From contig OX031065.1 of NCBI GenBank assembly GCA_943736015.1, positions 27,914,427 through 27,978,426 of the forward strand: a stretch of DNA of 64,000 nucleotides. Reading direction: 5' to 3'. The notes below the pieces were generated by a model. That model saw nothing but the letters and a program-made list of their open reading frames with translations. It ran no database searches and was not told the DNA's origin. Positions 1-64,000 of this stretch are shown one piece after another (within the stretch, counting starts at the first letter, position 1; each line of letters begins with the position of its first letter). Made by a program: the position numbers and the translations under genes. Origin of the DNA: Tridacna crocea (lineage: Eukaryota > Mollusca > Bivalvia > Cardiida > Cardiidae).

Positions 1-212
1 TTCTATGGTATCTCTAATTGACCCTAAATAACAGCAAGGATGAAGCAATTTCTTTTGTCTATAAATATGACACCTTTTGATAGCATAGAAAACATTGTGA
101 CAAAAGGTGAAATTGCTCGTCACGAGCAATTTCACCTTATGCCACAATGTTTTCCAAAGGCTCCTACAAGCAATGCATAGAAATGAGTACCTATAGAGCA
201 AAGGGTTAATGT
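1..212 (-). repeat. P2 palindromic MITE, cut by window start
   Basis: P2 family. In plus orientation the element reads TTAACCCTTTACTCCATAG at the left and GCCTTATGGGGTAAAGGG then TTAA at the right, with a central palindrome built on GTGGCAAAAGGTGAAATTGC. This copy is reversed. Its outer end is lost at the window edge and it finishes in AAAGGGTTAA. The palindrome arms meet at about 119-121. TTAA flanks and CCCTTT-type ends are typical of piggyBac-type non-autonomous elements (inference). Confidence 0.8.
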
Positions 213-501
213 CCCAGTGTAGATAAGTCAAGATCATCATTTCTGTAACAAGTGGGCTGGTTCATTAACTGTGCATTAATAATCTAATCCAAAGTCTGAT
301 TTGGCTCTGACCCCAGTCCTTTGCCTGTTTACAGAACTCTTAGTTTACACCAGAAAAAAGCAAACCTTAACTGTAGCTTATACAATAGTACTTTTTTGTT
401 ACAAAGGGTAGAAAACATTGCTAGGAAAATAGCCTTATGCTGGTTCCAATAATTTTTGCCCTTTCTTTGTGTTTTAAAAAGCCTTTTCCAGTGTCATAAA
501 C
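213..501. other. Unassigned AT-rich sequence
   Basis: I see no convincing gene, tandem repeat or terminal inverted repeat here. Weak P1-like words (GTAGAAAACATTG) occur near 409. Confidence 0.4.
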
Positions 502-715
502 CATTGACCAAAAAATCCCTGGTTTTAAAAACCCTGGGGTTTGAAAAAATATTGTAGGAAAAGGAGAAACTGCTGGTAACCAGAATTTTCTCCTTTCCTT
601 ACTTTGTTTTCATGCCTTTCAGAGAATTTTATCACATAAAAGTATGAATTTGTCATCTGCAGGTATTTGGAAGAGTCTGAGATTTGTCATTTTGGAAAGA
701 GTCGAAACACTGATA
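502..715 (-). repeat. Degenerate P1 MITE copy
   Basis: An old reversed P1 copy is recognisable from AAAATCCCTGGTTTT near the left, a GGAAAAGGAGAAACTGCTGG palindrome arm, and a TTTGTCATCTGCAGG arm to the right. The ends are eroded. Confidence 0.6.
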
Positions 716-1021
716 TTGTCTGGTAAAGGGGATAAATCAGTTTGGCCATCTGAATGAACTTTGTCATCTACGCTAACTTTTATTGACATATTTGCATACA
801 GTGAAAAATCGAGAGTTTCTTGGAAATAAGCAAATTTTCCGCTGTTTTGCCCTTCTCTAGGTTTTCAAGTCATTTTTGTGTGGTGTCTGTAGCTGTGAGG
901 TAAAGCATCGGCCTCATGACCATAAGTTGTAAAAACAGACCTTGTTTGGTAAAGATACGAACAACTCAACTCCTGGTCACAGCATTTATTTTGCATAGTA
1001 AGCTGTTGCAGACAGCAAGCT

Positions 1022-1249
1022 TTAACCCTTTACCAAACGAAAAAATTTAGACTGGTCCAAATTGAAAGCACTTGCAGACGACAAAATAAACGTTACTCAA
1101 AAATTGAAATTTGTTTCCTGCAGGGTAGAAAACATTGTGGGAAAAGGAGAAAATGCTGGTTACCAGCATTTTCTCCTTTTCCCACAAGGTTTTCAAAAGG
1201 CTTCTATCTCAGGGTCGTAAAAACCAGGGATTGTGTGGGAAAGGGTTAA
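1022..1249 (+). repeat. P1 MITE, type copy
   Basis: This is a good reference copy of the commonest repeat in the window. It starts TTAACCCTTTACCAAACGA and ends GTGTGGGAAAGGGTTAA. The left arm carries GACTGGTCCAAATTGAAAGC and GCAGACGACAAAATAAACG. The centre is a near-perfect palindrome, GGGAAAAGGAGAAAATGCTGG followed by its reverse complement. The right arm carries CAGGGTCGTAAAAACCAGGG. The element is not itself coding. TTAA flanks plus YCTTTACC ends fit piggyBac-type non-autonomous elements, which is family knowledge plus inference because no autonomous partner is visible in the window. In later entries, plus orientation means the GACTGGTCC arm is on the left. Confidence 0.9.
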
Positions 1250-1410
1250 ATACCATAAAATAACCTAGTTTAGAAACCTGTTTTCAATCAGGAATTCTAC
1301 GACCAATACCATTCAAACAGACTGAAAGGAGAACAATTAAACTAAGCTACATTTGTAGCGTTAAAAATGAATGTGTTGTTCCAAATACGGACCAATAAAT
1401 TTCATCTAAC

Positions 1411-1502
1411 ACTTTACCCGAGAGGAAAATTTCAGTCTTGTCCACACTGAGAGCATTAAAATTTTGCAGATGACAATGTGGCTAAAATGATGGCGTTTGC
1501 AC
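1411..1502 (+). repeat. P1 MITE left-arm fragment
   Basis: Only the left arm remains (CTTTACCCGAGAGGAAAA, then GTCCACACTGAGAGC). It abuts the next copy. Confidence 0.6.
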
Positions 1503-1658
1503 TTAACTCTTTACCACACGACAAAATCTTACACTTGTCCACACTGAAAGCATTTGCAGACAACAATATAAACATGCCTCAAATAATGAAATTTGTCCTT
1601 GAAAAAAAGGTTTCTTCCTCAGGGTGTTAAAAGTCGGGATTGTGTGGTAAAAGGTTAA
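1503..1658 (+). repeat. P1 MITE lacking its palindrome
   Basis: Both ends are present, TTAACTCTTTACCACACGA and GTGTGGTAAAAGGTTAA, but the central palindrome has been deleted and the arms are joined directly. TTAA is present at both ends. Confidence 0.75.
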
Positions 1659-2011
1659 AAGGGTAGACAACAGTGGGAAAACAAGGACATCCTAGTTGCC
1701 AGCATTTTCTTGTTACCAACAATGCTTTTAGAAGCCTTTGTTCTTAGTTCCATAAGGAAACTGAAGCATATTATGGTAAGGAATTAAAGCTTTCATTCTT
1801 TCACTATCAGTGATGGCTTAAGTAGCTTTTATGGATGACATAGGTCAAGATCAGATGGTACAGAATGTGCAGTCTATCTTGGACCTACACTATCCGCTGC
1901 ATGATGCTAGACTGTGACTCAATTCAGCTTCAATGGCAGTGGAGATCTACTAACAGACCTTGGAAAAAAAGTCAAATGACTTACCGTAAGTTGGAAGTGA
2001 AGAGTTAACCC
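1659..2011. other. Degenerate P1 and H3 remnants
   Basis: A P1-like core fragment (TTGCCAGCATTTTCTTG) lies near 1698. An H3 hairpin lies at 1838-1902 (GTCAAGATCAGATGG ... GTGCAGTCTATCTTGG). There is no gene. Confidence 0.55.
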
Positions 2012-2190
2012 TTATCCTGCTGGATAAGATTATTGATTAGTTCAAGTCCATTGCAAAATCCTAAATGTTGCTATTTCAAAGTTAGATTTGGGGGGAGAAA
2101 CATCCCCTGATTCTGTGCAGTCTGATCTTGATCTACACTATCCGCAAAAGGTCAGAGATTGATGCTTAGCAGCCTGACGGTTACTAGTTT
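2012..2190 (+). repeat. H3 hairpin repeat, long form
   Basis: H3 family. A long form begins near TTAACCCTTATCCTGCTGG and carries CAAGTCCATTGCAAAATCC upstream of the hairpin GTGCAGTCTGATCTTGATC with CTACACTATCCGCAAAAGG after it. Complete copies elsewhere show the self-complementary motif GATCAAGATCAGACTGCAC facing GTGCAGTCTGATCTTGATC. Here only one hairpin arm is well kept. Confidence 0.65.
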
Positions 2191-2659
2191 TGGAGAGTAA
2201 CTACAAGTACTTTTAGACATGCAAACTGTATACTAATACTCAATCATTGATAAAGCCATTGAGACAGCCATTCATTAGTTTGTCAATATTGCTACATTAC
2301 AAGTAGCCTAAATATTCCTTGTTCACAAATGTACCATTATTTAAAAACAAAAAACAGCTACAAAGTTACTGAAACATGCATGATTTGCTTCAGAAAATAG
2401 GTTTGTGAAAGTTGCTTTTTTTGTAAGAAATCTGAAGAATGAGACTGTTTGAAGTTTTAGTTTGAGAAAATATATAAATAAATCACGCATGACATTTATG
2501 GCCATAGCTGGAATTTAAACCTGCAACCTTAACAGCACATTCCCACAACTTCACAGACTTGGCGCTCTGTGCCTCCCATTATGTCACAACTTTATAAAGT
2601 ACTTATTCCTTGAATTTTAAAATTAATTGTCACCGAGGGACAAAAGCAGAGAAATTGTA
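2191..2659. other. Unassigned sequence, possible tRNA-derived trace
   Basis: Mostly unremarkable AT-rich DNA. On the minus strand near 2514-2580 a weak B-box-like AGGTTTAAATTCC follows a region that could be an old tRNA-derived SINE head. This is too degenerate to call. Confidence 0.3.
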
Positions 2660-2920
2660 AAGAAAAGAAAGTATGACAAGCTTCATGCCTTAAAAGACCT
2701 GTCTTTCAAAGGTAGAAAACATTGTAGGAAAAAGAGGAAAGTGCAGATATTTTTATGGGAAAAGGAAGAAAATACTGGTAACCAGCATTATCTTCATTTT
2801 CCCACAATATCTTCAATCTCTTGAAAGACAACTTTTATGTTTTGAGTAACATTTAGAATGTGGTTTCTGAATGCTTAATGTTGGACATCTCTCAAGTTTT
2901 GTCGTTTGGTAAAGAGTTAA
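2660..2920 (-). repeat. P1 MITE, diverged
   Basis: Reversed copy ending GTCGTTTGGTAAAGAGTTAA. The palindrome core at 2705-2815 has an internal duplication of the AAAAGGAAGAAAAT arm, and the left end is eroded. Confidence 0.7.
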
Positions 2921-3225
2921 ATCTTAATTTCCTGAAATGTTTTACAAATCTTGGCTTTGTATTTTCGCTTATCAATAATATTTGAAAGCATTCCATTCTT
3001 TATGAAGCTCTGAAGTACTAACATAATAAAATATAATGAAACTGTACTTTGTATAGTATTATGTTTCAGAACGTGATTTACAGATAGAGAGCTCTTCAAA
3101 TTATCTGTAATTACAAGGAGAAATCCTTTTCCTTTTCCAACAATGTTTAAAAAAGCCTTCCTTCTTTAGTTTGTTAATACAAATGACTTTTGTGTAGAGT
3201 TCATTTAAGCTTCTTGTGTCTTATT

Positions 3226-3454
3226 GACTCTTTACCACACAAGAAAAATATAAATATGTCAATTCTGAAAGCATAATCAAGATGAAAATATGCAGGTGGC
3301 TCAAATTGTGAAATTTGTTTTTTGATAGGATACAAAACATAGTAGGACAAAGGAGAAAATGCTGGTAACCATCATTTTCTCCTTTTCCCATGATGTTTCC
3401 AAAAGGTTTTTTTCTCATGGTCATTCAATTTTGGGGTTGTGTGATAAAAGGTTT
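3226..3454 (+). repeat. P1 MITE
   Basis: Starts TTGACTCTTTACCACAC, has the full palindrome at 3345-3395, and ends in an eroded GTGTGATAAAAGG. Confidence 0.75.
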
Positions 3455-3517
3455 GGTCATCAATTTTAACCTTGTTCAATGGCACTAAAACAGTGTTTGG
3501 GATTGACACAAATCCTA

Positions 3518-3745
3518 TGCTTAACTCTCATCCTGCCAAATAAATAAATAAAATACAAAGAAAATTTTAAGGAAATATCAAAACCAAAATATGCTATTTC
3601 AAATATATTTTTGGGGCAGAATTATGGCCTCATCAGACAATGTCAATCAAAGATCAGACTGCACATCCTGTGCAGTTTGATCTTTATCCACACTGTCCAC
3701 AAAAGTCAGCAGGTCATGCTTACCTAAGGAGTAACCTTTGACTAA
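3518..3745 (+). repeat. H3 hairpin repeat, long form
   Basis: Same layout as the copy at 2012: TTAACTCTCATCCTGCC at the left, then CAAAGATCAGACTGCACATC facing GTGCAGTTTGATCTTTATCC, then CACTGTCCACAAAAG. Confidence 0.7.
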
Positions 3746-4337
3746 ATCAATGTGTTTGAAAACCTTTTAGACAAATTACTCTTACCACAGGGTGTAAAAA
3801 GGTGGAAACTCACTGGTAACCAGGATTTCCTCCCTTTTCGAACATTTGAAAGACAAACATAATTCTTTCAGACACAATTAACTTGCTTCACTTGCACATG
3901 CTGTCAAATTGGACCAATTTTGTGGAGTAAAGTGTTAAAGCACATCTGTTTCTAAGATACAGCAGAAAAACATTTTAAACAATCCAAAATCATCAATTCA
4001 ATTTATGCATAATCAAGTATTTTCTGTCAATTAAAAATATCTTGTTTCTTTCAAGTTTAAATTTAATTACCTGGAATTCTGTCATTCTTAAACTAAAATT
4101 GTACAGGAAAAATTATAACTACAATTTTCCATTCTGCAACTTGAGATTATTGCACTTTTATCTGATAATATGTTTCAAGTTATCCTTTACTAGCCAGAAA
4201 AATTTTAAAGCATTGCAGATGACAAATTGAGTGGCTTATGTGATGGGATGTTGTTGAAAAAGTAAAATACATTCAAGGAATAAGGGGGAAAAAGCTGATT
4301 TCCAGCATTTTCTCTTCTTTCTATTATTGTATCCGAC
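3746..4337. other. Degenerate repeat debris
   Basis: Contains a worn P1 copy around 3772-3937 (GGTGGAAACTCACTGGTAACC) and a P1-like core near 4262-4330. The plus-strand open stretch at 4042-4230 is low-complexity and AT-rich and is not a convincing gene. Confidence 0.45.
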
Positions 4338-4486
4338 GTTTTTAATGATGAGCAATTTCACCTTTTGCCATAATGTTTTCTACATTATCAAAAGGTGTCA
4401 TATACACATAAAAAACGGCTTCATCCTTGCTGTTGTTTAGGGTCAATTAAAGATACCATAGAAATGCCTTACAGGGTAAAAGGGTT
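4338..4486 (+). repeat. P2 MITE right half
   Basis: Right half of P2: the palindrome arm GAGCAATTTCACCTTTTGCC, then GGGTCAATTAAAGATACC, then GGGTAAAAGGGTTA. A neighbouring 90-bp P1-like piece is duplicated on either side (about 4236-4330 and 4488-4580, both containing GTGATGGGATGTTGTTG). Confidence 0.75.
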
Positions 4487-4618
4487 ATGTGATGGGATGT
4501 TGTTGAAAAGGTAAATAACATCAAGGAATGGGAAAAAAAAGCTGATTTCCAGCATTTTCTCTTCGCTCTATTATTGTATCGAAAGTTTGTAACTAAAAAT
4601 CATCAGAAAATGTGATTG

Positions 4619-4812
4619 TTTAACTATCTACAACATGACACAATTTTAGACTGTAGACAATGAAACTGAAAAATTGTAATCTGATTTGAGAAGGGTAAAT
4701 AACATTGTGGGAAAAGGAGAAATGCCCCAGCATTTTCTACTTTTCCAACACGGTTTTCAAAAGACTAATTTCTTAGGGTCATTAAAACTTGAAATTGTGC
4801 AGTATAGAGTTA
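4619..4812 (+). repeat. P1 MITE, diverged
   Basis: The arm words AATTTTAGACTGTAGACAA and GTAAATAACATTGTGGG and the core GAAATGCCCCAGCATTTTC show an old copy with a shortened palindrome. Confidence 0.65.
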
Positions 4813-4928
4813 GGGACTAAGACTTCTATGGATTTTCCTGTATATTTTCAAATCTACTATTGTTGTTAATATTGTAAAAGAAGATGTATACCATCCAAGT
4901 TTTTCAGATTTTATCTTTTATTTTTCAG

Positions 4929-4968
4929 GTCTAAAAGGAAAGTTTAGAGAAATTTCCTGAAAGAAGCA
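4929..4968 (+). other. Possible 40-nt non-coding exon
   Basis: The segment sits between a strong acceptor-like tract (ATCTTTTATTTTTCAG) and a perfect donor (GCA followed by GTAAGT). All three frames contain a stop, so if it is real it would be untranslated or an alternative exon. It could easily be chance. Confidence 0.2.
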
Positions 4969-5033
4969 GTAAGTTTTGCAACATCTCTTTATCTTTATAA
5001 AATCTTTACCCAGCTTATTACATGTCCAATGAC

Positions 5034-5205
5034 ACATTTTAACTTTTTAGCACATGTCATAACTTTAGACTAATCCAAATTGGAAGCATTTGCAGGTGAC
5101 CAAATTAGTGTGACTAAAAAATAAAAAAAAATGTTTTGAGAAGGAAAGAAAACATTGTGGGAAAAGGAGAAAGTATTGGTGACCAGCATTTTCTTTTCTT
5201 CCCAC
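5034..5205 (+). repeat. P1 MITE, left part of a split copy
   Basis: Left arm and palindrome (GTGGGAAAAGGAGAAAGTATT ... TTTTCTTCCCACA) end abruptly where the K repeat begins. The rest of the P1 copy resumes at 5936-5994 with CAGAAGGCTTCC and AACCAGGGATTGTTTGG. Confidence 0.75.
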
Positions 5206-5935
5206 ATTTTTGTGCTATTTGTTAAAGACAATACCACAAGGAGTTAAATATTGAATACCATTTATTGTATTTTGTGGAAAGCTAAAGAAAGTTAACCCAA
5301 TTTATCTCAATTTTTCTCTGGAAAATGAGTTTTTTGGTAGCACTCAGGTATGTTATTATAAATGGCATGTTAAAATAAAAATGGTTTGGCCATCGATCTC
5401 AGAAAAACAGCTTAACTCACTCATAGCGTTCCAGTGCAATGATACAAAATTCTTCTAAAGATTGCTTGTCCTGGGCTTTTTCATTCCAAAACCAATTCCT
5501 TCCATGGCTCTTTCATACAATGATAGAGGGCTACTCCATTGGATTGGGCATGAATATTTATAGATTGAAATTGATTGTATTGTTGCAAACTTAATGTGAA
5601 GGGCCAAAAATATTTCAAAATCAAAGTTTTTAGGTACAAACTTAATTTTGTTTGATATATTGCCATGGTTTCTTTCTTTGCCCATAATTCACTGTACTGT
5701 CAAGGGACGTTAATCCTGGCTCCCCCTTATGATCAAAGGAAGACCATCAATGCACAAATAATCCTAACTTTGTCATGAGTACTCACCCTTCAACCAAAAA
5801 GGTATTAATTTGATTGGTAGGTTGACTTTCAAGCCAATATTTGAATAATAGTTCTCTTTTTCTTTCAAATTAACTATTGATTCCACACAATGACTTCCTT
5901 GACAAATACCACTTCTGCATTCTCAACACTTTGAT
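5206..5935 (+). repeat. K repeat, copy A
   Basis: K family. Ends are inverted around GTGGYATTTGTC: the left end reads TTTTTGTGSTATTTGTYRAAG and the right end CTTGACAAATACCACTTC, finishing near CAACACTTTGATT. About 730 bp. It is non-coding; the two overlapping minus-strand open frames at 5455-5685 are not conserved in the other K copies. It lies inside a P1 copy. It lacks the 1.1-kb insertion found in copy C, so it serves as an empty-site reference at CTCTTTTTCTTTCAAATTA (about 5853-5871). Confidence 0.8.
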
Positions 5936-5994
5936 TTTCAGAAGGCTTCCTAGTCAAGGTTGGAAAAACCAGGGATTGTTTGGTGAAGGGCTAA
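5936..5994 (+). repeat. P1 MITE, right part of the split copy
   Basis: Continuation of the P1 copy begun at 5034, ending GTTTGGTGAAGGGCTAA. Confidence 0.7.
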
Positions 5995-6170
5995 TTTGTT
6001 TGGTAAAGGGCTAAAGACTCATCTTTACAGACATGGAAAACCTGTGAAAATTTAAAAGACTTGAAAGGTTCAAAATTTTGTCAGCTGTGTAAAAAATGAT
6101 CAATTACTAATATAAATGTAATTGTGTAAAGGATAAACACATACATTGGAGTTCTTGGATTTAAACGTTT

Positions 6171-6401
6171 TTAAAACTCATTACCAAAGGACAATATTTT
6201 GGGCTTGTCCAAATTGAGAGCTTTTGCAGACGACAAAATAAAAGTGACTGAAAATTCAAAATTTGTTTTGTGAAGGGTAGAAAACATTGTGGGAAAAGGA
6301 GAAAATGCTGGTTAACAGCATTTTCCCCTTTTCCCACAATATTTTCAAAAGGCATCTTTCTCAGGGTCGTCAAAAGTAGGGATTGTGTGGTAATGGGTTA
6401 A
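6171..6401 (+). repeat. P1 MITE, first of an abutting pair
   Basis: Full copy, starting TTAAAACTCATTACCAAAGG and ending GTGTGGTAATGGGTTAA. The last TTAA (6398-6401) is shared with the next copy. Confidence 0.85.
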
Positions 6402-6627
6402 TCCATTACCACACCATCCCTACTTTTGAAGACCTTGAGAAAGATGCCTTTAGAAAACATCGTGGGGTAAAGAAGAAAATGCTGGTAACCAGCATTTCCT
6501 CCTTTTCCCACAATATTTTATACCCTTCACAAAACAAACTTCAAATTTTCATTCTCTCTTATTTTGTTGTCTGCAAATGCTTTCCATTTGGACAAGCCAC
6601 AAATTTTGTCGTTTGGTGACGAGTTAA
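6398..6627 (-). repeat. P1 MITE, second of an abutting pair
   Basis: Full reversed copy beginning TTAATCCATTACCACACC and ending GTCGTTTGGTGACGAGTTAA. It shares one TTAA with its neighbour in opposite orientation. Confidence 0.85.
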
Positions 6628-7371
6628 AACTTTAAATGTCATAACATTGATTTCTCTGATGGCCTAAAGAAAATCAAATGCATTTTCTGTCAGTTGTAAT
6701 CTATGCAACCTTGAAATGACCTGGGCAACATTTGGTATGAAATGGTTATAGTGTTATAAAATATAGATAAAATGGGTTAAAAACTGGCTAAAATAAGTAT
6801 AGCTTTATCTTTAAGCTGATTCAGCTTATGGCGAGGTCAGACCGATCTAACAAAAGAGTAATGGATAAAAAAAATCATTTTATCCGTTCTTGTCCATTCG
6901 TATCCGTTTTATGTCCATTTCTTATCCAGTGAATCTGTGACTTGTCCAGTACATCCTGTGATGTCCATTCCATCTGGTAGAAAGTTTTGAGCATGTTCAA
7001 AAACTGCCATCAGACTTTAAACCGACAGAGACATATAAATGATGCGTCTGACTATTTATACTCTTGGCATGTCACAGGAAGTTCCTCGTATGTTGGTTTT
7101 TGGTACATTTCTGTTCATTGTATGTTGGAAGAGCGTTTTGTCTGGTTCTCATGTGTTACACCTGTGTTATCCAGCACAAGTCCATTTCTTGTATGGTAAT
7201 ATCTGTTATTAGACGGTTTATTATCCAGTATATATCCAGTAAACATGCGTTATTTTTGTTACATGTGACATGGTGTCATGCTGTCATTGTGTGGCTTCCT
7301 TACTCTACACCCCAATTGCGCCAGCCTCTAGTGGCACAGTGACAAGCTTTAATGTTAAAAACCTATCACAA
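6628..7371. other. Unassigned, word-repetitive stretch
   Basis: From about 6830 to 7230 short words (TTATCCGTT, TGTCCATT, TTATCCAGT) recur many times, like the interior of the Harbinger-like element at 14424, but I find no matching terminal repeats. Open stretches at 6987-7199 and 7064-7342 overlap in different frames and do not look coding. Confidence 0.35.
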
Positions 7372-7596
7372 TTAACTCATTACCACACAATCCCTACTTT
7401 TGATGACCCCGATAAAGAAGCCTCTAGAAAACATTGTTGGAAAAGGAGAGGTAAACAGCATTTTCTCCTTTTCTCACAATGTTTTCTACCCTCCACACAA
7501 AAAAATAAATTCAAAATTTCAGTCATTTTCATTTTGTCATCTGCAAATGCTTTTGATTTGGACGCACATAAAATTTTGTTGTTGGTAATAAGTTAA
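7372..7596 (-). repeat. P1 MITE
   Basis: Starts TTAACTCATTACCACAC and ends GTTGTTGGTAATAAGTTAA. The palindrome has lost about 7 bp at its centre. Confidence 0.8.
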
Positions 7597-8174
7597 AGCT
7601 GCTTCTACACCTGGGCCCCAAGACAGTTACAAACAAAATTTGGGAAAGTTTTATGTAACTATGGTATAGTGGCATTAAAACACTACGAGATACAACACAA
7701 CTATCACAATTCTTTTAGAAAACTATTGCGATAAATCAAAGTTTCTTGGTAATTTGAGCTTTTTAATTTATCTTGATGAATTTTAATTTTGATTTTTTGC
7801 AATAGTTTTCAAAAATATTCAATGATAGTTATCATGTACCTGGCAGCAGATTAATGCCAGTATACTATCAAACTTATGCAAATTTTGTTCATAACTGCCT
7901 AGGTGAAATGGGACCCTAGTGTAGATCATGATCTGACCACAAAATATGCAATCCTATCTTGGTTCTACCTTGCCTAGTGCAGATACATTGAAGTAAATTG
8001 CAGCTTTGAAACAGAAATGGTCTGGGCATATTTTCAAGCCTGAATATATTTCCATGTAGGGTGATTGCTCTGTAGGATTTTAAGTTCAGTTCACAGGGTT
8101 GTCTTAAAAAGAATATTTTTCCATCTATTTTAGTCTGGTGCTCTATGGGGTTTCAGTTTCATTTCATGGAGCTG
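7597..8174. other. Unassigned, with a worn H3 hairpin
   Basis: A degraded H3 hairpin lies near 7918-7980 (AGTGTAGATCATGATCTG). The remainder shows nothing I can name. Confidence 0.4.
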
Positions 8175-8385
8175 TTTAAAAATTTAGACTAGTCCAAAGT
8201 GAAAGCACTTGCAGACGACAAAATAAACCTAACTCCAAAAATGAAATTTGTTTCCAGTAGGAAAGAAAACATTGTGGGAAAAGGAGAGAATGCTGATTAC
8301 CAGCCTTTCCTCCTTTTCCCATAAAGTTTTCAAAGGTGTCTATCTCAGGTTCATAAAAACCAGGGATTGTTTGGTACAGGGTTAA
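8175..8385 (+). repeat. P1 MITE, left end missing
   Basis: Begins within the left arm (TTTAGACTAGTCCAAAG) and runs to GTTTGGTACAGGGTTAA. Confidence 0.75.
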
Positions 8386-8577
8386 AAGTATTAAGAACTG
8401 CAGTAAATTCTTATCACAACAAAGAATATAAACAATGTTCTAACAATGTTAGGCAGTGCACTTGTTTCCTGGGGAATGCATATCAGCAACAGTTCATTGG
8501 CCAAGAGTTTCTTCCATAGAATCATTTCCTCCTCAAGTTCCATTAACAATTTTTAATAATGGGAGAAATATGGTACA

Positions 8578-8803
8578 TTAACCCTGTACCGAAAAATCCT
8601 TGGTTTTGAAGACCCTGAGATAGAAACCTTTCCAAACATTATGGGAAAAGGAGAAAAAGCTGTAACCAGCATTTTTTCCTTTCATGCAATGTTTTCTACC
8701 CTGCAAGAAACAAATTTCAATTTTTGAATAACATCTATTTTGTTGTTCGCAAGTGCTTTCATTTTGGACTAGTCCGAAATTGTGTTGTTTGGTTAAGGGT
8801 TAA
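8578..8803 (-). repeat. P1 MITE, first of an abutting pair
   Basis: Starts TTAACCCTGTACCGAAAAA and ends GTTTGGTTAAGGGTTAA. The TTAA at 8800-8803 is shared with the next copy. Confidence 0.8.
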
Positions 8804-9040
8804 CTCTTTACAAACCAACATTTTAGACATTGTAAAGTGCAAGCTTTTGCAGACAACTAATAAATGTGACTAAAGTGTTGGGTTTTTTCTTTGAAAGGAT
8901 ACAAAACATTGTGGGAAATGGTTACCAGCTGGTCAATCTATTTTGGTCACAATAAAAACCAGCATTTTCTCATTTTTCCACAATATTTTCAAAAGACATC
9001 TCCAGTCCTTAAAAGTTGGGATTGTGTGGTAAAGAGTTAA
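8800..9040 (+). repeat. P1 MITE, second of an abutting pair
   Basis: Starts TTAACTCTTTACAAACC and ends GTGTGGTAAAGAGTTAA. The palindrome is interrupted by about 25 bp of extra sequence near 8925-8950. Confidence 0.8.
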
Positions 9041-9450
9041 AGGAGCAATTTGTTCTGTTGCAAATCTGGTTTCTATAAAGGGCACCCCTTTATGGGGGCC
9101 AAGGACAAACGGCTGAAGTTTTTCACTGAAAATCTTATTGAAAATCTTATGCCATAAAAGAAAAAAAATCGCTGAAAAATATGCCGTAAAAGAGGGGATA
9201 AAACTCAGAAATATTTTGAGAGTAATCTGCCTTTCTTGTTTAGGCTTTCCCACTTGATAGTTAATCCTTAGAGCACCAAATAAACCCAACAGATATTCTC
9301 ATACTAGAAATAAGTCTCAAGTAAGACTGATTTAAAGATTCAGAATGTCTATACAAAGGGCCTGTATGGATCAAAGATCAGATGGCACAATTTGTGCCGT
9401 TTGATATTGATGTACTCTTGCCACAAAGGCAACTTGTTGTAAAAGGCACT
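9041..9450. other. Unassigned, with an H3 hairpin at about 9365-9425
   Basis: GGATCAAAGATCAGATGGC facing GTGCCGTTTGATATTGATG marks an H3 hairpin. The minus-strand open stretch 8933-9289 crosses a P1 copy and is not a gene. Confidence 0.45.
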
Positions 9451-9640
9451 TTAACCCATTACCACACAATCCCTACTTTTGACGCTCCTGAGAAAGAAGC
9501 CTTTTGAAAACCCTGTGGGAAAAGTTGTTTTTCTACCCTTCCCAGAGCAAATTTCAATTTTTCAGTCACCTTTATTTTGTCATCTGCAAATACTTTTAAT
9601 ATGGACCAGTCTAAATTTTTCTCGTGTGGTAATGGGTTAA
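9451..9640 (-). repeat. P1 MITE with deleted core
   Basis: Both ends are intact (TTAACCCATTACCACAC and GTGTGGTAATGGGTTAA). One half of the palindrome is gone. Confidence 0.8.
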
Positions 9641-9931
9641 GTATTAGCATCTGATCCAAGTATTCCATAATTCTATATTTATTAGCATCAAATGGGAAAA
9701 GAAGCATTTTGACATTTGCACACAATGTTAGCCCAGATCAGCATGCGCAGTCAGCACTTAATCGGAAATGACACGGTCCGTCTAATGCAATTTTCTCTCT
9801 TTTGGCAAATCTACTGCATGATAATATCTTATGTAGTCATAAAGTACCATCTCAGATTAGCCTTTGTGGATTTCACAGGCTGATCAAATAAGACACTTTG
9901 CACAAATGTCTGAATGCTCCTTTTGTCATTA

Positions 9932-10337
9932 TCTTCCGCTAGATGGCGTTCTGAAAATACTCATCTAATTTGGGCATTGTGGGTACAAAAGCGGACTACT
10001 TTTCTATGTGACAACCGTCACTTTGAATTTCAAACTAAAATAGGATTGGGTAATGCACATGTACTCGGTACACGGTGTTGATCTATTTTTAGATACTGTA
10101 AATAAAGGTTCGCAGTAATCAATCATATTTTTTCAAATAATTTTTGCCAATAAAAATTATTATAATTTAGAGAGGTAAAATAGGCCTGATTTCTCCTCAA
10201 ACAAATTTATAATAGCCATTTTCACCATCGATACTTTATTAGCGTGTATTACTACAATCCTCCAATAATGGGGGAAGTTATGCATTATATAAGACAAGTC
10301 AAATCTTCACAGATTATAACATGCGCAGACAATGCCT
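9932..10337 (+). repeat. M repeat, copy 1
   Basis: M family, about 350-400 bp. The left part has AGATGGCGTTCTGAAAATAC and AATTTGGGCATTGTGGGTAC. The right part has GGCCTGATTTCTCCTCAAAC and AAGTCAAATCTTC. The same order of blocks recurs at 62170-62522 and, reversed, at 54617-54968. It is non-coding and its class is unknown. Confidence 0.75.
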
Positions 10338-10552
10338 TTTTTTGTGAGTTGAAGGCCATAATTATGAGGTAGACACATCAAAATAATGCTGAGAGTAACA
10401 ATCAAAGTGTTAGATAGCACCAGTTCTGTATTGTTGCAGTAATAGCCCATGTTACTGTACCTGCGAACAAACATCATTGGCCAATTAGGAAGAAATCTGA
10501 TTCCGATTTCACTTATTAGTTTAACAGATGTGAACTTATTTCTTTGATTTAG

Positions 10553-10597
10553 GAGGAGTATCTTGACCCATCAAAGTATCCAGTTACAAAACATTGA
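10553..10597 (+). CDS. Possible terminal coding exon of an unknown host gene
   Basis: A very good acceptor tract (TTATTTCTTTGATTTAG) is followed directly by a frame reading EEYLDPSKYPVTKH and a TGA at 10595-10597. Short and unrecognised. A second reading is possible: the next frame stays open to a donor-like AG/GTATTT at 10627, giving an internal exon of 75 nt. If terminal, a plus-strand gene would run in from the left and converge with the minus-strand exon ending at 14092. Confidence 0.3.
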   Translation, partial: EEYLDPSKYPVTKH

Positions 10598-10662
10598 TCA
10601 GAATGTTTCCAAACCAATTAAAATGAGGTATTTTGACAAGGTATTTATGTACCTTTCGCATT

Positions 10663-10856
10663 TTAACTCTTTACCACACTACAAAATTTTAAACTGGTTC
10701 AAATTGAAAGCATTTGCAGACAACAAAGTAAAGGTGACTGAAAAATTGAAATTTGTTCTGGGAAGGGTAGAAAACACAGTGGGAAAAGGAGAAAATGCTT
10801 GTTACCAGCATTTTCTTAGGGGCGTCAAAAGTAGGGATTGTGTGGTAATGGGTTAA
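10663..10856 (+). repeat. P1 MITE with deleted core
   Basis: TTAACTCTTTACCACACTA to GTGTGGTAATGGGTTAA. The right palindrome arm is missing, so the copy cannot form the full hairpin. Confidence 0.8.
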
Positions 10857-10889
10857 TTGCTACATAATAATGATGTCTGACAATGAAAC

Positions 10890-11105
10890 TTAGCCCATTA
10901 CCACACAATCCCTACTTTGGTGTGAGAAAGAAGCCTTTACAAAATTTTGTTGGAAAAGAAGAAAATGCTAGTAACGAGCATTTTCTCCTTTTCCCACAAT
11001 GTTTTCTAACCTTCACAAAACAAATTTCAAATTTTCTGTCACTTTCGTTGTCTGCAAATGTTTTCGCTTTGGACAACCCTATTTTGTTGTTTGGTAATGA
11101 GTTAA
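10890..11105 (-). repeat. P1 MITE
   Basis: Left TTAGCCCATTACCACAC, right GTTGTTTGGTAATGAGTTAA. The left arm is shortened. Confidence 0.8.
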
Positions 11106-11256
11106 AGTAAGGACCTTACAGTCTTATCTAAGATTAACATATTCAGCTGCTTACCAAGATATTCTGGTCTAAACACTGTAAATTAATTCTCCATAGGGTA
11201 AAGGCTTTTGAAAAGAATGTGGGAAAAGGGTAAAATACTGGTAAGCTGTGTTTTCT
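11106..11256. repeat. P1 fragment
   Basis: Palindrome-arm words (TGTGGGAAAAGGGTAAAATA) without recognisable ends. Confidence 0.4.
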
Positions 11257-11481
11257 TCTTTACCAAACGACAAAATTTTAGAATTGTCCAAACTTAAAAG
11301 CATCTGCAGACGACGAATAAAACATGATTAAAAAATTACGATTTGTTTTGGGAAGGGTTGAAAACACTGTTGGAAAAGGAGAAAATGCTGGCTAGCAGCA
11401 TTTTCTCCTTTCCCTACAATGTTTTCAAAAGACGTCTTTCTTAGGGTCATTAAAAGTCAGGATTGCATGGTATAGGGTTAA
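11257..11481 (+). repeat. P1 MITE
   Basis: CTTTACCAAACGACAAAATT to GGTATAGGGTTAA. The full palindrome is present. Confidence 0.8.
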
Positions 11482-11531
11482 AAGACAAATCATATCATCT
11501 GAACCACACTTTAACTGTTGTCTGTAAACCC

Positions 11532-11760
11532 TTAACCCATTACCACACAATCCCTACTTTTGACGCCCCTGAGAAAGAAGCCTTTTGAAAACATTGTGGA
11601 AAAAGGAGAAAATGCTGGTAACCAGCATTTTCTCCTTTTCCCACAGTGTTTTCTACCATCCCCTGAACAAATTTCAATTTTTCAGTCACCTTTATGTTGG
11701 TGTCTGGAAATGCCTTAAATTCGAACCAGTCTAAAATTTTGTTGTGTGGTAAAGAGTTAA
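11532..11760 (-). repeat. P1 MITE, well preserved
   Basis: TTAACCCATTACCACACAAT to GTTGTGTGGTAAAGAGTTAA with an almost perfect palindrome at 11590-11655. Confidence 0.85.
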
Positions 11761-11977
11761 ATTTCAGAAGTGTAAAATTTTACTTTATTTAATTTAAATA
11801 CCCATTTATGAATCTGGAACAAACTTGTGTTTCTCCTAAGTCAAATTCAATTCCTAAATAGCCTTGGCAAATTTTTGTAAAAGAATACTGTTTGCAGCAA
11901 TAAATACTTTCATCAAAGTTGGAATCCTCACTGACTTGCATGTATTTCCAACTTAGCCTCTTTATACAGGGTAGCTT

Positions 11978-12175
11978 CACTCTTTACCAAACAACAAAAT
12001 TTTAGACTGGTCCAAATTACCTGGTAAAAGCATTTGCAGAGGACAAAATAAGCATCTCTCAAATATTGAATTTTGTTTCCAGCAGGGTAGAAAACACAGT
12101 GAGGATAAAATTGTTGTTAACAGCATTTTCTCCTTTTCCGGCATTTCGTTTGCAAAAGTTTCTATCTCTATCTGT
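11978..12175 (+). repeat. P1 MITE, right end lost
   Basis: Left end ACTCTTTACCAAACAAC. A short CTGGTAA insertion lies in the left arm and the right arm decays after the palindrome. Confidence 0.7.
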
Positions 12176-12192
12176 ATTATGATATAACTGAA

Positions 12193-12427
12193 GCTAATGA
12201 ACTTTTCACATGAGAACATTTTAGACATCACAATTGGAAGTATTTCCAAAGGATACAGTAAATGTGGCACAAGTTATGGGTTTTGTCTGTAACAGATGAA
12301 AACATTGTGGGAAATGAAGTAAATGCTGAAATGCTGGTTGCCAGCATTTTCTTCTTTTCCCACAATTTTTCAAAAGCTTTTTTCTCTCGCGGTTGTTATA
12401 CCTTGGAGCTGTGTGGTTAAGGATTAA
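12193..12427 (+). repeat. P1 MITE, diverged
   Basis: Worn left end. The palindrome has an extra AAATGCTG duplication (GTAAATGCTGAAATGCTGG). It ends GTGTGGTTAAGGATTAA. Confidence 0.65.
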
Positions 12428-12574
12428 AGAGTGATCAAGATTTCCGAAAAATGTTTTTTTCACATTGACGTCAATGGCCATGTTGCTAAAAATTTGGCAG
12501 AAGAAATAAGACCATGGGATTTTAGAGAGCTACAACAGTTTCTTTGATGTCAGATGACAAGCACTTATAGCATA

Positions 12575-12803
12575 TTAACTCATTACCACACGAGAAAATT
12601 TTAGACTGGTCCAAATTGAAAGCATTTGCAGACGACAAAATAAAGCTGAGTGAAAAACAGAAATTTGTTCTGGGAAGGGTAGAAAACACTGTGGGAAAAG
12701 GAGAAAATGCTGGTTACCAGCATTTTCTCCTTTTCCCACAGTGTTTTCAAAAGGCTTCTTTCTCAGGGGCGTCAAAAGTAGGGATTGAGTGGTAATGGGT
12801 TAA
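12575..12803 (+). repeat. P1 MITE, well preserved
   Basis: TTAACTCATTACCACACGAG to GAGTGGTAATGGGTTAA with a perfect central palindrome. Confidence 0.85.
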
Positions 12804-13159
12804 GGTAAATAGCTACAGTAACCTCACTTTCAAACAGTATACTTGTCTTCGTGATCAAACAATCAGAAGCAGTGTAATTGATTTTTATGCACACGGATAA
12901 ATGCATACAAGTCAATGGGAATTCTGGACTTGATGAAATATCTATGGCCAACCTACTGTAGATCATTAGACTACAATATGTAGTATGATCTGGAATCTAA
13001 GTGTCATAACTTGTGAGAGATAATTACCAAGTCCAAGTTCCAAAGAATCAGAAACAGAAAAATATCATAACATTTCTTGTTTAAAAAAAAAAAAATCCAG
13101 TAAAAGCAGCATTGAAAGTTGTACGCTTATCAGTTAGAAAATAAAATCCTTTACACTTA
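12804..13159. other. Unassigned
   Basis: No supported feature. A poly-A run of 13 is at 13082-13094. Confidence 0.4.
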
Positions 13160-13370
13160 TATGTCCATTTACACCTAGTGTATGTCCTTTTACCCCCAGT
13201 GTATGTCCTTTTATCCCCAGTGTATGTCCTTTTACCCCCAGTGTATACCCTGAGTGTATGTCCTTTTACACCCTTGTGCATGTCCTTTTACACCCAGTGT
13301 ATGTCTTTTAACACCAAGCGTATGTCCTATTACCCCCAGTGTATGTCCTTTTACACCCAGTGTAAATCAA
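13160..13370 (+). repeat. 20-21 bp minisatellite
   Basis: About 10-11 tandem units of the form GTGTATGTCCTTTTACMCCCA, with drift between ACCCCCAG and ACACCCAG. The minus- and plus-strand open frames across it (for example repeated TYTGGKR) are products of the repeat, not a gene. Confidence 0.9.
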
Positions 13371-13499
13371 GATCAGATAGCAAGAAAGCTTTGGTTTGAA
13401 TGAGGATCTGAACAGTCCAATATTTTGTGAAACATTCTTGTTTGAAATGTCATCCCAGAAGTATTTCGCTTATTTTGTAACCATACTTTTTTACTTTGC

Positions 13500-13738
13500 C
13501 TTTTAATGACCATGAAAAGGATACCTTTTGAAAACAATGTGGGCAATGGAGAAAATTCTGGTAACCAGCATTTTCTCCTTTTCCCACAGTGTTTTGTATC
13601 CTATGAAAGACAATTTCTATGTTTCCGCTCTATGAAAGACAAACTCCATTCTTTAAAACTACACTTGAAAGGTCATCTGCAAAATTGATGCTTTCAGTTT
13701 GGACTAGTCTACATTTTGCCCATGTGCTAAAGAGTTGA
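13500..13738 (-). repeat. P1 MITE
   Basis: Reversed copy with a good palindrome at 13535-13595. A CTATGAAAGACAA word is repeated in the right arm. Ends GTGCTAAAGAGTTGAA. Confidence 0.75.
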
Positions 13739-13756
13739 ATTCCAGCAAGTTAAACC

Positions 13757-14058
13757 AGAGCTATCACTGAACGTGACTTAATACCCCCACCAGCGCTTTG
13801 ATTGAAAAAAGTGTCAAATTCAAGGGGAGATAATTCCTCAACCAGGAAGAGTTGCATCTTGCAAATCTTCAATATGTGATCAGTACTTATGCAAAGTTTC
13901 AATGCAATTGAAGGAAAACTGTAGGAGGGGTTTGTGACACAAAAAAATTACTAGTATTTTGTACACAGACAGATACACGGACGGACACATGGACGAGCGC
14001 GTGCCTGTACTGGCTGATTCCAGTATACCCCCAAAAACATTTGTTTCACGGGGGTATA
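13757..14058 (+). mobile_element. HL-3 Helentron-like element
   Basis: HL-3 family. The left end is GAGCTATCACTGAACGTGAC followed by TTAATACCCCCACC. The interior ends in a short GACGGAC-type microsatellite (ACACGGACGGACACATGGAC). The right end is a hairpin, TATACCCCCAAAAAC facing CGGGGGTATA. Repeated subterminal ATACCCCC, a terminal hairpin and a microsatellite match Helentron-associated (HINE/pearl-like) elements of bivalves. That class assignment is an inference. It is non-coding. Confidence 0.65.
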
Positions 14059-14091
14059 AACAAGGATCAGATAAGAAATATCCGAGATAGT

Positions 14092-14313
14092 CTATTTGTT
14101 ACAACCATAGACAAGTAAAACAGGTCTAAATTGCTCATTATCTGTTATGTCTCCATAAATACCTTGCAAATTTTTCAAAACTCCAAGTGCCTGCTGACTT
14201 GCAGGTGCATCAATACACTGAAATATTGATACTAAAATATTCAAAACATATTTATTGTCACTCCATGTATTTTTGATCCTCTGATTTGAATCACTTTCAG
14301 ATACACTGTTTAT
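14092..14313 (-). CDS. Exon-like block, possibly the last exon of an unknown host gene
   Basis: On the minus strand an acceptor (GGTTTTTAAACAG) is followed by 73 codons reading INSVSESDSNQRIKNTWSDN at the start, ALGVLKNLQGIYGD in the middle and PVLLVYGCNK before a TAG at 14092-14094. The composition is balanced and protein-like, unlike the AT-biased junk frames around it. I recognise no domain. A donor-like CAAG/GTATTT inside the block leaves open that it is an internal exon ending earlier. Upstream of the acceptor, GCCATCATGGCCCTCTTGG is the hairpin end of an HL-type element, so the intron boundary has mobile DNA right next to it. Confidence 0.45.
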   Translation of the reverse strand: MNSVSESDSNQRIKNTWSDNKYVLNILVSIFQCIDAPASQQALGVLKNLQGIYGDITDNEQFRPVLLVYGCNK

Positions 14314-14423
14314 CTGTTTAAAAACCAAGAGGGCCATGATGGTACTGCCCTACTACACTTGTTTCAAAAGCCAGATTGCATAATATCGATCTCTTACAAA
14401 AATAACAAGTACATGCGTACTAA
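14314..14423 (-). repeat. HL-type terminal fragment
   Basis: Reads AGAGGGCCATGATGGTAC near 14329, the reverse complement of the conserved HL end (GGCCATnATGGCCCTCTTG). Only the terminus is recognisable. Confidence 0.5.
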
Positions 14424-14927
14424 AGGCGCTGTCACACTCTAGCGTAAAGAGCCAGCGTATGAGGAACGTATGGACTTTATGGGCATACGCTGACATACGC
14501 TGAAACACGCTATGGGTACACTGGAATACGTTTCTAGTACGCCGGGGCACGTCGGTGTACGCTGATGTATGTTGACGGCCAAAAAACTTTTTGAACATGC
14601 ACAAAAATTTTCAGCGTATGCCGACGTATGAATTTACGCTCATCATACGTTCCTCATACGCTGAACACGCTAGAGGTACGCTGAAGGTACGTTATTCATA
14701 AGTCGAGTACGCTTCTCATACGTTGAAATTGAATGGGTCAGGAAACCTAGCGTTACAGGAGCGTATAATGAACGTGTGTCTGATGTGTGTCTAACGAATG
14801 GCTAACGTTATAATGGTAGTTTTAACGAGTCTAACGTACTCAACTTATGCCTAACGTGTTCTGAGCGTACAGCAAACTTATCCCATGCGTATTACATGCG
14901 TATTTCGAGCGTATTGGGGGGTGGGGG

Positions 14928-14966
14928 TATATAAAGTCTCACATTTCCAAATCTGTATCAGTTTGT
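14928..14966 (+). promoter_or_regulatory. TATA box and initiator inside the Harbinger-like element
   Basis: TATATAAAG starts at 14928. An initiator-like TCAGTTT sits at 14958-14964, which puts the A of the initiator 32 nt downstream of the first T of the TATA box, a canonical core-promoter spacing. A GC-rich GGGGGGTGGGGG tract lies immediately upstream. Confidence 0.55.
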
Positions 14967-14981
14967 ACCAGCAGTTCAGAG

Positions 14982-15047
14982 ATGGAGGTTGCTGTGCTGC
15001 AACATCACCAAGATTTGTTACAGTTGGCAGTTGACCTCATACGCTGA
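14982..15047 (+). pseudogene. Residual first codons of a transposon gene
   Basis: An ATG 22 nt after the predicted start site opens a 21-codon frame, MEVAVLQHHQDLLQLAVDLI followed by R and a stop. The stop falls inside a CATACGCTGA word, where terminal-repeat-type sequence begins. I read this as the surviving start of the parent element's protein, cut off by the internal deletion. Which Harbinger protein it was cannot be told. Confidence 0.45.
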
Positions 15048-15234
15048 AAAGTTGCGTGTATAAACAATTTTTCGAAATATTTGATACGGTCCTCATACGC
15101 TGGCTCTATACGCTAGAGTGTGACAGCGCCTTAACACAATGCGATAATTGTGGCCTTTGTTTACAAACACTGGATTGGTTCAAACCATTCAAATAGGGAA
15201 CACCAGGGAGGAAGCAGTTACTTATTGGTAATTT

Positions 15235-15310
15235 TCAAGACGAAACTATAAATAGCGCTGTGGTGCTGTGGTCATAGTGACCCCGCTACCATCCGTGCGG
15301 AGAGTTCGAG
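15235..15310 (+). repeat. tRNA-derived SINE head, possible
   Basis: GTGGTCATAGTGACC resembles a pol III A box and GAGAGTTCGAGTCAC a B box, about 35 bp apart. There is no clear tail and no second copy in the window. Confidence 0.35.
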
Positions 15311-15489
15311 TCACAGAAAAACTTCTTTTAGTTTTTGATCAAGCATTTTGTTTTTTTAAGATAAGTCAATGGTTACATTATTTTTTTTATATCATAGTGA
15401 ATATTTGTACTTATAATTATTAATCTCATTAATATTTAATTGACATCACACAAGATTACACGATAATCCTTGTGAAATTTGGGAACAAT
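15311..15489. other. Unassigned AT-rich sequence
   Basis: No supported feature. Confidence 0.4.
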
Positions 15490-15713
15490 GGAAATGATCC
15501 AAGACATTTCTTGCAAAGGCATTGCCCTATGTCTGTCTGTCGCCTGTCAACAATTTCTTTAAACATCTTCTTCTCCTAACCCACTGAGCCAATCTTGATG
15601 CAACTTGGCAGGGATGTTCCTTGGGTAAAGCTTTACCAAAGTTGCTCAAAGAATTGAATTTCACTTATAAGCTATACTCTAAGGTGAGCGTTCAAGGGCC
15701 AATGGCCCTCTTG
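15490..15713 (+). mobile_element. HL-4 element, right-end copy
   Basis: HL-4 family: GTCAACAATTTCTTTAAACA, GGGATGTTCCTTGGGTAAAG, then the conserved terminus AGGTGAGCGTTC and the hairpin GGGCCAATGGCCCTCTTGTT. The same interior words recur at 53098-53420. Confidence 0.6.
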
Positions 15714-16384
15714 TTTGTTTTTGTTTTCTCCTTTCTTTTCTTTTCTTTGTTTGATTGTTTTTTAGTCTTTAGTTATTATAACATCTTATTCTTATTTATT
15801 TCCTTGAATTGTTTTAAAACACACAAAATGTATGAGTGATACAACAATAAGTGTGCAACTCTCATCCCTGTAACTAGCAGTATCCGTTTCACTGGCCGTA
15901 TCAGTATCCCAAGCCTCTTAACACTCTATATCTATTCACTTTCTTTGTCGCTAGCCACAATTTTTCATTGCTCAAAGACTTCTTGAACTGCAATGTCTGA
16001 TTTAAAAAAAATAGACTACCAAAACCGCAAGTCTGTGGTAACTTTTCCACTCAGATTGCTTTAGTTTTCAATGTGCGATTTAAAAATACATTTTGTGTGC
16101 AGTGCCATTAAGAATAATCGTGTTGAAGTGCTTAGAGTTACAATATTATTTCGTTGCATTTTGATTTCACGAATAGGGCAAATATATTGACCGTTACCAG
16201 ATGAAGTAGGTATTGTTAGTAAATTTTAGATACATAATCTTTTAAAAGTAATTAATATGCACTTTGCCCACAGAATGGCAGCTATTCTGACACCTCTGAT
16301 ATGATGTGGGTTGTCACCCTTGTGAATAGTGGAGCTGAAATGGTCTGTGTTTCAATAGAATGGCAAAGCAAGTCATACTGGCTA
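15714..16384. other. Unassigned
   Basis: A TTTCTTTTCTTTTC-rich tract lies at about 15728-15750. There are no genes or named repeats. The open frame 15621-15839 runs out of an HL-4 element and is not credible. Confidence 0.4.
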
Positions 16385-16592
16385 TTCTTTACTATGCAAT
16401 CCTCCATTATAAAGACCCTGAAACAGGATGCATTTGAAAACATTATAGGAAAAGAATAAAAATGCTGGTAACCATTGTTTTCTTCTTTTTCTGTATGTTC
16501 TATTCTGAAGAAGACAGTTATCATCATTTGAGCTACATTTATTTTGTTGTGTACAATAGCTTTGAGCTTTGTCCAATGTAAATAAAGAGTTG
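16385..16592 (-). repeat. P1 MITE, diverged
   Basis: Reversed copy with a GAAAACATTATAGGAAAAG arm and a degraded right palindrome arm. Confidence 0.65.
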
Positions 16593-16794
16593 GATCAATG
16601 AGGCTTTAGCTGCAGCAGTGTAAAGAAATCTAACCTTTCATTACTGTTACAATCCATGAAACATAATTTGACAATTAAGTGTGAATGCCTTCAAATCTGG
16701 AAAAGCTTTTGAGCAGTAATTCTACAGTTATGTCTGGGATTTAATCCTTTGATTGAGTCCATACTGTGAAAACTTATTTATGTCATTTACCAAA

Positions 16795-17230
16795 AAAGGG
16801 ACATCAAGAACATCGGACTTACAAGTCCAACACAACAATGAATTCTTAAGCAGGGAGTACCACAACTTAAATGAGAATTATGGCTAAACCAATAAGGAAA
16901 ATAAATAATCTTTGATTTACAAGTCCAACACATTGACTTATTGGGCAAGGGAGTACCACCTCCTATATGAAAATTAAGACTAACTCAACAAAGAACATCA
17001 AGAATCTCTGACTTAACAAGTTAAAAACATTGCCTTCCTAAGCAGGGAGTACCACCTCTTAAGTGAGGACTAAGGCTAAACCGACATTGGACAACAAAAA
17101 TCTCTGACTTACAAGTTCAACAAATGGACTACCTTGGCATGGAGGAATGTCTCATTATTGAGGACAAAGGCTAATTCAATAAAGTTGATCAAAAACCTTG
17201 CACAAGTCCAACTAATAAGGACAAGGGCTA
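16795..17230 (+). repeat. 96-bp tandem repeat, about 4.5 units
   Basis: Units carry CTCTGACTTACAAGTCCAAC and GCAGGGAGTACCACCTC in order, at about 16808, 16904, 16998, 17095 and 17189. The units differ by 15-25 percent by eye, so the array is old. No coding potential is shared between units. Confidence 0.85.
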
Positions 17231-17635
17231 ATTCAATAAAGCATACCGCCAAAGCTTGTGTTCATACATCCACACATTTACCTTTATGCACCAGCCGTGA
17301 GATGCTTGGTGCTGAAACTTAACTAATTGTTTGGAATTTAGAGAATTTCAACAATTACCGATAGGTGTATAGAAGAAAGAAATCTATTACCCAGCAGAAA
17401 ACAAAATTCCAGATTTGCCCAAAATGAGAGCACGATTGTACAGAAGACATATTACATTTGCTCAAATACATTGTATTGCCATATGTGTCTGAAAGTGAAA
17501 AAGAATTTGGTTACATGCATAATCATCAACTTTCAAAAAATGTTGTTGGAAATCTTTCCTTGTCCTTTTTGTTTCAACTGAGGGGTTTGTCAGTGAAATA
17601 GGTTAAAATTTTAAACACCTGCAGATATCCAAATT
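17231..17635. other. Unassigned
   Basis: AT-rich, with no supported feature. Confidence 0.4.
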
Positions 17636-17861
17636 CTAACTCTTTACCAAACGACAAAATTTTAGAGTGGTCCAATTTGAAAGTACTTACAGACGACAAA
17701 ATATATGCTTTTCAAAAATTGAAATTTGTTTCCAGAAGGGTAGAAAACTGTGGGAAAAGGACAAAATGCTGGTTACCAGCATTTCTCGTTTTCCCACAAT
17801 GTTTTCAAAAGGCTTCTATCTCAGGGTCATAAAAACCAGGGATTGTTTGGGAAAGGGTTAA
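17636..17861 (+). repeat. P1 MITE
   Basis: CTAACTCTTTACCAAACGAC to GTTTGGGAAAGGGTTAA. The palindrome lacks a few central bases. Confidence 0.8.
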
Positions 17862-18600
17862 AAGTCGCAGGCACAACTACACTTCATGGAGCTTCATTTT
17901 GGTGGGTTTGAACTTTTCTGATAAAAACTGTAGGAGGAGTTGTGAGCCCAAAAATTTGTTAAGAGATGGACAGACAGACGGATGATCAAGGTCATAACCA
18001 TCCTCCTTCACCTATACTGTAATCAACCCCGTGTTATTTGGCTGGTGTTTTCTAATTCTCATGAAGCATTTTGATTGGTAATCTCAGTTTTTCTTTGAGA
18101 AAATTTAAGCTATTTTTATCACGAATATGCCATCATTTCTATTTTTAGTAATTGACAAAATGAAATTGCCCTCCCTAGAAGAGAGAATGAATATGGTATC
18201 GATCTTTTCGATTGGCTATTAGGGTACTTTCCAACCATATGAATATTCATAGAAAACAAAGATTTGCCAGTTAATTTTCCCAGGGGTGATGCATGGAGAG
18301 TAACGTAATGCTGGTCAGGGTTTTCCATGATGCACAAATCCCGTGTCATTGATGCAATTTTAATTCAAATGACCCCAAAATAAATGACAGTTCGTCATCG
18401 GTGACACAACTTTCCAAAATCTAAATAATGCATCATAATTCCAAGTCTGTTCTTATTTCAATGTCAGAGGAACACCATGCTTTTTTTAACTACAGGGTTT
18501 ATTTTAGATAAAAGTGGTTTTCCGGTAATTCATTTATAGAATAAGACTAGTTTATGCATTATTGCTGAATTGTATATTGGACATGTGTCTTAAATATGGG
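17862..18600. other. HL-3-like trace and unassigned sequence
   Basis: GTAGGAGGAGTTGTGAGCCC and GGACAGACAGACGG at 17928-17980 resemble the HL-3 interior. The rest is unassigned. The minus-strand open frame 18119-18349 has no recognisable domain. Confidence 0.4.
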
Positions 18601-18660
18601 CCAAGTTGAAGTCATGGTTGGGTTCTCTGTATTTCATTGCATATTTTACACGACTTCCGG

Positions 18661-18791
18661 TATATAAAAGTACACATTACCGGTCCGTGCTGTTAGCGGA
18701 AAAATAATGTCATGACGAAGAAAACTGTAGCATTCTTCAACAGTTTTGCTTCCTACAACTGCAGATCAAGCCACGTCAAGCAGCGATTCTG
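18661..18791 (+). other. Promoter-like TATA with a short downstream frame
   Basis: TATATAAAAG at 18661-18670 is followed 42 nt later by an ATG at 18712 opening a 26-codon frame that starts MTKKTVAFFNSFASYNC. A neighbouring frame reads DQATSSSDSDENVW. The surroundings are richer in CpG than the window average. This might be the start of a broken transposon gene or a host first exon. No terminal repeats were found. Confidence 0.25.
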
Positions 18792-19061
18792 ACGAAAATG
18801 TTTGGGTCTAGCTGTCAAAGTGTGACATTGGCCTTTCCGTCAGAAAAGACCGACTTTTCAATCTTGGAAGTTGGCGTTTAAAGGTAAAATGCATTATAAA
18901 TCGTGCTTGAAGTTGATGACGAGAAAATCCATATTTTTGACCCCCCAAATTAATGAAATGACCCTCAACTAATGAGGAAGGGGGTCACAATGACCCCTGA
19001 TTTTCAAAGCCTAGGGAAATCCCTGCTGAGTTCTGAGGATGGCTCATAACATCAAGCCTTT
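18792..19061. other. Unassigned
   Basis: A donor-like AAAG/GTAAAA is at 18881-18888. Repeated TGACCCCNNAAATNAATGA words appear at about 18370 and 18939. Confidence 0.3.
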
Positions 19062-19177
19062 GGGCATTAAAAAGGAGAAAATGCTGGTCAACATCATTCT
19101 CTTCTTTACCAACAATGTTTTCAAAAGCCTTCCTCCCCAGAGTTGTTATTCTCGGGACTATGTAGTAAAAAGTTTAA
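19062..19177 (+). repeat. P1 MITE right half
   Basis: Palindrome and right arm only, ending GTAGTAAAAAGTTTAA. The TTAA at 19174-19177 is shared with the next copy. Confidence 0.7.
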
Positions 19178-19401
19178 CCCTTTACCACACAATGCCCACT
19201 TGACACCCTTTGGAAAGAAGAAGCCTTTTGAAAAGATAGTGGGAAAAGAATAAAATGCTGGTAACCAGCACTTTCTCCTTTCCCCCCAATGTTTTCTACT
19301 CTTTAAAGAAAAATTACACTATTTGAGCTGCACTGAAATTGCTGTCTGCAATGTTGTCAATGTGCACAAGACTAACATTTTGTCATTTAGTAAAGGGTTA
19401 T
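19174..19401 (-). repeat. P1 MITE
   Basis: TTAACCCTTTACCACACAAT to GTCATTTAGTAAAGGGTTA. An extra GAAGAA lies in the left arm. Confidence 0.75.
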
Positions 19402-19578
19402 TAGTAGTCATCAACATAATCTCTCGTGGAATTTTAGCATAGTTCTTATCTATCTGCTATTTTGCTGCTTTTCATGTAGCTCTTTAGACAAGAGTGGCTG
19501 GAAATGCAGATTCGGATCAGATCAGACTCAAGTTGTATCAAGAGCTTTAGGTCTCATCCAGTAGACGGCTACATAAGT

Positions 19579-19655
19579 CCTTTACTACACAATCCCCAAT
19601 CATAATAACCTGAGGAAGAGGGCTTTTGAAAACATTGTGGGGAAAGAGAGAAAAC
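19579..19655 (-). repeat. P1 MITE left part, cut by HL-3
   Basis: CTTTACTACACAATCCCC and GAAAACATTGTGGGGAAAG run up to the HL-3 left end at about 19660. Confidence 0.6.
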
Positions 19656-19659
19656 TTGA

Positions 19660-19874
19660 TCTATCACTTAACGTCATTATACTCCCCCACCAGCTCCTTG
19701 TCACAAAAACAGGTCTTTATCATAGAATGCAAAATTGTTAAGTACATAAGTAAGAGTTGAAAAAAGTTCAAGGGGAGATAATTCCTCAACGAATCACAGC
19801 AGGGTAATGAAAATTGCACATGCACAACTTCATACATATAGGAACTCTGTGTGTAAATTTGAGTTCAGTACATG
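19660..19874 (+). mobile_element. HL-3 element, left part
   Basis: Carries CACTTAACGTCATTATACTCC and CAAGGGGAGATAATTCCTC, as in the copy at 13757. It is interrupted by K copy B and resumes at 20463-20577. Confidence 0.65.
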
Positions 19875-20462
19875 AATCAAAGCGTTGAGAATGCTGAAGT
19901 GGTATTTGTCAAGGAAAACCACTGCATGGAATCAATAGTTTGAGAGAAAAAGAGACATATTGTTCAAATATTGGCTTAAAAGCAAATGAATACCTTTTCG
20001 GTAGAAGGGAGAGTACTCATTTACCTTAAAACTATAATTTTGAAATTTCTTTAGCCTTTTACATTTAATTTCCAACATTACAATCAATTACTTTGATCTA
20101 TAAATATTCATGAGCAATCAAATGGAGTACCACACAATCATAGGACGAACAAGCCATGGAAAGAATTGGTTTTGGAACGAAAAAGCCCAGTAGGCAAATT
20201 TGTATCATTGCACCAATAAAAGGCTATGAGCAAGAGAAACTATTTTTAATCAAAATTAAATATCTCAACGATCAATGGCCTCGCCCGATGTATTTTAAAA
20301 TGCCGTTTCAAATTACATATCTGTGTGCCACCGAAAAACTCATTTGTCTGAGAAAGAATGAGTTCAACTGGGTTTATGTCCTTTGCACAAAATAAGATAC
20401 ATGGTTATCAAAATTCAATCTTGAACTCATAGTGGTATTGTCTTCGACAAATACCACAAAAA
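19875..20462 (-). repeat. K repeat, copy B
   Basis: Reversed K copy of about 590 bp, from AATCAAAGCGTTGAGAATGC and GTGGTATTTGTCAAGG to GTCTTCGACAAATACCAC. It is inserted in an HL-3 element. The 79-codon open frame at 20156-20395 lies inside and has no counterpart in copies A or C. Confidence 0.8.
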
Positions 20463-20577
20463 CTGCTGGAGTACTGCTCCAGATAAATTTGTGTCTATGG
20501 ACAGAAGGACAGACAGAGGGCTATCATGCAATTCCAGTATACCTACTTCCACTACGCTGTAGGGGGTATAATAATGG
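20463..20577 (+). mobile_element. HL-3 element, right part
   Basis: GGACAGAAGGACAGACAGAGG and the hairpin AGTATACC ... GTAGGGGGTATAA complete the element started at 19660. Confidence 0.6.
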
Positions 20578-20695
20578 TAACTCATATTTTCTCCTTTTTG
20601 CCCAAGTTTCAACCAGTGTCCTTTCAACAACAAAATGCATCACTTGCACATTTGTTGTCGGCAAACACTCTCAATTTGAACAGTTTGATAGCGAG
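20578..20695. repeat. P1 fragment
   Basis: CATATTTTCTCCTTTTTGCCC and a worn right arm. Confidence 0.4.
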
Positions 20696-20812
20696 TAAGT
20701 CCTTTACTAAACAATCTCAGAGGAAGAAGCCTACTGAAAACATTGTGGGAATTGCAAATGCTTTCAATCTGGACCAGTCTAAAATTTTATTGTTCGGTAA
20801 AGATCAAGTTAA
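20696..20812 (-). repeat. P1 MITE without palindrome
   Basis: Short copy: left CCTTTACTAAACAATC, right GTTCGGTAAAGATCAAGTTAA. The central hairpin is deleted. Confidence 0.65.
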
Positions 20813-21048
20813 ATATTCATTATCTCTGAAAATAACTTTGACAAAATGAAAAATATGAAATTTTCCTTGCAAAATTTTGATAATCAAAATTAATAAGGCA
20901 GTAAAACATTTATCCAAGTGGAAATATAATGGCTAAATGAGAAATTGGATCTAAAGAATCTGGTATTCTGTAAAATATGTTGCAAATATCCCCCAATAAG
21001 AAAAGCTTTGGTCTTGTTTCTTGATTGAGAAAATCCTTCCCATTTAAC

Positions 21049-21166
21049 TTTTACCAAACAATCCTTTAATTTCAAAACCCCATACCATAAATCTTATGAA
21101 TTTAAGATATTGTGAGCGAAGGAGAAAATGCTGGTGTCTGGCATTTTCTCCTTTGCCCTGTCAGTA
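21049..21166 (-). repeat. P1 MITE cut by a fold-back element
   Basis: CTTTTACCAAACAATCC and the palindrome AAAATGCTGGTGTCTGGC lead directly to the fold-back insertion. The right arm is not recognisable beyond 21510. Confidence 0.55.
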
Positions 21167-21506
21167 TCACGGCGGGGAATCACGTGACACAACAACAACA
21201 ACAATGACCGTTATTTGAAAGAATTCCCCGACTTCAACACCTGATAAAAAAGTTATTGACGAGCAAACAAATTTTTTACCCTGGATAATTTGTTTGCTCG
21301 TCAATAACTTTTTTATCAGGTGTTGTTTAAAAAATCTAACACATCAAGGAAATCCCCGGAGTCCGTCCGCCTTCTCTGCTTCAAACCTAATTCCAATCGG
21401 TCACGTATTAACAGAATTATTGAAGATTTTCTTACCTGAAGTTGGGGGATTTTTTCAAATAACAGTCATTGTTGTTGTTGTTGTGTCACGTGATTCCCCG
21501 CCGTGA
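21167..21506. mobile_element. Fold-back element with nested inverted repeats
   Basis: The 340-bp element has about 72-bp terminal inverted repeats beginning TCACGGCGGGGAATCACGTG, including the palindrome GTCACGTGAC and a CAACAACAACAAC run. A second, inner inverted repeat (CACCTGATAAAAAAGTTATT and complement) is nearly back to back at 21237-21275 and 21287-21325. GTA flanks both sides (21164-21166 and 21507-21509) as a 3-bp target duplication. About 107 bp of single-copy sequence sits only in the right half. No coding capacity. I cannot place it in a superfamily. Confidence 0.75.
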
Positions 21507-22074
21507 GTATGGCCTTACTGAATTTGTGGGCAAACACTTTTGGTTATGGATAAACCTGAAATTTTGTTTTCTGTAAAAGTTCATTTGGGGTTTCAGAGTT
21601 CATAAAAAATTTAATAAAATGGTTTTATAACTGGCTTTACTTTTAATTCTAAAATTCATTTTCCACAGAAAAATCACATGCAAGTGGTGTAAGGTTTATT
21701 GAAAAGATTAATAACAGAGGAACTCTTAAAAACAAATCAAGACTGATAATATCTGAATGGCAAAAAAATGTTTGGGAATCCCTTCATGTTAAATTACCAG
21801 TAATTTTTCCTTCAACTACTTACCTTTTTTGGCTTCATTTATTTTACTCTGGTGCATTACATTTTTTTCTTCTCTTTTCCAAGTCTTTTCAACAAATAAA
21901 AGCCATTGAGGACAAAAAAAAAATCACTAGCAGCTGACAGCATAGATCAAGATCAGAATTGTACTCAAAATGTACAGTGTGATCCTCGATCTCCAACACT
22001 TGCACCTTCAGTCTAAACTAACACGGTTTTTGGAGATCTACTTTTTAGAGATCTACCTGTGAGAATCCAGTGGC
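21507..22074. other. Unassigned, with an H3 hairpin at about 21945-22000
   Basis: CATAGATCAAGATCAGAATTG facing GTACAGTGTGATCC marks a worn H3. The remainder is unassigned AT-rich DNA. Confidence 0.4.
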
Positions 22075-22303
22075 TTAACCCTTTCCCAAAAAATCCCTGG
22101 TTTTTACAAGTCTGGAATATTAGTCTTTTGAAAACATTGTGGGAAAATGAGAAATGCTGGTAACCAGCATTTTCTCCTTTTCCCACAATGTTTTCTACCC
22201 TATCAGAGACAGAAATCATTTTTTCAGCAAGAGTTGACTTGTCGTCTGCAAATGCTTTCAATTTGGTCTAGTCCAAAAGTTTGTTGTTTGGGAAAGGGTG
22301 AAA
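22075..22303 (-). repeat. P1 MITE
   Basis: TTAACCCTTTCCCAAAAAAT to GTTTGGGAAAGGGTGAA, with a good palindrome. Confidence 0.8.
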
Positions 22304-22365
22304 CAGAAAATATTATGTGGGTAAAAACATCTGGAAAGCATGGATAGGTGTACTGCCAACCTGAA

Positions 22366-22604
22366 TTAACTCTTTACCACACAATCTGGACTTTTGATGA
22401 CCCTGTGAAAGAAAGCCTGAATTGAAAACATTGTGGAAAAAGGAGAAAATACTGGTAACCAGCATTTTCTCCTTTTCCCACAATATTTTCTATCCTGCTG
22501 GAAACAAATTTCAAATTTTGAGTAGATCTATTTTTTTTTTTGTTTTCTGCAAGTACATTCAAGTCGGACCAGTCCAAGATTTTGTCATTTGGTAAAGAGT
22601 AAAA
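22366..22604 (-). repeat. P1 MITE
   Basis: TTAACTCTTTACCACACAAT to GTCATTTGGTAAAGAGTAAA. A T-run lies in the right arm. Confidence 0.8.
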
Positions 22605-22836
22605 CTAAAGTAATGTTGAAAATGGCATTAACCATCAAACATTACAGATGCAAGGATTGCAAACCACAGTTGCATCCACAGTATATCTAAACAAATATCA
22701 ACCTGTGGAGATCAAATATCTCACAAAGTATCAGTCGCTAGATCCAAGATCAAACTACAGTCATTTAATTCAGTCTGATCTTTATCTGCATGTCTGCAAA
22801 AGCAAGTGTGTTTGATGTTAGCATAATGGCAGACTT
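22605..22836. repeat. H3 hairpin (about 22735-22800) in unassigned sequence
   Basis: ATCCAAGATCAAACTACAG facing CAGTCTGATCTTTATCTG. Confidence 0.5.
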
Positions 22837-23068
22837 AACCCTTTACCCCATAAGACACTTCTATGGTATCTCTAATTGACCCTAAATAACAGCATGGATG
22901 AAGCTGCAACTTTCTTATGTTTCTTATGACACCTTTTGATAGCATAGAAAACATTGTGGCAAAAGGTGAAATTGCTCGTCACGAGCAATTTCACCTTTTG
23001 CCACAATGTTTTCCAAAGCTTCCTACATGCAATGCATAGAAATGGGTATCTGTGGAGTAAAGGGTTAA
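22837..23068 (-). repeat. P2 MITE, complete
   Basis: TTAACCCTTTACCCCATAAG to GGAGTAAAGGGTTAA. The palindrome GGTGAAATTGCTCGTCACG and its complement are perfect over about 60 bp. Its right TTAA (23065-23068) also starts a P1 copy. Confidence 0.85.
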
Positions 23069-23163
23069 TCCTTCACCAAGAAGCCCCGATTTTAAACATT
23101 TTGGAAAAAGGAAAAAATGCTGGTGAGCAGCATTATCTCCGTTTCCCATGATATTTTCTGCCA
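23065..23163 (-). repeat. P1 MITE left half
   Basis: TTAATCCTTCACCAAGAAG through the palindrome, then lost. Confidence 0.65.
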
Positions 23164-23248
23164 TATCAGACGAGTCCTTATTTAAGCCAAGTTAGTGCCA
23201 GTACAAAACAGATCAGTCGAAAATTTTATAATCTAGTAAGGAGTCAAC

Positions 23249-23464
23249 TCGATCATTACCAAACAACAAAACTTCAGGTTTGTCCAAATCTAAAGCATTT
23301 GCAGGCAACATGATAAAAGTGACTGAAAATTGGAAATTTGTTTTGTGAAGGGTAGAAAACGTTGTGGGAAGAGGAGAAAATGCATTTTCTCCTTTTCCCA
23401 CAATGTTTTCCAAAGGCTCCTTTCTCAGGGTCGTCAAAAGTAAGGATTGTGGGTAATGGGTTAA
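23249..23464 (+). repeat. P1 MITE
   Basis: CGATCATTACCAAACAAC to GTGGGTAATGGGTTAA. The palindrome centre is deleted (GAAAATGCATTTTC). Confidence 0.75.
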
Positions 23465-23734
23465 GGTAAATTAACCCTTAGCCAGACAAAACTCTGAACT
23501 TGTCCAAATTGTATGACAAAGGATTAAACTTTTCCTACGGTAAGCTATATTTCAAATAGAGTGCTTCTACTTGAAGTTACGGTAATCTTCTTTTATTTGA
23601 AGTATTACATAAGTAACAGTACTGATAAAAACTTAAAGTACCTTATAGTGGCACCTTTGATTTCAAGAGTACAGACAAATGAATCCTTCCCTCCACATCC
23701 GTTTCAGCACTTAGGCCACTCTATGGGCTTTTGC

Positions 23735-23802
23735 GGACAGTGTAGATCAAGATCAGACTGCACAGAAAGTGCAGTCTGATCTGCAATCTACACTGTCCCA
23801 TA
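23735..23802. repeat. H3 hairpin, cleanest copy
   Basis: GTGTAGATCAAGATCAGACTG facing AGTCTGATCTGCAATCTACA within GACAGTG ... CACTGTC. It can fold into a hairpin of about 28 bp. Confidence 0.75.
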
Positions 23803-23904
23803 CACTGCGATTTCTTGGACCAGTGAAATTCCTAAATTGTAAACTAAGGGGTTCCACCATTGGCTTGGAACTTTCAGTTTAACTTATTTAGAAGCTTAGG
23901 GGTT

Positions 23905-24108
23905 ACCTTTTACCACTTGACAAATTTAAATTTGTCCTTATTAAAAGCATTTGTGCAGACAACAAATTACATGTGGTTCAAAGGATGCTATTTATCCCTG
24001 CAAGGGTTGTAAATGTTGTGAAAAAAGATTTTGCATTTTCTCCTCCCACAATATTATCTAAAACCTTTTTCTCAAAATAAAAAAATATTACAGTTGCCCA
24101 GTAAAAGG
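23905..24108 (+). repeat. P1 MITE, badly eroded
   Basis: Left-arm words (CTTTTACCACTTGAC, AAAGCATTTGTGCAGAC) and a broken palindrome. Confidence 0.5.
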
Positions 24109-24328
24109 CTAACTCTTTACCACATAATCTCTGACCTTTAACGACCCTGAGAGAGAAGCCTTTTGAAAACAATGTTGGAAAAGGAGAAAATGCTGTAACC
24201 AGCATTTTCTCCTTTTCCCACAATGTTTGCTACCCTTCCCATACCAAATTTCAATTCTTTAGCCACATTCATTTTGTAAATGCTTTAATTTGAATAGTCT
24301 ATAATTTTGTCATTTGGTAAAGAGTTAA
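24109..24328 (-). repeat. P1 MITE, first of an abutting pair
   Basis: CTAACTCTTTACCACATAAT to GTCATTTGGTAAAGAGTTAA. The TTAA at 24325-24328 is shared. Confidence 0.8.
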
Positions 24329-24549
24329 CTCTTTCCCAAACAAGCCCTGGTTTTTACGTGTCTGCAGTAAAAGTCTTTTGAAAACAATGTTAAGGAGAAA
24401 ATGCTAGTAACGAGCAATTTCTCCTTTTCCCACAGTGTTTTCTACCCTTTTCGAGAACTTTCTACCATTTTCTCCAAATCTAAAATTGTTGTCTGCAAAC
24501 TCTTTCAGTTTGGAAGAGTCTAAAATTTGTTGTTTGGTGACGGGTTATT
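24325..24549 (-). repeat. P1 MITE, second of an abutting pair
   Basis: TTAACTCTTTCCCAAACAAG to GTTTGGTGACGGGTTA. Same orientation as its neighbour. Confidence 0.8.
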
Positions 24550-24552
24550 TGC

Positions 24553-24842
24553 GTTTATTTATCACCGCTACCGGTTGCCCATCTGAGCTTCGCCCTCCAG
24601 AAGACGGTTAGTTGTTACGGGGAATAGTGCAAGGATACAGGTCGAAACTACCTAGAGCTTTGCCTGGTTCTTTAACGTGCTCGGCGTATGTCATCACATG
24701 GGACCTCGGTTTAATGTCTCATCCGAAAGACTATTAGAAATTTTAGTTGGCCAGCCGGGGATTCGAATCCACAACCTGTAGTGACCGGAAACATTATGAT
24801 CACAAGTCCGATGCTCTACCTACTGAGCTATATCGGCTGGTA
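24553..24842 (-). repeat. tRNA-derived SINE with conserved central domain
   Basis: Read on the minus strand, the element opens with a tRNA-like head: GATATAGCTCAGTAGGTAGA (A box) and GTGGATTCGAATCCCCGGC (B box, perfect TTCGAATCC). The body contains a domain (GAGGTCCCATGTGATGACAT and GCCGAGCACGTTAAAG, about 24669-24732) of the kind shared among many invertebrate SINE families. The tail is AT-rich (GATAAATAAACGC). It sits immediately beside a P1 copy. A free-standing tRNA gene is excluded because the anticodon arm is interrupted and the head runs on into the SINE body. Confidence 0.75.
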
Positions 24843-24917
24843 ATTAAAGGGTCAAGTTGTAGCATTCCAAGGGCAAACCACTTTGCTTCAGCAGACAGCG
24901 TACATCAAGGTCAGATT

Positions 24918-25100
24918 TAACCCTTTACTCCATAGATACTCATTTCTACGCACTGCTTGTAGGAGCCAAAATTGGAAAACATTGTGGCAAAAGGTGAAAT
25001 TGCTCGTCACGAGCAATTTCACCCTTTGTCACAATGTTTTCTATTCTATCAAAAGCTGTCATAAACACATAAGAAACGGCAAAAGTTGTAGAAGTAGAAT
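24918..25100 (+). repeat. P2 MITE, right end lost
   Basis: TTAACCCTTTACTCCATAG through the perfect palindrome to ACATAAGAAACGGC, then unrelated sequence. Confidence 0.8.
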
Positions 25101-25247
25101 CAAACTGAATCAAGTATACAGTCTGATCATTTTGGTTTCATAGACAAAAGAGACATGGAACTGAATCTAATTTTGTGTTCTAGGGTAAAATGTAAATCCT
25201 TTGAGTCATAAAGCACCTTTCACTAGATATTGTGGCTGGCTTCCCCG

Positions 25248-25305
25248 TCAGAGTAGATTAAGATCAGACTGCATAAATGTGTAGTCTGATCTTTTATCCA
25301 CAGTT
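25248..25305. repeat. H3 hairpin
   Basis: AGTAGATTAAGATCAGACTGC facing GTAGTCTGATCTTTTATCC. Confidence 0.65.
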
Positions 25306-25402
25306 CATTTTGGTAAGTCATGCTGGACAAGGGCAAACTTTAAAATTACATTTACTTATGTCTTTTTCTACAGGCAGAAAAATTTAATGTCCTTTAATTG
25401 GT

Positions 25403-25631
25403 TTAACGCTTTACCACACAGAAAAATTTAGACCTATCCAAACTGAAAGCAATTATGCTGATGATAATTTCATAGTGGCTCAAAAGATTCAATTTTTCTT
25501 TGATAGAGAAGAAAGCATTGTGGGAAAAGGAGAAAATGCTGGTTACCAGCATTTTCTCCTTCTCCCACAATGCTTTCAAAAGGCTTCTTTCAGAGGCTCG
25601 TTTAAATTGTGCTTGTGTGGTAATGGGTTAA
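25403..25631 (+). repeat. P1 MITE
   Basis: TTAACGCTTTACCACACAG to GTGTGGTAATGGGTTAA, with a good palindrome. Confidence 0.8.
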
Positions 25632-25943
25632 TACACATTCCGCATTCTATCTGCTGTCTTCATCTTTAAAATACTGTCTGTAGGTTAACAGCATATTTTT
25701 ATATCGAAGAACATTATTTCTGATGATGTGATAACATGGAAATTTGTTTCAGAAAATTATAAGGCCTCCAGCAATTCTTTATTAGCCAATTGCTCTGTGA
25801 AAAGAGCACTTCTTATGCAACTGCAAAAAGTATCGACCCATGTCAGCCTGGACGGGCTAACATGGGTTGATATTTTTTGCCATTGAGCAGTTTTCTGTGT
25901 GTCGAAGAGCTATTCTACCTTCAGATCTAGGAATTTGTTTGAC
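25632..25943. other. Unassigned, with one local inverted repeat
   Basis: Around 25790-25910 two arms (AATTGCTCTGTGAAAAGAG; GACCCATGTCAGCCTGGAC and CTAACATGGGTTG) show partial mirror complementarity. Confidence 0.35.
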
Positions 25944-26172
25944 TTAACCCTTTACCAAACTATCCCTGGTTTTTACGACCCTGAGATAGAAGCTTTTTGA
26001 AAACATAGTGGGAAAAGGAGAAAATGCTGGTAACCAGCATTTTCTCCTTTTCCCACTATGTTTTCTATCCTGCTGGAAACAAATTACAATTTTTGAGTTA
26101 TGTTTATTTTGTTGCTTGCAAGTGCTTTCAATTTGGATCAGTCTAAAATTTTGTCGTGTGGTAAAGAGTTAA
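25944..26172 (-). repeat. P1 MITE, well preserved
   Basis: TTAACCCTTTACCAAACTAT to GTCGTGTGGTAAAGAGTTAA with a 66-bp perfect palindrome. Confidence 0.85.
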
Positions 26173-26247
26173 TGGGATCCTTTTGGTCTATGATTATGAC
26201 TGTTGAGAAAATGAGAAATGCTTACTGTTATGGATAGCGGAGATGCA

Positions 26248-26389
26248 TTAACCCATTTCCACACTGAACCGCACCGTTTAACGACCCTGAGAAAAAAGCC
26301 TACCAGCATTTTCTCCTTTTCCCAGAATGTTTTAAAAAGGCTCCTATCTCTGGGTTGTAAAAACCAGGGATTGTTTGGTAAAGGGTTAA
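26248..26389. repeat. P1 MITE with two identical-type arms
   Basis: Both halves are the right-arm type. The left reads TTAACCCATTTCCACACTG then AACGACCCTGAGAAAAAAGC, and the right reads CTCTGGGTTGTAAAAACC then TTGGTAAAGGGTTAA. The GACTGGTCC arm is absent. See findings. Confidence 0.7.
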
Positions 26390-26429
26390 TAAGCTGTCTG
26401 TAAATTCTTTGAACATGGATGTATCCAAC

Positions 26430-26680
26430 ACTTTGTTGTCTTGTAAAGTGTTACAGAGTCATAAGGGTTATATAATAGCAAAATGTTGGACTCATCCTAA
26501 CTGAAAACAGTTGCATGTAAATTATTAAATGTGACTGAAATGTTGATATTTGTCTTTGAAAGGGTAAAAAGCATTGTTGACAAAGCATTAAATATTGGTA
26601 ACCAGCATTATCACCTTTTCCAACAATGTTTCCAATAGACTTTTTCTCCAGGGTTGTGCAGTGGTGTGTTGTGCAGGAGT
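26430..26680 (+). repeat. P1 MITE, eroded
   Basis: AGGGTAAAAAGCATTGTTGAC and a broken palindrome. Confidence 0.5.
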
Positions 26681-26742
26681 AAACAGACAACTCAAGAAGG
26701 ATTAAAATTAAGCCAGGCTAATTCATCAATGAGAGAAGGATC

Positions 26743-26943
26743 TTAAACTCTTTACTACACAATGACGACTATTAATGATCCTGAGGAAGAAGCCTTTTGA
26801 AAACATTGAGGGAAAAGGAGACAATGCTGGAAAGCAGCATTTTCTCCTTTTCCGACAAAGTTTTCTACCCTATCAAAGAAAAATTGTGTCATTTGAGCCA
26901 CTACAAAATTTTTGTCTACAAATGCTTTCAAATTTGATTGGCC
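26743..26943 (-). repeat. P1 MITE, right end lost
   Basis: AAACTCTTTACTACACAATG through a good palindrome. It is cut where the next copy starts. Confidence 0.75.
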
Positions 26944-27148
26944 TGAACTCTTTACCACACAATCCTGACTTTTAACGACCCTGAGGAAGAAGCCTTTTGA
27001 AAACATTGTGGGAATAGGAGAAAATGCTGGTAACCAGCATTTTCTCCTTTTCCCACAATGCTTTCTACTCTTCCAAAAACAAATTTTGTCATCTGCAAAT
27101 GCTTTCAACTTGGACAAGTATACAATTTTCTTGTGTAATAAGGTTAAC
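26944..27148 (-). repeat. P1 MITE
   Basis: GAACTCTTTACCACACAATC to CTTGTGTAATAAGGTTAA. Confidence 0.75.
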
Positions 27149-27330
27149 CTATATCTTGCTAAATAAGATGAAACTTCAAGTCCATAGTAAAAATCCAAGG
27201 AATGCTATTTCAGAGTTACTCTTTTGGAGAAAAAAAAATATGCCCTTTATTGGACAGTGTAGATATAAGATCAGACTGCACATTCTGCACAGTCTGATCT
27301 TGATCTACACTGTATACAGAAGCACCGTAA
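27149..27330 (+). repeat. H3 hairpin repeat, long form
   Basis: TATATCTTGCTAAATAAG and CAAGTCCATAGTAAAAATCC precede the hairpin AGATCAGACTGCACATTC facing GCACAGTCTGATCTTGATC. Confidence 0.7.
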
Positions 27331-27976
27331 GAGCCTCTAAGTAGCCCAAGATTTAAGTATGTTCTTTTAAAACACTTCATCAAACCACAAATTTCTGGCT
27401 AGTTTAGTATGTGATCGAGGCACTTAAAGGCACAAAATCAAATTATGTGTTTCAATTGATTTATGATAATCTTAAAAAGGGATGAGAACAGTGGGAAAAG
27501 TAGACAATTTTGGTAACCATTTCCTCCTCCTTTTATTACATTGTTTTCAAGTTTTCTTCCGATGGGTTGTCAAAAGATGGCATTGTTTGTGAAAGGGTTT
27601 ACCCTCTTTCACCTACATAATGAAATTGATGTGTAGGGACTAGAGAAAATATTGCAGTTCCCAAGCAGATCTTGTATGATGGAAAGTAATAGAGGGTAGA
27701 GACAGGAGTTTTCTGCATTCTGATCCTGATCTAAGCTGCCAGCAGAAAAGGGAGAAAAAAGAAGTCCTAAAGCTGTTATTGCCATGAGAAAGGTTAAGAT
27801 TGACATAAATGTGAAAATAAGACGGGCAAAACAAAGCTGATCCATCTTAAACAGTAAGATGAATTAACACAAGAGAATGCAAAAAGTACCTTATTGCTCA
27901 CTTAAAAGTGTTCGGTCTGTTACTATGAAAGTACATGAACTCTATTTTAAATACAGCTATAGGTATACTGAGGAAT
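27331..27976. other. P1 fragment and unassigned sequence
   Basis: P1 words lie at about 27490-27600 and an H3-like trace (TTCTGATCCTGATCTAAGC) at 27718. Open frames at 27609-27845 are not convincing. Confidence 0.4.
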
Positions 27977-28258
27977 TGATAAAAGCCCACTGGGACAAAA
28001 GCCCACAGGACAAAAGCCCACTGCTAATTTTGGCAGGGAGGACAAAAGCCCACTGCTAATAAAAAAGTGTTAGAAAATCATTTCTTTATCATTTTTGAAA
28101 GAAAACATTTTCTGCTTTTCACATAATGTTTTCTACTCTTCTAAACACAAATCTCATTATATATAAGAATTTTTTTACATCAAATACATAATTATAACTG
28201 AAAGTGAGCTTTTGTCCAATGGGCTTTTGTCCCGGTGGGTTTTTGTCCTACTCCCCAG
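27977..28258. mobile_element. Element with clustered inverted GACAAAAGCCCACTG repeats
   Basis: Four copies of (A/G)ACAAAAGCCCACNG occupy the left 90 bp, and three inverted copies (GGGCTTTTGTCC type) occupy 28206-28257. The interior holds part of a P1 palindrome. The arrangement suggests a DNA element with subterminal repeats. There is no coding sequence. Confidence 0.6.
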
Positions 28259-29269
28259 TTTACCCTAATAGTGCAAAATTAATCCAAAAAGCAGTTTTAG
28301 TCTAGAATTCAGAAAAAATAATAAGTTCAATGTTGCTTTTGTCCAGAATGTTTCAGGAAAGCAGACAGTGTAGGTCTTGTTCAGCATTACCAGCTTTCTG
28401 ATCTTGATCTGTACTGGCTGCAAAGAAACAGAAATGGACAAGGTGCTCTAGGGGGATGGAATCTTCCGTTGTATACCATGATAGAACAATGAGTTTCATA
28501 GTGTCCCAGTCACAGCAAGCACATGGCACATATATGCAAAGGTGCCCAGAATGGGATTGTAACAGTCATTACCCTTTTCCACACAATCCCTAGTTCTTTA
28601 AAGACCCAGATGACGAGCCTGTACAAAACATTGTTGGAAAAGAAGAAAATGCCAGAATTAATAACCAGTATTTTGTCCATTTTCCCAATCTTCACACATT
28701 CCTCAACTTTAATGAACCTGGGAGCCCTGGACTTCAAAACATTGTTGGAATGGAAATAATGCTGGAAACCATTATTTTCTTCTAATCTTTCAGAAACAAA
28801 TGCAATTGTTTCAGCCATGTTAATTTTGCATCTGCAAACGCTTACAATTTGCACAAGTCTGAAAATGTGTTGTTTGCTAAAAAGTCAACTTCCCCTCTGA
28901 AACTTCTTTGCAAATAGATAAGCCTGAATGTTTTATTCTTTTGCATGGATTTCATACAGTAAAACCGTTTCAGACATCTAACATCTAATACCTATGTTTC
29001 AGCCTCAGCTTATATACCTACATTAGAACCAAAACACATTGTCTGGACTCTCTCATCTGCATTGATAAAAGGGAAGTAATTATGTAAGCAACAACACAAC
29101 TAATTTCCAAGTGTTCAGGTGAGCAAAATACCATACATGGTGACTAAAATAAGAATGTGAGGAAGGTACTTAAAGGATGTAGATCTTACCATATAAAATA
29201 TAAGTTTTGTTTCATTTCAAAAGCTTTGTTCAAATATGTAATCTCAAGTCATTACAGTCATGTTGGACT
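28259..29269. other. H3 hairpin, eroded P1 and unassigned sequence
   Basis: An H3 trace is at about 28360-28415 (AGACAGTGTAGGTCTTG). A scrambled P1 copy lies at about 28570-28890 (CACACAATCCCTAGTTC ... GTTGTTTGCTAAAAAG). 28890-29269 shows nothing I can support. Confidence 0.4.
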
Positions 29270-29498
29270 TTAACCCATTACCAAAGAACAAAATTTTAGG
29301 CTTGTCCAAATCGAAAGCATTTGCAGACGACAAAATAAAAGTGAGTAAAAGTTTGAAATTTGTTTTGTGAAGGGTAGAAAACATTGTGGGAAAAGGATAA
29401 AATGCTGTTTACCAGCATATTCTCCTTTTCCCACAATGTTTTCTAAAGGCTTCTTTCTCAGGGTCGTGAAAATTAGGGATTGTGTGGTAATGGGTTAA
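29270..29498 (+). repeat. P1 MITE, well preserved
   Basis: TTAACCCATTACCAAAGAAC to GTGTGGTAATGGGTTAA. Confidence 0.85.
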
Positions 29499-29625
29499 GC
29501 AGTTGTTAGAATTAGTTTTAAACTTTAAGCAGCTCAAGCAGTCGTCATTTTAAAATTTGGTGATTAAAATTTGTTTACATTGTGTTTTATGGAGCTTTTG
29601 ATAGTATTTTAGTAATATTAATTAC

Positions 29626-29730
29626 CATCAGCTCAGCTGTTGGTATATGGACTATGGTGTCACAAGTAACTTCGTGAGTAATCTTTTTTTCTCCTTCATT
29701 CCTGGATGAATGAAATAATTGAGCCATGGT
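29626..29730 (-). CDS. Exon-like block of an unknown host gene
   Basis: On the minus strand an acceptor (CCCCCATTTGCCAG) leads into exactly 35 codons, TMAQLFHSSRNEGEKKITHE to DTIVHIPTAELM, followed by the donor GTAATT. The frame is the only long open one. Composition is protein-like, and both boundaries match splice consensus in phase 0. No family is recognised. A P2 copy begins 20 bp upstream of the acceptor. It may belong to the same minus-strand gene as the blocks at 51862 and 14092, but nothing in the sequence proves the linkage. Confidence 0.45.
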
Positions 29731-29749
29731 CTGGCAAATGGGGGCTAAA

Positions 29750-29951
29750 CCCTTTACTCCACAGATACTTGTTTCTACGCATTGCTTGTAGGAGCCTTTG
29801 GAAAACATTGTGGCAAAAGGTGAAATTGCTCGTCACAATGTTTTCTAATCTATCAAAAGGTATCCTATCCACATAAGAAATTGCTTCATCCTTGCTGTTA
29901 TTTAGGGTCAATTAGAGATACCATAGAAATGCCTTAAGGGGTAAAGGGTTA
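29750..29951 (+). repeat. P2 MITE with half its palindrome deleted
   Basis: AAACCCTTTACTCCACAG to AAGGGGTAAAGGGTTAA. Only one hairpin arm (GTGAAATTGCTCGTCAC) remains. Confidence 0.8.
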
Positions 29952-30364
29952 ACACATCTTTATGATGCATTATAGCAAGCAAGACATCACCTTATTATAG
30001 ATCCATATAATCAATTTTATCAAACATTAAGCTCCCTTTTCACAGAGCACGACTCAGTTATATGTGCAAACAAACATTCTGATAGTATTGCTCTAACCGC
30101 TTTGATAGCACAATAATCCTTTCTTATGTGCAGCCCTCCTGTTGCGTAAATACAGCAGTCATTGATAGAAAAAGCTGTGTTCACTTTCCTGCAATCATTT
30201 GTTCAAAAGAGCTCATCCTCTTCCACTTACAATTTTTGTAGACTTGTTAAAACCCAGAATTACTTGTTAACTCTATCCATTGCATAAACCACATCGGAAG
30301 TTTTAGAGGACGGTGCAGATCAAGATTAGACTGCACAGAATGTTATCTCTGATCTACAATGTCC
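29952..30364. other. Unassigned, with an H3 hairpin at about 30312-30362
   Basis: GTGCAGATCAAGATTAGACTG facing GTTATCTCTGATCTAC marks H3. The rest is unassigned. Confidence 0.4.
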
Positions 30365-32447
30365 ACTGCTGTGTTTTGGATTATGACTGAATTGTCTCAT
30401 GATTTTGCAAGGAGTATCAGACTGAAAATGTGTCCTCCAGAGCATACAAAAGGTGTTTATAACATTTGACCTATTGACCCAGTTTTTGACCCAACATGAC
30501 CCATATTCAAACTCATCCAAGATATTATAAAGGCAAACATTCTGACTAATTTTCAAGAGTGTTGGACTGAAAATGTGGCATCCAGAGCATATACAAGGTT
30601 TTTCTAAGATTTGACCTGGTGACCTAGTTTTTAACCCCCAATGACCCATTTTCAAACCTGTCTGAGATATCATCAAGACAAACATTCTGACCAACTTACA
30701 AGAGTTTCGGACTGAAAATGTGGCCTCTAGAGCCTACAACAGGTTTTTCTAACATTTGACCTAGTGACCTAGTTTTTGACCCCACATGACCCATTTTCGT
30801 TCTTGTCCGAGACATCATCCAGGCAAACATCCTGACCAACTTTCATGAGTATCCAACTGAAAATATGGCCTCTAGAGCGTACAAAAGGTTTTTCTAAGAT
30901 TTGACCTAGTGACCTAGTTTTTGACCCCACGTGACCCATTTTCAAACTCGTCCGAGATATCATCCAGACAAACATTCTGACCAACTTTCATGAGTATCCG
31001 ACTGAAAATGTGGCCTCTAGAGCGTACAAAAGGTTTTTCTAAGATTTGACCTGGTGACCTAGTTTTTGACCCCACGTGACCCATTTTCAAACTCGTCCGA
31101 GATATCATCCAGACAAACATCCTGACCAACTTTCATGAGTATCCAACTAAAAATGTGGCCTCTAGAGCGTACAAAAGGTTTTTCTAAGATTTGATCTGGT
31201 GACCTAGTTTTTGACCCCACGTGACCCATTTTCGAACTCGTCCGAGATATCATCCAGACAAACATCCTGACCAACTTTCATGAGTATCGGACTGAAAATG
31301 TGGCCTGTAGAGCGTACAAAAGGTTTTTCTAAGATTTGACCTGGTGACCTAGTTTTTGACCCCACGTGACCCACTTTCAAACTCGTCCGAGATATCATCC
31401 AGACAAACATTCTGACCATTTTTCATGAGTATCCGACTGAAAATGTGGCCTCTAGAGCGTACAAAAGGTTTTTCTAAGATTTGACCTGGTGACCTAGTTT
31501 TTGACCCCACGTGACCCACTTTCGAACTCGTCCGAGATATCATCCAGACAAACATCCTGACCATTTTTCATGAGTATCCGACTGAAAATGTGGCCTCTAG
31601 AGCGTACAAAAGGTTTTTCTAAGATTTGACCTGGTGACCTAGTTTTTGACCCCACGTGACCCACTTTCGAACTCGTCCGAGATATCATCCAGACAAACAT
31701 CCTGACCAACTTTCATGAGTATCCGACTGAAAATGTGGCCTGTAGAGCGTACACAAGGTTTTTCTAAGATTTGACCTGGTGACCTAGTTTTTGACCCCAC
31801 GTGACCCACTTTCGAACTCATCTGAGAAATCATCGAGACAAACATCCTCACCAACTTTCATGAGTATCTGACTGAAAATGCGGCCTCTAGAGCGTACACA
31901 AGGTTTTTCTAAGATTTGACCTGGTGACCTAGTTTTTGACCCCACGTGACCCATTTTCGAACTCGTCCGAGATATCATCGAGACAAACATCCTGACCAAC
32001 TTTCATGAGTATCGGACTCAAAATGCGGCCTCTAGAGCGTACACAAGGTTTTTCTAAGATTTGACCTAGTGACCTAGTTTTTGACCCCACATGACCCATT
32101 TTCGAACTCGTCCGAGATATCATCGAGACAAACATCCTGACCAACTTTCATGAGTATCGGACTCAAAATGCGGCCTCTAGAGCGTACACAAGGTTTTTCT
32201 AAGATTTGACCTAGTGACCTAGTTTTTGACCCCACATGACCCATTTTCGAACTCGTCCGAGATTTCATCGAGACAAACATCCTGACCAACTTTCATGAGT
32301 ATCCGACCAAAACTGTGGCCTGTAGAGCGTACACAAGGTAAAAAGTTGACGACGGACGACGGACGACGCACGACGCACGACGGACGACGGACGACGGACA
32401 CAGCACGATCACAATAGCTCACCATGAGCACTTCGTGCTCAGGTGAG
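30365..32447 (+). mobile_element. HL-1 Helentron-like element with a 145-bp tandem array
   Basis: About 13.5 tandem units of 145 bp, each with GACCTAGTTTTTGACCCCAC, GAGATATCATCCAGACA, CTTTCATGAGTATC and CTCTAGAGCGTACA, run from 30365 to 32340. A CGACGGACGACGGAC microsatellite (32346-32400) follows, then a terminal hairpin, TGAGCACTTCGTGCTCAGG, at 32424-32442. Units 1-3 are diverged and the later units are nearly identical. The last five units share a variant (ATCGAGACA, TGCGGCC). 71-codon minus-strand open frames recur once per unit only because the unit lacks stops in that frame. They shift frame each unit (145 is not a multiple of 3) and are not a gene. The left terminus seen in the copy at 57163 is missing here. 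Confidence 0.85.
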
Positions 32448-32547
32448 CTAAAAATGCTAGTTAACAGCATTTTCTCCTTTTCCCACAATGTTTTCTAATG
32501 TTTCCTATCTATGGGTCGTTAAAAAGTCGGGATGGTGTGGTAGAGTT
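32448..32547 (+). repeat. P1 MITE right half
   Basis: Starts inside the palindrome (AAATGCTAGTTAACAGCATT) directly at the HL-1 terminus and ends GGTGTGGTAGAGTT. Confidence 0.7.
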
Positions 32548-32665
32548 CACATATTTTTAGCTTTTGAGAAAATGCATTTTACCTATTCAGTAAAGAAATA
32601 GTTAAAGTGTACAAGTAAAATGTTGGTAGCATACTAATGCTTCAGAAAAATATTGCTACCTCTTT

Positions 32666-32892
32666 TTAACTCTTTACCAAAGGACAAAACTGTAGACCAG
32701 TCCAAATTGAAAGCATTTGCAGACAACATAAGAATGGCTCAAAAATTGAAATTTGTCTTGGAAAGGGTAAGAAAACATTGTGGGAAAAGGAGAAAATGCT
32801 GGTAACCAGCATTTTCTCCTTACCAGCATTTTCTCCCTTTACCACAATGTTTTCAAAAGGCATCTTTCAGAGGGTTGTGAAAAGTCAGTATT
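32666..32892 (+). repeat. P1 MITE with duplicated core
   Basis: TTAACTCTTTACCAAAGG. ACCAGCATTTTCTCC occurs twice in tandem in the right palindrome arm. The right end is lost. Confidence 0.75.
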
Positions 32893-33363
32893 AAAGAAAC
32901 AGATTTTTTTCCCGAGACAAGAAGAATGCATTATTCTACCAAGACATTAGACATGAAAACTTGTCATTAACAGACACAGACATTTGTATCCACAGCTTTT
33001 CTTTCTGCATTCAAATCAGTCTATTAATCAACACTTGAAAACATCATATGCGACAGACAAATCGACAGACAAATCGCTCATTCTGAGAATCTTTTCTTTT
33101 TTGTCAACATCTTTTATATAGTATTTTCCTCTCACCATCTTCCATTCAGCAATTCCTACATTTATGATCTTCACAATATTTACAATGCTAGTCATTTAAT
33201 TCCAAGGTGTTCATAATGAAAAACTCAAACAGTCCAAGGTACCAACAAATTGCTCATTTTGATCACTGTTTCCATTTCTCTCAATACATGTATTCTCTAA
33301 AGCTTTTCTACACCTCTTACTATTTACCAGCCTTTGTCACTATCTTTTTAATCTTTTTTCTGC
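32893..33363. other. Unassigned
   Basis: No supported feature. CGACAGACAAAT is duplicated at 33050-33072. Confidence 0.4.
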
Positions 33364-33592
33364 TTAACCCATTAACACACACCAAAATTTCAGATCTAAC
33401 CAAATTGAAAGCATTTGCAGACGACAATTTCAAAGTGGCTTTAATGATGTAATTATGCTTTGATAGGGTAGAAAACATTGTGGGAAAAGGAGAAAATGCT
33501 GGTTACCAGCATTTTCTCCTTTTCCCACAATGTTTTCAAAAGGTTTTTTCTTCAGGGTCGTTAAAAGTCATCATTGTGTGGTAAAGACTTAA
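33364..33592 (+). repeat. P1 MITE, well preserved
   Basis: TTAACCCATTAACACACACC to GTGTGGTAAAGACTTAA with a perfect palindrome. Confidence 0.85.
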
Positions 33593-34425
33593 AAAGTGAA
33601 ATGGAAACTTTCGTGCAGATAGTAAAAAACAACTTTCGCCATTTCAAAATTAACTTTTGGGGGAAGGGATATCTTCTTTATATTGGACAATATAGATCTA
33701 TGATGTTCTGTGCAGTCTGATCTTGATCTACACTGTCCACAAAAGGCCAATGAATCATGCTCAGCAGTTTAGGGGATGTTCTGATTATGATTTAGCTAAA
33801 CATATCACATAATATAGCATGTTGAAACTGTATTTAACCTTAGTGCATTAAAGGAACAAGAGGGGTTTCATTCCAGAAATGATCCTGACAGACACATTGT
33901 TATTCTTGTCCAGAATGTCTCAACAAAACAGATAGTTTTGGTCAAAGATCAGATTGCACATTTTGTGTTGTCTGATCTTTATTTTTATATTATCTGCTAG
34001 AACAACTTAGTTTGTAACAGGCATGTTATTGGTTTACGCAGCCGTGATTTCAAGTAAACATCAGGCCAGATAAACAAAACTTGGTGTATTTTCTATCAAA
34101 ATTACAAATTTTTGCCTCCAAAAACAAACTTTTAGAATATGAATATGAAATTTTCAACACATGTAATTCTTTGTACTTTGAAAATTTGGATATATAAACC
34201 AACCTAGATTCACACATAACAAAACATTATGACAAATGCAGGAAAAATTGCATGCTTGTCACAAGCATTTTGTCCTTTTGCTGCAATATTTCTCAAAAAG
34301 TCATCTAGTGCAACATGATAAACAATGTCTGTAGGTGGTAATAAGTAATTTTTTTTTATGGCTCATTAGTGCAGGTAAACAACATTATTGTTAGACTGTA
34401 GAACACGATCATCCCTGCATTTTGA
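33593..34425. other. Two H3 copies and unassigned sequence
   Basis: H3 copies are at about 33640-33780 (GTGCAGTCTGATCTTGATC) and 33930-33995 (GTCAAAGATCAGATTGC). A worn P1 core is at about 34225-34320. The remainder is unassigned. Confidence 0.5.
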
Positions 34426-34653
34426 ACTTTTTACCAAACAACATTTTAGACTGCGTAAAATTGAGAGCATTAATTATGCACATGACAAAATTAATGTTAC
34501 TAATAATTCAAATTTGTTTTATGAAGGGAAGAAATCATTGTGGGAACGGGAGAAAATGCTGGTTACTGGCATTTTCTCCTTTTCCTACAATGATTTCAAA
34601 AGGCTTCTTTTTACAGGGTCGTTTAAATTTGAGATTGTGTAGTAAAGGGATAA
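34426..34653 (+). repeat. P1 MITE
   Basis: CTTTTTACCAAACAACA to GTGTAGTAAAGGGATAA. It abuts the next copy at a mutated TTAA. Confidence 0.75.
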
Positions 34654-34859
34654 CTCTTTACCAAACAACAAACGTTTTGAATGGACCAAATTCAAAGCAT
34701 CTGCAGACAACAAATTAAATCTTGGTATTATGATGATATCCAATTTTGATAGGGCAGAAAATATTGTGGATAAAGGATAAAATGCTGGTAACCAGCAATT
34801 TTTCCTTTTCCCACAATGTTTTCCATAGGGTTCTTTCTCAGTTTTGTTGAAAGGTGGGA
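34650..34859 (+). repeat. P1 MITE, left part split by the LINE
   Basis: Left arm, palindrome and part of the right arm, up to GAAAGGTGGGA. The copy resumes at 41372 with AAAGGTGGGATTGTGTGG. Confidence 0.85.
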
Positions 34860-35008
34860 ATGAATGAATGAATGAATGTTGTTTTATGGCGCATCGACAA
34901 CTTTGGTCATTTAGCGCGCATATCTATGTTAAAAGATAATAAACGTGGAGTTGTTTAAACTGAATAAAGTTTGAATGACAATAAAAGAATTAAATTAAGA
35001 AAATTTAA

Positions 35009-35160
35009 TGCATAAAGGGCTTCATCGAGTTACAGGGCAATCCCTATATAGTCAAATGTTTTAAATGATAAGAACTGAATTAAGAAGAGTGCATAAAGGG
35101 CATTTATCGAGTTACAGGGCAATTCGTATATACTCAAAAGTTTTAAATGATAAGATTTAA
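35009..35160. repeat. Tandem duplication in the LINE 3' UTR
   Basis: The block GCATAAAGGGC, GAGTTACAGGGCAAT and GTTTTAAATGATAAG occurs twice, about 83 bp apart. A second pair, CTCCAATGGGATAAGAT, is at 35371 and 35411. Duplicated 3' UTR words are often the part recognised by the LINE reverse transcriptase, but that role here is an inference. Confidence 0.6.
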
Positions 35161-35527
35161 GAATGTGATAAAAAGGTTTAAACTCAATGCTGGTTTGATA
35201 AAAAGAAGTTTTTTAAATGAAAAAGAAATATGTGTCATTTATAATGTGCATAAAATATGATATTGAGTGGCTGGGCATTCCCTGCCTACTCAACAGTTTT
35301 AGATTAAAAGGTAAGACTGATAATATTGTTTTTCCTTGGAAATGAGGTTAAAATTGATAAAGATTGGAGCCTCCAATGGGATAAGATACTCCCATTAAAG
35401 AGGTCCTGTCTCCAATGGGATAAGATGTCTCCAAGAGAGCCAATCCTCCCATTAAGGAGATGCAAACTGAATATTTATGAAGTAAAAAATGTTGTAAAAG
35501 GATGGGTAAGAAACTCAAGAGTAAATA

Positions 35528-38500
35528 TCACAGTTTATTGTAAATGTCAATCTCCTTTATGAAAGCGATAATAGATTCAACGCTGACAGAATCAAAAAGA
35601 TTTTTCAAACTATCTACGTTGAAATATTTTGAACGAACTGGCTGAAAGTCAATGCAATCTAGTAGGATATGTTTTACAGAAAAGGTTGCATTGCATGGTA
35701 TACATTCAGGGGCATCATCTCTTGTCAAGAGCCAGGAATGTGTGATGCGTGAATGGCCAATTCGAAGTCGTGCAATTATCACTTCTTCTTGACGAACGGA
35801 TCTGTAAACGGGATACCATTCACCAAGGGATGGTTTAACTGAATGCAGTTTATTGAAAATATCAGCATCCCACTGGGATTGCCAAGAAGATTGGATATGT
35901 GATAAAACGGAGGCTTTAAAATCAGTGTGTGGAACTTTAAAATCTGAAATGGGAAGGTTAAGTGCAGATTTAGCAGACCTATCGGCATTTTCATTGCCTT
36001 TGATGCCTACATGACTTGGAAGCCAGCAGAACACCAATCTATTCTTAGAAGAAATTTGTGAGATCCTTTCAAGTAAACTGCAGATTAAAGGATTCTCAAG
36101 TCGTTGATTTGAAAGGGCCTGTAATGTTGACAAAGAGTCTGAAAAGATAATAAAACGGTTGGAATTAGAACTTTCAACTAGATTAAGGGCCAGATCTACT
36201 GCTTTAATTTCAGCAGAGAAGATAGAGGAGTTGTTTGGAAGGCGGCATTTTAAGCTTCTTTGTCCATAAACAGCGGCAGCTGCTACAGAATTGCCTTCTT
36301 TAGATCCATCTGTATAGATGGGTTTGAAGGAAAAATAATGTTCCTTTATCTCGTTGTATCTAGCATGAAATACAGTTCTATCCGTGACAGACTTTTTGTC
36401 AGATGCAAGGTCAAATCTGAATTCTGCACTGTTTAGTGTCCATGGAGGGATTTCAGAGATTTTATAGTCGGCAATAGACTCGGTGTCTATGCCAAGGTTA
36501 TCTACAATGGGCTCCATGCGGATACCAAATGGAGGAATAACATTTGGTTTCCTTTCAAAAAGAGATTTATATTCAGGTTTAAAGACAACGTTATGAGTTG
36601 GATTAAAACGATTCGACTTAAGTTTTAAAATATATTGAAGTGAGAGTTTTTCTCTCCTGTAAGAAAGAGAAGGTTCATTAGCCTCAACATAAAGACTATT
36701 GACGGGAGAAGTTCTGAAAGCTCCAAGTACAAGACGTAGACCCTCGTGATGTATAGAATCGAGAATTTTCAGATAGGATTTACGGGCCGATCCGTATACA
36801 ACAGATCCATAGTCCAACTTGGAGCGAACTAAAGACCGATAAAGCCGCAAGAGGACTTTACGGTCTGCTCCCCATTCAGAATGAGCCACAACCTTAAGAA
36901 GATTAAGAGCCTTCTTGCACTTCTTTTTAAGTGCAGTGATGTGAGGAAGGAAAGAAAGCTTTCTGTCAAAGATGACTCCAAGAAATTTAAACTCAGAAAC
37001 GACTTCAATTTTAGTTTTGTCCAGATAAAGTTCAGGATCTGGATGAACACCTCGTAGATTACAGAGGTGCATGCACTTAGTTTTGGACTTCGAAAATTTG
37101 AAGCCATTTTCATCAGACCATGTTTGCAATTTGTTGAGACATTGCTGAAGTTGTCTCTCAATAATGTTCATATTTCGAGATCTGAAGCATATGACGAAGT
37201 CATCAACATAGAGGGAACAGTCTACACCAGGACAGATAGCTTTGACTATACTGTTTATTTTCACACTGAAAAGTGTAACAGAGAGAATACATCCTTGGGG
37301 TACACCCATCTCCTGTTCACGGGCTCCCGAGACAGTATTACCAACTCGGACGCGGAAAAGACGTTCATCCAAGAAGGCTGAAATAAAAAGAGGAAGACGG
37401 CCTCGAAGACCAAAGTCATGCAAGTCTTTCAGAATTCCGTATTTCCAAGTTGTATCGTAAGCGCTTTCAAGGTCGAAAAAGACAGATACTACATGCTGTC
37501 TATTAATAAAGGCTTCTCTGACAAAGGTTTCAAAGCGGACAAGATGATCTATGGTGCCGCGCTGGCGACGAAATCCACTCTGTACATCAACGATGAGGTT
37601 GTTCTTCTCTAAAAACCAGACAAGCCTGTCGTTGACCATACGTTCTAGGGTCTTGCAGAGACAACTAGTAAGAGCTATTGGCCGATAGTTAGCCGGGTCA
37701 CTAGCATCTTTGCCAGGTTTTGGGATAGGAATGACAAGTGCCTCCCGCCAGGATGCAGGAAAATCACCTGACTGCCAGATATCATTAAAATTATCAAGTA
37801 AAACTGAGAGGGAAGTAAAAGGTAAGTGTTTTAAAAACTGGTAATGAACTTTATCTGGGCCAGGAGAAGAATCATGAGCTTTATTCAGAGCAGATTTTAA
37901 TTCTTTAAAAGTGAAGAGTTTATTATAATGCTCTGAATTCGAAGACTTGAAATTAAGCTTTTTCTTTTCTTCTCTAGCTTTATTCCTCTGAAACTTTTCT
38001 GAATAGTTTGCAGAGGAAGACTTTTTGCAAAAGGTGTTAGCAAGAGCATCAGCTATATCCTGGGGAGATTCCAACGAAGTATTGTTAACCTCAAGGTGAC
38101 TAACAGGGGTCTGGCCTTTGCCATTGATCTTTCTGATCATATCCCAGGTTTTTTTAGTAGTAGTTCTACTATTCAACTTAGAGACATATTGTCTCCAGGC
38201 CTTGCGCTTACTTTCTTTAATGGTACGACGGGCTTTTGCCCTGGAAATACGGAATAAGTTAAGATTGTCTTTGGTAGGCCTGAGATTAAATTTTCTAAGG
38301 GCCTGTTTTCTGTCTCTGACAGCCTGTTTACAATCATCATTGTACCAAGGCTTGTCAGGTCGTTTTGGGTTTGTCGAGGTCTGAGGGACGGACTGTTTAG
38401 CTGCATCAATTAATAGGGAAGTGAAAAGTTTTGCAGGATCATCGCAATTTCCAAATTTATCATGTGTAATGGTCTGTTCACATAGGGTTTCAAATTTATT

Positions 38501-39262
38501 CCAATTTGCTTTGGAAAGCTTCCATTTCTGCGGTCGTACACTGCTGGACGGTTGTGTAGATGAAAAGATAATGGGGAAGTGATCACTTCCACACAAATCC
38601 TCAGTCACTTTCCAAGTAAAATTGGGAAGTAAGACTGGGCTGCATAATGTTAAATCAATGGAAGAGTAAGATCCAGTTGCTGGATGCAAGTAGGTTTTGG
38701 ATTTGTTATCATTCATGAAAGACAGAGAGTTATTCGAAATGAAGTTTTCTAACTGTAGACCTCTCTGGTTGGTGTCATTGCAACCCCACATAACATTGTG
38801 ACCATTAAAGTCCCCAGCTAGAATATAGGGGGATGGCAATTGGGAAATGAGATCATTCAGATTGGTCTCATTGATAGGTGTGCTTGGGGGGAGGTATACA
38901 GAACACAGTGTAACAGCACTGTGTAAAGATAACCTGACGGCAACAGCTTGCAAGTTTGTATTTAAAGAGATAACTTTGTGAGGAATGTTGTTGTTAACAA
39001 CAATAGAAACACCACCTCTGGCTTTTTCGCCTTCGGTAAAGATCCTGTTGTAAATAGAATGATATTTTATAGTGATATCATCCTCCTGTTTAAGGAAGGT
39101 TTCTTGCAAACAAACAGCAACTGGTTTGTTATCATTGATTAAAAGTGAAAGTTCGTCAAAGTTTGACTTCAGACCTCGACAATTCCACTGGATTATGGTA
39201 TTCATAGTGCATGAGGAAAGTATAAAAACTAAAATAAAAAATGAGGCCGTAAACCAATGCAT
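35528..39262 (-). CDS. LINE ORF2: endonuclease, reverse transcriptase, RNase H
   Basis: 1244 codons from the first in-frame ATG. A second start at residue 20 (39205; MNTIIQWNCRGL) matches the usual beginning of the APE-type endonuclease, and the 19 residues before it are hydrophobic. Endonuclease motifs seen are WNCRG, LQETFL, GDFNGHN and SDHFPI. The reverse transcriptase follows, with PGPDKV, NYRPIALTS, GFRRQRGTIDHL, FDLESAYD, GVPQGCILSV and the catalytic YVDD. RNase H has YTDGSK, the E of SAEIKAVDLAL, FSDSLSTLQAL and ENADRSAKSAL, so all four acidic positions are present. Near the C-terminus a CX2CX7HX4C knuckle (CIPC ... HILLDC) is intact. The protein nicks target DNA and primes cDNA synthesis on it. 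No stop or frameshift was found. Confidence 0.93.
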   Translation of the reverse strand: MHWFTASFFILVFILSSCTMNTIIQWNCRGLKSNFDELSLLINDNKPVAVCLQETFLKQEDDITIKYHSIYNRIFTEGEKARGGVSIVVNNNIPHKVISLNTNLQAVAVRLSLHSAVTLCSVYLPPSTPINETNLNDLISQLPSPYILAGDFNGHNVMWGCNDTNQRGLQLENFISNNSLSFMNDNKSKTYLHPATGSYSSIDLTLCSPVLLPNFTWKVTEDLCGSDHFPIIFSSTQPSSSVRPQKWKLSKANWNKFETLCEQTITHDKFGNCDDPAKLFTSLLIDAAKQSVPQTSTNPKRPDKPWYNDDCKQAVRDRKQALRKFNLRPTKDNLNLFRISRAKARRTIKESKRKAWRQYVSKLNSRTTTKKTWDMIRKINGKGQTPVSHLEVNNTSLESPQDIADALANTFCKKSSSANYSEKFQRNKAREEKKKLNFKSSNSEHYNKLFTFKELKSALNKAHDSSPGPDKVHYQFLKHLPFTSLSVLLDNFNDIWQSGDFPASWREALVIPIPKPGKDASDPANYRPIALTSCLCKTLERMVNDRLVWFLEKNNLIVDVQSGFRRQRGTIDHLVRFETFVREAFINRQHVVSVFFDLESAYDTTWKYGILKDLHDFGLRGRLPLFISAFLDERLFRVRVGNTVSGAREQEMGVPQGCILSVTLFSVKINSIVKAICPGVDCSLYVDDFVICFRSRNMNIIERQLQQCLNKLQTWSDENGFKFSKSKTKCMHLCNLRGVHPDPELYLDKTKIEVVSEFKFLGVIFDRKLSFLPHITALKKKCKKALNLLKVVAHSEWGADRKVLLRLYRSLVRSKLDYGSVVYGSARKSYLKILDSIHHEGLRLVLGAFRTSPVNSLYVEANEPSLSYRREKLSLQYILKLKSNRFNPTHNVVFKPEYKSLFERKPNVIPPFGIRMEPIVDNLGIDTESIADYKISEIPPWTLNSAEFRFDLASDKKSVTDRTVFHARYNEIKEHYFSFKPIYTDGSKEGNSVAAAAVYGQRSLKCRLPNNSSIFSAEIKAVDLALNLVESSNSNRFIIFSDSLSTLQALSNQRLENPLICSLLERISQISSKNRLVFCWLPSHVGIKGNENADRSAKSALNLPISDFKVPHTDFKASVLSHIQSSWQSQWDADIFNKLHSVKPSLGEWYPVYRSVRQEEVIIARLRIGHSRITHSWLLTRDDAPECIPCNATFSVKHILLDCIDFQPVRSKYFNVDSLKNLFDSVSVESIIAFIKEIDIYNKL

Positions 39263-39277
39263 TTTAAAATAGACTGG

Positions 39278-40840
39278 TTAAGATTTAATTACAGATGTCT
39301 CGGCTTTGGATGATTGCCAAGCGTCAAAATCCTTGTTCCAAAGATCTTTGGAAGTGGACCAGATATAGGCTTCTGAATCTGAAGCCTCACCTTCCAGATT
39401 TTCAGTATCTGCATCCATGTCCTCTAGCTCCGAAAATCTGTTGGAGGTAGGGACAGGATCATTTACTTTCATTGTAATTTCACAAGATCCTTGGTTATCT
39501 CTAGATTGTGATGTGGACTTGGAAGAAGACCTTTTTTGAGGTCGGGGTGTATGATTAGGATTGTCTTTAGATGAGACGTTGGATTTGGTTGTAGGCTGTG
39601 AAGATGGAGGTTGTGGTTTCTTTGGTGTCTGTTGTGAAGGGGGAGATGGTTTTGAAGCTTTTTTTGAAGAGATATTTTGTGAGGAGGTAGATGGTTTTGA
39701 GGTTTTTTGTGAAGAGATACTTTGAGAGTTTGTGGGTTTTGAGGGTACAGAAGAAGTTTTGTTTGTTTCAGATGTAGGCCGAGTCTGAGTAGGTGTTGCA
39801 ACTTGGACATTGGGGATGAGAGCTTTCAGTTCATCAGTCATTTCAGGAAACTTTTGGAGAAGTTTTTTAGCCAATAGTTCGCAGGTTGGACAATGTCCAT
39901 TTGCAGGCAAAGGAGAAGCAACATTTGCATATGTTGTACTTTTGCTCAACAGAGCCTGATCAGACCTGCGTTTTTCAACTACTTTCCTGGCTTCTAAGAA
40001 GGTAATATTCTCCTTAAACTTGATTGACAGGATTTCTTTCTCATCCTTCCAAACTGAACATTCTTTGGAATATGTAGGATGAGAAGACTTGCAATTGACA
40101 CAAAGTGGGGGGTTATTGCAAGCCTTTTGGTCATGTTCTTCCCCTTCAAAAGCACACCTGGGACAAACAGGTGTGCTTCTGCAGTTACTTTCATGATGGC
40201 CGTACCGTTGACACCTATAACAGCGCAACGGATTAGGCACATAAACATCGACCTTGACTGATTGAAATCCTACTTTAATTGAAGTTGGAAGAGTTGGAGT
40301 AGAGAATGTCAAGATGTAGGTATGTGTATCTCTACGAATGCCATTCCTGAGAACTGAAATTCTCTTCACATCAGACACAGCCTGGTTTTTAAGATTTGAT
40401 TTGATTTCCTCCAAAGAGTCACAGAAGCTTAATTCTTTGCATCTAATGACTCCTTTGGAGGTGTTTAGGGTCTTGTGAGGAAAGATTTTGACATCAAGAT
40501 TGAAAAGTTTCTTGTGTCCAAGTAGGTTTCTGACTTGTTGTTGCGAGAAGCACTCAACAAGCAAAGTTTCATTTTTAAGCTTTTTAACAGATTTTGGGGT
40601 TCCTAAAATTGCTGAGATGGATTTTTCAATAATAAAAGGAGAAAGTTTTGTAACAGGTTTGGAAGAGTCAATAGATTCAATTACTAAAAAACGGGCAAAT
40701 GTTGTTGAAGATCTTGAATATTCTGACTCTGAATCAGAGTCGGAGAGTACACGCTTGGCCTTTTTTTGAGAAGCCATAGTTGTTGTTGAATATTCATCAC
40801 CGATGTTCCCCACCCGCCTCGGAGCCCAACAAGGGGACAT
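39278..40840 (-). CDS. LINE ORF1: nucleic-acid-binding protein with zinc knuckles
   Basis: 520 codons from the first ATG. The ATG at residue 22 (40777; MASQKKAKRVLSDSDS) is an equally likely start because the charged, serine-rich tail begins there. An RRM-like region (about residues 45-200) precedes three zinc knuckles near residues 205-265: CYRC with H and C (CX2CX4HX4C), CPRC (CX2CX6HX4C) and CVNC (CX2CX3HX6C). The C-terminal third is low-complexity, rich in S, T, K, P and Q, and ends in an acidic stretch. ORF1 proteins of I-group LINEs bind the element RNA and act as chaperones. The TAA stop at 39280-39278 lies in the same frame as ORF2. Confidence 0.9.
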   Translation of the reverse strand: MSPCWAPRRVGNIGDEYSTTTMASQKKAKRVLSDSDSESEYSRSSTTFARFLVIESIDSSKPVTKLSPFIIEKSISAILGTPKSVKKLKNETLLVECFSQQQVRNLLGHKKLFNLDVKIFPHKTLNTSKGVIRCKELSFCDSLEEIKSNLKNQAVSDVKRISVLRNGIRRDTHTYILTFSTPTLPTSIKVGFQSVKVDVYVPNPLRCYRCQRYGHHESNCRSTPVCPRCAFEGEEHDQKACNNPPLCVNCKSSHPTYSKECSVWKDEKEILSIKFKENITFLEARKVVEKRRSDQALLSKSTTYANVASPLPANGHCPTCELLAKKLLQKFPEMTDELKALIPNVQVATPTQTRPTSETNKTSSVPSKPTNSQSISSQKTSKPSTSSQNISSKKASKPSPPSQQTPKKPQPPSSQPTTKSNVSSKDNPNHTPRPQKRSSSKSTSQSRDNQGSCEITMKVNDPVPTSNRFSELEDMDADTENLEGEASDSEAYIWSTSKDLWNKDFDAWQSSKAETSVIKS

Positions 40841-41371
40841 GATCTGGGGAAACCTAACTCAGATCATGACAAGGATACATCGGTGATATACTCGAAGTGA
40901 AAGGGCTAGACTGGACAAATGTAGGCCCGCAGAATGTCATACCAAGCATAGACTGTCTTTAGGCATTTACAAGTGTCAATCAAACACCAAGCTTTCACCC
41001 GATTAGCCCATGAGCCACCGCCTTCTAGGGTATTGACATACAGAACTGATGGCAGAGAAATGGTGTATCTGTGTACGTATGTGTGAAAGAAAACAAAGAG
41101 AAACACCCTAGGGCACGGCGTGACCAGCCGGTTGATCAGAACGGGCCTTTCTGACCCCTCGTTTAGTTCAGTTCAAGGCCGAAGTGGTGTGTTGTGTAAA
41201 CAAAGCTATCAAAGGGCCGAGCTCTGAATCCACTCAACCACCAGGATCCCGTCATCAAACGACACGAGTTGCAGCCTACGGCAAACAGGCAGGCACAGTG
41301 GGGGGGTCTTACCCCTTCTATAGTGCGACAGCTGAGCTATTTCTATCCCCCCGCCCAGCTGGGGGCAGTTA
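40841..41371 (-). promoter_or_regulatory. LINE 5' untranslated region and presumed internal promoter
   Basis: About 530 bp, clearly richer in G+C and CpG than its surroundings, starting AACTGCCCCCAGCTGGGCGG on the minus strand. Full-length LINEs of this group carry their own promoter here. I see no TATA box. Short upstream ATGs are present. Confidence 0.6.
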
Positions 41372-41399
41372 AAAGGTGGGATTGTGTGGTAAAGAGTTG
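41372..41399 (+). repeat. P1 MITE, right end of the copy split by the LINE
   Basis: AAAGGTGGGATTGTGTGG then TAAAGAGTTGA completes the copy begun at 34650. Confidence 0.85.
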
Positions 41400-41545
41400 A
41401 AGATGTTTTCTATGAGAAACAGTGGAAAACATTGGTAGAAACAGAGAAATCGCAGATCACCATTATTTTCTCCCTTTTCCAGAATGTCTTCAAAAGCCAT
41501 CTATCTCAAGGCCATTTCCACTCGGCATTGTGTATTTCTCTGCGG
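41400..41545 (-). repeat. P1 MITE, eroded
   Basis: GAAAACATTGGTAGAAACAG and a weak palindrome. Confidence 0.5.
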
Positions 41546-41554
41546 GTTTGGTCT

Positions 41555-41705
41555 GGGTTCTGCATAGCTCAGTCAGGTAATGTTGTTGGAATAGCAATCT
41601 TTAAAACCTGGGTTGGATCCTTATCTCTTCTGTGTGTCTTTGGGCAAGGCGTTCCAGAATACCATCCAAGTAATAATGGAGCCAAGGAAACAAGTGGTTT
41701 GTCAC
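41555..41705 (+). repeat. tRNA-derived SINE
   Basis: GCATAGCTCAGTCAGGTAAT (A box) and AACCTGGGTTGGATCC (B box) form a tRNA-like head, followed by GTCTTTGGGCAAGGCGTTCC, a phrase typical of mollusc SINE bodies. The tail is unclear. Confidence 0.6.
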
Positions 41706-41756
41706 TGTGATAATAATTATGACTAGAATACAGTTGAAGACAAAGTATTCAGATAT

Positions 41757-41802
41757 TTTGCATTCTGTGCAAACTGATCTTGATCTACACTGTCCACAAA
41801 AG
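41757..41802. repeat. H3 hairpin, half
   Basis: GTGCAAACTGATCTTGATC and TACACTGTCCACAAAAGG. Confidence 0.6.
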
Positions 41803-41826
41803 GTTAGTGAGTCGAGTTTAGCAGCC

Positions 41827-42055
41827 TTAACTCTTAATCACACAACAAAATTTTAGCCCTGTCTAAAGTGAAAGCATTTGCAGATGAAAATTTCAGTGTG
41901 TCTCAAATAGTGCAATTTTTCTTTGACAGGGGAGAAAACTTTGTGGGAAAAGGAGAAAATGCTGGTTACCAGCATTTTCTCCTTTTCCTACAATGTTTTC
42001 AAAAGGCTTCTTCCCCAGAGGTGTTAAAAGTAGGGATTACGTGGTAAAGAATTAG
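41827..42055 (+). repeat. P1 MITE
   Basis: TTAACTCTTAATCACACAAC to ACGTGGTAAAGAATTA, with a good palindrome. Confidence 0.8.
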
Positions 42056-42255
42056 AGCATTATTTTCCCTTTCACAAAATCATCATAATGCAAATCAGTC
42101 TTACCTAAGCCAGACAGAATTCTCCTTCAATGTTAATAAAACACTCAAAAATTACACCATTATTTACTTACGACAACTGATTCCAACCACATTTACAATC
42201 ATTATCCCTCAGAAACATTATCAAAGCACCAAAATTCTTAGCAGACTTTACCTTT

Positions 42256-42460
42256 ACTCTTAACCAAATGACATAATTCCAAGCTGGTCCAAAATGAAAG
42301 CAATTGCAGACGTCAAAATCAATGTGACTCAAGAATTGAAATTTGGGTTGAGAAGGGTTGAAAATAATGTGCGAAAAGGAGAAAATGCTGGTCACCAATG
42401 TTTTCAGAAGGCTTCTTCCACAGAGTCATGAAAACCCGTGATTGTTTGGTAAAGGATTAA
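42256..42460 (+). repeat. P1 MITE with core deletion
   Basis: ACTCTTAACCAAATGAC to GTTTGGTAAAGGATTAA. Confidence 0.7.
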
Positions 42461-42477
42461 TGATGAATCCAACTTCA

Positions 42478-42598
42478 GCTGGTTACCTGCACTTTCTCCT
42501 TTTTCCCACGATGTTTTCTTCCCTTTCCAAAAAATTCAATTTTTGTGTCACATAAATTTTGTTGTCTGCAAATGCTTCCAATTTGGACTAGTCCAAAA
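42478..42598 (-). repeat. P1 MITE, left part, split by HL-3
   Basis: Palindrome arm and GTCTGCAAATGCTTCC arm, up to GGACTAGTCCAAAA. It resumes at 42753 with GATTCTTGGTAAAGGGTTAA (to 42781). Confidence 0.7.
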
Positions 42599-42752
42599 CA
42601 AGAGCTGTTACTGAATATGACTTAATACCCCAGTCAGTGCTTTGACAGAAACAGGCAATTATTTGTACATAGATGGACACATGGATAGACACACTGACGG
42701 ATGGGCTCATTCCAATATACCCGCCAAAAACATTCATTTTGCGGGGGTATAA
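42599..42752 (+). mobile_element. HL-3 element, short copy
   Basis: GAGCTGTTACTGAATATGAC at the left, ATGGATAGACACACTGACGG, and the terminal hairpin ATATACCCGCC ... GCGGGGGTATAA. It is inserted in P1. Confidence 0.7.
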
Positions 42753-42835
42753 TTATTAAAGGATTCTTGGTAAAGGGTTAATATTCTATTTCTGTGCGAG
42801 AAAGAGGCTATTAAGCCCATTTTAATCAAACAAAA

Positions 42836-44263
42836 CTTCAACAAGAGCAGCAAATTGTCGCAAGATACGCCCGTCTTACCCCAAGTTGTAAAGCTGGGGC
42901 ATGCACCGGACAAAATTCAAGTATGAAAAACAACAAAGGGCAATAACTCAAAAATAAAGCAAGCAAGAGTTGTGATTCCTGTGCACTGCACTCCCCATGG
43001 ATGAGATCTATCCACCCATGAAATTTCATAACCCTAGCTACTATAGTTTTGGAGATATGCTCCGAAAAAAAAATCAAGTATGAAAAACGACAAAGGGCAA
43101 TAACTAAAAAATTAAGCAAGCAAGAGTTATGATTCTTGTGCACTGCACACACCCTCGGTAAGATCTATCCAGCCATGAAATTTCATAACCGTAGCTAGTA
43201 TAGTTTTGGAGATATGCTCCGGACAAAATTCAAGTATGAAAAACAACAATGGGCAATAACTCAAAAATAAGCAAGCAAGAGTTATGATTCCTGTGCACTG
43301 CACTCTCCCTCGATGAGATCTATCCACCCATAAAATTTCATAACCCTAGCTAGTATAGTTTTGGAGATATGCTCCGGACAAAATTCAAGTATGAAAAACG
43401 ACAAAGGGCAATAACTCAAAAATTAAGCAAGCAAGAGTTATGATTCTTGTGCACTGCACTCCCCCTCGGTGAGATCTATCCACCCATGAAATTTCATAAC
43501 CCTAGCTACTATAGTTTTGAAGATATGCTCCGGACAAAATTCAAGTATGAAAAAAAAACAAAGGACAATAACTCAAAAATTAAGCAAGCAAGAGTTATGA
43601 TTCTTGTGCACTGCACTCCCCGTTAATGAGATCTATCCACCCATGAAATTTCATAACCCTAGCTAGTATAGTTTTGGAGATATGCTCCGGACAAAATTCA
43701 AGTATGAAAAACAACAAAGGGCAATAACTCAAAAATTAAGCGAGCAAGAGTTATGATTCTTGTGCACTGCTCTCCCCGTCAATGAGATCTTTCCACCCAT
43801 GAAAATTCATAACCCTAGCTACTATAATTTTGGAGATATGCTCCGGACAAAATTCAAGTATGAAAAACAACAAAGGGCAATAACTCAAAAATTAAGCAAG
43901 CAAGAGTTATGATTCTTGTGCACTGCACTTCCCCTTGGTAAGATCTATCCACCCATGAAATTTCATAACCCTGGCTACTATAATTTTGGAGATATGCTCC
44001 GGACAAAATTCAAGTATGAAAAACAACAAAGGGCAATAACTCAAAATTTAAGCGAGCAAGAGTTATGATTCTTGTGCACTGCACTCCCCCTTGATGAGAT
44101 GTATCCACCCATGAAATTTCATAACCCTAGCTAGTATAGTTTTCGAGATATGCTCCGGACAAAGAACTGGACGCCGCCCGCCCGCCCGCCCGGATGGCCG
44201 CCCGCCCGCCCGCCACGGGTGATCCCATAATACGTCCCGTCTTCGACTGGCGTATAAAAATGT
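42836..44263 (+). mobile_element. HL-2 Helentron/pearl-like element with a 157-bp array
   Basis: The left end is ACAAGAGCAGCAAATTGTCG then AAGATACGCCCGTCTTAC. Eight tandem units of about 157 bp follow (CCGGACAAAATTCAAGTATG, GCAATAACTCAAAAATTAAG, CTTGTGCACTGCACTCC, GAGATCTATCCACCC, TTTGGAGATATGCTCC). A GCCCGCCCGCC microsatellite is at 44170-44213. The right end is an imperfect hairpin, ATACGTCCCGTCTTCG and ACTGGCGTAT, then AAAAATG. The ATACGYCCGTCTT word at both ends, the array and the microsatellite match the pearl/HINE architecture known in bivalves. Minus-strand open frames across it follow the repeat and are not genes. Confidence 0.8.
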
Positions 44264-44974
44264 TTAACAAAATGAAGAAGTATGACATTGAAGCCAGCAA
44301 ACAATCATTATTTTGATGAGACAGAAAGTCTTTCTAATGTATTTCTGTCATGGAATACTGTCCTCATCTTTGAAAGGGACATTAATCCGTATTTTAGTTG
44401 GTTAGTTTTTTTTTTCCAAAAAATCTTTTAATTTTTTTTTCTTGAAAATCTCTACCAAACCAAAATATTATACCAGCCCAAATTGAAAAAAATTCCAGAC
44501 AACAAATTGATTGTGGCTAAAATGGTGCTATTAATCTCTTAATTGGTAGAAAACATTCAACAAAGAACAAATAGTTTTTTACCAGTAAAAGAAACCCATG
44601 CCCCCAAAATTATGGATCAAAATCAGGTTTAATGTCCAGAGCTTCAGAGAAACTTTATGGAGTAATGGTTGTTTATCGAACAAAAAAAATTTATGCTTGG
44701 CCAAATTCAATCTGTTTGCAGACGACAAATCATGTGCAGCTAAAAAGATGACTTCTGTCTTTGAGATAGTATAAATTAACGATTTCAGACATCATATTTC
44801 GTGCAGTAGACAATCTAAAACAAAATGCTACAGAACTGTATCAGACACTGTAAGGGGTGATATTGTTAACAGATCTTGATCCAACATCCTGTAAATAGCT
44901 AGTGATAGCTTTAGTCTTAATGATGATTGATATCATTGGAAATATTTGCATAAAATACAACAACTCGGCATCAT
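44264..44974. other. Eroded P1 halves and unassigned sequence
   Basis: P1 left-arm words lie at about 44453-44560 (CCAGCCCAAATTGAAAAAA) and 44690-44775 (TTTGCAGACGACAAATC). Nothing else is supported. Confidence 0.4.
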
Positions 44975-45203
44975 TTAACTCTTAACCAGACTACAAAATT
45001 TTGGACTCTTCCAAATAGAAAGCATTAGCAGACGAAAAAATTTCAAGTGACACAAAAATTAAAGTTTGTTTTGAGAAGGGTAGAAAATATGGTGGGAAAA
45101 GGAGAAAATGCTGGTTACCAGCATTTTCTCCTTTTCCCACAATGTTTTCAAAAGGCTTCTTTCACCGTGTTGTGAAGACCAGGGATGGTTTGTAAAGAGT
45201 TAA
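44975..45203 (+). repeat. P1 MITE
   Basis: TTAACTCTTAACCAGACTAC to GGTTTGTAAAGAGTTAA, with a perfect palindrome. Confidence 0.8.
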
Positions 45204-45386
45204 CAAAGTCTAATAGTCTTAGATTAAAATGTATCTTATCATCATTCTCTTCCTGCCAAACAATTTCACAGATTTTGCAAAACCTAAAGGCATAACTGGT
45301 AATTAAGAAATACTTTGGGGTTTTTCCATGGCCCAGTCTCAACTAGGTTTAAGTTGTCATTGTTTTCCATTCTTTCATATGAAGGC

Positions 45387-45627
45387 TTAACCCTTTACTA
45401 CACAACAAAATTTTTGACTCATCCAATTTGAAACCACATGCAGTCAACATATAAAAAAATGTTGTTAAAATTATGATTCCTGGCTTTTAATAGGGTAGAA
45501 AAACATTGTGGGAAAGGGAGAAAATGCTGGTTACCGGTTACCAGCATTTTCTCCTTTTCCCGCAATGTTTACAAAAGCCTTCTCGTTCAGAGTCGATAAA
45601 AGTCGGGATTGTGTGGTAAAGAGTTAA
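45387..45627 (+). repeat. P1 MITE with extended palindrome centre
   Basis: TTAACCCTTTACTACACAAC to GTGTGGTAAAGAGTTAA. The centre reads GGTTACCGGTTACC, a duplication of GGTTACC. Confidence 0.85.
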
Positions 45628-45963
45628 AGTACTTACCGTATTTATTCGAATAAAGGCCCGGGCGTTTAGTAGAATGATGATCAATGACGACATTGGGGAT
45701 GGGCGATTATTAGAATCATGATCAATGACGAAGTTTGGGGTGGGCGGTTATTACAAGTTAATTGACTTTGCATCGCAGAGAATAGATCTAAAGTGACCAA
45801 TTCAACCCTCAAAAAGACGTAAATACCATGTTTTAATCAGCATCTACGTAATATCGTCATTCATATAGCCATTTTTCACTCTATAACTGCATACAATCAT
45901 TGTTTACATCGGAAATACGGAAGAAGTGCAAAAGTAGACTGTCGTGTCGTCCGTGCTTGTTTG

Positions 45964-46206
45964 TCACAACGCCAGTTCGTCCTTGGGCCTAGTTGTCCAA
46001 ATCCTTATATGAAAAAGATAAATTACTCCAAGCAAACAAATCTTTCCTTCTGAAGATTCTTCCATTGGGTTAGTAATGTCCGATCTTAAATTCTTGGAAT
46101 TGCCAGCAAATGGCGCCAAGACTGGGGCCATAAACACCCCGTAAACACCCCTTACAAGATACGCTCTCGATTTACCATTCGGAACACCTCGTTCAATTCG
46201 AATCAA
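45964..46206 (-). other. Open frame in the pogo-like element, status unclear
   Basis: 80 codons, MIRIERGVPNGKSRAYLVRG to RPKDELAL. It is not recognised. It lies opposite to, and upstream of, the HIRAN-like ORF and may be a relic of the parent element's coding region or chance. Confidence 0.25.
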
Positions 46207-46615
46207 CCCTCGGATGTATGCCGACAGACTACTTCCGGAAGGAACAACAACACCCCCATAACAAGAAATACAATGTCATTATCGCGCAAAAATTCGGAAA
46301 ATTTCGGCCAATCTTTCAATGTAGCCCATTTTTTCAAGTGCGTAATCAATGCAAGTCCTAAATTCAGCCATTTATGCTGCTACAGCTAGACTTACCGTCA
46401 TTCTACAGGATTTGTTGTCATTCGAAATGGTTACTAGTTGACGTCATTTGGAACATCCGGAGAACTATGTAGTAGGGAGTATCTGTCGAATAACCGCTTC
46501 CGGCGATGCATGTCAAGTTTTTTAACATATTATTCCGTCGATTGTGTCACTTGTGACTCACTGTCGTGAGAATCAACGTGTTAACCCCATAATTTTAGAT
46601 TGGGTTGTAACAATA

Positions 46616-47005
46616 ATGGCAACTCGTAAGTTAGTGTCTGTGAAATCTGCTGTTAAAGGATATCATGTATACAGAAACGAATTTCCTATAGGGACAATTT
46701 TAGAATGCTTACAAGAACCAGAAAACGAATACAGTGAATCAGCAATTATCGTGAGAAAAGGTGAAATAGTTATTGGGCACGTGCCCGAAGGACTTTGTCA
46801 ATTATTTACAAAACTTTTCAATGATGGCCTTGTCGTCAACATTTCGGCTGAAATAACGGGACCTCCTCGGCCGTCCTCTAATGGAATCTTTGTGAAGGGT
46901 GGCGGCATAGAAGTGCCATGTTCATATAAACTGTACGGATCTGGTGAGAGGAAAGCTGAAGTGCGATTATTTTTAAAGAAGGAAATACGGAAAATTACTG
47001 CATAG
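46616..47005 (+). CDS. HIRAN-like domain protein inside a DNA transposon
   Basis: 129 codons starting MATRKLVSVKSAVKGYHVYR. An earlier in-frame ATG at 46544 would add 24 unconvincing residues. The pattern VKGYHVYRNEFPIGTILEC, then EPENEYSESAIIV, then EIVIGHVPEGLCQLFTK, then GGIEVPCSYKLYG matches the small HIRAN-like domain seen in many cnidarian, fish and mollusc transposon-associated proteins. HIRAN domains elsewhere (HLTF) bind DNA ends, so a DNA-binding role is an inference. It ends in a basic tail, KKEIRKITA. It has no introns. The frame is intact although the element lacks a transposase, which suggests either recent mobility or a useful product. Confidence 0.6.
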   Translation: MATRKLVSVKSAVKGYHVYRNEFPIGTILECLQEPENEYSESAIIVRKGEIVIGHVPEGLCQLFTKLFNDGLVVNISAEITGPPRPSSNGIFVKGGGIEVPCSYKLYGSGERKAEVRLFLKKEIRKITA

Positions 47006-47185
47006 ACCGTAAGTTGAAATTTTTTGACTCGGGGGTGGGCGTTTAATAGAATCACCAACTTTTCAGTAAAATCTACCACTTTACGGCCAATTTTATGTGC
47101 TTCTTTAGGGACTGGGCGTTTATTAGAATAAGGGCGATTATTAGAATAAATACGGTATCTTGATGTCTCTGAAATATATGATTCT

Positions 47186-47316
47186 TTAACTCTTTACCAC
47201 ACAATCTAGATTTTTAACAACCCTGAGAAAGAAACCTACAGAAAACATGGTGGGAAAAGGAGAGAATGCTGGTATCCATTTCCAGTCCAAAAATATGTTG
47301 TTTGGTTAGGAGTTAA
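47186..47316 (-). repeat. P1 MITE with large deletion
   Basis: TTAACTCTTTACCACACAAT to GTTGTTTGGTTAGGAGTTAA. One palindrome arm and most of the right arm are lost. Confidence 0.75.
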
Positions 47317-47471
47317 AACAATGTGGAAACAGAGAAAATACTGGTAATCATCAATCAATTTATCATGAATAACACCTATGGTAGTGGCAGATTTGTGAAC
47401 AGAGGCCTTGTCCTGGTGAAAAAAAACACACCCTTTAATGAGTTTTCGGAGTTGCTCCAGCTTAAGTGGCC

Positions 47472-47693
47472 GTAACCAAACAATCCCTCATTTATAGGAC
47501 CCTTAGACAGAAGCCTTTTGAAAACATTGTTGCAAAAGGAGAAAATTCTGGTAACCAGCATTTTTTCCTTTTCCCACTATATTTTCTATCCTACTGGAAA
47601 CAAATTTCAATTCTTGAATTATGTTAATGTCCTCCTCTGCAAGTGCTATCAATTTGGACCTATCTAGAATTTTGTTGTTTGGTAAAGAGTTAA
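47472..47693 (-). repeat. P1 MITE, first of an abutting pair
   Basis: CCGTAACCAAACAATCCC to GTTTGGTAAAGAGTTAA. The TTAA at 47690-47693 is shared. Confidence 0.8.
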
Positions 47694-47916
47694 CTCTTTA
47701 CCACATGAGAAAATTTTAAACTGGTCCAAATTGAAAGCATTTACAGACAACAAAATAAAGCTGACTAAAAAATAGAAATTTGTTCTAGGAAGGGTAGAAA
47801 ACACTGGGAAAAGGAGAAAATGCTGATTACCAGCATCTTCTCCTTTTCCCACAGTGTTTTCAAAAGGCTTCTTTCTCAGGGTCATCAAAAGTAGGGATTG
47901 TGTGGTAATGGGTTAA
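47690..47916 (+). repeat. P1 MITE, second of an abutting pair
   Basis: TTAACTCTTTACCACATGAG to GTGTGGTAATGGGTTAA. Confidence 0.8.
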
Positions 47917-48104
47917 TAATTCCTCAAAATAGCCTAATATGTGATTCAAATATGTGCCACTGATTGTTTGTCCCTACTAAAATAATTTACCATCAGAATA
48001 CCATAAGCATCCCAGAAAACCAAGCCTATAACTTTCCAGCTGATGCCTTCTTTGCCTTGTTTGGCAGGTGTGAATCAGGGTGCTCCTTTTGTTTTCCCCT
48101 GTGT

Positions 48105-48560
48105 CGTGTTTATGAATTCTTCATGAACATTTCATGAAAACAACATGAAGTGTTCATGAGTTGAATTCATGAATACTTCATGAATAAGAAGTGAACAGAA
48201 AATGAGACAAATTCATGAAAAAATCGTGAAATGATGGTTCATGAATTGTTCATGAAGGATAAAATGCATAAAACATTCATAATTCAAGAACACATACAAG
48301 TTCTTAAAAAAATCATGAATGAAGCATTGGTTTATCTTCATGAAAAATTCATGAATTTTTTATGAACATACATTTTTCATGAAGTTTTCATGCATTTTTT
48401 TATTCATAAATTCAATGTCTCATTTTCTGTTCACTTCTTCTTCATGAATTCTTCATGAATTAATATTCTTGAAATTTCATGAATATTGTCTAGTAGAGTA
48501 TTCATGAATACTTCATGAAAACAAGTAGTTTTTAAATTGGTCAAATTCATGAATACTTCA
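48105..48560. repeat. TTCATGAA-rich palindrome cluster 1
   Basis: More than twenty occurrences of TTCATGAA, TTCATGAATA or CATGAATACTTCATGAA and close variants within 450 bp. Because the word is its own complement, the segment looks alike on both strands and can fold in many ways. Possibly the interior of a bivalve repeat family; cluster 2 is at 53820. Confidence 0.8.
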
Positions 48561-48817
48561 TGAATATGAGGCAAGCTGAAGATGTGCAAAATGCATTAAA
48601 ATCTCATGAAATGTGGATTGATTGAATTGTGTTTTACGCTGTTTTCAACAGTATTTCAGGCATGAAATAGAGATTCAAGAACAATTCATACAGTAGAATA
48701 TTTCCTTTTTTAATTTATGGTGATAGTGACCATTATGGCCTAACTGACCATGGTCTAACTGAAACTGCTCATTGATCTAACACAAAAATACAACTAGAGC
48801 GGTCACTGAATGTGATT
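48561..48817. other. Unassigned, with an HL-3-like trace
   Basis: CTAGAGCGGTCACTGAATGTG at 48794 resembles the HL-3 left end. Nothing else is supported. Confidence 0.35.
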
Positions 48818-49099
48818 TGAATTTTTTCTTCAGTTTCCTCTTCATGGGACTTATAAGCAGCTCACTTTGTTCTTCTCCACCTTCTTCATAGGAGTGTTTA
48901 AAACTTGGGATTGTTTGGTTACCATCAAATCGGACTGTAAGATTTATCTTCATCTGTATTCTCATTTTTCCTGAATTTTTTCTTTATTAACTGGATTTTC
49001 TCCGTCATCTGTTTTTTCTAAAATCTGTGAATTTTTTCTTCAGTTTCCTCTTCATGGGGCTTATTAGCAGCTCATTTGTTCTTCTCTACCTTTTTGTCA
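48818..49099. repeat. Direct duplication of about 70 bp
   Basis: TGAATTTTTTCTTCAGTTTC, CTCTTCATGGGRCTTAT and GCAGCTCA, then TTTGTTCTTCTC, occur at 48818-48890 and again at 49028-49099, about 210 bp apart, with few differences. Confidence 0.75.
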
Positions 49100-49362
49100 T
49101 GTTTGAGCAGATTCAGTAAGCCTTTAGTATTCCTGGTTCTATGTCACAAATTTGCGACCAAGAGTGGACTCTTCACAACTGCACTGTAAAAATCAAATTA
49201 AAACAGTGATTCGTTTGTTTGAATTTGAAGTCAAGTCTGATATGTACAACTCTTACAATATGTGAGTCAACTTCATGCAACGTTTGTTGAGGTTGCACCT
49301 AGTAAAAATAAGCCCCCCCCCCCCTTTTGGCTGCCATGGTTTAAAAAAAAATCAGACAATTT
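49100..49362. other. Unassigned
   Basis: An 11-12 nt poly-C run is at about 49313-49324. No gene. Confidence 0.4.
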
Positions 49363-49569
49363 CTAACCCTTAACCAAACAATCCCTGAGATAGAAGCCTC
49401 TGGAAAACATTGTGGGAAAAGGAGAAAATACTGGTTACCATCATTTTCTCCTTTTCCCAATGTTTTCTACCCTGCTGGAAACAAGTTTCAGTGTTAGAGT
49501 TCCATTTAATTTGTGTGCAAGTGCTTCAATTTGGACATCTAATATTTCCTTGTTTGGTAACTAGTTTAA
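49363..49569 (-). repeat. P1 MITE joined to P2
   Basis: CTAACCCTTAACCAAACAAT to GGTAACTAGTTTAA. The TTAA at 49566-49569 is shared with the P2 copy. Confidence 0.75.
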
Positions 49570-49803
49570 CCCTTTACTCCATAGATACTCATTTTTACGC
49601 GTTGCTTGTAGGAGTCTTTAGAAAACATTACGGCAGAAGGTGAAATTGCTCGCGAGTCATGACGAGCAATTCCACCTTTTGTCGCAATGTTTTCTATGCT
49701 ATCAAAAGGTGTCATATACACATAAGAAATGGTGTCATCCTTGCTGTTATTTAGGGTCAATTAGAGATACCATAGAAATACCTTATGGGGTAAAGCCGGT
49801 TAA
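49566..49803 (+). repeat. P2 MITE, complete
   Basis: TTAACCCTTTACTCCATAG to ATGGGGTAAAGCCGGTTAA. The palindrome has a short GCGAGTCATGAC asymmetric centre. Confidence 0.8.
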
Positions 49804-50642
49804 AAGGGTTCACAACATTATTTAGTGAACTACAAAATCATTTCAAAATCTGGCGATTGGTTACAGAGAATGATTTTTAATATTTTACAGGTTCCCTTGT
49901 TCTACCCATTGTCCAATCAGCCACTTCAAATTGCCTTTTCAGTTTTTTTATTGATTGTAAGCAATAGATTTACATAAGTATCTTAATATAACGGACCTTT
50001 TTGCTGCAAATTTTCAATATGGATTGCTTTACCCCTGGATGGGAACCATTAGTGCTATACCCTCTAATATGAAATCTTACCCACAGATTTTTAGCCTAGG
50101 AGCAAGTGAACATTTGATTTAAAAAATTAGTGGGAATACCGATCTTATGTACACAGACTTCTTAGAATGAAGTGGAAAGAAAAACTTGCAGCTCTGGCAT
50201 GCATTCATTTTTATAACTGTTAAATAAACAACAAAAGTTAGAGACTCAATCATGTTCCAGACATTTGCAGAAATCTAAATTTAGTCATTTTTTTTGTCTA
50301 TTTACTTCTTCTCTGATATTTTGTTTATTAAGTGCTTATGCTGTAAAACAAGAAGGTCCAACCTCCATTCTTTCCGCATCCTCATCTAATCCATTGGTTG
50401 TTACATATTTTCATTCCAAATGCGACCACAGTTTTTCGTAATTTTTATACTGATAATGCTTTAAACATGAATTTGTGTACACCATGTTATTTACTCTTGA
50501 AATCCATCATAAAAAATGAAAAGATAGTTTTAAGTGCCCCTGATGATCAGTCGATGTTTGAAAAATTTTGTCAACTGTCTATCAAATGTTTCAGGAAAAA
50601 AAAAAACTATTAAAATATAGATAAATGATGATTCATGCTTAC
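49804..50642. other. Sequence with ambiguous exon-like open stretches
   Basis: 49889-49955 is open on both strands and bounded by splice-like signals: on the plus strand TTTTACAG then VPLFYPLSNQPLQIAF then GTAAGC, and on the minus strand QFEVADWTMGRTREP. At 50353-50613 a plus-strand frame reads NLCTPCYLLLKSIIKNEK and LSAPDDQSMFEKFCQLS. Neither has enough support to be called an exon, but they are the least repeat-like part of this area and lie next to the island at 50643-52421. Confidence 0.3.
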
Positions 50643-50750
50643 CATAGTCCTATCTTATCCTCTCCACATGTTCAGATGCCTCTAACTCATTCTCCATCAA
50701 GACAACATCGACGAAATCTTGTAAATATGCACCTTTCTCTGTTACATAAT
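50643..50750 (-). CDS. Possible second exon of the minus-strand host gene
   Basis: After an acceptor-like TTTCAGATTAAG on the minus strand, the frame reads YVTEKGAYLQDFVDVVLMEN and ELEASEHVERIR, then a TAG at 50652-50650. A perfect donor GTAAGC follows at 50642. The first-exon candidate at 51862 ends one base into a codon, and this exon would supply the other two, so the phases agree. The acceptor is weak and linkage is unproven. Confidence 0.3.
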
Positions 50751-51130
50751 CTTAATCTGAAATAAATGCATACAACTATATCTTGGCTGTGACAACGTAG
50801 CCTTTGCTTGTATATTGTGTCAAGCTGGTGCATCGGTCGACACAATTGCAGACAAAAAATTAAAACTGTCTCAAAATTGGTTTTTACCTTTGGAAGGGTA
50901 CAAGCATTTTCTTCTTTTTCCACAATGTATTCATAAGCCTATAATGTCTAGGTTGTTAAATCTGGAAACTGATTAGTGTAGAAATAAATGAAATGTAATT
51001 TTCAGGCAGAAAAAAATGGCAAAAATGTGGCTTCTTTTATCTTGTTTTGGTAAAAATATGGACATAGTTGATTTAAGATCAGACTGCACTTACTTTTAGT
51101 CTGATCTTTGTTTACTTTTACAACAAAAAT
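50751..51130. other. P1 and H3 fragments
   Basis: A P1 piece is at about 50840-50960 (GACAAAAAATTAAAACTG). An H3 hairpin is at about 51075-51112 (AGATCAGACTGCACTTAC). Confidence 0.45.
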
Positions 51131-51302
51131 TACTTTACCAAAGGACAAAAATTTTAGACTGGTCCAATATGAAAGCACTACCAGACGACAAAATAAACGT
51201 AACTCAAAAATTGACATTTGTTACCAGCAGGTTAGAAAACATTGTGAGAAAAGGAGAAGATGCTGGGTCGTCAAAGTCGGGACTGTGTGGTAAAGGTTTA
51301 AT
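51131..51302 (+). repeat. P1 MITE with core deletion
   Basis: CTTTACCAAAGGACAAAAATT to CTGTGTGGTAAAGGTTTAA. The right palindrome arm is missing. Confidence 0.7.
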
Positions 51303-51861
51303 CAAAATATTTACCCCAATAAATGAGACTTGCAAGTTACTGGAATCCAATGTATTAGCAAGTCATTATGATCTGAGCCAGTCGCTCGCTCGCTCTTCAT
51401 CCATAAATGTCTGTGACAGGTGTTGAAACAACCCCGTTTGTGTGAAATTTACACTAGCAAGAATGACATGGCAATCAAACAACACTTGTATTTCTTACTA
51501 GTTTGCTAAGCCTGACTCACTGATCGTTTAAAGCTAGTGTAGGTTATGATCAGACTGCACAGAACGTGCAATCTGATCTTAGATCTACACTCTCAAAGGA
51601 AGTATTATCATTCCCTAAAAAATACGTTAAAAACAACTAAATTTGAATTTTTCTATCGGTTTGAGTTTCATTTCACCCATTAAGCAGGAAAGGGGGTAAA
51701 TAAAATACTTAGAAGATAAAAGGAAAAAGGTTTTAAAGTTGACATCTTGAATTTATATTTCCAACATAAACTTTGGTACGATTTCTCCAGAGAATTGGTT
51801 CCCAATCAAATTGGGGTGATAACTCAAGGGGGCGAATACTTACACCAAGAAATCCACTTAC
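51303..51861. other. Presumed first intron of the minus-strand host gene
   Basis: Contains a clean H3 hairpin at about 51528-51592 (GGTTATGATCAGACTGCAC facing GTGCAATCTGATCTTAGATC). Otherwise unassigned. Confidence 0.35.
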
Positions 51862-52093
51862 AGTTTTTGTAGTCCGCTATTAGAGCTTGATAAACAATTC
51901 CATTAAATCTCGTCGATGTCCTGTCTCCTTCCATCGGTGTTTGCAACAGCCAAGCATTTTCTTGGGTCCAAATCGTCAGGAAATGTATTCGAAAGTTCTG
52001 TTTCTTTGCTACGACAGGACCCGCTTCGAGTTTGAACACATGGTAAATGTCGGAAATTGCCGAAACTTTCCGAGGTAATTTCTTTAATTTCAT
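51862..52093 (-). CDS. Candidate first coding exon of an unknown host gene
   Basis: Minus-strand frame from an ATG at 52093: 77 codons plus one base, followed by a perfect donor GTAAGT (51861-51856). It starts MKLKKLPRKVSAISDIYHVF and contains FRIHFLTIWTQENAWLLQTP and STRFNGIVYQALIADYKN. Composition is balanced, with mixed synonymous codon choice, and there are clearly more CpGs than in the surrounding repeats, as expected near an active promoter. I do not recognise the family; it looks like a short conserved globular domain rather than a transposon protein. A plus-strand candidate first exon starts 250 bp away, suggesting a shared divergent promoter. Confidence 0.55.
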
Positions 52094-52343
52094 TTGGAAA
52101 GGAATGCCGTGAAAATGTGAATTAATACGAGATTTCTATCGAAAAAAATGATACAAACACTAAGAGAAGTTTAACAGGTGCAAAATATGATCTGTTTGAA
52201 ACGGTTCTTTCAGTCAAGTTTACGCCGTAAATATACGAACCATCGGAAATACCTGATCACATTAGGTGGAACCCGCATATTGGCTAAAAACAATATCCGG
52301 TGTAATGTTCGTCATCTATTTACGTCGTCCAAGAGTCACGGAG
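52094..52343. promoter_or_regulatory. Possible bidirectional promoter
   Basis: About 250 bp between two divergent candidate start codons, with raised CpG content (for example GTTTACGCCGTAAATATACG and TTTACGTCGTCC). There is no TATA box in a fitting place on either side. Inference only. Confidence 0.35.
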
Positions 52344-52421
52344 ATGAGTGATGTAAAACATCGAAAGGTCTTGCTACAATGTGTAAAAAGGCGATTTATC
52401 AGAAGAAAAATTTCAACGTCT
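52344..52421 (+). CDS. Candidate first coding exon of a divergent host gene
   Basis: ATG at 52344 in fair context (GGAG before it), then 26 codons, MSDVKHRKVLLQCVKRRFIR to RKISTS, ending exactly at a donor GTAAGC. Too short to identify. Further exons downstream could not be picked out. Confidence 0.3.
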
Positions 52422-53097
52422 GTAAGCATTTGCTTTGGCCGACAGATGGTATTACTTTCATAAATCTTTGTATGGCGAACACGGGTAAAATGGTAGGAAT
52501 ACATTCGTCCCTATTTTCGTTTGCGTTCATTTTTTTGCTAATCCATTCCATTCGCAGTATCTTTTACTTGCTCACGTGTGACCCGGCACCCTACTAAACT
52601 TGGCTGGCACCCATTCTTAATCAATGATTATGAAATATAAATACTTAAGCAAAATATCCTTTAAAATGTCAAAAAGTTTTATTTCACTTCCGAAATGTTA
52701 CATTTTTCCGTCAAGAATTAGTGATTTTTGCTGGAAAATAAGCAAAATCCTTGTTGGTCAATCAAATTCAGGCTTCCAAGAGCCTCTTGTTCTTCACAAC
52801 ACTTAATCCAGGACACAAAGCTAAGCTTTATTGTGGCAGTTTTTTAATTTTATTGAAGACTAATACCAATTTGCTACTTCTCAACTCGTGAATTATGGAA
52901 TCAAAATCACAATCAACTGCAAAGGCATTATGCACTGTTATGTCAGGATCTACATGTAGGAAAAAAAAAAAAAATTGGTATGCTTACATCACATGATTCA
53001 AATGCTGGGATTTGTAACCTTAAGATAGAAAACATTGTTGGAAATTGAGAAAACACCTGTATACAGCAATTTCTTCTTTTCTGCTTTTGTCTTTTAC
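52422..53097. other. Unassigned, part of a CpG-richer island then AT-rich
   Basis: Until about 52600 the sequence keeps the CpG-richer character of the island. After that it is AT-rich, with a P1 core trace at 53022-53095. Confidence 0.35.
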
Positions 53098-53560
53098 TGC
53101 TCAAGCGGAGCTTTTAGGATCACCCGGTGTCCGTCATGCGTCGTCAACAATTCTTTAAACATCAACTCCTCCTAAACCACTGGGCCAATTTGGACCAAAC
53201 TTGGCTGGAATGTTCCTTGGGAGGTCCTCTTTAAAAAATGTTCACAAAATTTGATGCCATCAAAAACTGTGGTTGCCATGGCAACCAAATGGAATTTTCT
53301 ACAAATTTTTTTTAAAGATCTTCTCTAAAACCGCAATACAGATTTTGAAATAATTTCTCCGAGATATTCCTTGGGTAACCCTTTCCAAAAAGTGTTCGTG
53401 AAATTTTGATGCATCATGAAACGTGGCTCTGGTGAATAGGGGCTACTTGCACTATACAGAAATGGAGGAATTCTTAAAAATTATTGTTCTCTGAAACCAT
53501 GTGTCAGATTTTGAAATAATTTTAAAGAGATGTTCCTTTTTATGTCTAGAAGGTGAAAAT
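53098..53560 (+). mobile_element. HL-4 element, left part
   Basis: GCTCAAGCGGAGCTTTTAGG, GTCAACAATTCTTTAAACATC, CCACTGGGCCAATTTGG and GGAATGTTCCTTGGGAGG share order and words with the copy at 15490. The right terminus is not present. Confidence 0.6.
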
Positions 53561-53819
53561 TATAGTATGAAGAGGAGAAAAAACTTGGTATTGGCATTTT
53601 TCCCTTTTCTAATGTTTGCAAAAGCCTAGTTCCTCAGGGTCAGCAAAAGTTCTGAGTCTTTTAAGTATTAAGTGTCCAAAAATCAGCTGTGTATTAAATA
53701 TGAATACAGAAATTTTTGTAAAATATTTAAAGAATAATTATATAGGATTCATTCATTTATGTAAAACCACCCTTGGTTAATTAACACAACTTTCTTAAAA
53801 CAATTGGCCAACTACTTTA
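53561..53819. other. P1 trace and unassigned sequence
   Basis: AGAGGAGAAAAAACTTGG and GGTCAGCAAAAGTTCTGAG at 53570-53660 are a worn P1. Confidence 0.35.
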
Positions 53820-54125
53820 GAAATTCATGAATTATTCTTGAAAGGTTGTCCATTTCAGGTTGATGTTAATTTGAAAACTAGTAATTCATGATTCTTGAAC
53901 TTTTAAGGAACACATTTATTCATGAAATATTCAAAAAAAATCCCTGTGATACTATCATGAATACTTCATGAACATTTGGAACTCTTCAATGATTCTTGAC
54001 CACTTCATGAAGTGGATAGTGACATACTTCATGAATAAAACTTCATGAATATGACCTCAAGCATTGATTAAGAATTGTTCATGAAGTATTCTTAAAGGAG
54101 TGAAAAATTCTTGATTTCATGCATT
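53820..54125. repeat. TTCATGAA-rich palindrome cluster 2
   Basis: About a dozen ATTCATGAA or ATACTTCATGAA words, like cluster 1, finishing near GATTTCATGCATTTTG. Confidence 0.75.
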
Positions 54126-54266
54126 TTGTTTCGCAGGGGTAGACTGTTGTTTGACCTCTGGAGTGAAATGATAGACTCAAGTTTTCATCCAGTCACAAAC
54201 CTTTGCAGAAACCTGGTAGAATCTGTCTCTAAAAGGTTCAGATTAGCCCACCTGGTGTTCTTCTAA

Positions 54267-54439
54267 TCAAATGTCGGACATCTTGGTGACAAACAGCTTT
54301 CTCACTGCAAGGTCATCCGTAGGAACGGCACATAGTCTTTCCTGTAAAATCCCAACCATACTGCTTCTATATCTCACTGTAACACACCTGTCAGCCATTG
54401 CAATATCATTGACTTTATTGACAATTTCTGGCATTGCAA
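54267..54439 (-). CDS. Exon-like block, possibly a last exon, unknown gene
   Basis: On the minus strand after a CTGCTGTCACAG acceptor the frame reads AMPEIVNKVNDIAMADRCVT, then YRSSMVGILQERLCAVPTDD and LAVRKLFVTKMSDI, then TGA at 54269-54267. The composition is convincing. However, the opposite strand is also open across it (75 codons from 54271), so chance or a different frame cannot be excluded. It may be the 3' end of the gene that includes 58626-58826. Confidence 0.35.
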
Positions 54440-54616
54440 CTGTGACAGCAGCTCCCCAGAAAGGGATTTATTTTCAAGGCCCTGCTAGCAGTGCTTAATT
54501 ACGCTCAATTACAGCACTTAACAAATGACCCCAGTCTTTATTAGCCTTTAGGAGTAAGGAATTTGAAGGGATAAAAATAAGATATCCATCCCTGTTTAAC
54601 TCCTCCAATGTTAGGT

Positions 54617-54968
54617 GTTGTGTGCGCATGTCATATTCTTTGAAGATTCGATCTGTCTGATGTGACACATGACTCCTCCCAAAGTTGGAGGGATTGTAGA
54701 TATTTGCGCTATAAAGTATCAATGGAGAAAATGGCTTTTATCAATATGTATGAGGGGAAATCAGGCCTGTTTTAGTTCCAAATTTCTCTAAACTGTTAAT
54801 CATAGTTGAATGAAATGCACCTGGTAGCGTTTTATTTAGTAAACGTTTATTTCAGTTTGAAATGCAAAGTAACTGTTCGTTGCGTAGAAAAGTAGTCCGG
54901 TTCTGTACCCACAATGCCCAAATTAGATAGATGCGTATTTGTAGAATGCCATCTAGAGGCAGATAATG
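54617..54968 (-). repeat. M repeat, copy 2
   Basis: Reverse complement of the copy at 9932: AGGGGAAATCAGGCCTG, GTTCTGTACCCACAATGCCC and GTAGAATGCCATCTAGAGG, in order. Confidence 0.75.
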
Positions 54969-55714
54969 CAACATCCAAAAATGAATTGCAGGACAATGAA
55001 CAAACTAATATTGTGGATGTTTTATAAGACAACAGAAATGAAATAAACATTTAAAATACATATGAAATACACTGATACTCATGACAAAGGGGAAAAAATG
55101 GTTACTGCCTCTGCACTAGACAGTGCTTGAAAAATAGATTTTGGCAAGAAAACCATTTGCACTTCTTTTTTTCTTCTTGCAATGTTTTTCATTAATAAAA
55201 TGATATATATCTTTCATTCATATTTTATAGTTTGTTGATCAATTTTCCCTAGCTCTTTGTAGATCTTACAACGAACATGACATAAAAATGTTTAAAATAT
55301 CACAACAAGGTTTTTGTGATAATCTGCTATTGACAGATTGAAGCTGTCAATTAGCAGATTCCTAATCATGCTTGTCAGTTTACCACCCAAATGCTGTATA
55401 ATTTCTCTTGCATATTGGTGATAGAGAGATTGAATTTTCAAGTATGATAGCTCCAAGATCAAATGCATGTGTTGTGCAACACTTCTCGAGATATTTTGGG
55501 ATTATAAATCATAATTTCATGTACCTACATAAACAAATATTTCACATATCCTTTCTGCTCATCAAAGGGAGCAGTAACTGTACCGTATCATTTCGAAATC
55601 TATGAGACAAGTAAGGAAGTTGTGGTCTAGAAAAACAGACAGATACTTATACTTACAAACACACACTAGCGCACACACAGTGATGTCACATACCCATTTA
55701 CCGAAACACAATGA
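54969..55714. other. Unassigned
   Basis: A short inverted repeat, CTGCTATTGACAGATTG and AGCTGTCAATTAGCAGA, is at 55323-55362. The plus-strand open stretch 55408-55605 contains MIAPRSNACVVQHFSRYF but lacks clear splice sites. Confidence 0.35.
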
Positions 55715-55775
55715 TTCTTATGATGAAAGATCAAACTACTAGACTTGTGCAGTCTGATCTGAACCACCACTGTCC
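55715..55775. repeat. H3 hairpin
   Basis: GATCAAACTACTAGACTTGTG facing GTGCAGTCTGATCTGAACC. Confidence 0.6.
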
Positions 55776-55889
55776 ATGAAATTTAGTTATGTTTCAACCT
55801 TTTTACAATCAATTCAAGAGATTCAACTGTTTTCCATGGTTTACATGTAGACATCCACTGCTATCAAATATGAATTGGATCATCTAGCA

Positions 55890-55950
55890 GTTTGTATAGA
55901 TCAAAGATCAGACTGCTAATTTTGCACAATCTGATCTTGATCTAAGCCTT
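55890..55950. repeat. H3 hairpin
   Basis: TATAGATCAAAGATCAGACTG facing ACAATCTGATCTTGATCTA. Confidence 0.65.
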
Positions 55951-55963
55951 CTGCAAGAGCTAC

Positions 55964-56193
55964 TTAACGCATTACCACACAATCCCTACTTTTGACACCC
56001 CTGAGAAAGAAGCCTTTTGAAAACACTGTGGGAAAAGGAGAAAATGCTGGTAACCAGCATTTTCTCCTTTTCCCACTGCGTTTTCTACCCTTCCCAGAAC
56101 AAATTTCAATTTTCTAGCCACCATTATTTTGTCGTCTGCAAATGCTTTCAATTTGGACCATTCTAAAATTTTCTCGTGTGGTAAAAGAGTTAA
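55964..56193 (-). repeat. P1 MITE, well preserved
   Basis: TTAACGCATTACCACACAAT to CTCGTGTGGTAAAAGAGTTAA. Confidence 0.85.
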
Positions 56194-56456
56194 TGAAAGA
56201 ATTACAACGTCTAAAGGGTTTATTGATTGATGGTTGATATGATTGATAGACTTCATCAAAGTTTCCTGCATTTTCTGTCATCAACATCCCCCACTTATAT
56301 TTGCAAACAAAATATTTTCACAGCTGCACCATAATAGTATGGAATTCAACAAAACAATGTCTTGGCAGAATATCCAACTCTTTCAACGCCAAATATACAA
56401 ACTCCCATCTCCTTCCATAACTGTAAATACAACCAGCCATTATGACTGATGCTCAA

Positions 56457-57162
56457 TTTTTGTGGCATTTGTCGAAGACAATGCCACTATGTGATCAATA
56501 ATAAATGTTCAAAATTGAATTCTGAAGATCATGTATGGTATTTTGTGCAAAACTGAAGGAAATAAACCCAATTAAACTCAATTTCTCTAGAAAAATGTTT
56601 TTTTTTTTTCAAAAGCACTCACATATATAATTGGAAATGGGGTATTGAAATAAACTGTAAAAGGCCATCTATTGTTGAAATACTTATATCTGATTGAAAA
56701 TAGCTTCACCTCTTCATAGCCTTCTACTGGCGCAATGACATGCACAAAATTTATCTTCTATCCGCTTTGCTTCCGGGGTTGTTCGTTCCAAAACCAGTTT
56801 GTCCCTGGGCTTATTCGTCCCATGACCACAAGCTAAGCATTTGACTGTGCATGATTATTTAAAGGTAGAAAGCTTAATTGTAATTTTGGGAATTAGATGC
56901 TGACGGCCAAAGACATCTCAAAATAATATTATCCAGGTATGAAATTAATTGAATTCAGTGTATTTACATGGCTTCTCTATTACCCATCATGCATCCTTCC
57001 ATCAAGGGATGTTACTCCTGACTCCTCTTGAAAGATCAAAGGGAGACCACCAATACACAAATGATGCAAATTTAGGCACCAGTAATCTTTAACCAAAGAG
57101 ATATGTTAATTTTGCCTCGGAGGTTGAGTTAATATTTAAACAATATAAATTCTCTTTTTTTT
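56457..57162 (+). repeat. K repeat, copy C, left part
   Basis: TTTTTGTGGCATTTGTCGAAG and ACAATGCCACTATGTG begin the copy. It aligns block by block with copy A until CTCTTTTTTTT. It resumes at 58251. Confidence 0.8.
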
Positions 57163-58250
57163 GCACACCTGAGCTCTACGTGCTATGGTGAGGAATTGTG
57201 ATCAGTCATTGTCCCGTTTGGTACTTAGCATCTCCTAGTGGACCTCTAGCAAGTGTGTTCATATGATGCCCCTGGGGTCAAAACTGGCCACGCCCCAGGG
57301 GATCACAAGTTCGAACATAGGAACAAAAAAGGAAAACTTTAAAATTTCCCTTCTCTAAAACTGGAGGGTGTTGAGCTTTTACATCTGGTATGTAGCATCT
57401 CCTAGTGGACATCTACAAAGTTTGTTCAAATGATGTCTCTGGGGTCAAAACTGACCCTGCCTCGGGGATCACAAGTTCGAACAAAGGAACAAAGAAGGAA
57501 AACTTTTAAGTTCTTCTTTTCTAAAACTGGAAAACAAAGAGCTTTGTTATTTGGTATGTTACTCAGTTTAAAATTGGGTCACCTGGGGTCATAAACTATG
57601 TCTCAAGGTCAAACTAAAGTAATACCTTGTTGAGAGTCTAGAGGCCACATTTTTGCTCAATTGACATGTAAATTAATCAGAATGTTTGTCTTGATAAAAT
57701 CTAGGATGAGTTCAAAATTGGGTCACCTGGGATCATAATCTAGGTCACTAGGTCAAATTAAAGAAATTCCTTGTGGGCAGTCTAGAGGCTACATTTCTTG
57801 CTCAACTGACTTGAAAACTGTTCAGAATGTTTGTCTTGATAATATTTTGATGAGTTCTACAATGGGTCAGTCAGGTGATAAATAAGGTCAGCCTTAGGAA
57901 ATTATGAAATTGGTCAGAATGTCTGTCTTGATGAAATGTTGAGTGAGTTTGGAATGGGGTCACGAACTAGGTCACTCGGTCGAATTTAAGAAATACCTTA
58001 TAGGCACTGTAGAGGCCACATTTATTGCACAATTAATTGAAAACTGTTTAGAAAGTTTGTCTTTATAATTTTTTGATGATTTCAAAATTGGGTCAGTCGG
58101 GTGATAAATTAGGTTGACTTTAGGAAATTCCAGGTCACATTTGAGGCTCAATAGATAGCACATTTGGTCAGAAATTGAATTAGGCACGAGGAGTGAATTT
58201 CGCCTATTGACTCAGGTGAGCAATCCAGGGCCATAATGGCTCTCTTGTTT
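57163..58250 (-). mobile_element. HL-1 element, older copy with both ends
   Basis: The left side begins GCACACCTGAGCTCTACGTGC and GGTGAGGAATTGTGATC, the reverse complement of the HL-1 hairpin end at 32407-32446. Two units of about 170 bp (GGTATGTAGCATCTCCTAGTG) follow. Then about four diverged units of about 145 bp (GGGTCACCTGGGATCATAA, GTCTAGAGGCTACATTTC, CAGAATGTTTGTCTTGAT) are the reverse complement of the array at 30365. The right side ends CTCAGGTGAGCAATCC and the hairpin GGGCCATAATGGCTCTCTTG. It is inserted into K copy C. Confidence 0.75.
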
Positions 58251-58317
58251 TCAAATTATTAATTTCATACAGTGGCTTCCTTGACAAATGCCACATCAGC
58301 GTTTTCAACTCTTTGAT
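58251..58317 (+). repeat. K repeat, copy C, right part
   Basis: TCAAATTATTAATTTCATAC to CTTGACAAATGCCACATCAG and CAACTCTTTGATT. Confidence 0.75.
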
Positions 58318-58362
58318 TTTTATCCTTTAACTGTTCCCCAGTCGTGGAAAACCACCAGAGAA

Positions 58363-58518
58363 ATTAACCCTTTCCCAAACAGCAAATTTTGGACCAGACC
58401 AAATTGAAAGCACTTTGCAAATGACAAATTAACAGTTGCTAAAAAGATGATTTTTCTATATTGTAATATAAGGTAGAAAACATTGCGGGAAAAGGAGAAA
58501 ATGCTGGTTACCAGCATG
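58363..58518 (+). repeat. P1 MITE left half
   Basis: AACCCTTTCCCAAACAGC through the first palindrome arm, then lost after TGGTTACCAGCATG. Confidence 0.7.
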
Positions 58519-58625
58519 ATTCTTAATTAATGGTGATTTGTATTGTTTTTTTTTATTATACATTTTAGTGATATTTATAATTATACCTTTTAATTTGGTG
58601 AGGTGTGAAAAATCTAAATACCCAC

Positions 58626-58826
58626 CTTTAAAGGCAGCGCAGTATACAATCTGGTTGGAAAGGTGACTGGACTGCACTCTTCCACACAATAAAAGGACAT
58701 TATGAAATTGGAAATATAAAGCACAACCAGATTTTGCAGTTGCATTTTCCATCTCCACAGGGAAATCAGAATCTAGTGTATAATGTTGACATGGTTCTTC
58801 AAAATTCATTTGTCCTGCATTTACAT
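58626..58826 (-). CDS. Exon-like block of an unknown host gene
   Basis: On the minus strand an acceptor (GAGCAAGCTTTTCAG) opens a 201-nt block that ends at a good donor (AAAG then GTGGGT), phase 1 at both sides. It reads VNAGQMNFEEPCQHYTLDSD, then FPVEMENATAKSGCALYFQF and HNVLLLCGRVQSSHLSNQIV. The open frame extends upstream of the acceptor but loses protein character there. No domain is recognised. A candidate partner exon lies downstream at 54267, but a K element, an HL-1 element, P1 and M repeats separate them. Confidence 0.5.
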
Positions 58827-59217
58827 CTGAAAAGCTTGCTCTCTCTCTATTTGCTGAATTTCGCCTGGCTTGCAAGCAAGACCTTTTACACAAACTGTAT
58901 ACAAGATCAGACTGCACTGAACATTAGGGTCCAAATAATCTACCTGTCCGCTCTTCTTTACTCCTAAAACTTTGGTGAGAGCAAGTGAATTATCCTTGTT
59001 TTTTTTAAGTATAGGACAAGTGCAAAATGGTAGGAGGACAAGTAAGAATTCTGAAATTTTTTGGACCCCGACATGTTTTTCTTTCTTTTTCTGTAAATGC
59101 TTAGAATTTAATCTTGTCAAGAATTTTGTCATTCAACAAATTCATATTTTACCAGGAAAACTTAAGACTTGTCCAAGTTAAAAACATTAATTTTGCAGAC
59201 AACATATTCAGTGTGGC
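58827..59217. other. Unassigned, with an H3 half-hairpin near 58896
   Basis: ACAAGATCAGACTGCACTG is an H3 arm. The rest is unassigned. Confidence 0.35.
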
Positions 59218-59448
59218 TTAACTCTTTACCACACAATCCTGAGTTTTTAAGGACCCTGAGAAAAAAAACCTAATGAAAACATTGTGGGAAAAGGAGAAAA
59301 TACTGTTGACCAGCATTTTCTCCTTTTTCCTCAATGTTTTCTTCCCTTCCTGAAAGAAGTTTCAAATTTTCAGTCACTTTTATTTGGTCGTCTGCAAAGG
59401 CTTTTAATTTGGACCAGTCTAAAATGTTGTCGTTTGGTAAAGAGTTAA
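59218..59448 (-). repeat. P1 MITE
   Basis: TTAACTCTTTACCACACAAT to GTCGTTTGGTAAAGAGTTAA. Confidence 0.8.
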
Positions 59449-60291
59449 AGAGGCCTTTATACTCATTTTAAGCCAGTTTTAACCCAATTTGTTTTTATCT
59501 TATCAAAATAATTATAGTCATTCTTATATCTTTATACCAAATATTGCACCTGATGGTTGCAAGGTTGCTTAGATTATGGTCGACAGAAAATGCATTTCCC
59601 TGAGTTGCAGTCTTCAATGTAAACAGACTCATCGTTTCCGGTTTTTAAATCAAAGATTTTCAATATCCGTTGTACACTCAGATAGATTCGTATGATGATC
59701 ATGCGTTCTGTCATATGACTATATTTAACCTTCGCCTGTGTATACTGAGGAAAACAAAGGAAAACATAGGCTTCTCTGTTGCAGCCTCGATTTTCAGATG
59801 GAGGTCAAGGCCTATATGCAAGTTTCATCGTTTCTGACTCTAGGTGGAAACCAATGATAAATTTCCATGATGCACCACCATTGTTTACAGCTTCCATCGT
59901 CAGCCAGTTTTCTACTGGCCAATTTTCGATTTCTAACACAAACCTCCGTGTTTCTTTTTTTCAGTTATACCATATAGGTCGGTAATTTATCCTTGTGTAT
60001 ACAAAGGAAAGATTTCTGTACCATTCTAAATTTTTTAAAATTTAACAGCGTTTCTGCTCACCAGCTGTAGATGGGCATCTTTAAGGACACTTTAAGGGAT
60101 TCTCTCAACATTGCCTTTCATCGCCGAAAAAACATAAAAATTCAACTAAGACTCACATAATCAGCAATCAATTGGCCAATAGACAGTGCTTACCCAGCAA
60201 TGATTACAGACTACTCAAGTCGTAGCCAAATCTGTATGATTTTCGAGATGAAAGGTAATGTTACTGCAATCCCATGAAGGAGCCCTATCCT
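59449..60291. other. Unassigned, moderately CpG-rich
   Basis: 59570-60010 has more CpG than average (CATCGTTTCCGG, GATTTTCAGATGGAGG) and a duplicated GTGTATAC word. The 68-codon plus frame 59779-59985 is not recognised. No repeat ends are found. Confidence 0.35.
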
Positions 60292-60519
60292 TAACTCATT
60301 ACCATACTACAATATTTTAGGCTAGTCCAAATCGAAAGCATTTGCAGACAACAAAATAAAAGTGACTGAAATTGAGTTTTGTTTCATGTAGGATAGAAAA
60401 CATTGTAGGAAAACAAGAAAATGCTGGTAATACCAGCATTTTCTCCTTTTCCCACAATGTTTTCGAAAGGCTTCTATCTCAGGGTCGTCAAAAGTAGGGT
60501 TTGTGTGGTAACGGGTTAA
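60292..60519 (+). repeat. P1 MITE, first of an abutting pair
   Basis: TTAACTCATTACCATACTAC to GTGTGGTAACGGGTTAA. The TTAA at 60516-60519 is shared. Confidence 0.8.
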
Positions 60520-60543
60520 CTTTTTACCAAACAACATAATTCT
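60516..60543 (+). repeat. P1 MITE, left end of a copy split by hAT
   Basis: TTAACTTTTTACCAAACAAC. It resumes at 61674 with TTCTATTCTAGACTGGTCC and ends at 61890. Confidence 0.8.
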
Positions 60544-61027
60544 ACAGTGTTTCCGTTTGAATAAAATTTTACTGAGTCCCTGGGACCCAGTGCCACTGAA
60601 AAAGTTGAGTCCGATTGAGTTTCTTCTGAGTCCCAATTTTTCTTCTGTAAATCATCATTTTAATGAAGATCATATTGGTTGGGGGGATAGAATGAAGAAG
60701 GGAAAAAACCTTGCACTTCACAGGATTTTTTCTCCCTTTCCACATAGTCATTTTCTGAGAATAGCAGTTTTGAAATACTATCCTCAATGACTCTTTAATG
60801 GAAGGTAACCCTTTTACCAGTCCACACAATCCTGAATATCAATAGCCATGAGTAAGAAGGCCTTTGAAAAGAGTGTGGGAAAAGGAGGAAATACCTGTAA
60901 CAGGCAGCTTTCGTCCAAACTGATTCAAACAAATTTACTTTTTTCAACATTCTTATTACAGTCATCTGTCATTGAGCTAGAAATACACTGCAACATCTCT
61001 GATATAACATCACTAGAAACGTAGTGA

Positions 61028-61115
61028 CCAGACTAGGGTTCTGGGGCGAAACGACTAGGGGTGATAAATAGAGGCGAAACGACCAGGGGGGAAACGTCTT
61101 GGGGGCGAAACGTCT
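61028..61115. repeat. GGGCGAAACGNC repeat block
   Basis: Four units of GGGGCGAAACGACTAGG or GGGGCGAAACGTCTTG type. They cut off the transposase frame on the minus strand. Confidence 0.65.
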
Positions 61116-61342
61116 TGTTCCGCTCAAAATATGTCGTACGATTGAGCTTCTTTGAAAGTCCGTACAACCTGTTGTGAAAATATATTTTTGCTTTGTTTCA
61201 CAGCAAATTAAACACTTCGTGCAAGTGGAACAATCTGTATCATTAGTGCATTTCACTAACCAATTTTTAAAGGCAGGATCTTTCAGCCATTGGTCATGGA
61301 AAAATCGATAATGTTTTTTTACTTTTTTGCCGGGGAAGCCAT
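61116..61342 (-). pseudogene. hAT transposase start with TTF/BED-type zinc finger
   Basis: On the minus strand an ATG at 61342 begins MASPAKK. After one extra base, the frame continues HYRFFHDQWLKDPAFKNWLV and KCTNDTDCSTCTKCLICCET, then TDFQRSSIVRHILSG. The W, paired cysteines and the distant H form the zinc finger that opens many hAT-family and hAT-derived proteins. The frame then runs into the GGGCGAAACG block and no catalytic region follows. It is broken by a one-base frame change near the start and by 3' truncation. Confidence 0.6.
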
Positions 61343-61673
61343 TTTCTGTTTCAGCATATAAGTGCTAAGCAAGGGCTGTTGTCGCGCTTAGTTCGCCAGG
61401 AAAGATGGTATATACGTAACGCGGGTAAACAGTCGCAGTTGTTTTATGTTGGCATACTAAGTTCTATTTATAGACATTTTTGAATTCCGATGTATGGGCG
61501 GAGTTAAAATTTTAATATTTCAAATTGTTTTCGGTGTTGATGAAATCTAATTAAAATATTGTTTTGACTCAAATTTGACTGCGTCCGAAGGACACGATCA
61601 GCTTATTTATTTTGCGTCCGAACTGATTTTAATGCGTATATAGATAATTTTACGTCGTAAAACGGAAACACTG

Positions 61674-61890
61674 TTCTATTCTAGACTGGTCCCGATTGGA
61701 AGCATTCATTTTACAGATGATAGGATTATTGTGGCTCAAAAGTTAAAATTTGTATATGGAAGGGTAGAAAACATTGTGGGAAAAGGAGAAAATGCTAGTT
61801 ATCAGCATTTTCTCCTTCTCACACAATGTTTTCATAAGTTTTCTGTTTCGGGTCCATGAAAACCTGGGGTTGTTTGGTAAAGCCTGTTAA
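61674..61890 (+). repeat. P1 MITE, main part of the copy split by hAT
   Basis: CTAGACTGGTCCCGATTGG, a full palindrome, then GTTTGGTAAAGCCTGTTAA. Confidence 0.8.
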
Positions 61891-61914
61891 ATGATGAAAA
61901 TTTCTTTGACAGGA

Positions 61915-62139
61915 TTAACCTTTTACCTCACAGTTCCGATTTTCAACAACCCTGTAGGAGAATGCTTTTAAAAACATTGTGGGAAAAGGAGAAAACACTG
62001 GTAATCAGCATTTTCTCCTTTTCCCACATTTTCATCTCATTCCAAAACAAAAATCATCATTTCAGTTATATTTAATTTGTTGTCTGCAAATCCTTTCAAT
62101 TTGGACCAGTCCAAATTTTTGTTGGATCTAAAGAGTTAA
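61915..62139 (-). repeat. P1 MITE
   Basis: TTAACCTTTTACCTCACAG to TTGGATCTAAAGAGTTAA. Confidence 0.8.
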
Positions 62140-62169
62140 AAACATTGTGGTCACCAGTGTTTTCTTTTC
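62140..62169 (+). repeat. P1 core piece beside an M repeat
   Basis: AACATTGTGGTCACCAGTG precedes the M copy. A matching palindrome arm and right arm follow it at 62523-62604, so the M copy probably sits in the P1 hairpin. Confidence 0.5.
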
Positions 62170-62522
62170 ATTATATCCTGCTAGATGGCATTCTACAAAT
62201 ACACGTCTAATTTGGGTATCCTGGGTACAGAACCAGACTACTTTTCTACCCAACAACAGTTACTTTGAATTTCAAAACAAGATAAAAGTTTACTCAATAA
62301 AATGCTCCCAGGTGCGATTTATACAGCTATGATCAGCAGTATAGAGAAATCTGGAGCTAAACAGGCCTGATTTCTCCTCAAACGTATATTGATGAAAGCC
62401 ATTTTCTCCATTGCTACTTTATAGCACATATTATTAGAACAATCCCCAACATTGGGGAGAGTGATGTATCGTAATATAAGACTGGTCAAATCTTCGAAGA
62501 ATATGGAATGTGCAGACAATGT
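62170..62522 (+). repeat. M repeat, copy 3
   Basis: CTAGATGGCATTCTACAAAT, AATTTGGGTATCCTGGGTAC, AACAGGCCTGATTTCTCCTC and TAAGACTGGTCAAATCTTC. Confidence 0.75.
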
Positions 62523-62606
62523 TTTCTTTTCTATCACAATGTTTTCAAAAGCTTTTACTCATCCAGGTTATGAAAACATGGGATTCTTTGTTTAAAGGGT
62601 TAATCA

Positions 62607-62832
62607 ACTCATTACCAAATGACAACATTTTAGGCTTGCCCAAATCGAAAGCATTTGCAGATGACAAAATAAAAGTGACTGAAAATTTGAAATTTGTTTT
62701 GTAAAGGGTAGAAAACATTGTGGGCAAAGAAGAAAATGCTGGTTACCAGCATTTTCTCCTTTTCCCACAATGTTTTCTAAAGGTATCTTTCTCAGGGGTG
62801 TCAAAAGTAGGAACTGTGTGGTAATGGGTTAA
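62607..62832 (+). repeat. P1 MITE, well preserved
   Basis: AACTCATTACCAAATGAC to CTGTGTGGTAATGGGTTAA. Confidence 0.8.
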
Positions 62833-63127
62833 GAGCAAAATTATAGTGGCTGACATTATTTGTTAACCAGTCTTGTCCTTCTTCTCAAAATAGAAAGACA
62901 AAAGTAGTCATTCCAAGCCAACATTTCTGAGCCAAAATTTCTCTTTCATGTGTCCTTAATATAAATTTAACACTGCTACTAACTCACTAATAGATGTTCT
63001 AATGACGTCTTTACAAAGAATGCAACTCATCTCTGACGTCTTTACAATTACTCTAATTAACCAGTCTGGCAGAAGCCTGTGGGGGAAGATGTTTCTGCAA
63101 ATTTAAAATAGCCTGTATACTTAAAGA
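62833..63127. other. Unassigned
   Basis: TGACGTCTTTACAA is duplicated at 63004 and 63037. No gene. Confidence 0.4.
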
Positions 63128-63332
63128 TAACCCATTACCATAACGTCTCGAGTTTCATTGAACTTTAAGATGAAAGCTTGTGATACATGGGCAACTGTTA
63201 CCAGCATTTTCTCCTATTCCCTTTCAAAGACAATTTCTACAACTTCAGCCATATTTGACTCAAATTTTGTCTCTTGCAAATGCTTTTCACGTGGACAGGT
63301 CCAAAATATCGATGTTTGGTAAAGAGTTTGTA
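63128..63332 (-). repeat. P1 MITE, diverged
   Basis: AACCCATTACCATAACG to GATGTTTGGTAAAGAGTTT with half a palindrome. Confidence 0.6.
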
Positions 63333-63435
63333 TGATCTTCTTGTATGAGCTCTTTACAAACCAAACATTATCTGCAAAATCGTTTGTAATGTAGTATCTA
63401 ACTCTCTCTTTTGCAACCTATAAGTACTGTATATG

Positions 63436-63611
63436 CAGAGCTCCAAATAACGGGGAGTGATGGTATTCAAAATCCATTATTTCTCTTCCAAACCCTATGT
63501 TGTGGGTATTCATTAGAATCATCTAAATGGACGGTTCTAATAGGGTTTAGTGGGTAATTATCAATATTTTCAATTTTGAAATCAAAATCGCTCCCTCTAT
63601 CTGGAGCTCTG
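63436..63611. mobile_element. Small TIR element (176 bp)
   Basis: Imperfect terminal inverted repeats of about 27 bp, CAGAGCTCCAAATAACGGGG and CCCTCTATCTGGAGCTCTG. No coding sequence and no clear target duplication. The CAG start would suit hAT, but this is weak. Confidence 0.55.
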
Positions 63612-64000
63612 TTGGATTGGCTGAAAAAGTCTACTGAAATTCAGATTCTTAGCCAATAAAAGTGAGTTGACAAGCAGATAATATACGTCTAAAATCAGAG
63701 CGTATGTTCTGTGCAGTCTGATCTTGAACCTATGCCTTCCACATAAGCTACTGTTTTACCTATTGCCCATAATGGGCTACAGATATTTACTTCAAGTTGA
63801 ATCAATTGGAAAGGAAAATCTTCTGGTATTCAGTTAAATGTGACCTATCTCACAAAAAGGGATGATCTGGGAATTCCATGGATTAATTAAACGAAGTAAA
63901 AATAGTGCAGGTCAATTTATGTTGATAATTCAAAAATGATTGTATAAAAAGGTAGAATGACTACTTTTCAAACAGAAAATAGCATAAAAGTGAAAAATGT
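63612..64000. other. H3 half-hairpin and unassigned end of window
   Basis: GTGCAGTCTGATCTTGAACC at about 63714 is an H3 arm. The rest is unassigned. Confidence 0.4.

Follow-up and report, generated by a model that had tools for sequence, protein, structure and literature searches.

A young, apparently intact LINE inside an older MITE of Tridacna crocea is one of a family of mosaic copies

A LINE with both reading frames open lies inside a MITE in the stretch of Tridacna crocea DNA analysed here (64,000 nucleotides, hereafter the window), which raises the question of whether this copy stands out as a source element, and from what kind of family it comes. The sequence-only reading of the locus had described an apparently intact LINE, recently inserted between exact target duplications within a MITE that reads through once the LINE is removed. 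We followed up this reading in the window and in the genome assembly (1.05 Gb in 31 contigs, one assembled individual). The LINE and its host comprise the following features, given in window positions:

34651..34859, plus strand: left part of the host P1 MITE, 209 of 229 nt (flank join, alignment to P1 copies)
34850..34859, no strand: target-site duplication (TSD), copy 1, AAAGGTGGGA (exact match to the copy at 41372-41381)
34860..41371, minus strand: full-length LINE, 6,512 bp (APE endonuclease, reverse transcriptase, RNase H; other copies in the genome)
34860..34878, minus strand: 3' tail of CATT repeats (tandem array 34858-34878, 5.2 units)
34879..35527, minus strand: 3'UTR (copies have the window type or types 4-9% different, independent of ORF1 type)
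35528..39205, minus strand: ORF2, 1,225 aa from MNTIIQWN, with endonuclease, reverse transcriptase (RT) and RNase H (ORF, Pfam)
35960..36319, minus strand: RNase H domain (PF00075), residues 987-1106, 3' of the RT (Pfam, 1.3e-11)
36968..37726, minus strand: reverse transcriptase domain RVT_1, residues 518-770 (Pfam, 4.4e-38)
38567..39193, minus strand: APE-type endonuclease domain, residues 29-237 of the 1,249-codon frame (Pfam matches to Exo_endo_phos and Exo_endo_phos_2, combined)
39278..40777, minus strand: ORF1, 499 aa, A type, with three CCHC-like clusters seen by eye (open reading frame, copy comparison)
40778..41371, minus strand: 5'UTR, A type; its 5' end carries an inverted repeat, CCCCC...GGGGG (copy comparison)
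41372..41381, no strand: TSD, copy 2, AAAGGTGGGA (exact match to the copy at 34850-34859)
41382..41401, plus strand: right part of the host P1 MITE, about 20 nt (flank join, alignment to P1 copies)

The duplication is 10 bp long and identical on both sides of the LINE, as had been claimed for the two junctions. With this TSD, a tail at its 3' end and no LTRs found in a by-eye reading of the window LINE, the element belongs to the non-LTR class. Because of the TSD, the 3' tail and the domain content, we infer that the LINE would have entered the MITE by target-primed reverse transcription, the established insertion mode of LINEs. Among other copies, a TSD was recognisable in 16 of the 17 inspected by eye (L028 with one mismatch, L012 unclear), the number of CATT repeats differs, and the outermost five or six 5' bases of the interval 34860-41371 are not shared. 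The fetched copies include 5'-truncated ones, with matches starting at element position 3284 (L013) and 939 (L019). Site-specific insertion was rejected, as the 3' flanks of 19 copies, compared by eye, contain no common target sequence. A search for known structured RNAs in positions 33000-43000 at a permissive threshold gave 39 matches, all under the families' gathering scores, and none was retained; the miRNA-family matches among them fall on MITE palindromes outside the LINE, and weak matches to FAM13A-AS1_1 and SNORD50 inside it look like chance.

Joining the flanks without the LINE and with one copy of the TSD gives a P1 unit of 229 nt, to which 27 other P1 copies of the window align with a coverage of 90% or more at 68-77% identity, three of them gap-free. 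The join is spanned by 43 of the 138 P1 matches in the window (matches are pieces, and an inner palindrome matches twice). Restoration of a P1 unit at this point is far beyond chance, and both the location of the LINE inside a MITE copy and the read-through of its host are thereby borne out. Inspected by eye, the majority of the 23 long P1 rows start TTAACYCWTTACC and finish GGTAAAGAGTTAA, or close variants of these, with TTAA at both ends and terminal inverted repeats, so that P1 is a putative piggyBac-like MITE; it also has an inner near-perfect palindrome of 67 nt and many diverged copies within the window. The window is crowded with P1 in both orientations, its 138 matching pieces in 64 kb representing a smaller number of copies. 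Since P1 copies are 23-32% different from the host copy and the LINE carries only 4 private substitutions, the LINE is far younger than its host.

The ORF2 frame runs uninterrupted from stop to stop over 1,249 codons (35528-39277) in the same frame as ORF1, with one stop codon between them; an alternative in-frame ATG at 39262 gives an ORF2 of 1,244 aa. Both ORFs are thus open, as had been reported, and with the Pfam domains present the copy is apparently intact. Endonuclease and reverse transcriptase domains in ORF2, whose best PDB match is LINE-1 ORF2p (3.8e-23), identify the element as a LINE, and RNase H after the RT (Pfam) places it in the RNase H-bearing group. Every catalytic motif sought was found (QWNCRG, LQETF, AGDFN, GSDHFP, VFFDLESAYD, LYVDDF, YTDGSK, SAEIKA, FSDSL and NENAD); we take these ten to carry the catalytic residues of endonuclease, RT and RNase H that the sequence-only reading had described as present. 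ORF1 gave no Pfam domain at E 0.001 and one chance-level match at E up to 1. In its CCHC ORF1, its endonuclease-RT-RNase H ORF2 and its simple-repeat 3' tail, the element resembles other APE-type LINEs with RNase H, presumably the I group. Its RNase H domain and CATT tail set it apart from L1, which is not known to have either. From the ORF1 stop to the first in-frame ATG of the ORF2 frame there are 15 nt (window 39260-39280), in the same frame; this spacing, kept in 10 of the 11 copies whose two ORFs are open (L011 differs), could have a bearing on reinitiation or readthrough.

To place the copy within its family, loci were chosen by RT or ORF1 similarity as the best-scoring candidates of each search, which makes the sampling biased. 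Near-identical copies, which the sequence-only reading had proposed to seek, were found. All 40 copies scored (the best 40 of 897 first-look candidates) have an identity of 99% or more over the RT and RNase H DNA (2 kb), and a full-length search gave at least 17 further copies of nearly full length with identities of 96% or above (the best 21 of 2,316 first-look candidates); the closest among the copies fetched, L016, has 25 mismatches in 6,509 bases (99.6% identity). In an alignment of 21 copies, some of them truncated or cut by the fetched stretch, only 4 substitutions over 6,464 bases are private to the window copy, which together with the exact TSD agrees with a recent insertion. ORF1 is open in 16 of these 21 copies, ORF2 in 15 and both in 11, window included; within these open sets, the window copy has two private amino acids in ORF1 (16 copies) and a single one in ORF2 (15 copies), at residue 2. 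A protein search with 435 residues from the N-terminal part of ORF2 listed 97 matches; in 65 of them by hand count, window included, the match is free of stops and belongs to an open ORF2 frame of 1,241 aa or longer. The earlier view of this copy as a good candidate source element therefore holds in that it is intact, recent and has close relatives, but at least 64 others have a full-length open ORF2, and nothing marks the window copy as the source. Judged by its sequence, it is plausibly a member of a mobile family.

That family carries at least two 5' types, A and B, on one RT-RNase H core. Typing of the 5' half over ORF1 in the 40 RT-matched copies (best 40 of 897) gave 31 B, 6 A (window included) and 3 untyped (L013, with a match from 3284; L062, with no match in the stretch; L067, with 3' parts only), L049 and L063 being typed on part of the segment. 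The B-type 5' half is about 65-70% identical to that of the window, and over its N-terminal two thirds the window's ORF1 has diverged deeply from the B type, the one that most RT-matched copies carry. Twenty of the 40 copies were compared at full length and the other 20 over 1.1 kb; in 200-base windows, 14 of the 20 compared at length are 63-82% identical across the 5'UTR and ORF1, after which identity rises stepwise to 97-100%, within one zone:

38572..39772, minus strand: A/B transition zone, element positions 1600-2800 (identity to B copies goes in steps from 80-82%, with 63-65% just before, to 97-100%)

Between the window copy and L012, for example, the RT-RNase H windows are 99-100% identical and the 5' windows (element 0-1600) 64-79%. 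Searches with the ORF1 segments returned 438 (A) and 473 (B) first-look candidates, and the best 40 of each, which were scored, contain copy clusters at 98-100% for both types. Older parents, with an A or B 5' half and their own diverged ORF2, were absent from the best 40 matches per search, which are all close family (91-100% and 95-100%). The window copy belongs to a recombinant class: the nearest relatives of its 5' half are in part not those of its 3' part. The CCCCC...GGGGG inverted repeat of the 5' terminus (window 41347-41365) is present in A and most B copies, although what follows it is only about 65-75% similar between the types. A 45-nt tandem repeat (2.1 units, window 39632-39724) in the Ser/Pro-rich part of ORF1 lies near the start of the A/B identity rise and is a possible preferred switch zone.

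A contrast of this kind could also arise without recombination, if ORF2 were merely much more conserved than ORF1 and the 5'UTR, and LINE ORF1 is indeed often less conserved than ORF2. We regard this explanation as next to impossible here, given the synonymous sites of a single pair of copies. Between the window copy and L012, each with both ORFs open, 164.6 of 212 synonymous sites differ in ORF1 codons 1-330, which is saturation, whereas dS is 0.006 in ORF2 after codon 250; the remainder of ORF1 (dS 0.33) and ORF2 codons 1-250 (dS 0.135) lie between. Because the contrast sits at synonymous sites, selection can be told apart from recombination, and differential selection was rejected as its source. 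Even between two A copies, the window and L031, dS is higher in ORF1 (0.33) than in ORF2 after codon 250 (0.083), and the endonuclease part of L031 is closer to the B copies L012 (dS 0.038) and L014 (0.032) than to the window (0.135). The no-recombination explanation is further contradicted by conflicting region trees and by a copy with a single crossover.

This copy, L026, was compared with L016 and L014 as reference types. It agrees with B at 429 of the 437 diagnostic sites that precede element position 1500, and at almost every site from there to 1902 (two exceptions occur in other B copies as well). From 1987 it is A-like, as are all 29 diagnostic sites that it has in the endonuclease region; it carries a single crossover. 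Crossovers have occurred repeatedly in the family. L030 and L031 combine an A ORF1 with a B-like endonuclease region, and L021, L022, L025 and L027 have one mosaic pattern in the endonuclease region, of which L024 has a variant; because the pattern is common to all four, they do not represent four events.

Site patterns and trees agree with repeated exchange. Seventeen of the 21 aligned copies (L019, L027, L030 and L031 were left out as incomplete) yield 611 two-state informative sites. Over ORF2 and the 3'UTR, 2,121 of 6,670 site pairs are incompatible, with clustering in space (0/1000 shuffles as low); the 5' 2.2 kb alone has incompatibility without clustering (136/1000 shuffles as low). Mean r2 is 0.69 for sites less than 500 bp apart and declines to 0.07 at 3-3.5 kb, the short classes being weighted by many ORF1 A/B sites. 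An RT tree built from 35 copies requires no fewer than 6 changes of ORF1 type versus 11.3 in shuffles, so that the types still cluster; branches are weak (6 of 32 starred, the starred ones alone forcing 2 type changes), and an AU test rejects a single A clade at a moderate p of 0.027. On the 3'UTR tree (20 copies, L013 left out as untyped), 5 type changes versus 5.3-5.4 in shuffles leave no association, and a single A clade is rejected with p far below 0.001 (AU test). All four pairings of ORF1 and 3'UTR type occur among these 20 copies:

A ORF1 with window-like 3'UTR: window copy, L016
A ORF1 with other 3'UTR: L015, L019, L028, L031
B ORF1 with window-like 3'UTR: L010, L012, L026
B ORF1 with other 3'UTR: the remaining 11 B copies

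Two further explanations have to be set against this mosaic evidence. Near-identical repeats are a classic setting for misassembly, and the mosaics could be collapsed or chimeric repeat copies; such an artefact is very improbable, as B and A 5' halves sit on the same core at 31 and 6 of 40 loci on many chromosomes, and the mosaic loci have different TSDs where inspected and often open frames. Equally far-fetched as an account of the family is the earlier picture of an ordinary single-lineage young LINE that is intact by chance: the anatomy and youth of the window copy were confirmed and the picture is true of that copy, but the mosaic evidence makes it incomplete for the family.

We are confident that the locus is best explained by a young, intact LINE that entered a much older TTAA-type MITE by target-primed reverse transcription and that belongs to a large, recently active family of mosaic copies. 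In this family, one near-uniform RT-RNase H core has been recombined with at least two deeply diverged 5' modules (5'UTR and most of ORF1, A and B), and likewise with two or more types each of the endonuclease region and of the 3'UTR. Given the mosaicism, the crossovers probably arose mainly from switching of the LINE RT between co-expressed A and B RNAs at insertion. Since both types are young and 16 of the 17 copies have a TSD, parental A and B RNAs probably coexisted, as template switching needs.

Template switching, DNA gene conversion and RNA/genomic heteroduplex repair would leave patterns that our sequence data do not separate. Gene conversion or ectopic recombination among scattered copies at the DNA level, homogenising ORF2 and not the 5' half, would also be expected to give the stepwise identity rise and the patchy endonuclease region and 3'UTR, through overlapping conversion tracts, and it would be favoured by the local clustering of LINE copies, some of them abutting or nested. 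We nevertheless consider it unlikely, as conversion should involve defective copies too, and many mosaic copies have both ORFs open (11 of the 21 examined). For mouse L1, DNA recombination, RNA/genomic heteroduplexes and RT strand switching were considered as mechanisms, and the first was discounted on this same open-ORF ground in the part of that study consulted (Sookdeo et al., 2013, PMC3600994).

As for the arrangement of copies in the genome, about ten matches lie within 0.2 Mb at C15:33.72-33.93 Mb and five within 0.08 Mb at C6:13.33-13.41 Mb, with A and B types mixed at both; genome-wide there are roughly 0.9 first-look candidates per Mb. These pile-ups are possibly a trap locus (piRNA cluster, heterochromatin) or local duplication. 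At L012, L018 and L019, a LINE copy abuts or interrupts another of the same family, and the flanks of L018 correspond to element positions up to 3588 and from 3590, a self-nested insertion. LINE pairs lie 11,783 bp apart at C11:1123585/1135368 and 11,782 bp apart at C16:24221160/24232942, and a spacing of 19,835 bp occurs twice at C2:58050820/58070655/58090490; these regular spacings are probably tandem repeats of larger LINE-containing units.

Recombinant LINE families are already known in kind; what is unusual here is how deep the contrast runs and how many mosaics are intact. The mouse L1 families Tf and Gf, as described in the consulted sections of Sookdeo et al. (2013, PMC3600994, where rat is also cited), are recombinant, with exchange in the 5'UTR, ORF1, ORF2 and 3'UTR and in most, not all, cases between co-active families. 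The window family similarly unites parts of different lineages in one element; as far as that text allows comparison, it differs in that copies which are young at the same time have 5' halves with saturated synonymous sites in ORF1. In CR1/L2 elements (Jockey superfamily), reticulate evolution of ORF1 with a tree-like ORF2 was inferred over 448 elements of old lineages, according to the excerpts used (Metcalfe and Casane, 2014, PMC4120745). Exchange of ORF1 between lineages is common to both systems, but here the copies are very young and from one genome, and ORF2 and the 3'UTR recombine too. For non-LTR elements of Neritimorpha and other Gastropoda, the grouping of species differs between ORF1 and ORF2 trees (PMC11203168), resembling the conflict between region trees in the window family; that study, in its main text as consulted, invokes conservation and lineage sorting, and the word "recombination" is absent. 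LINE-1 chimeric insertions have small RNAs, Alu and mRNAs as partners in the portion of the work cited (Law and Burns, 2026, PMC13174262); there as here, LINE RNA would recombine with another RNA during insertion, whereas the partners here are sister LINE lineages. Beyond PMC4120745 and PMC11203168, we recognised no within-family exchange outside mammalian L1 in a literature represented mostly by titles and abstract openings.

LINE lineages are usually handled as clonal trees; in this family, subfamily trees built on the RT alone would lump elements whose other halves deeply diverge. We tentatively suggest, with odds slightly below even, that the family behaves as a recombining population in which one RT-RNase H core has spread across several 5' backgrounds. 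LINE lineages active at the same time, their ORF1s deeply diverged, would swap segments so frequently that linkage is almost gone within about 3 kb, and the spread of the core would resemble the sweep of a favoured allele under sexual reproduction, with the part of "sex" taken by RT template switching among RNAs packaged together. Two questions follow for the biology of the family: why one ORF2 core dominates several ORF1 backgrounds, and whether swapping of the 5'UTR and ORF1 helps escape from host silencing. With both 5' types young and many intact mosaics present, the family is a natural experiment on the frequency of RT template switching.
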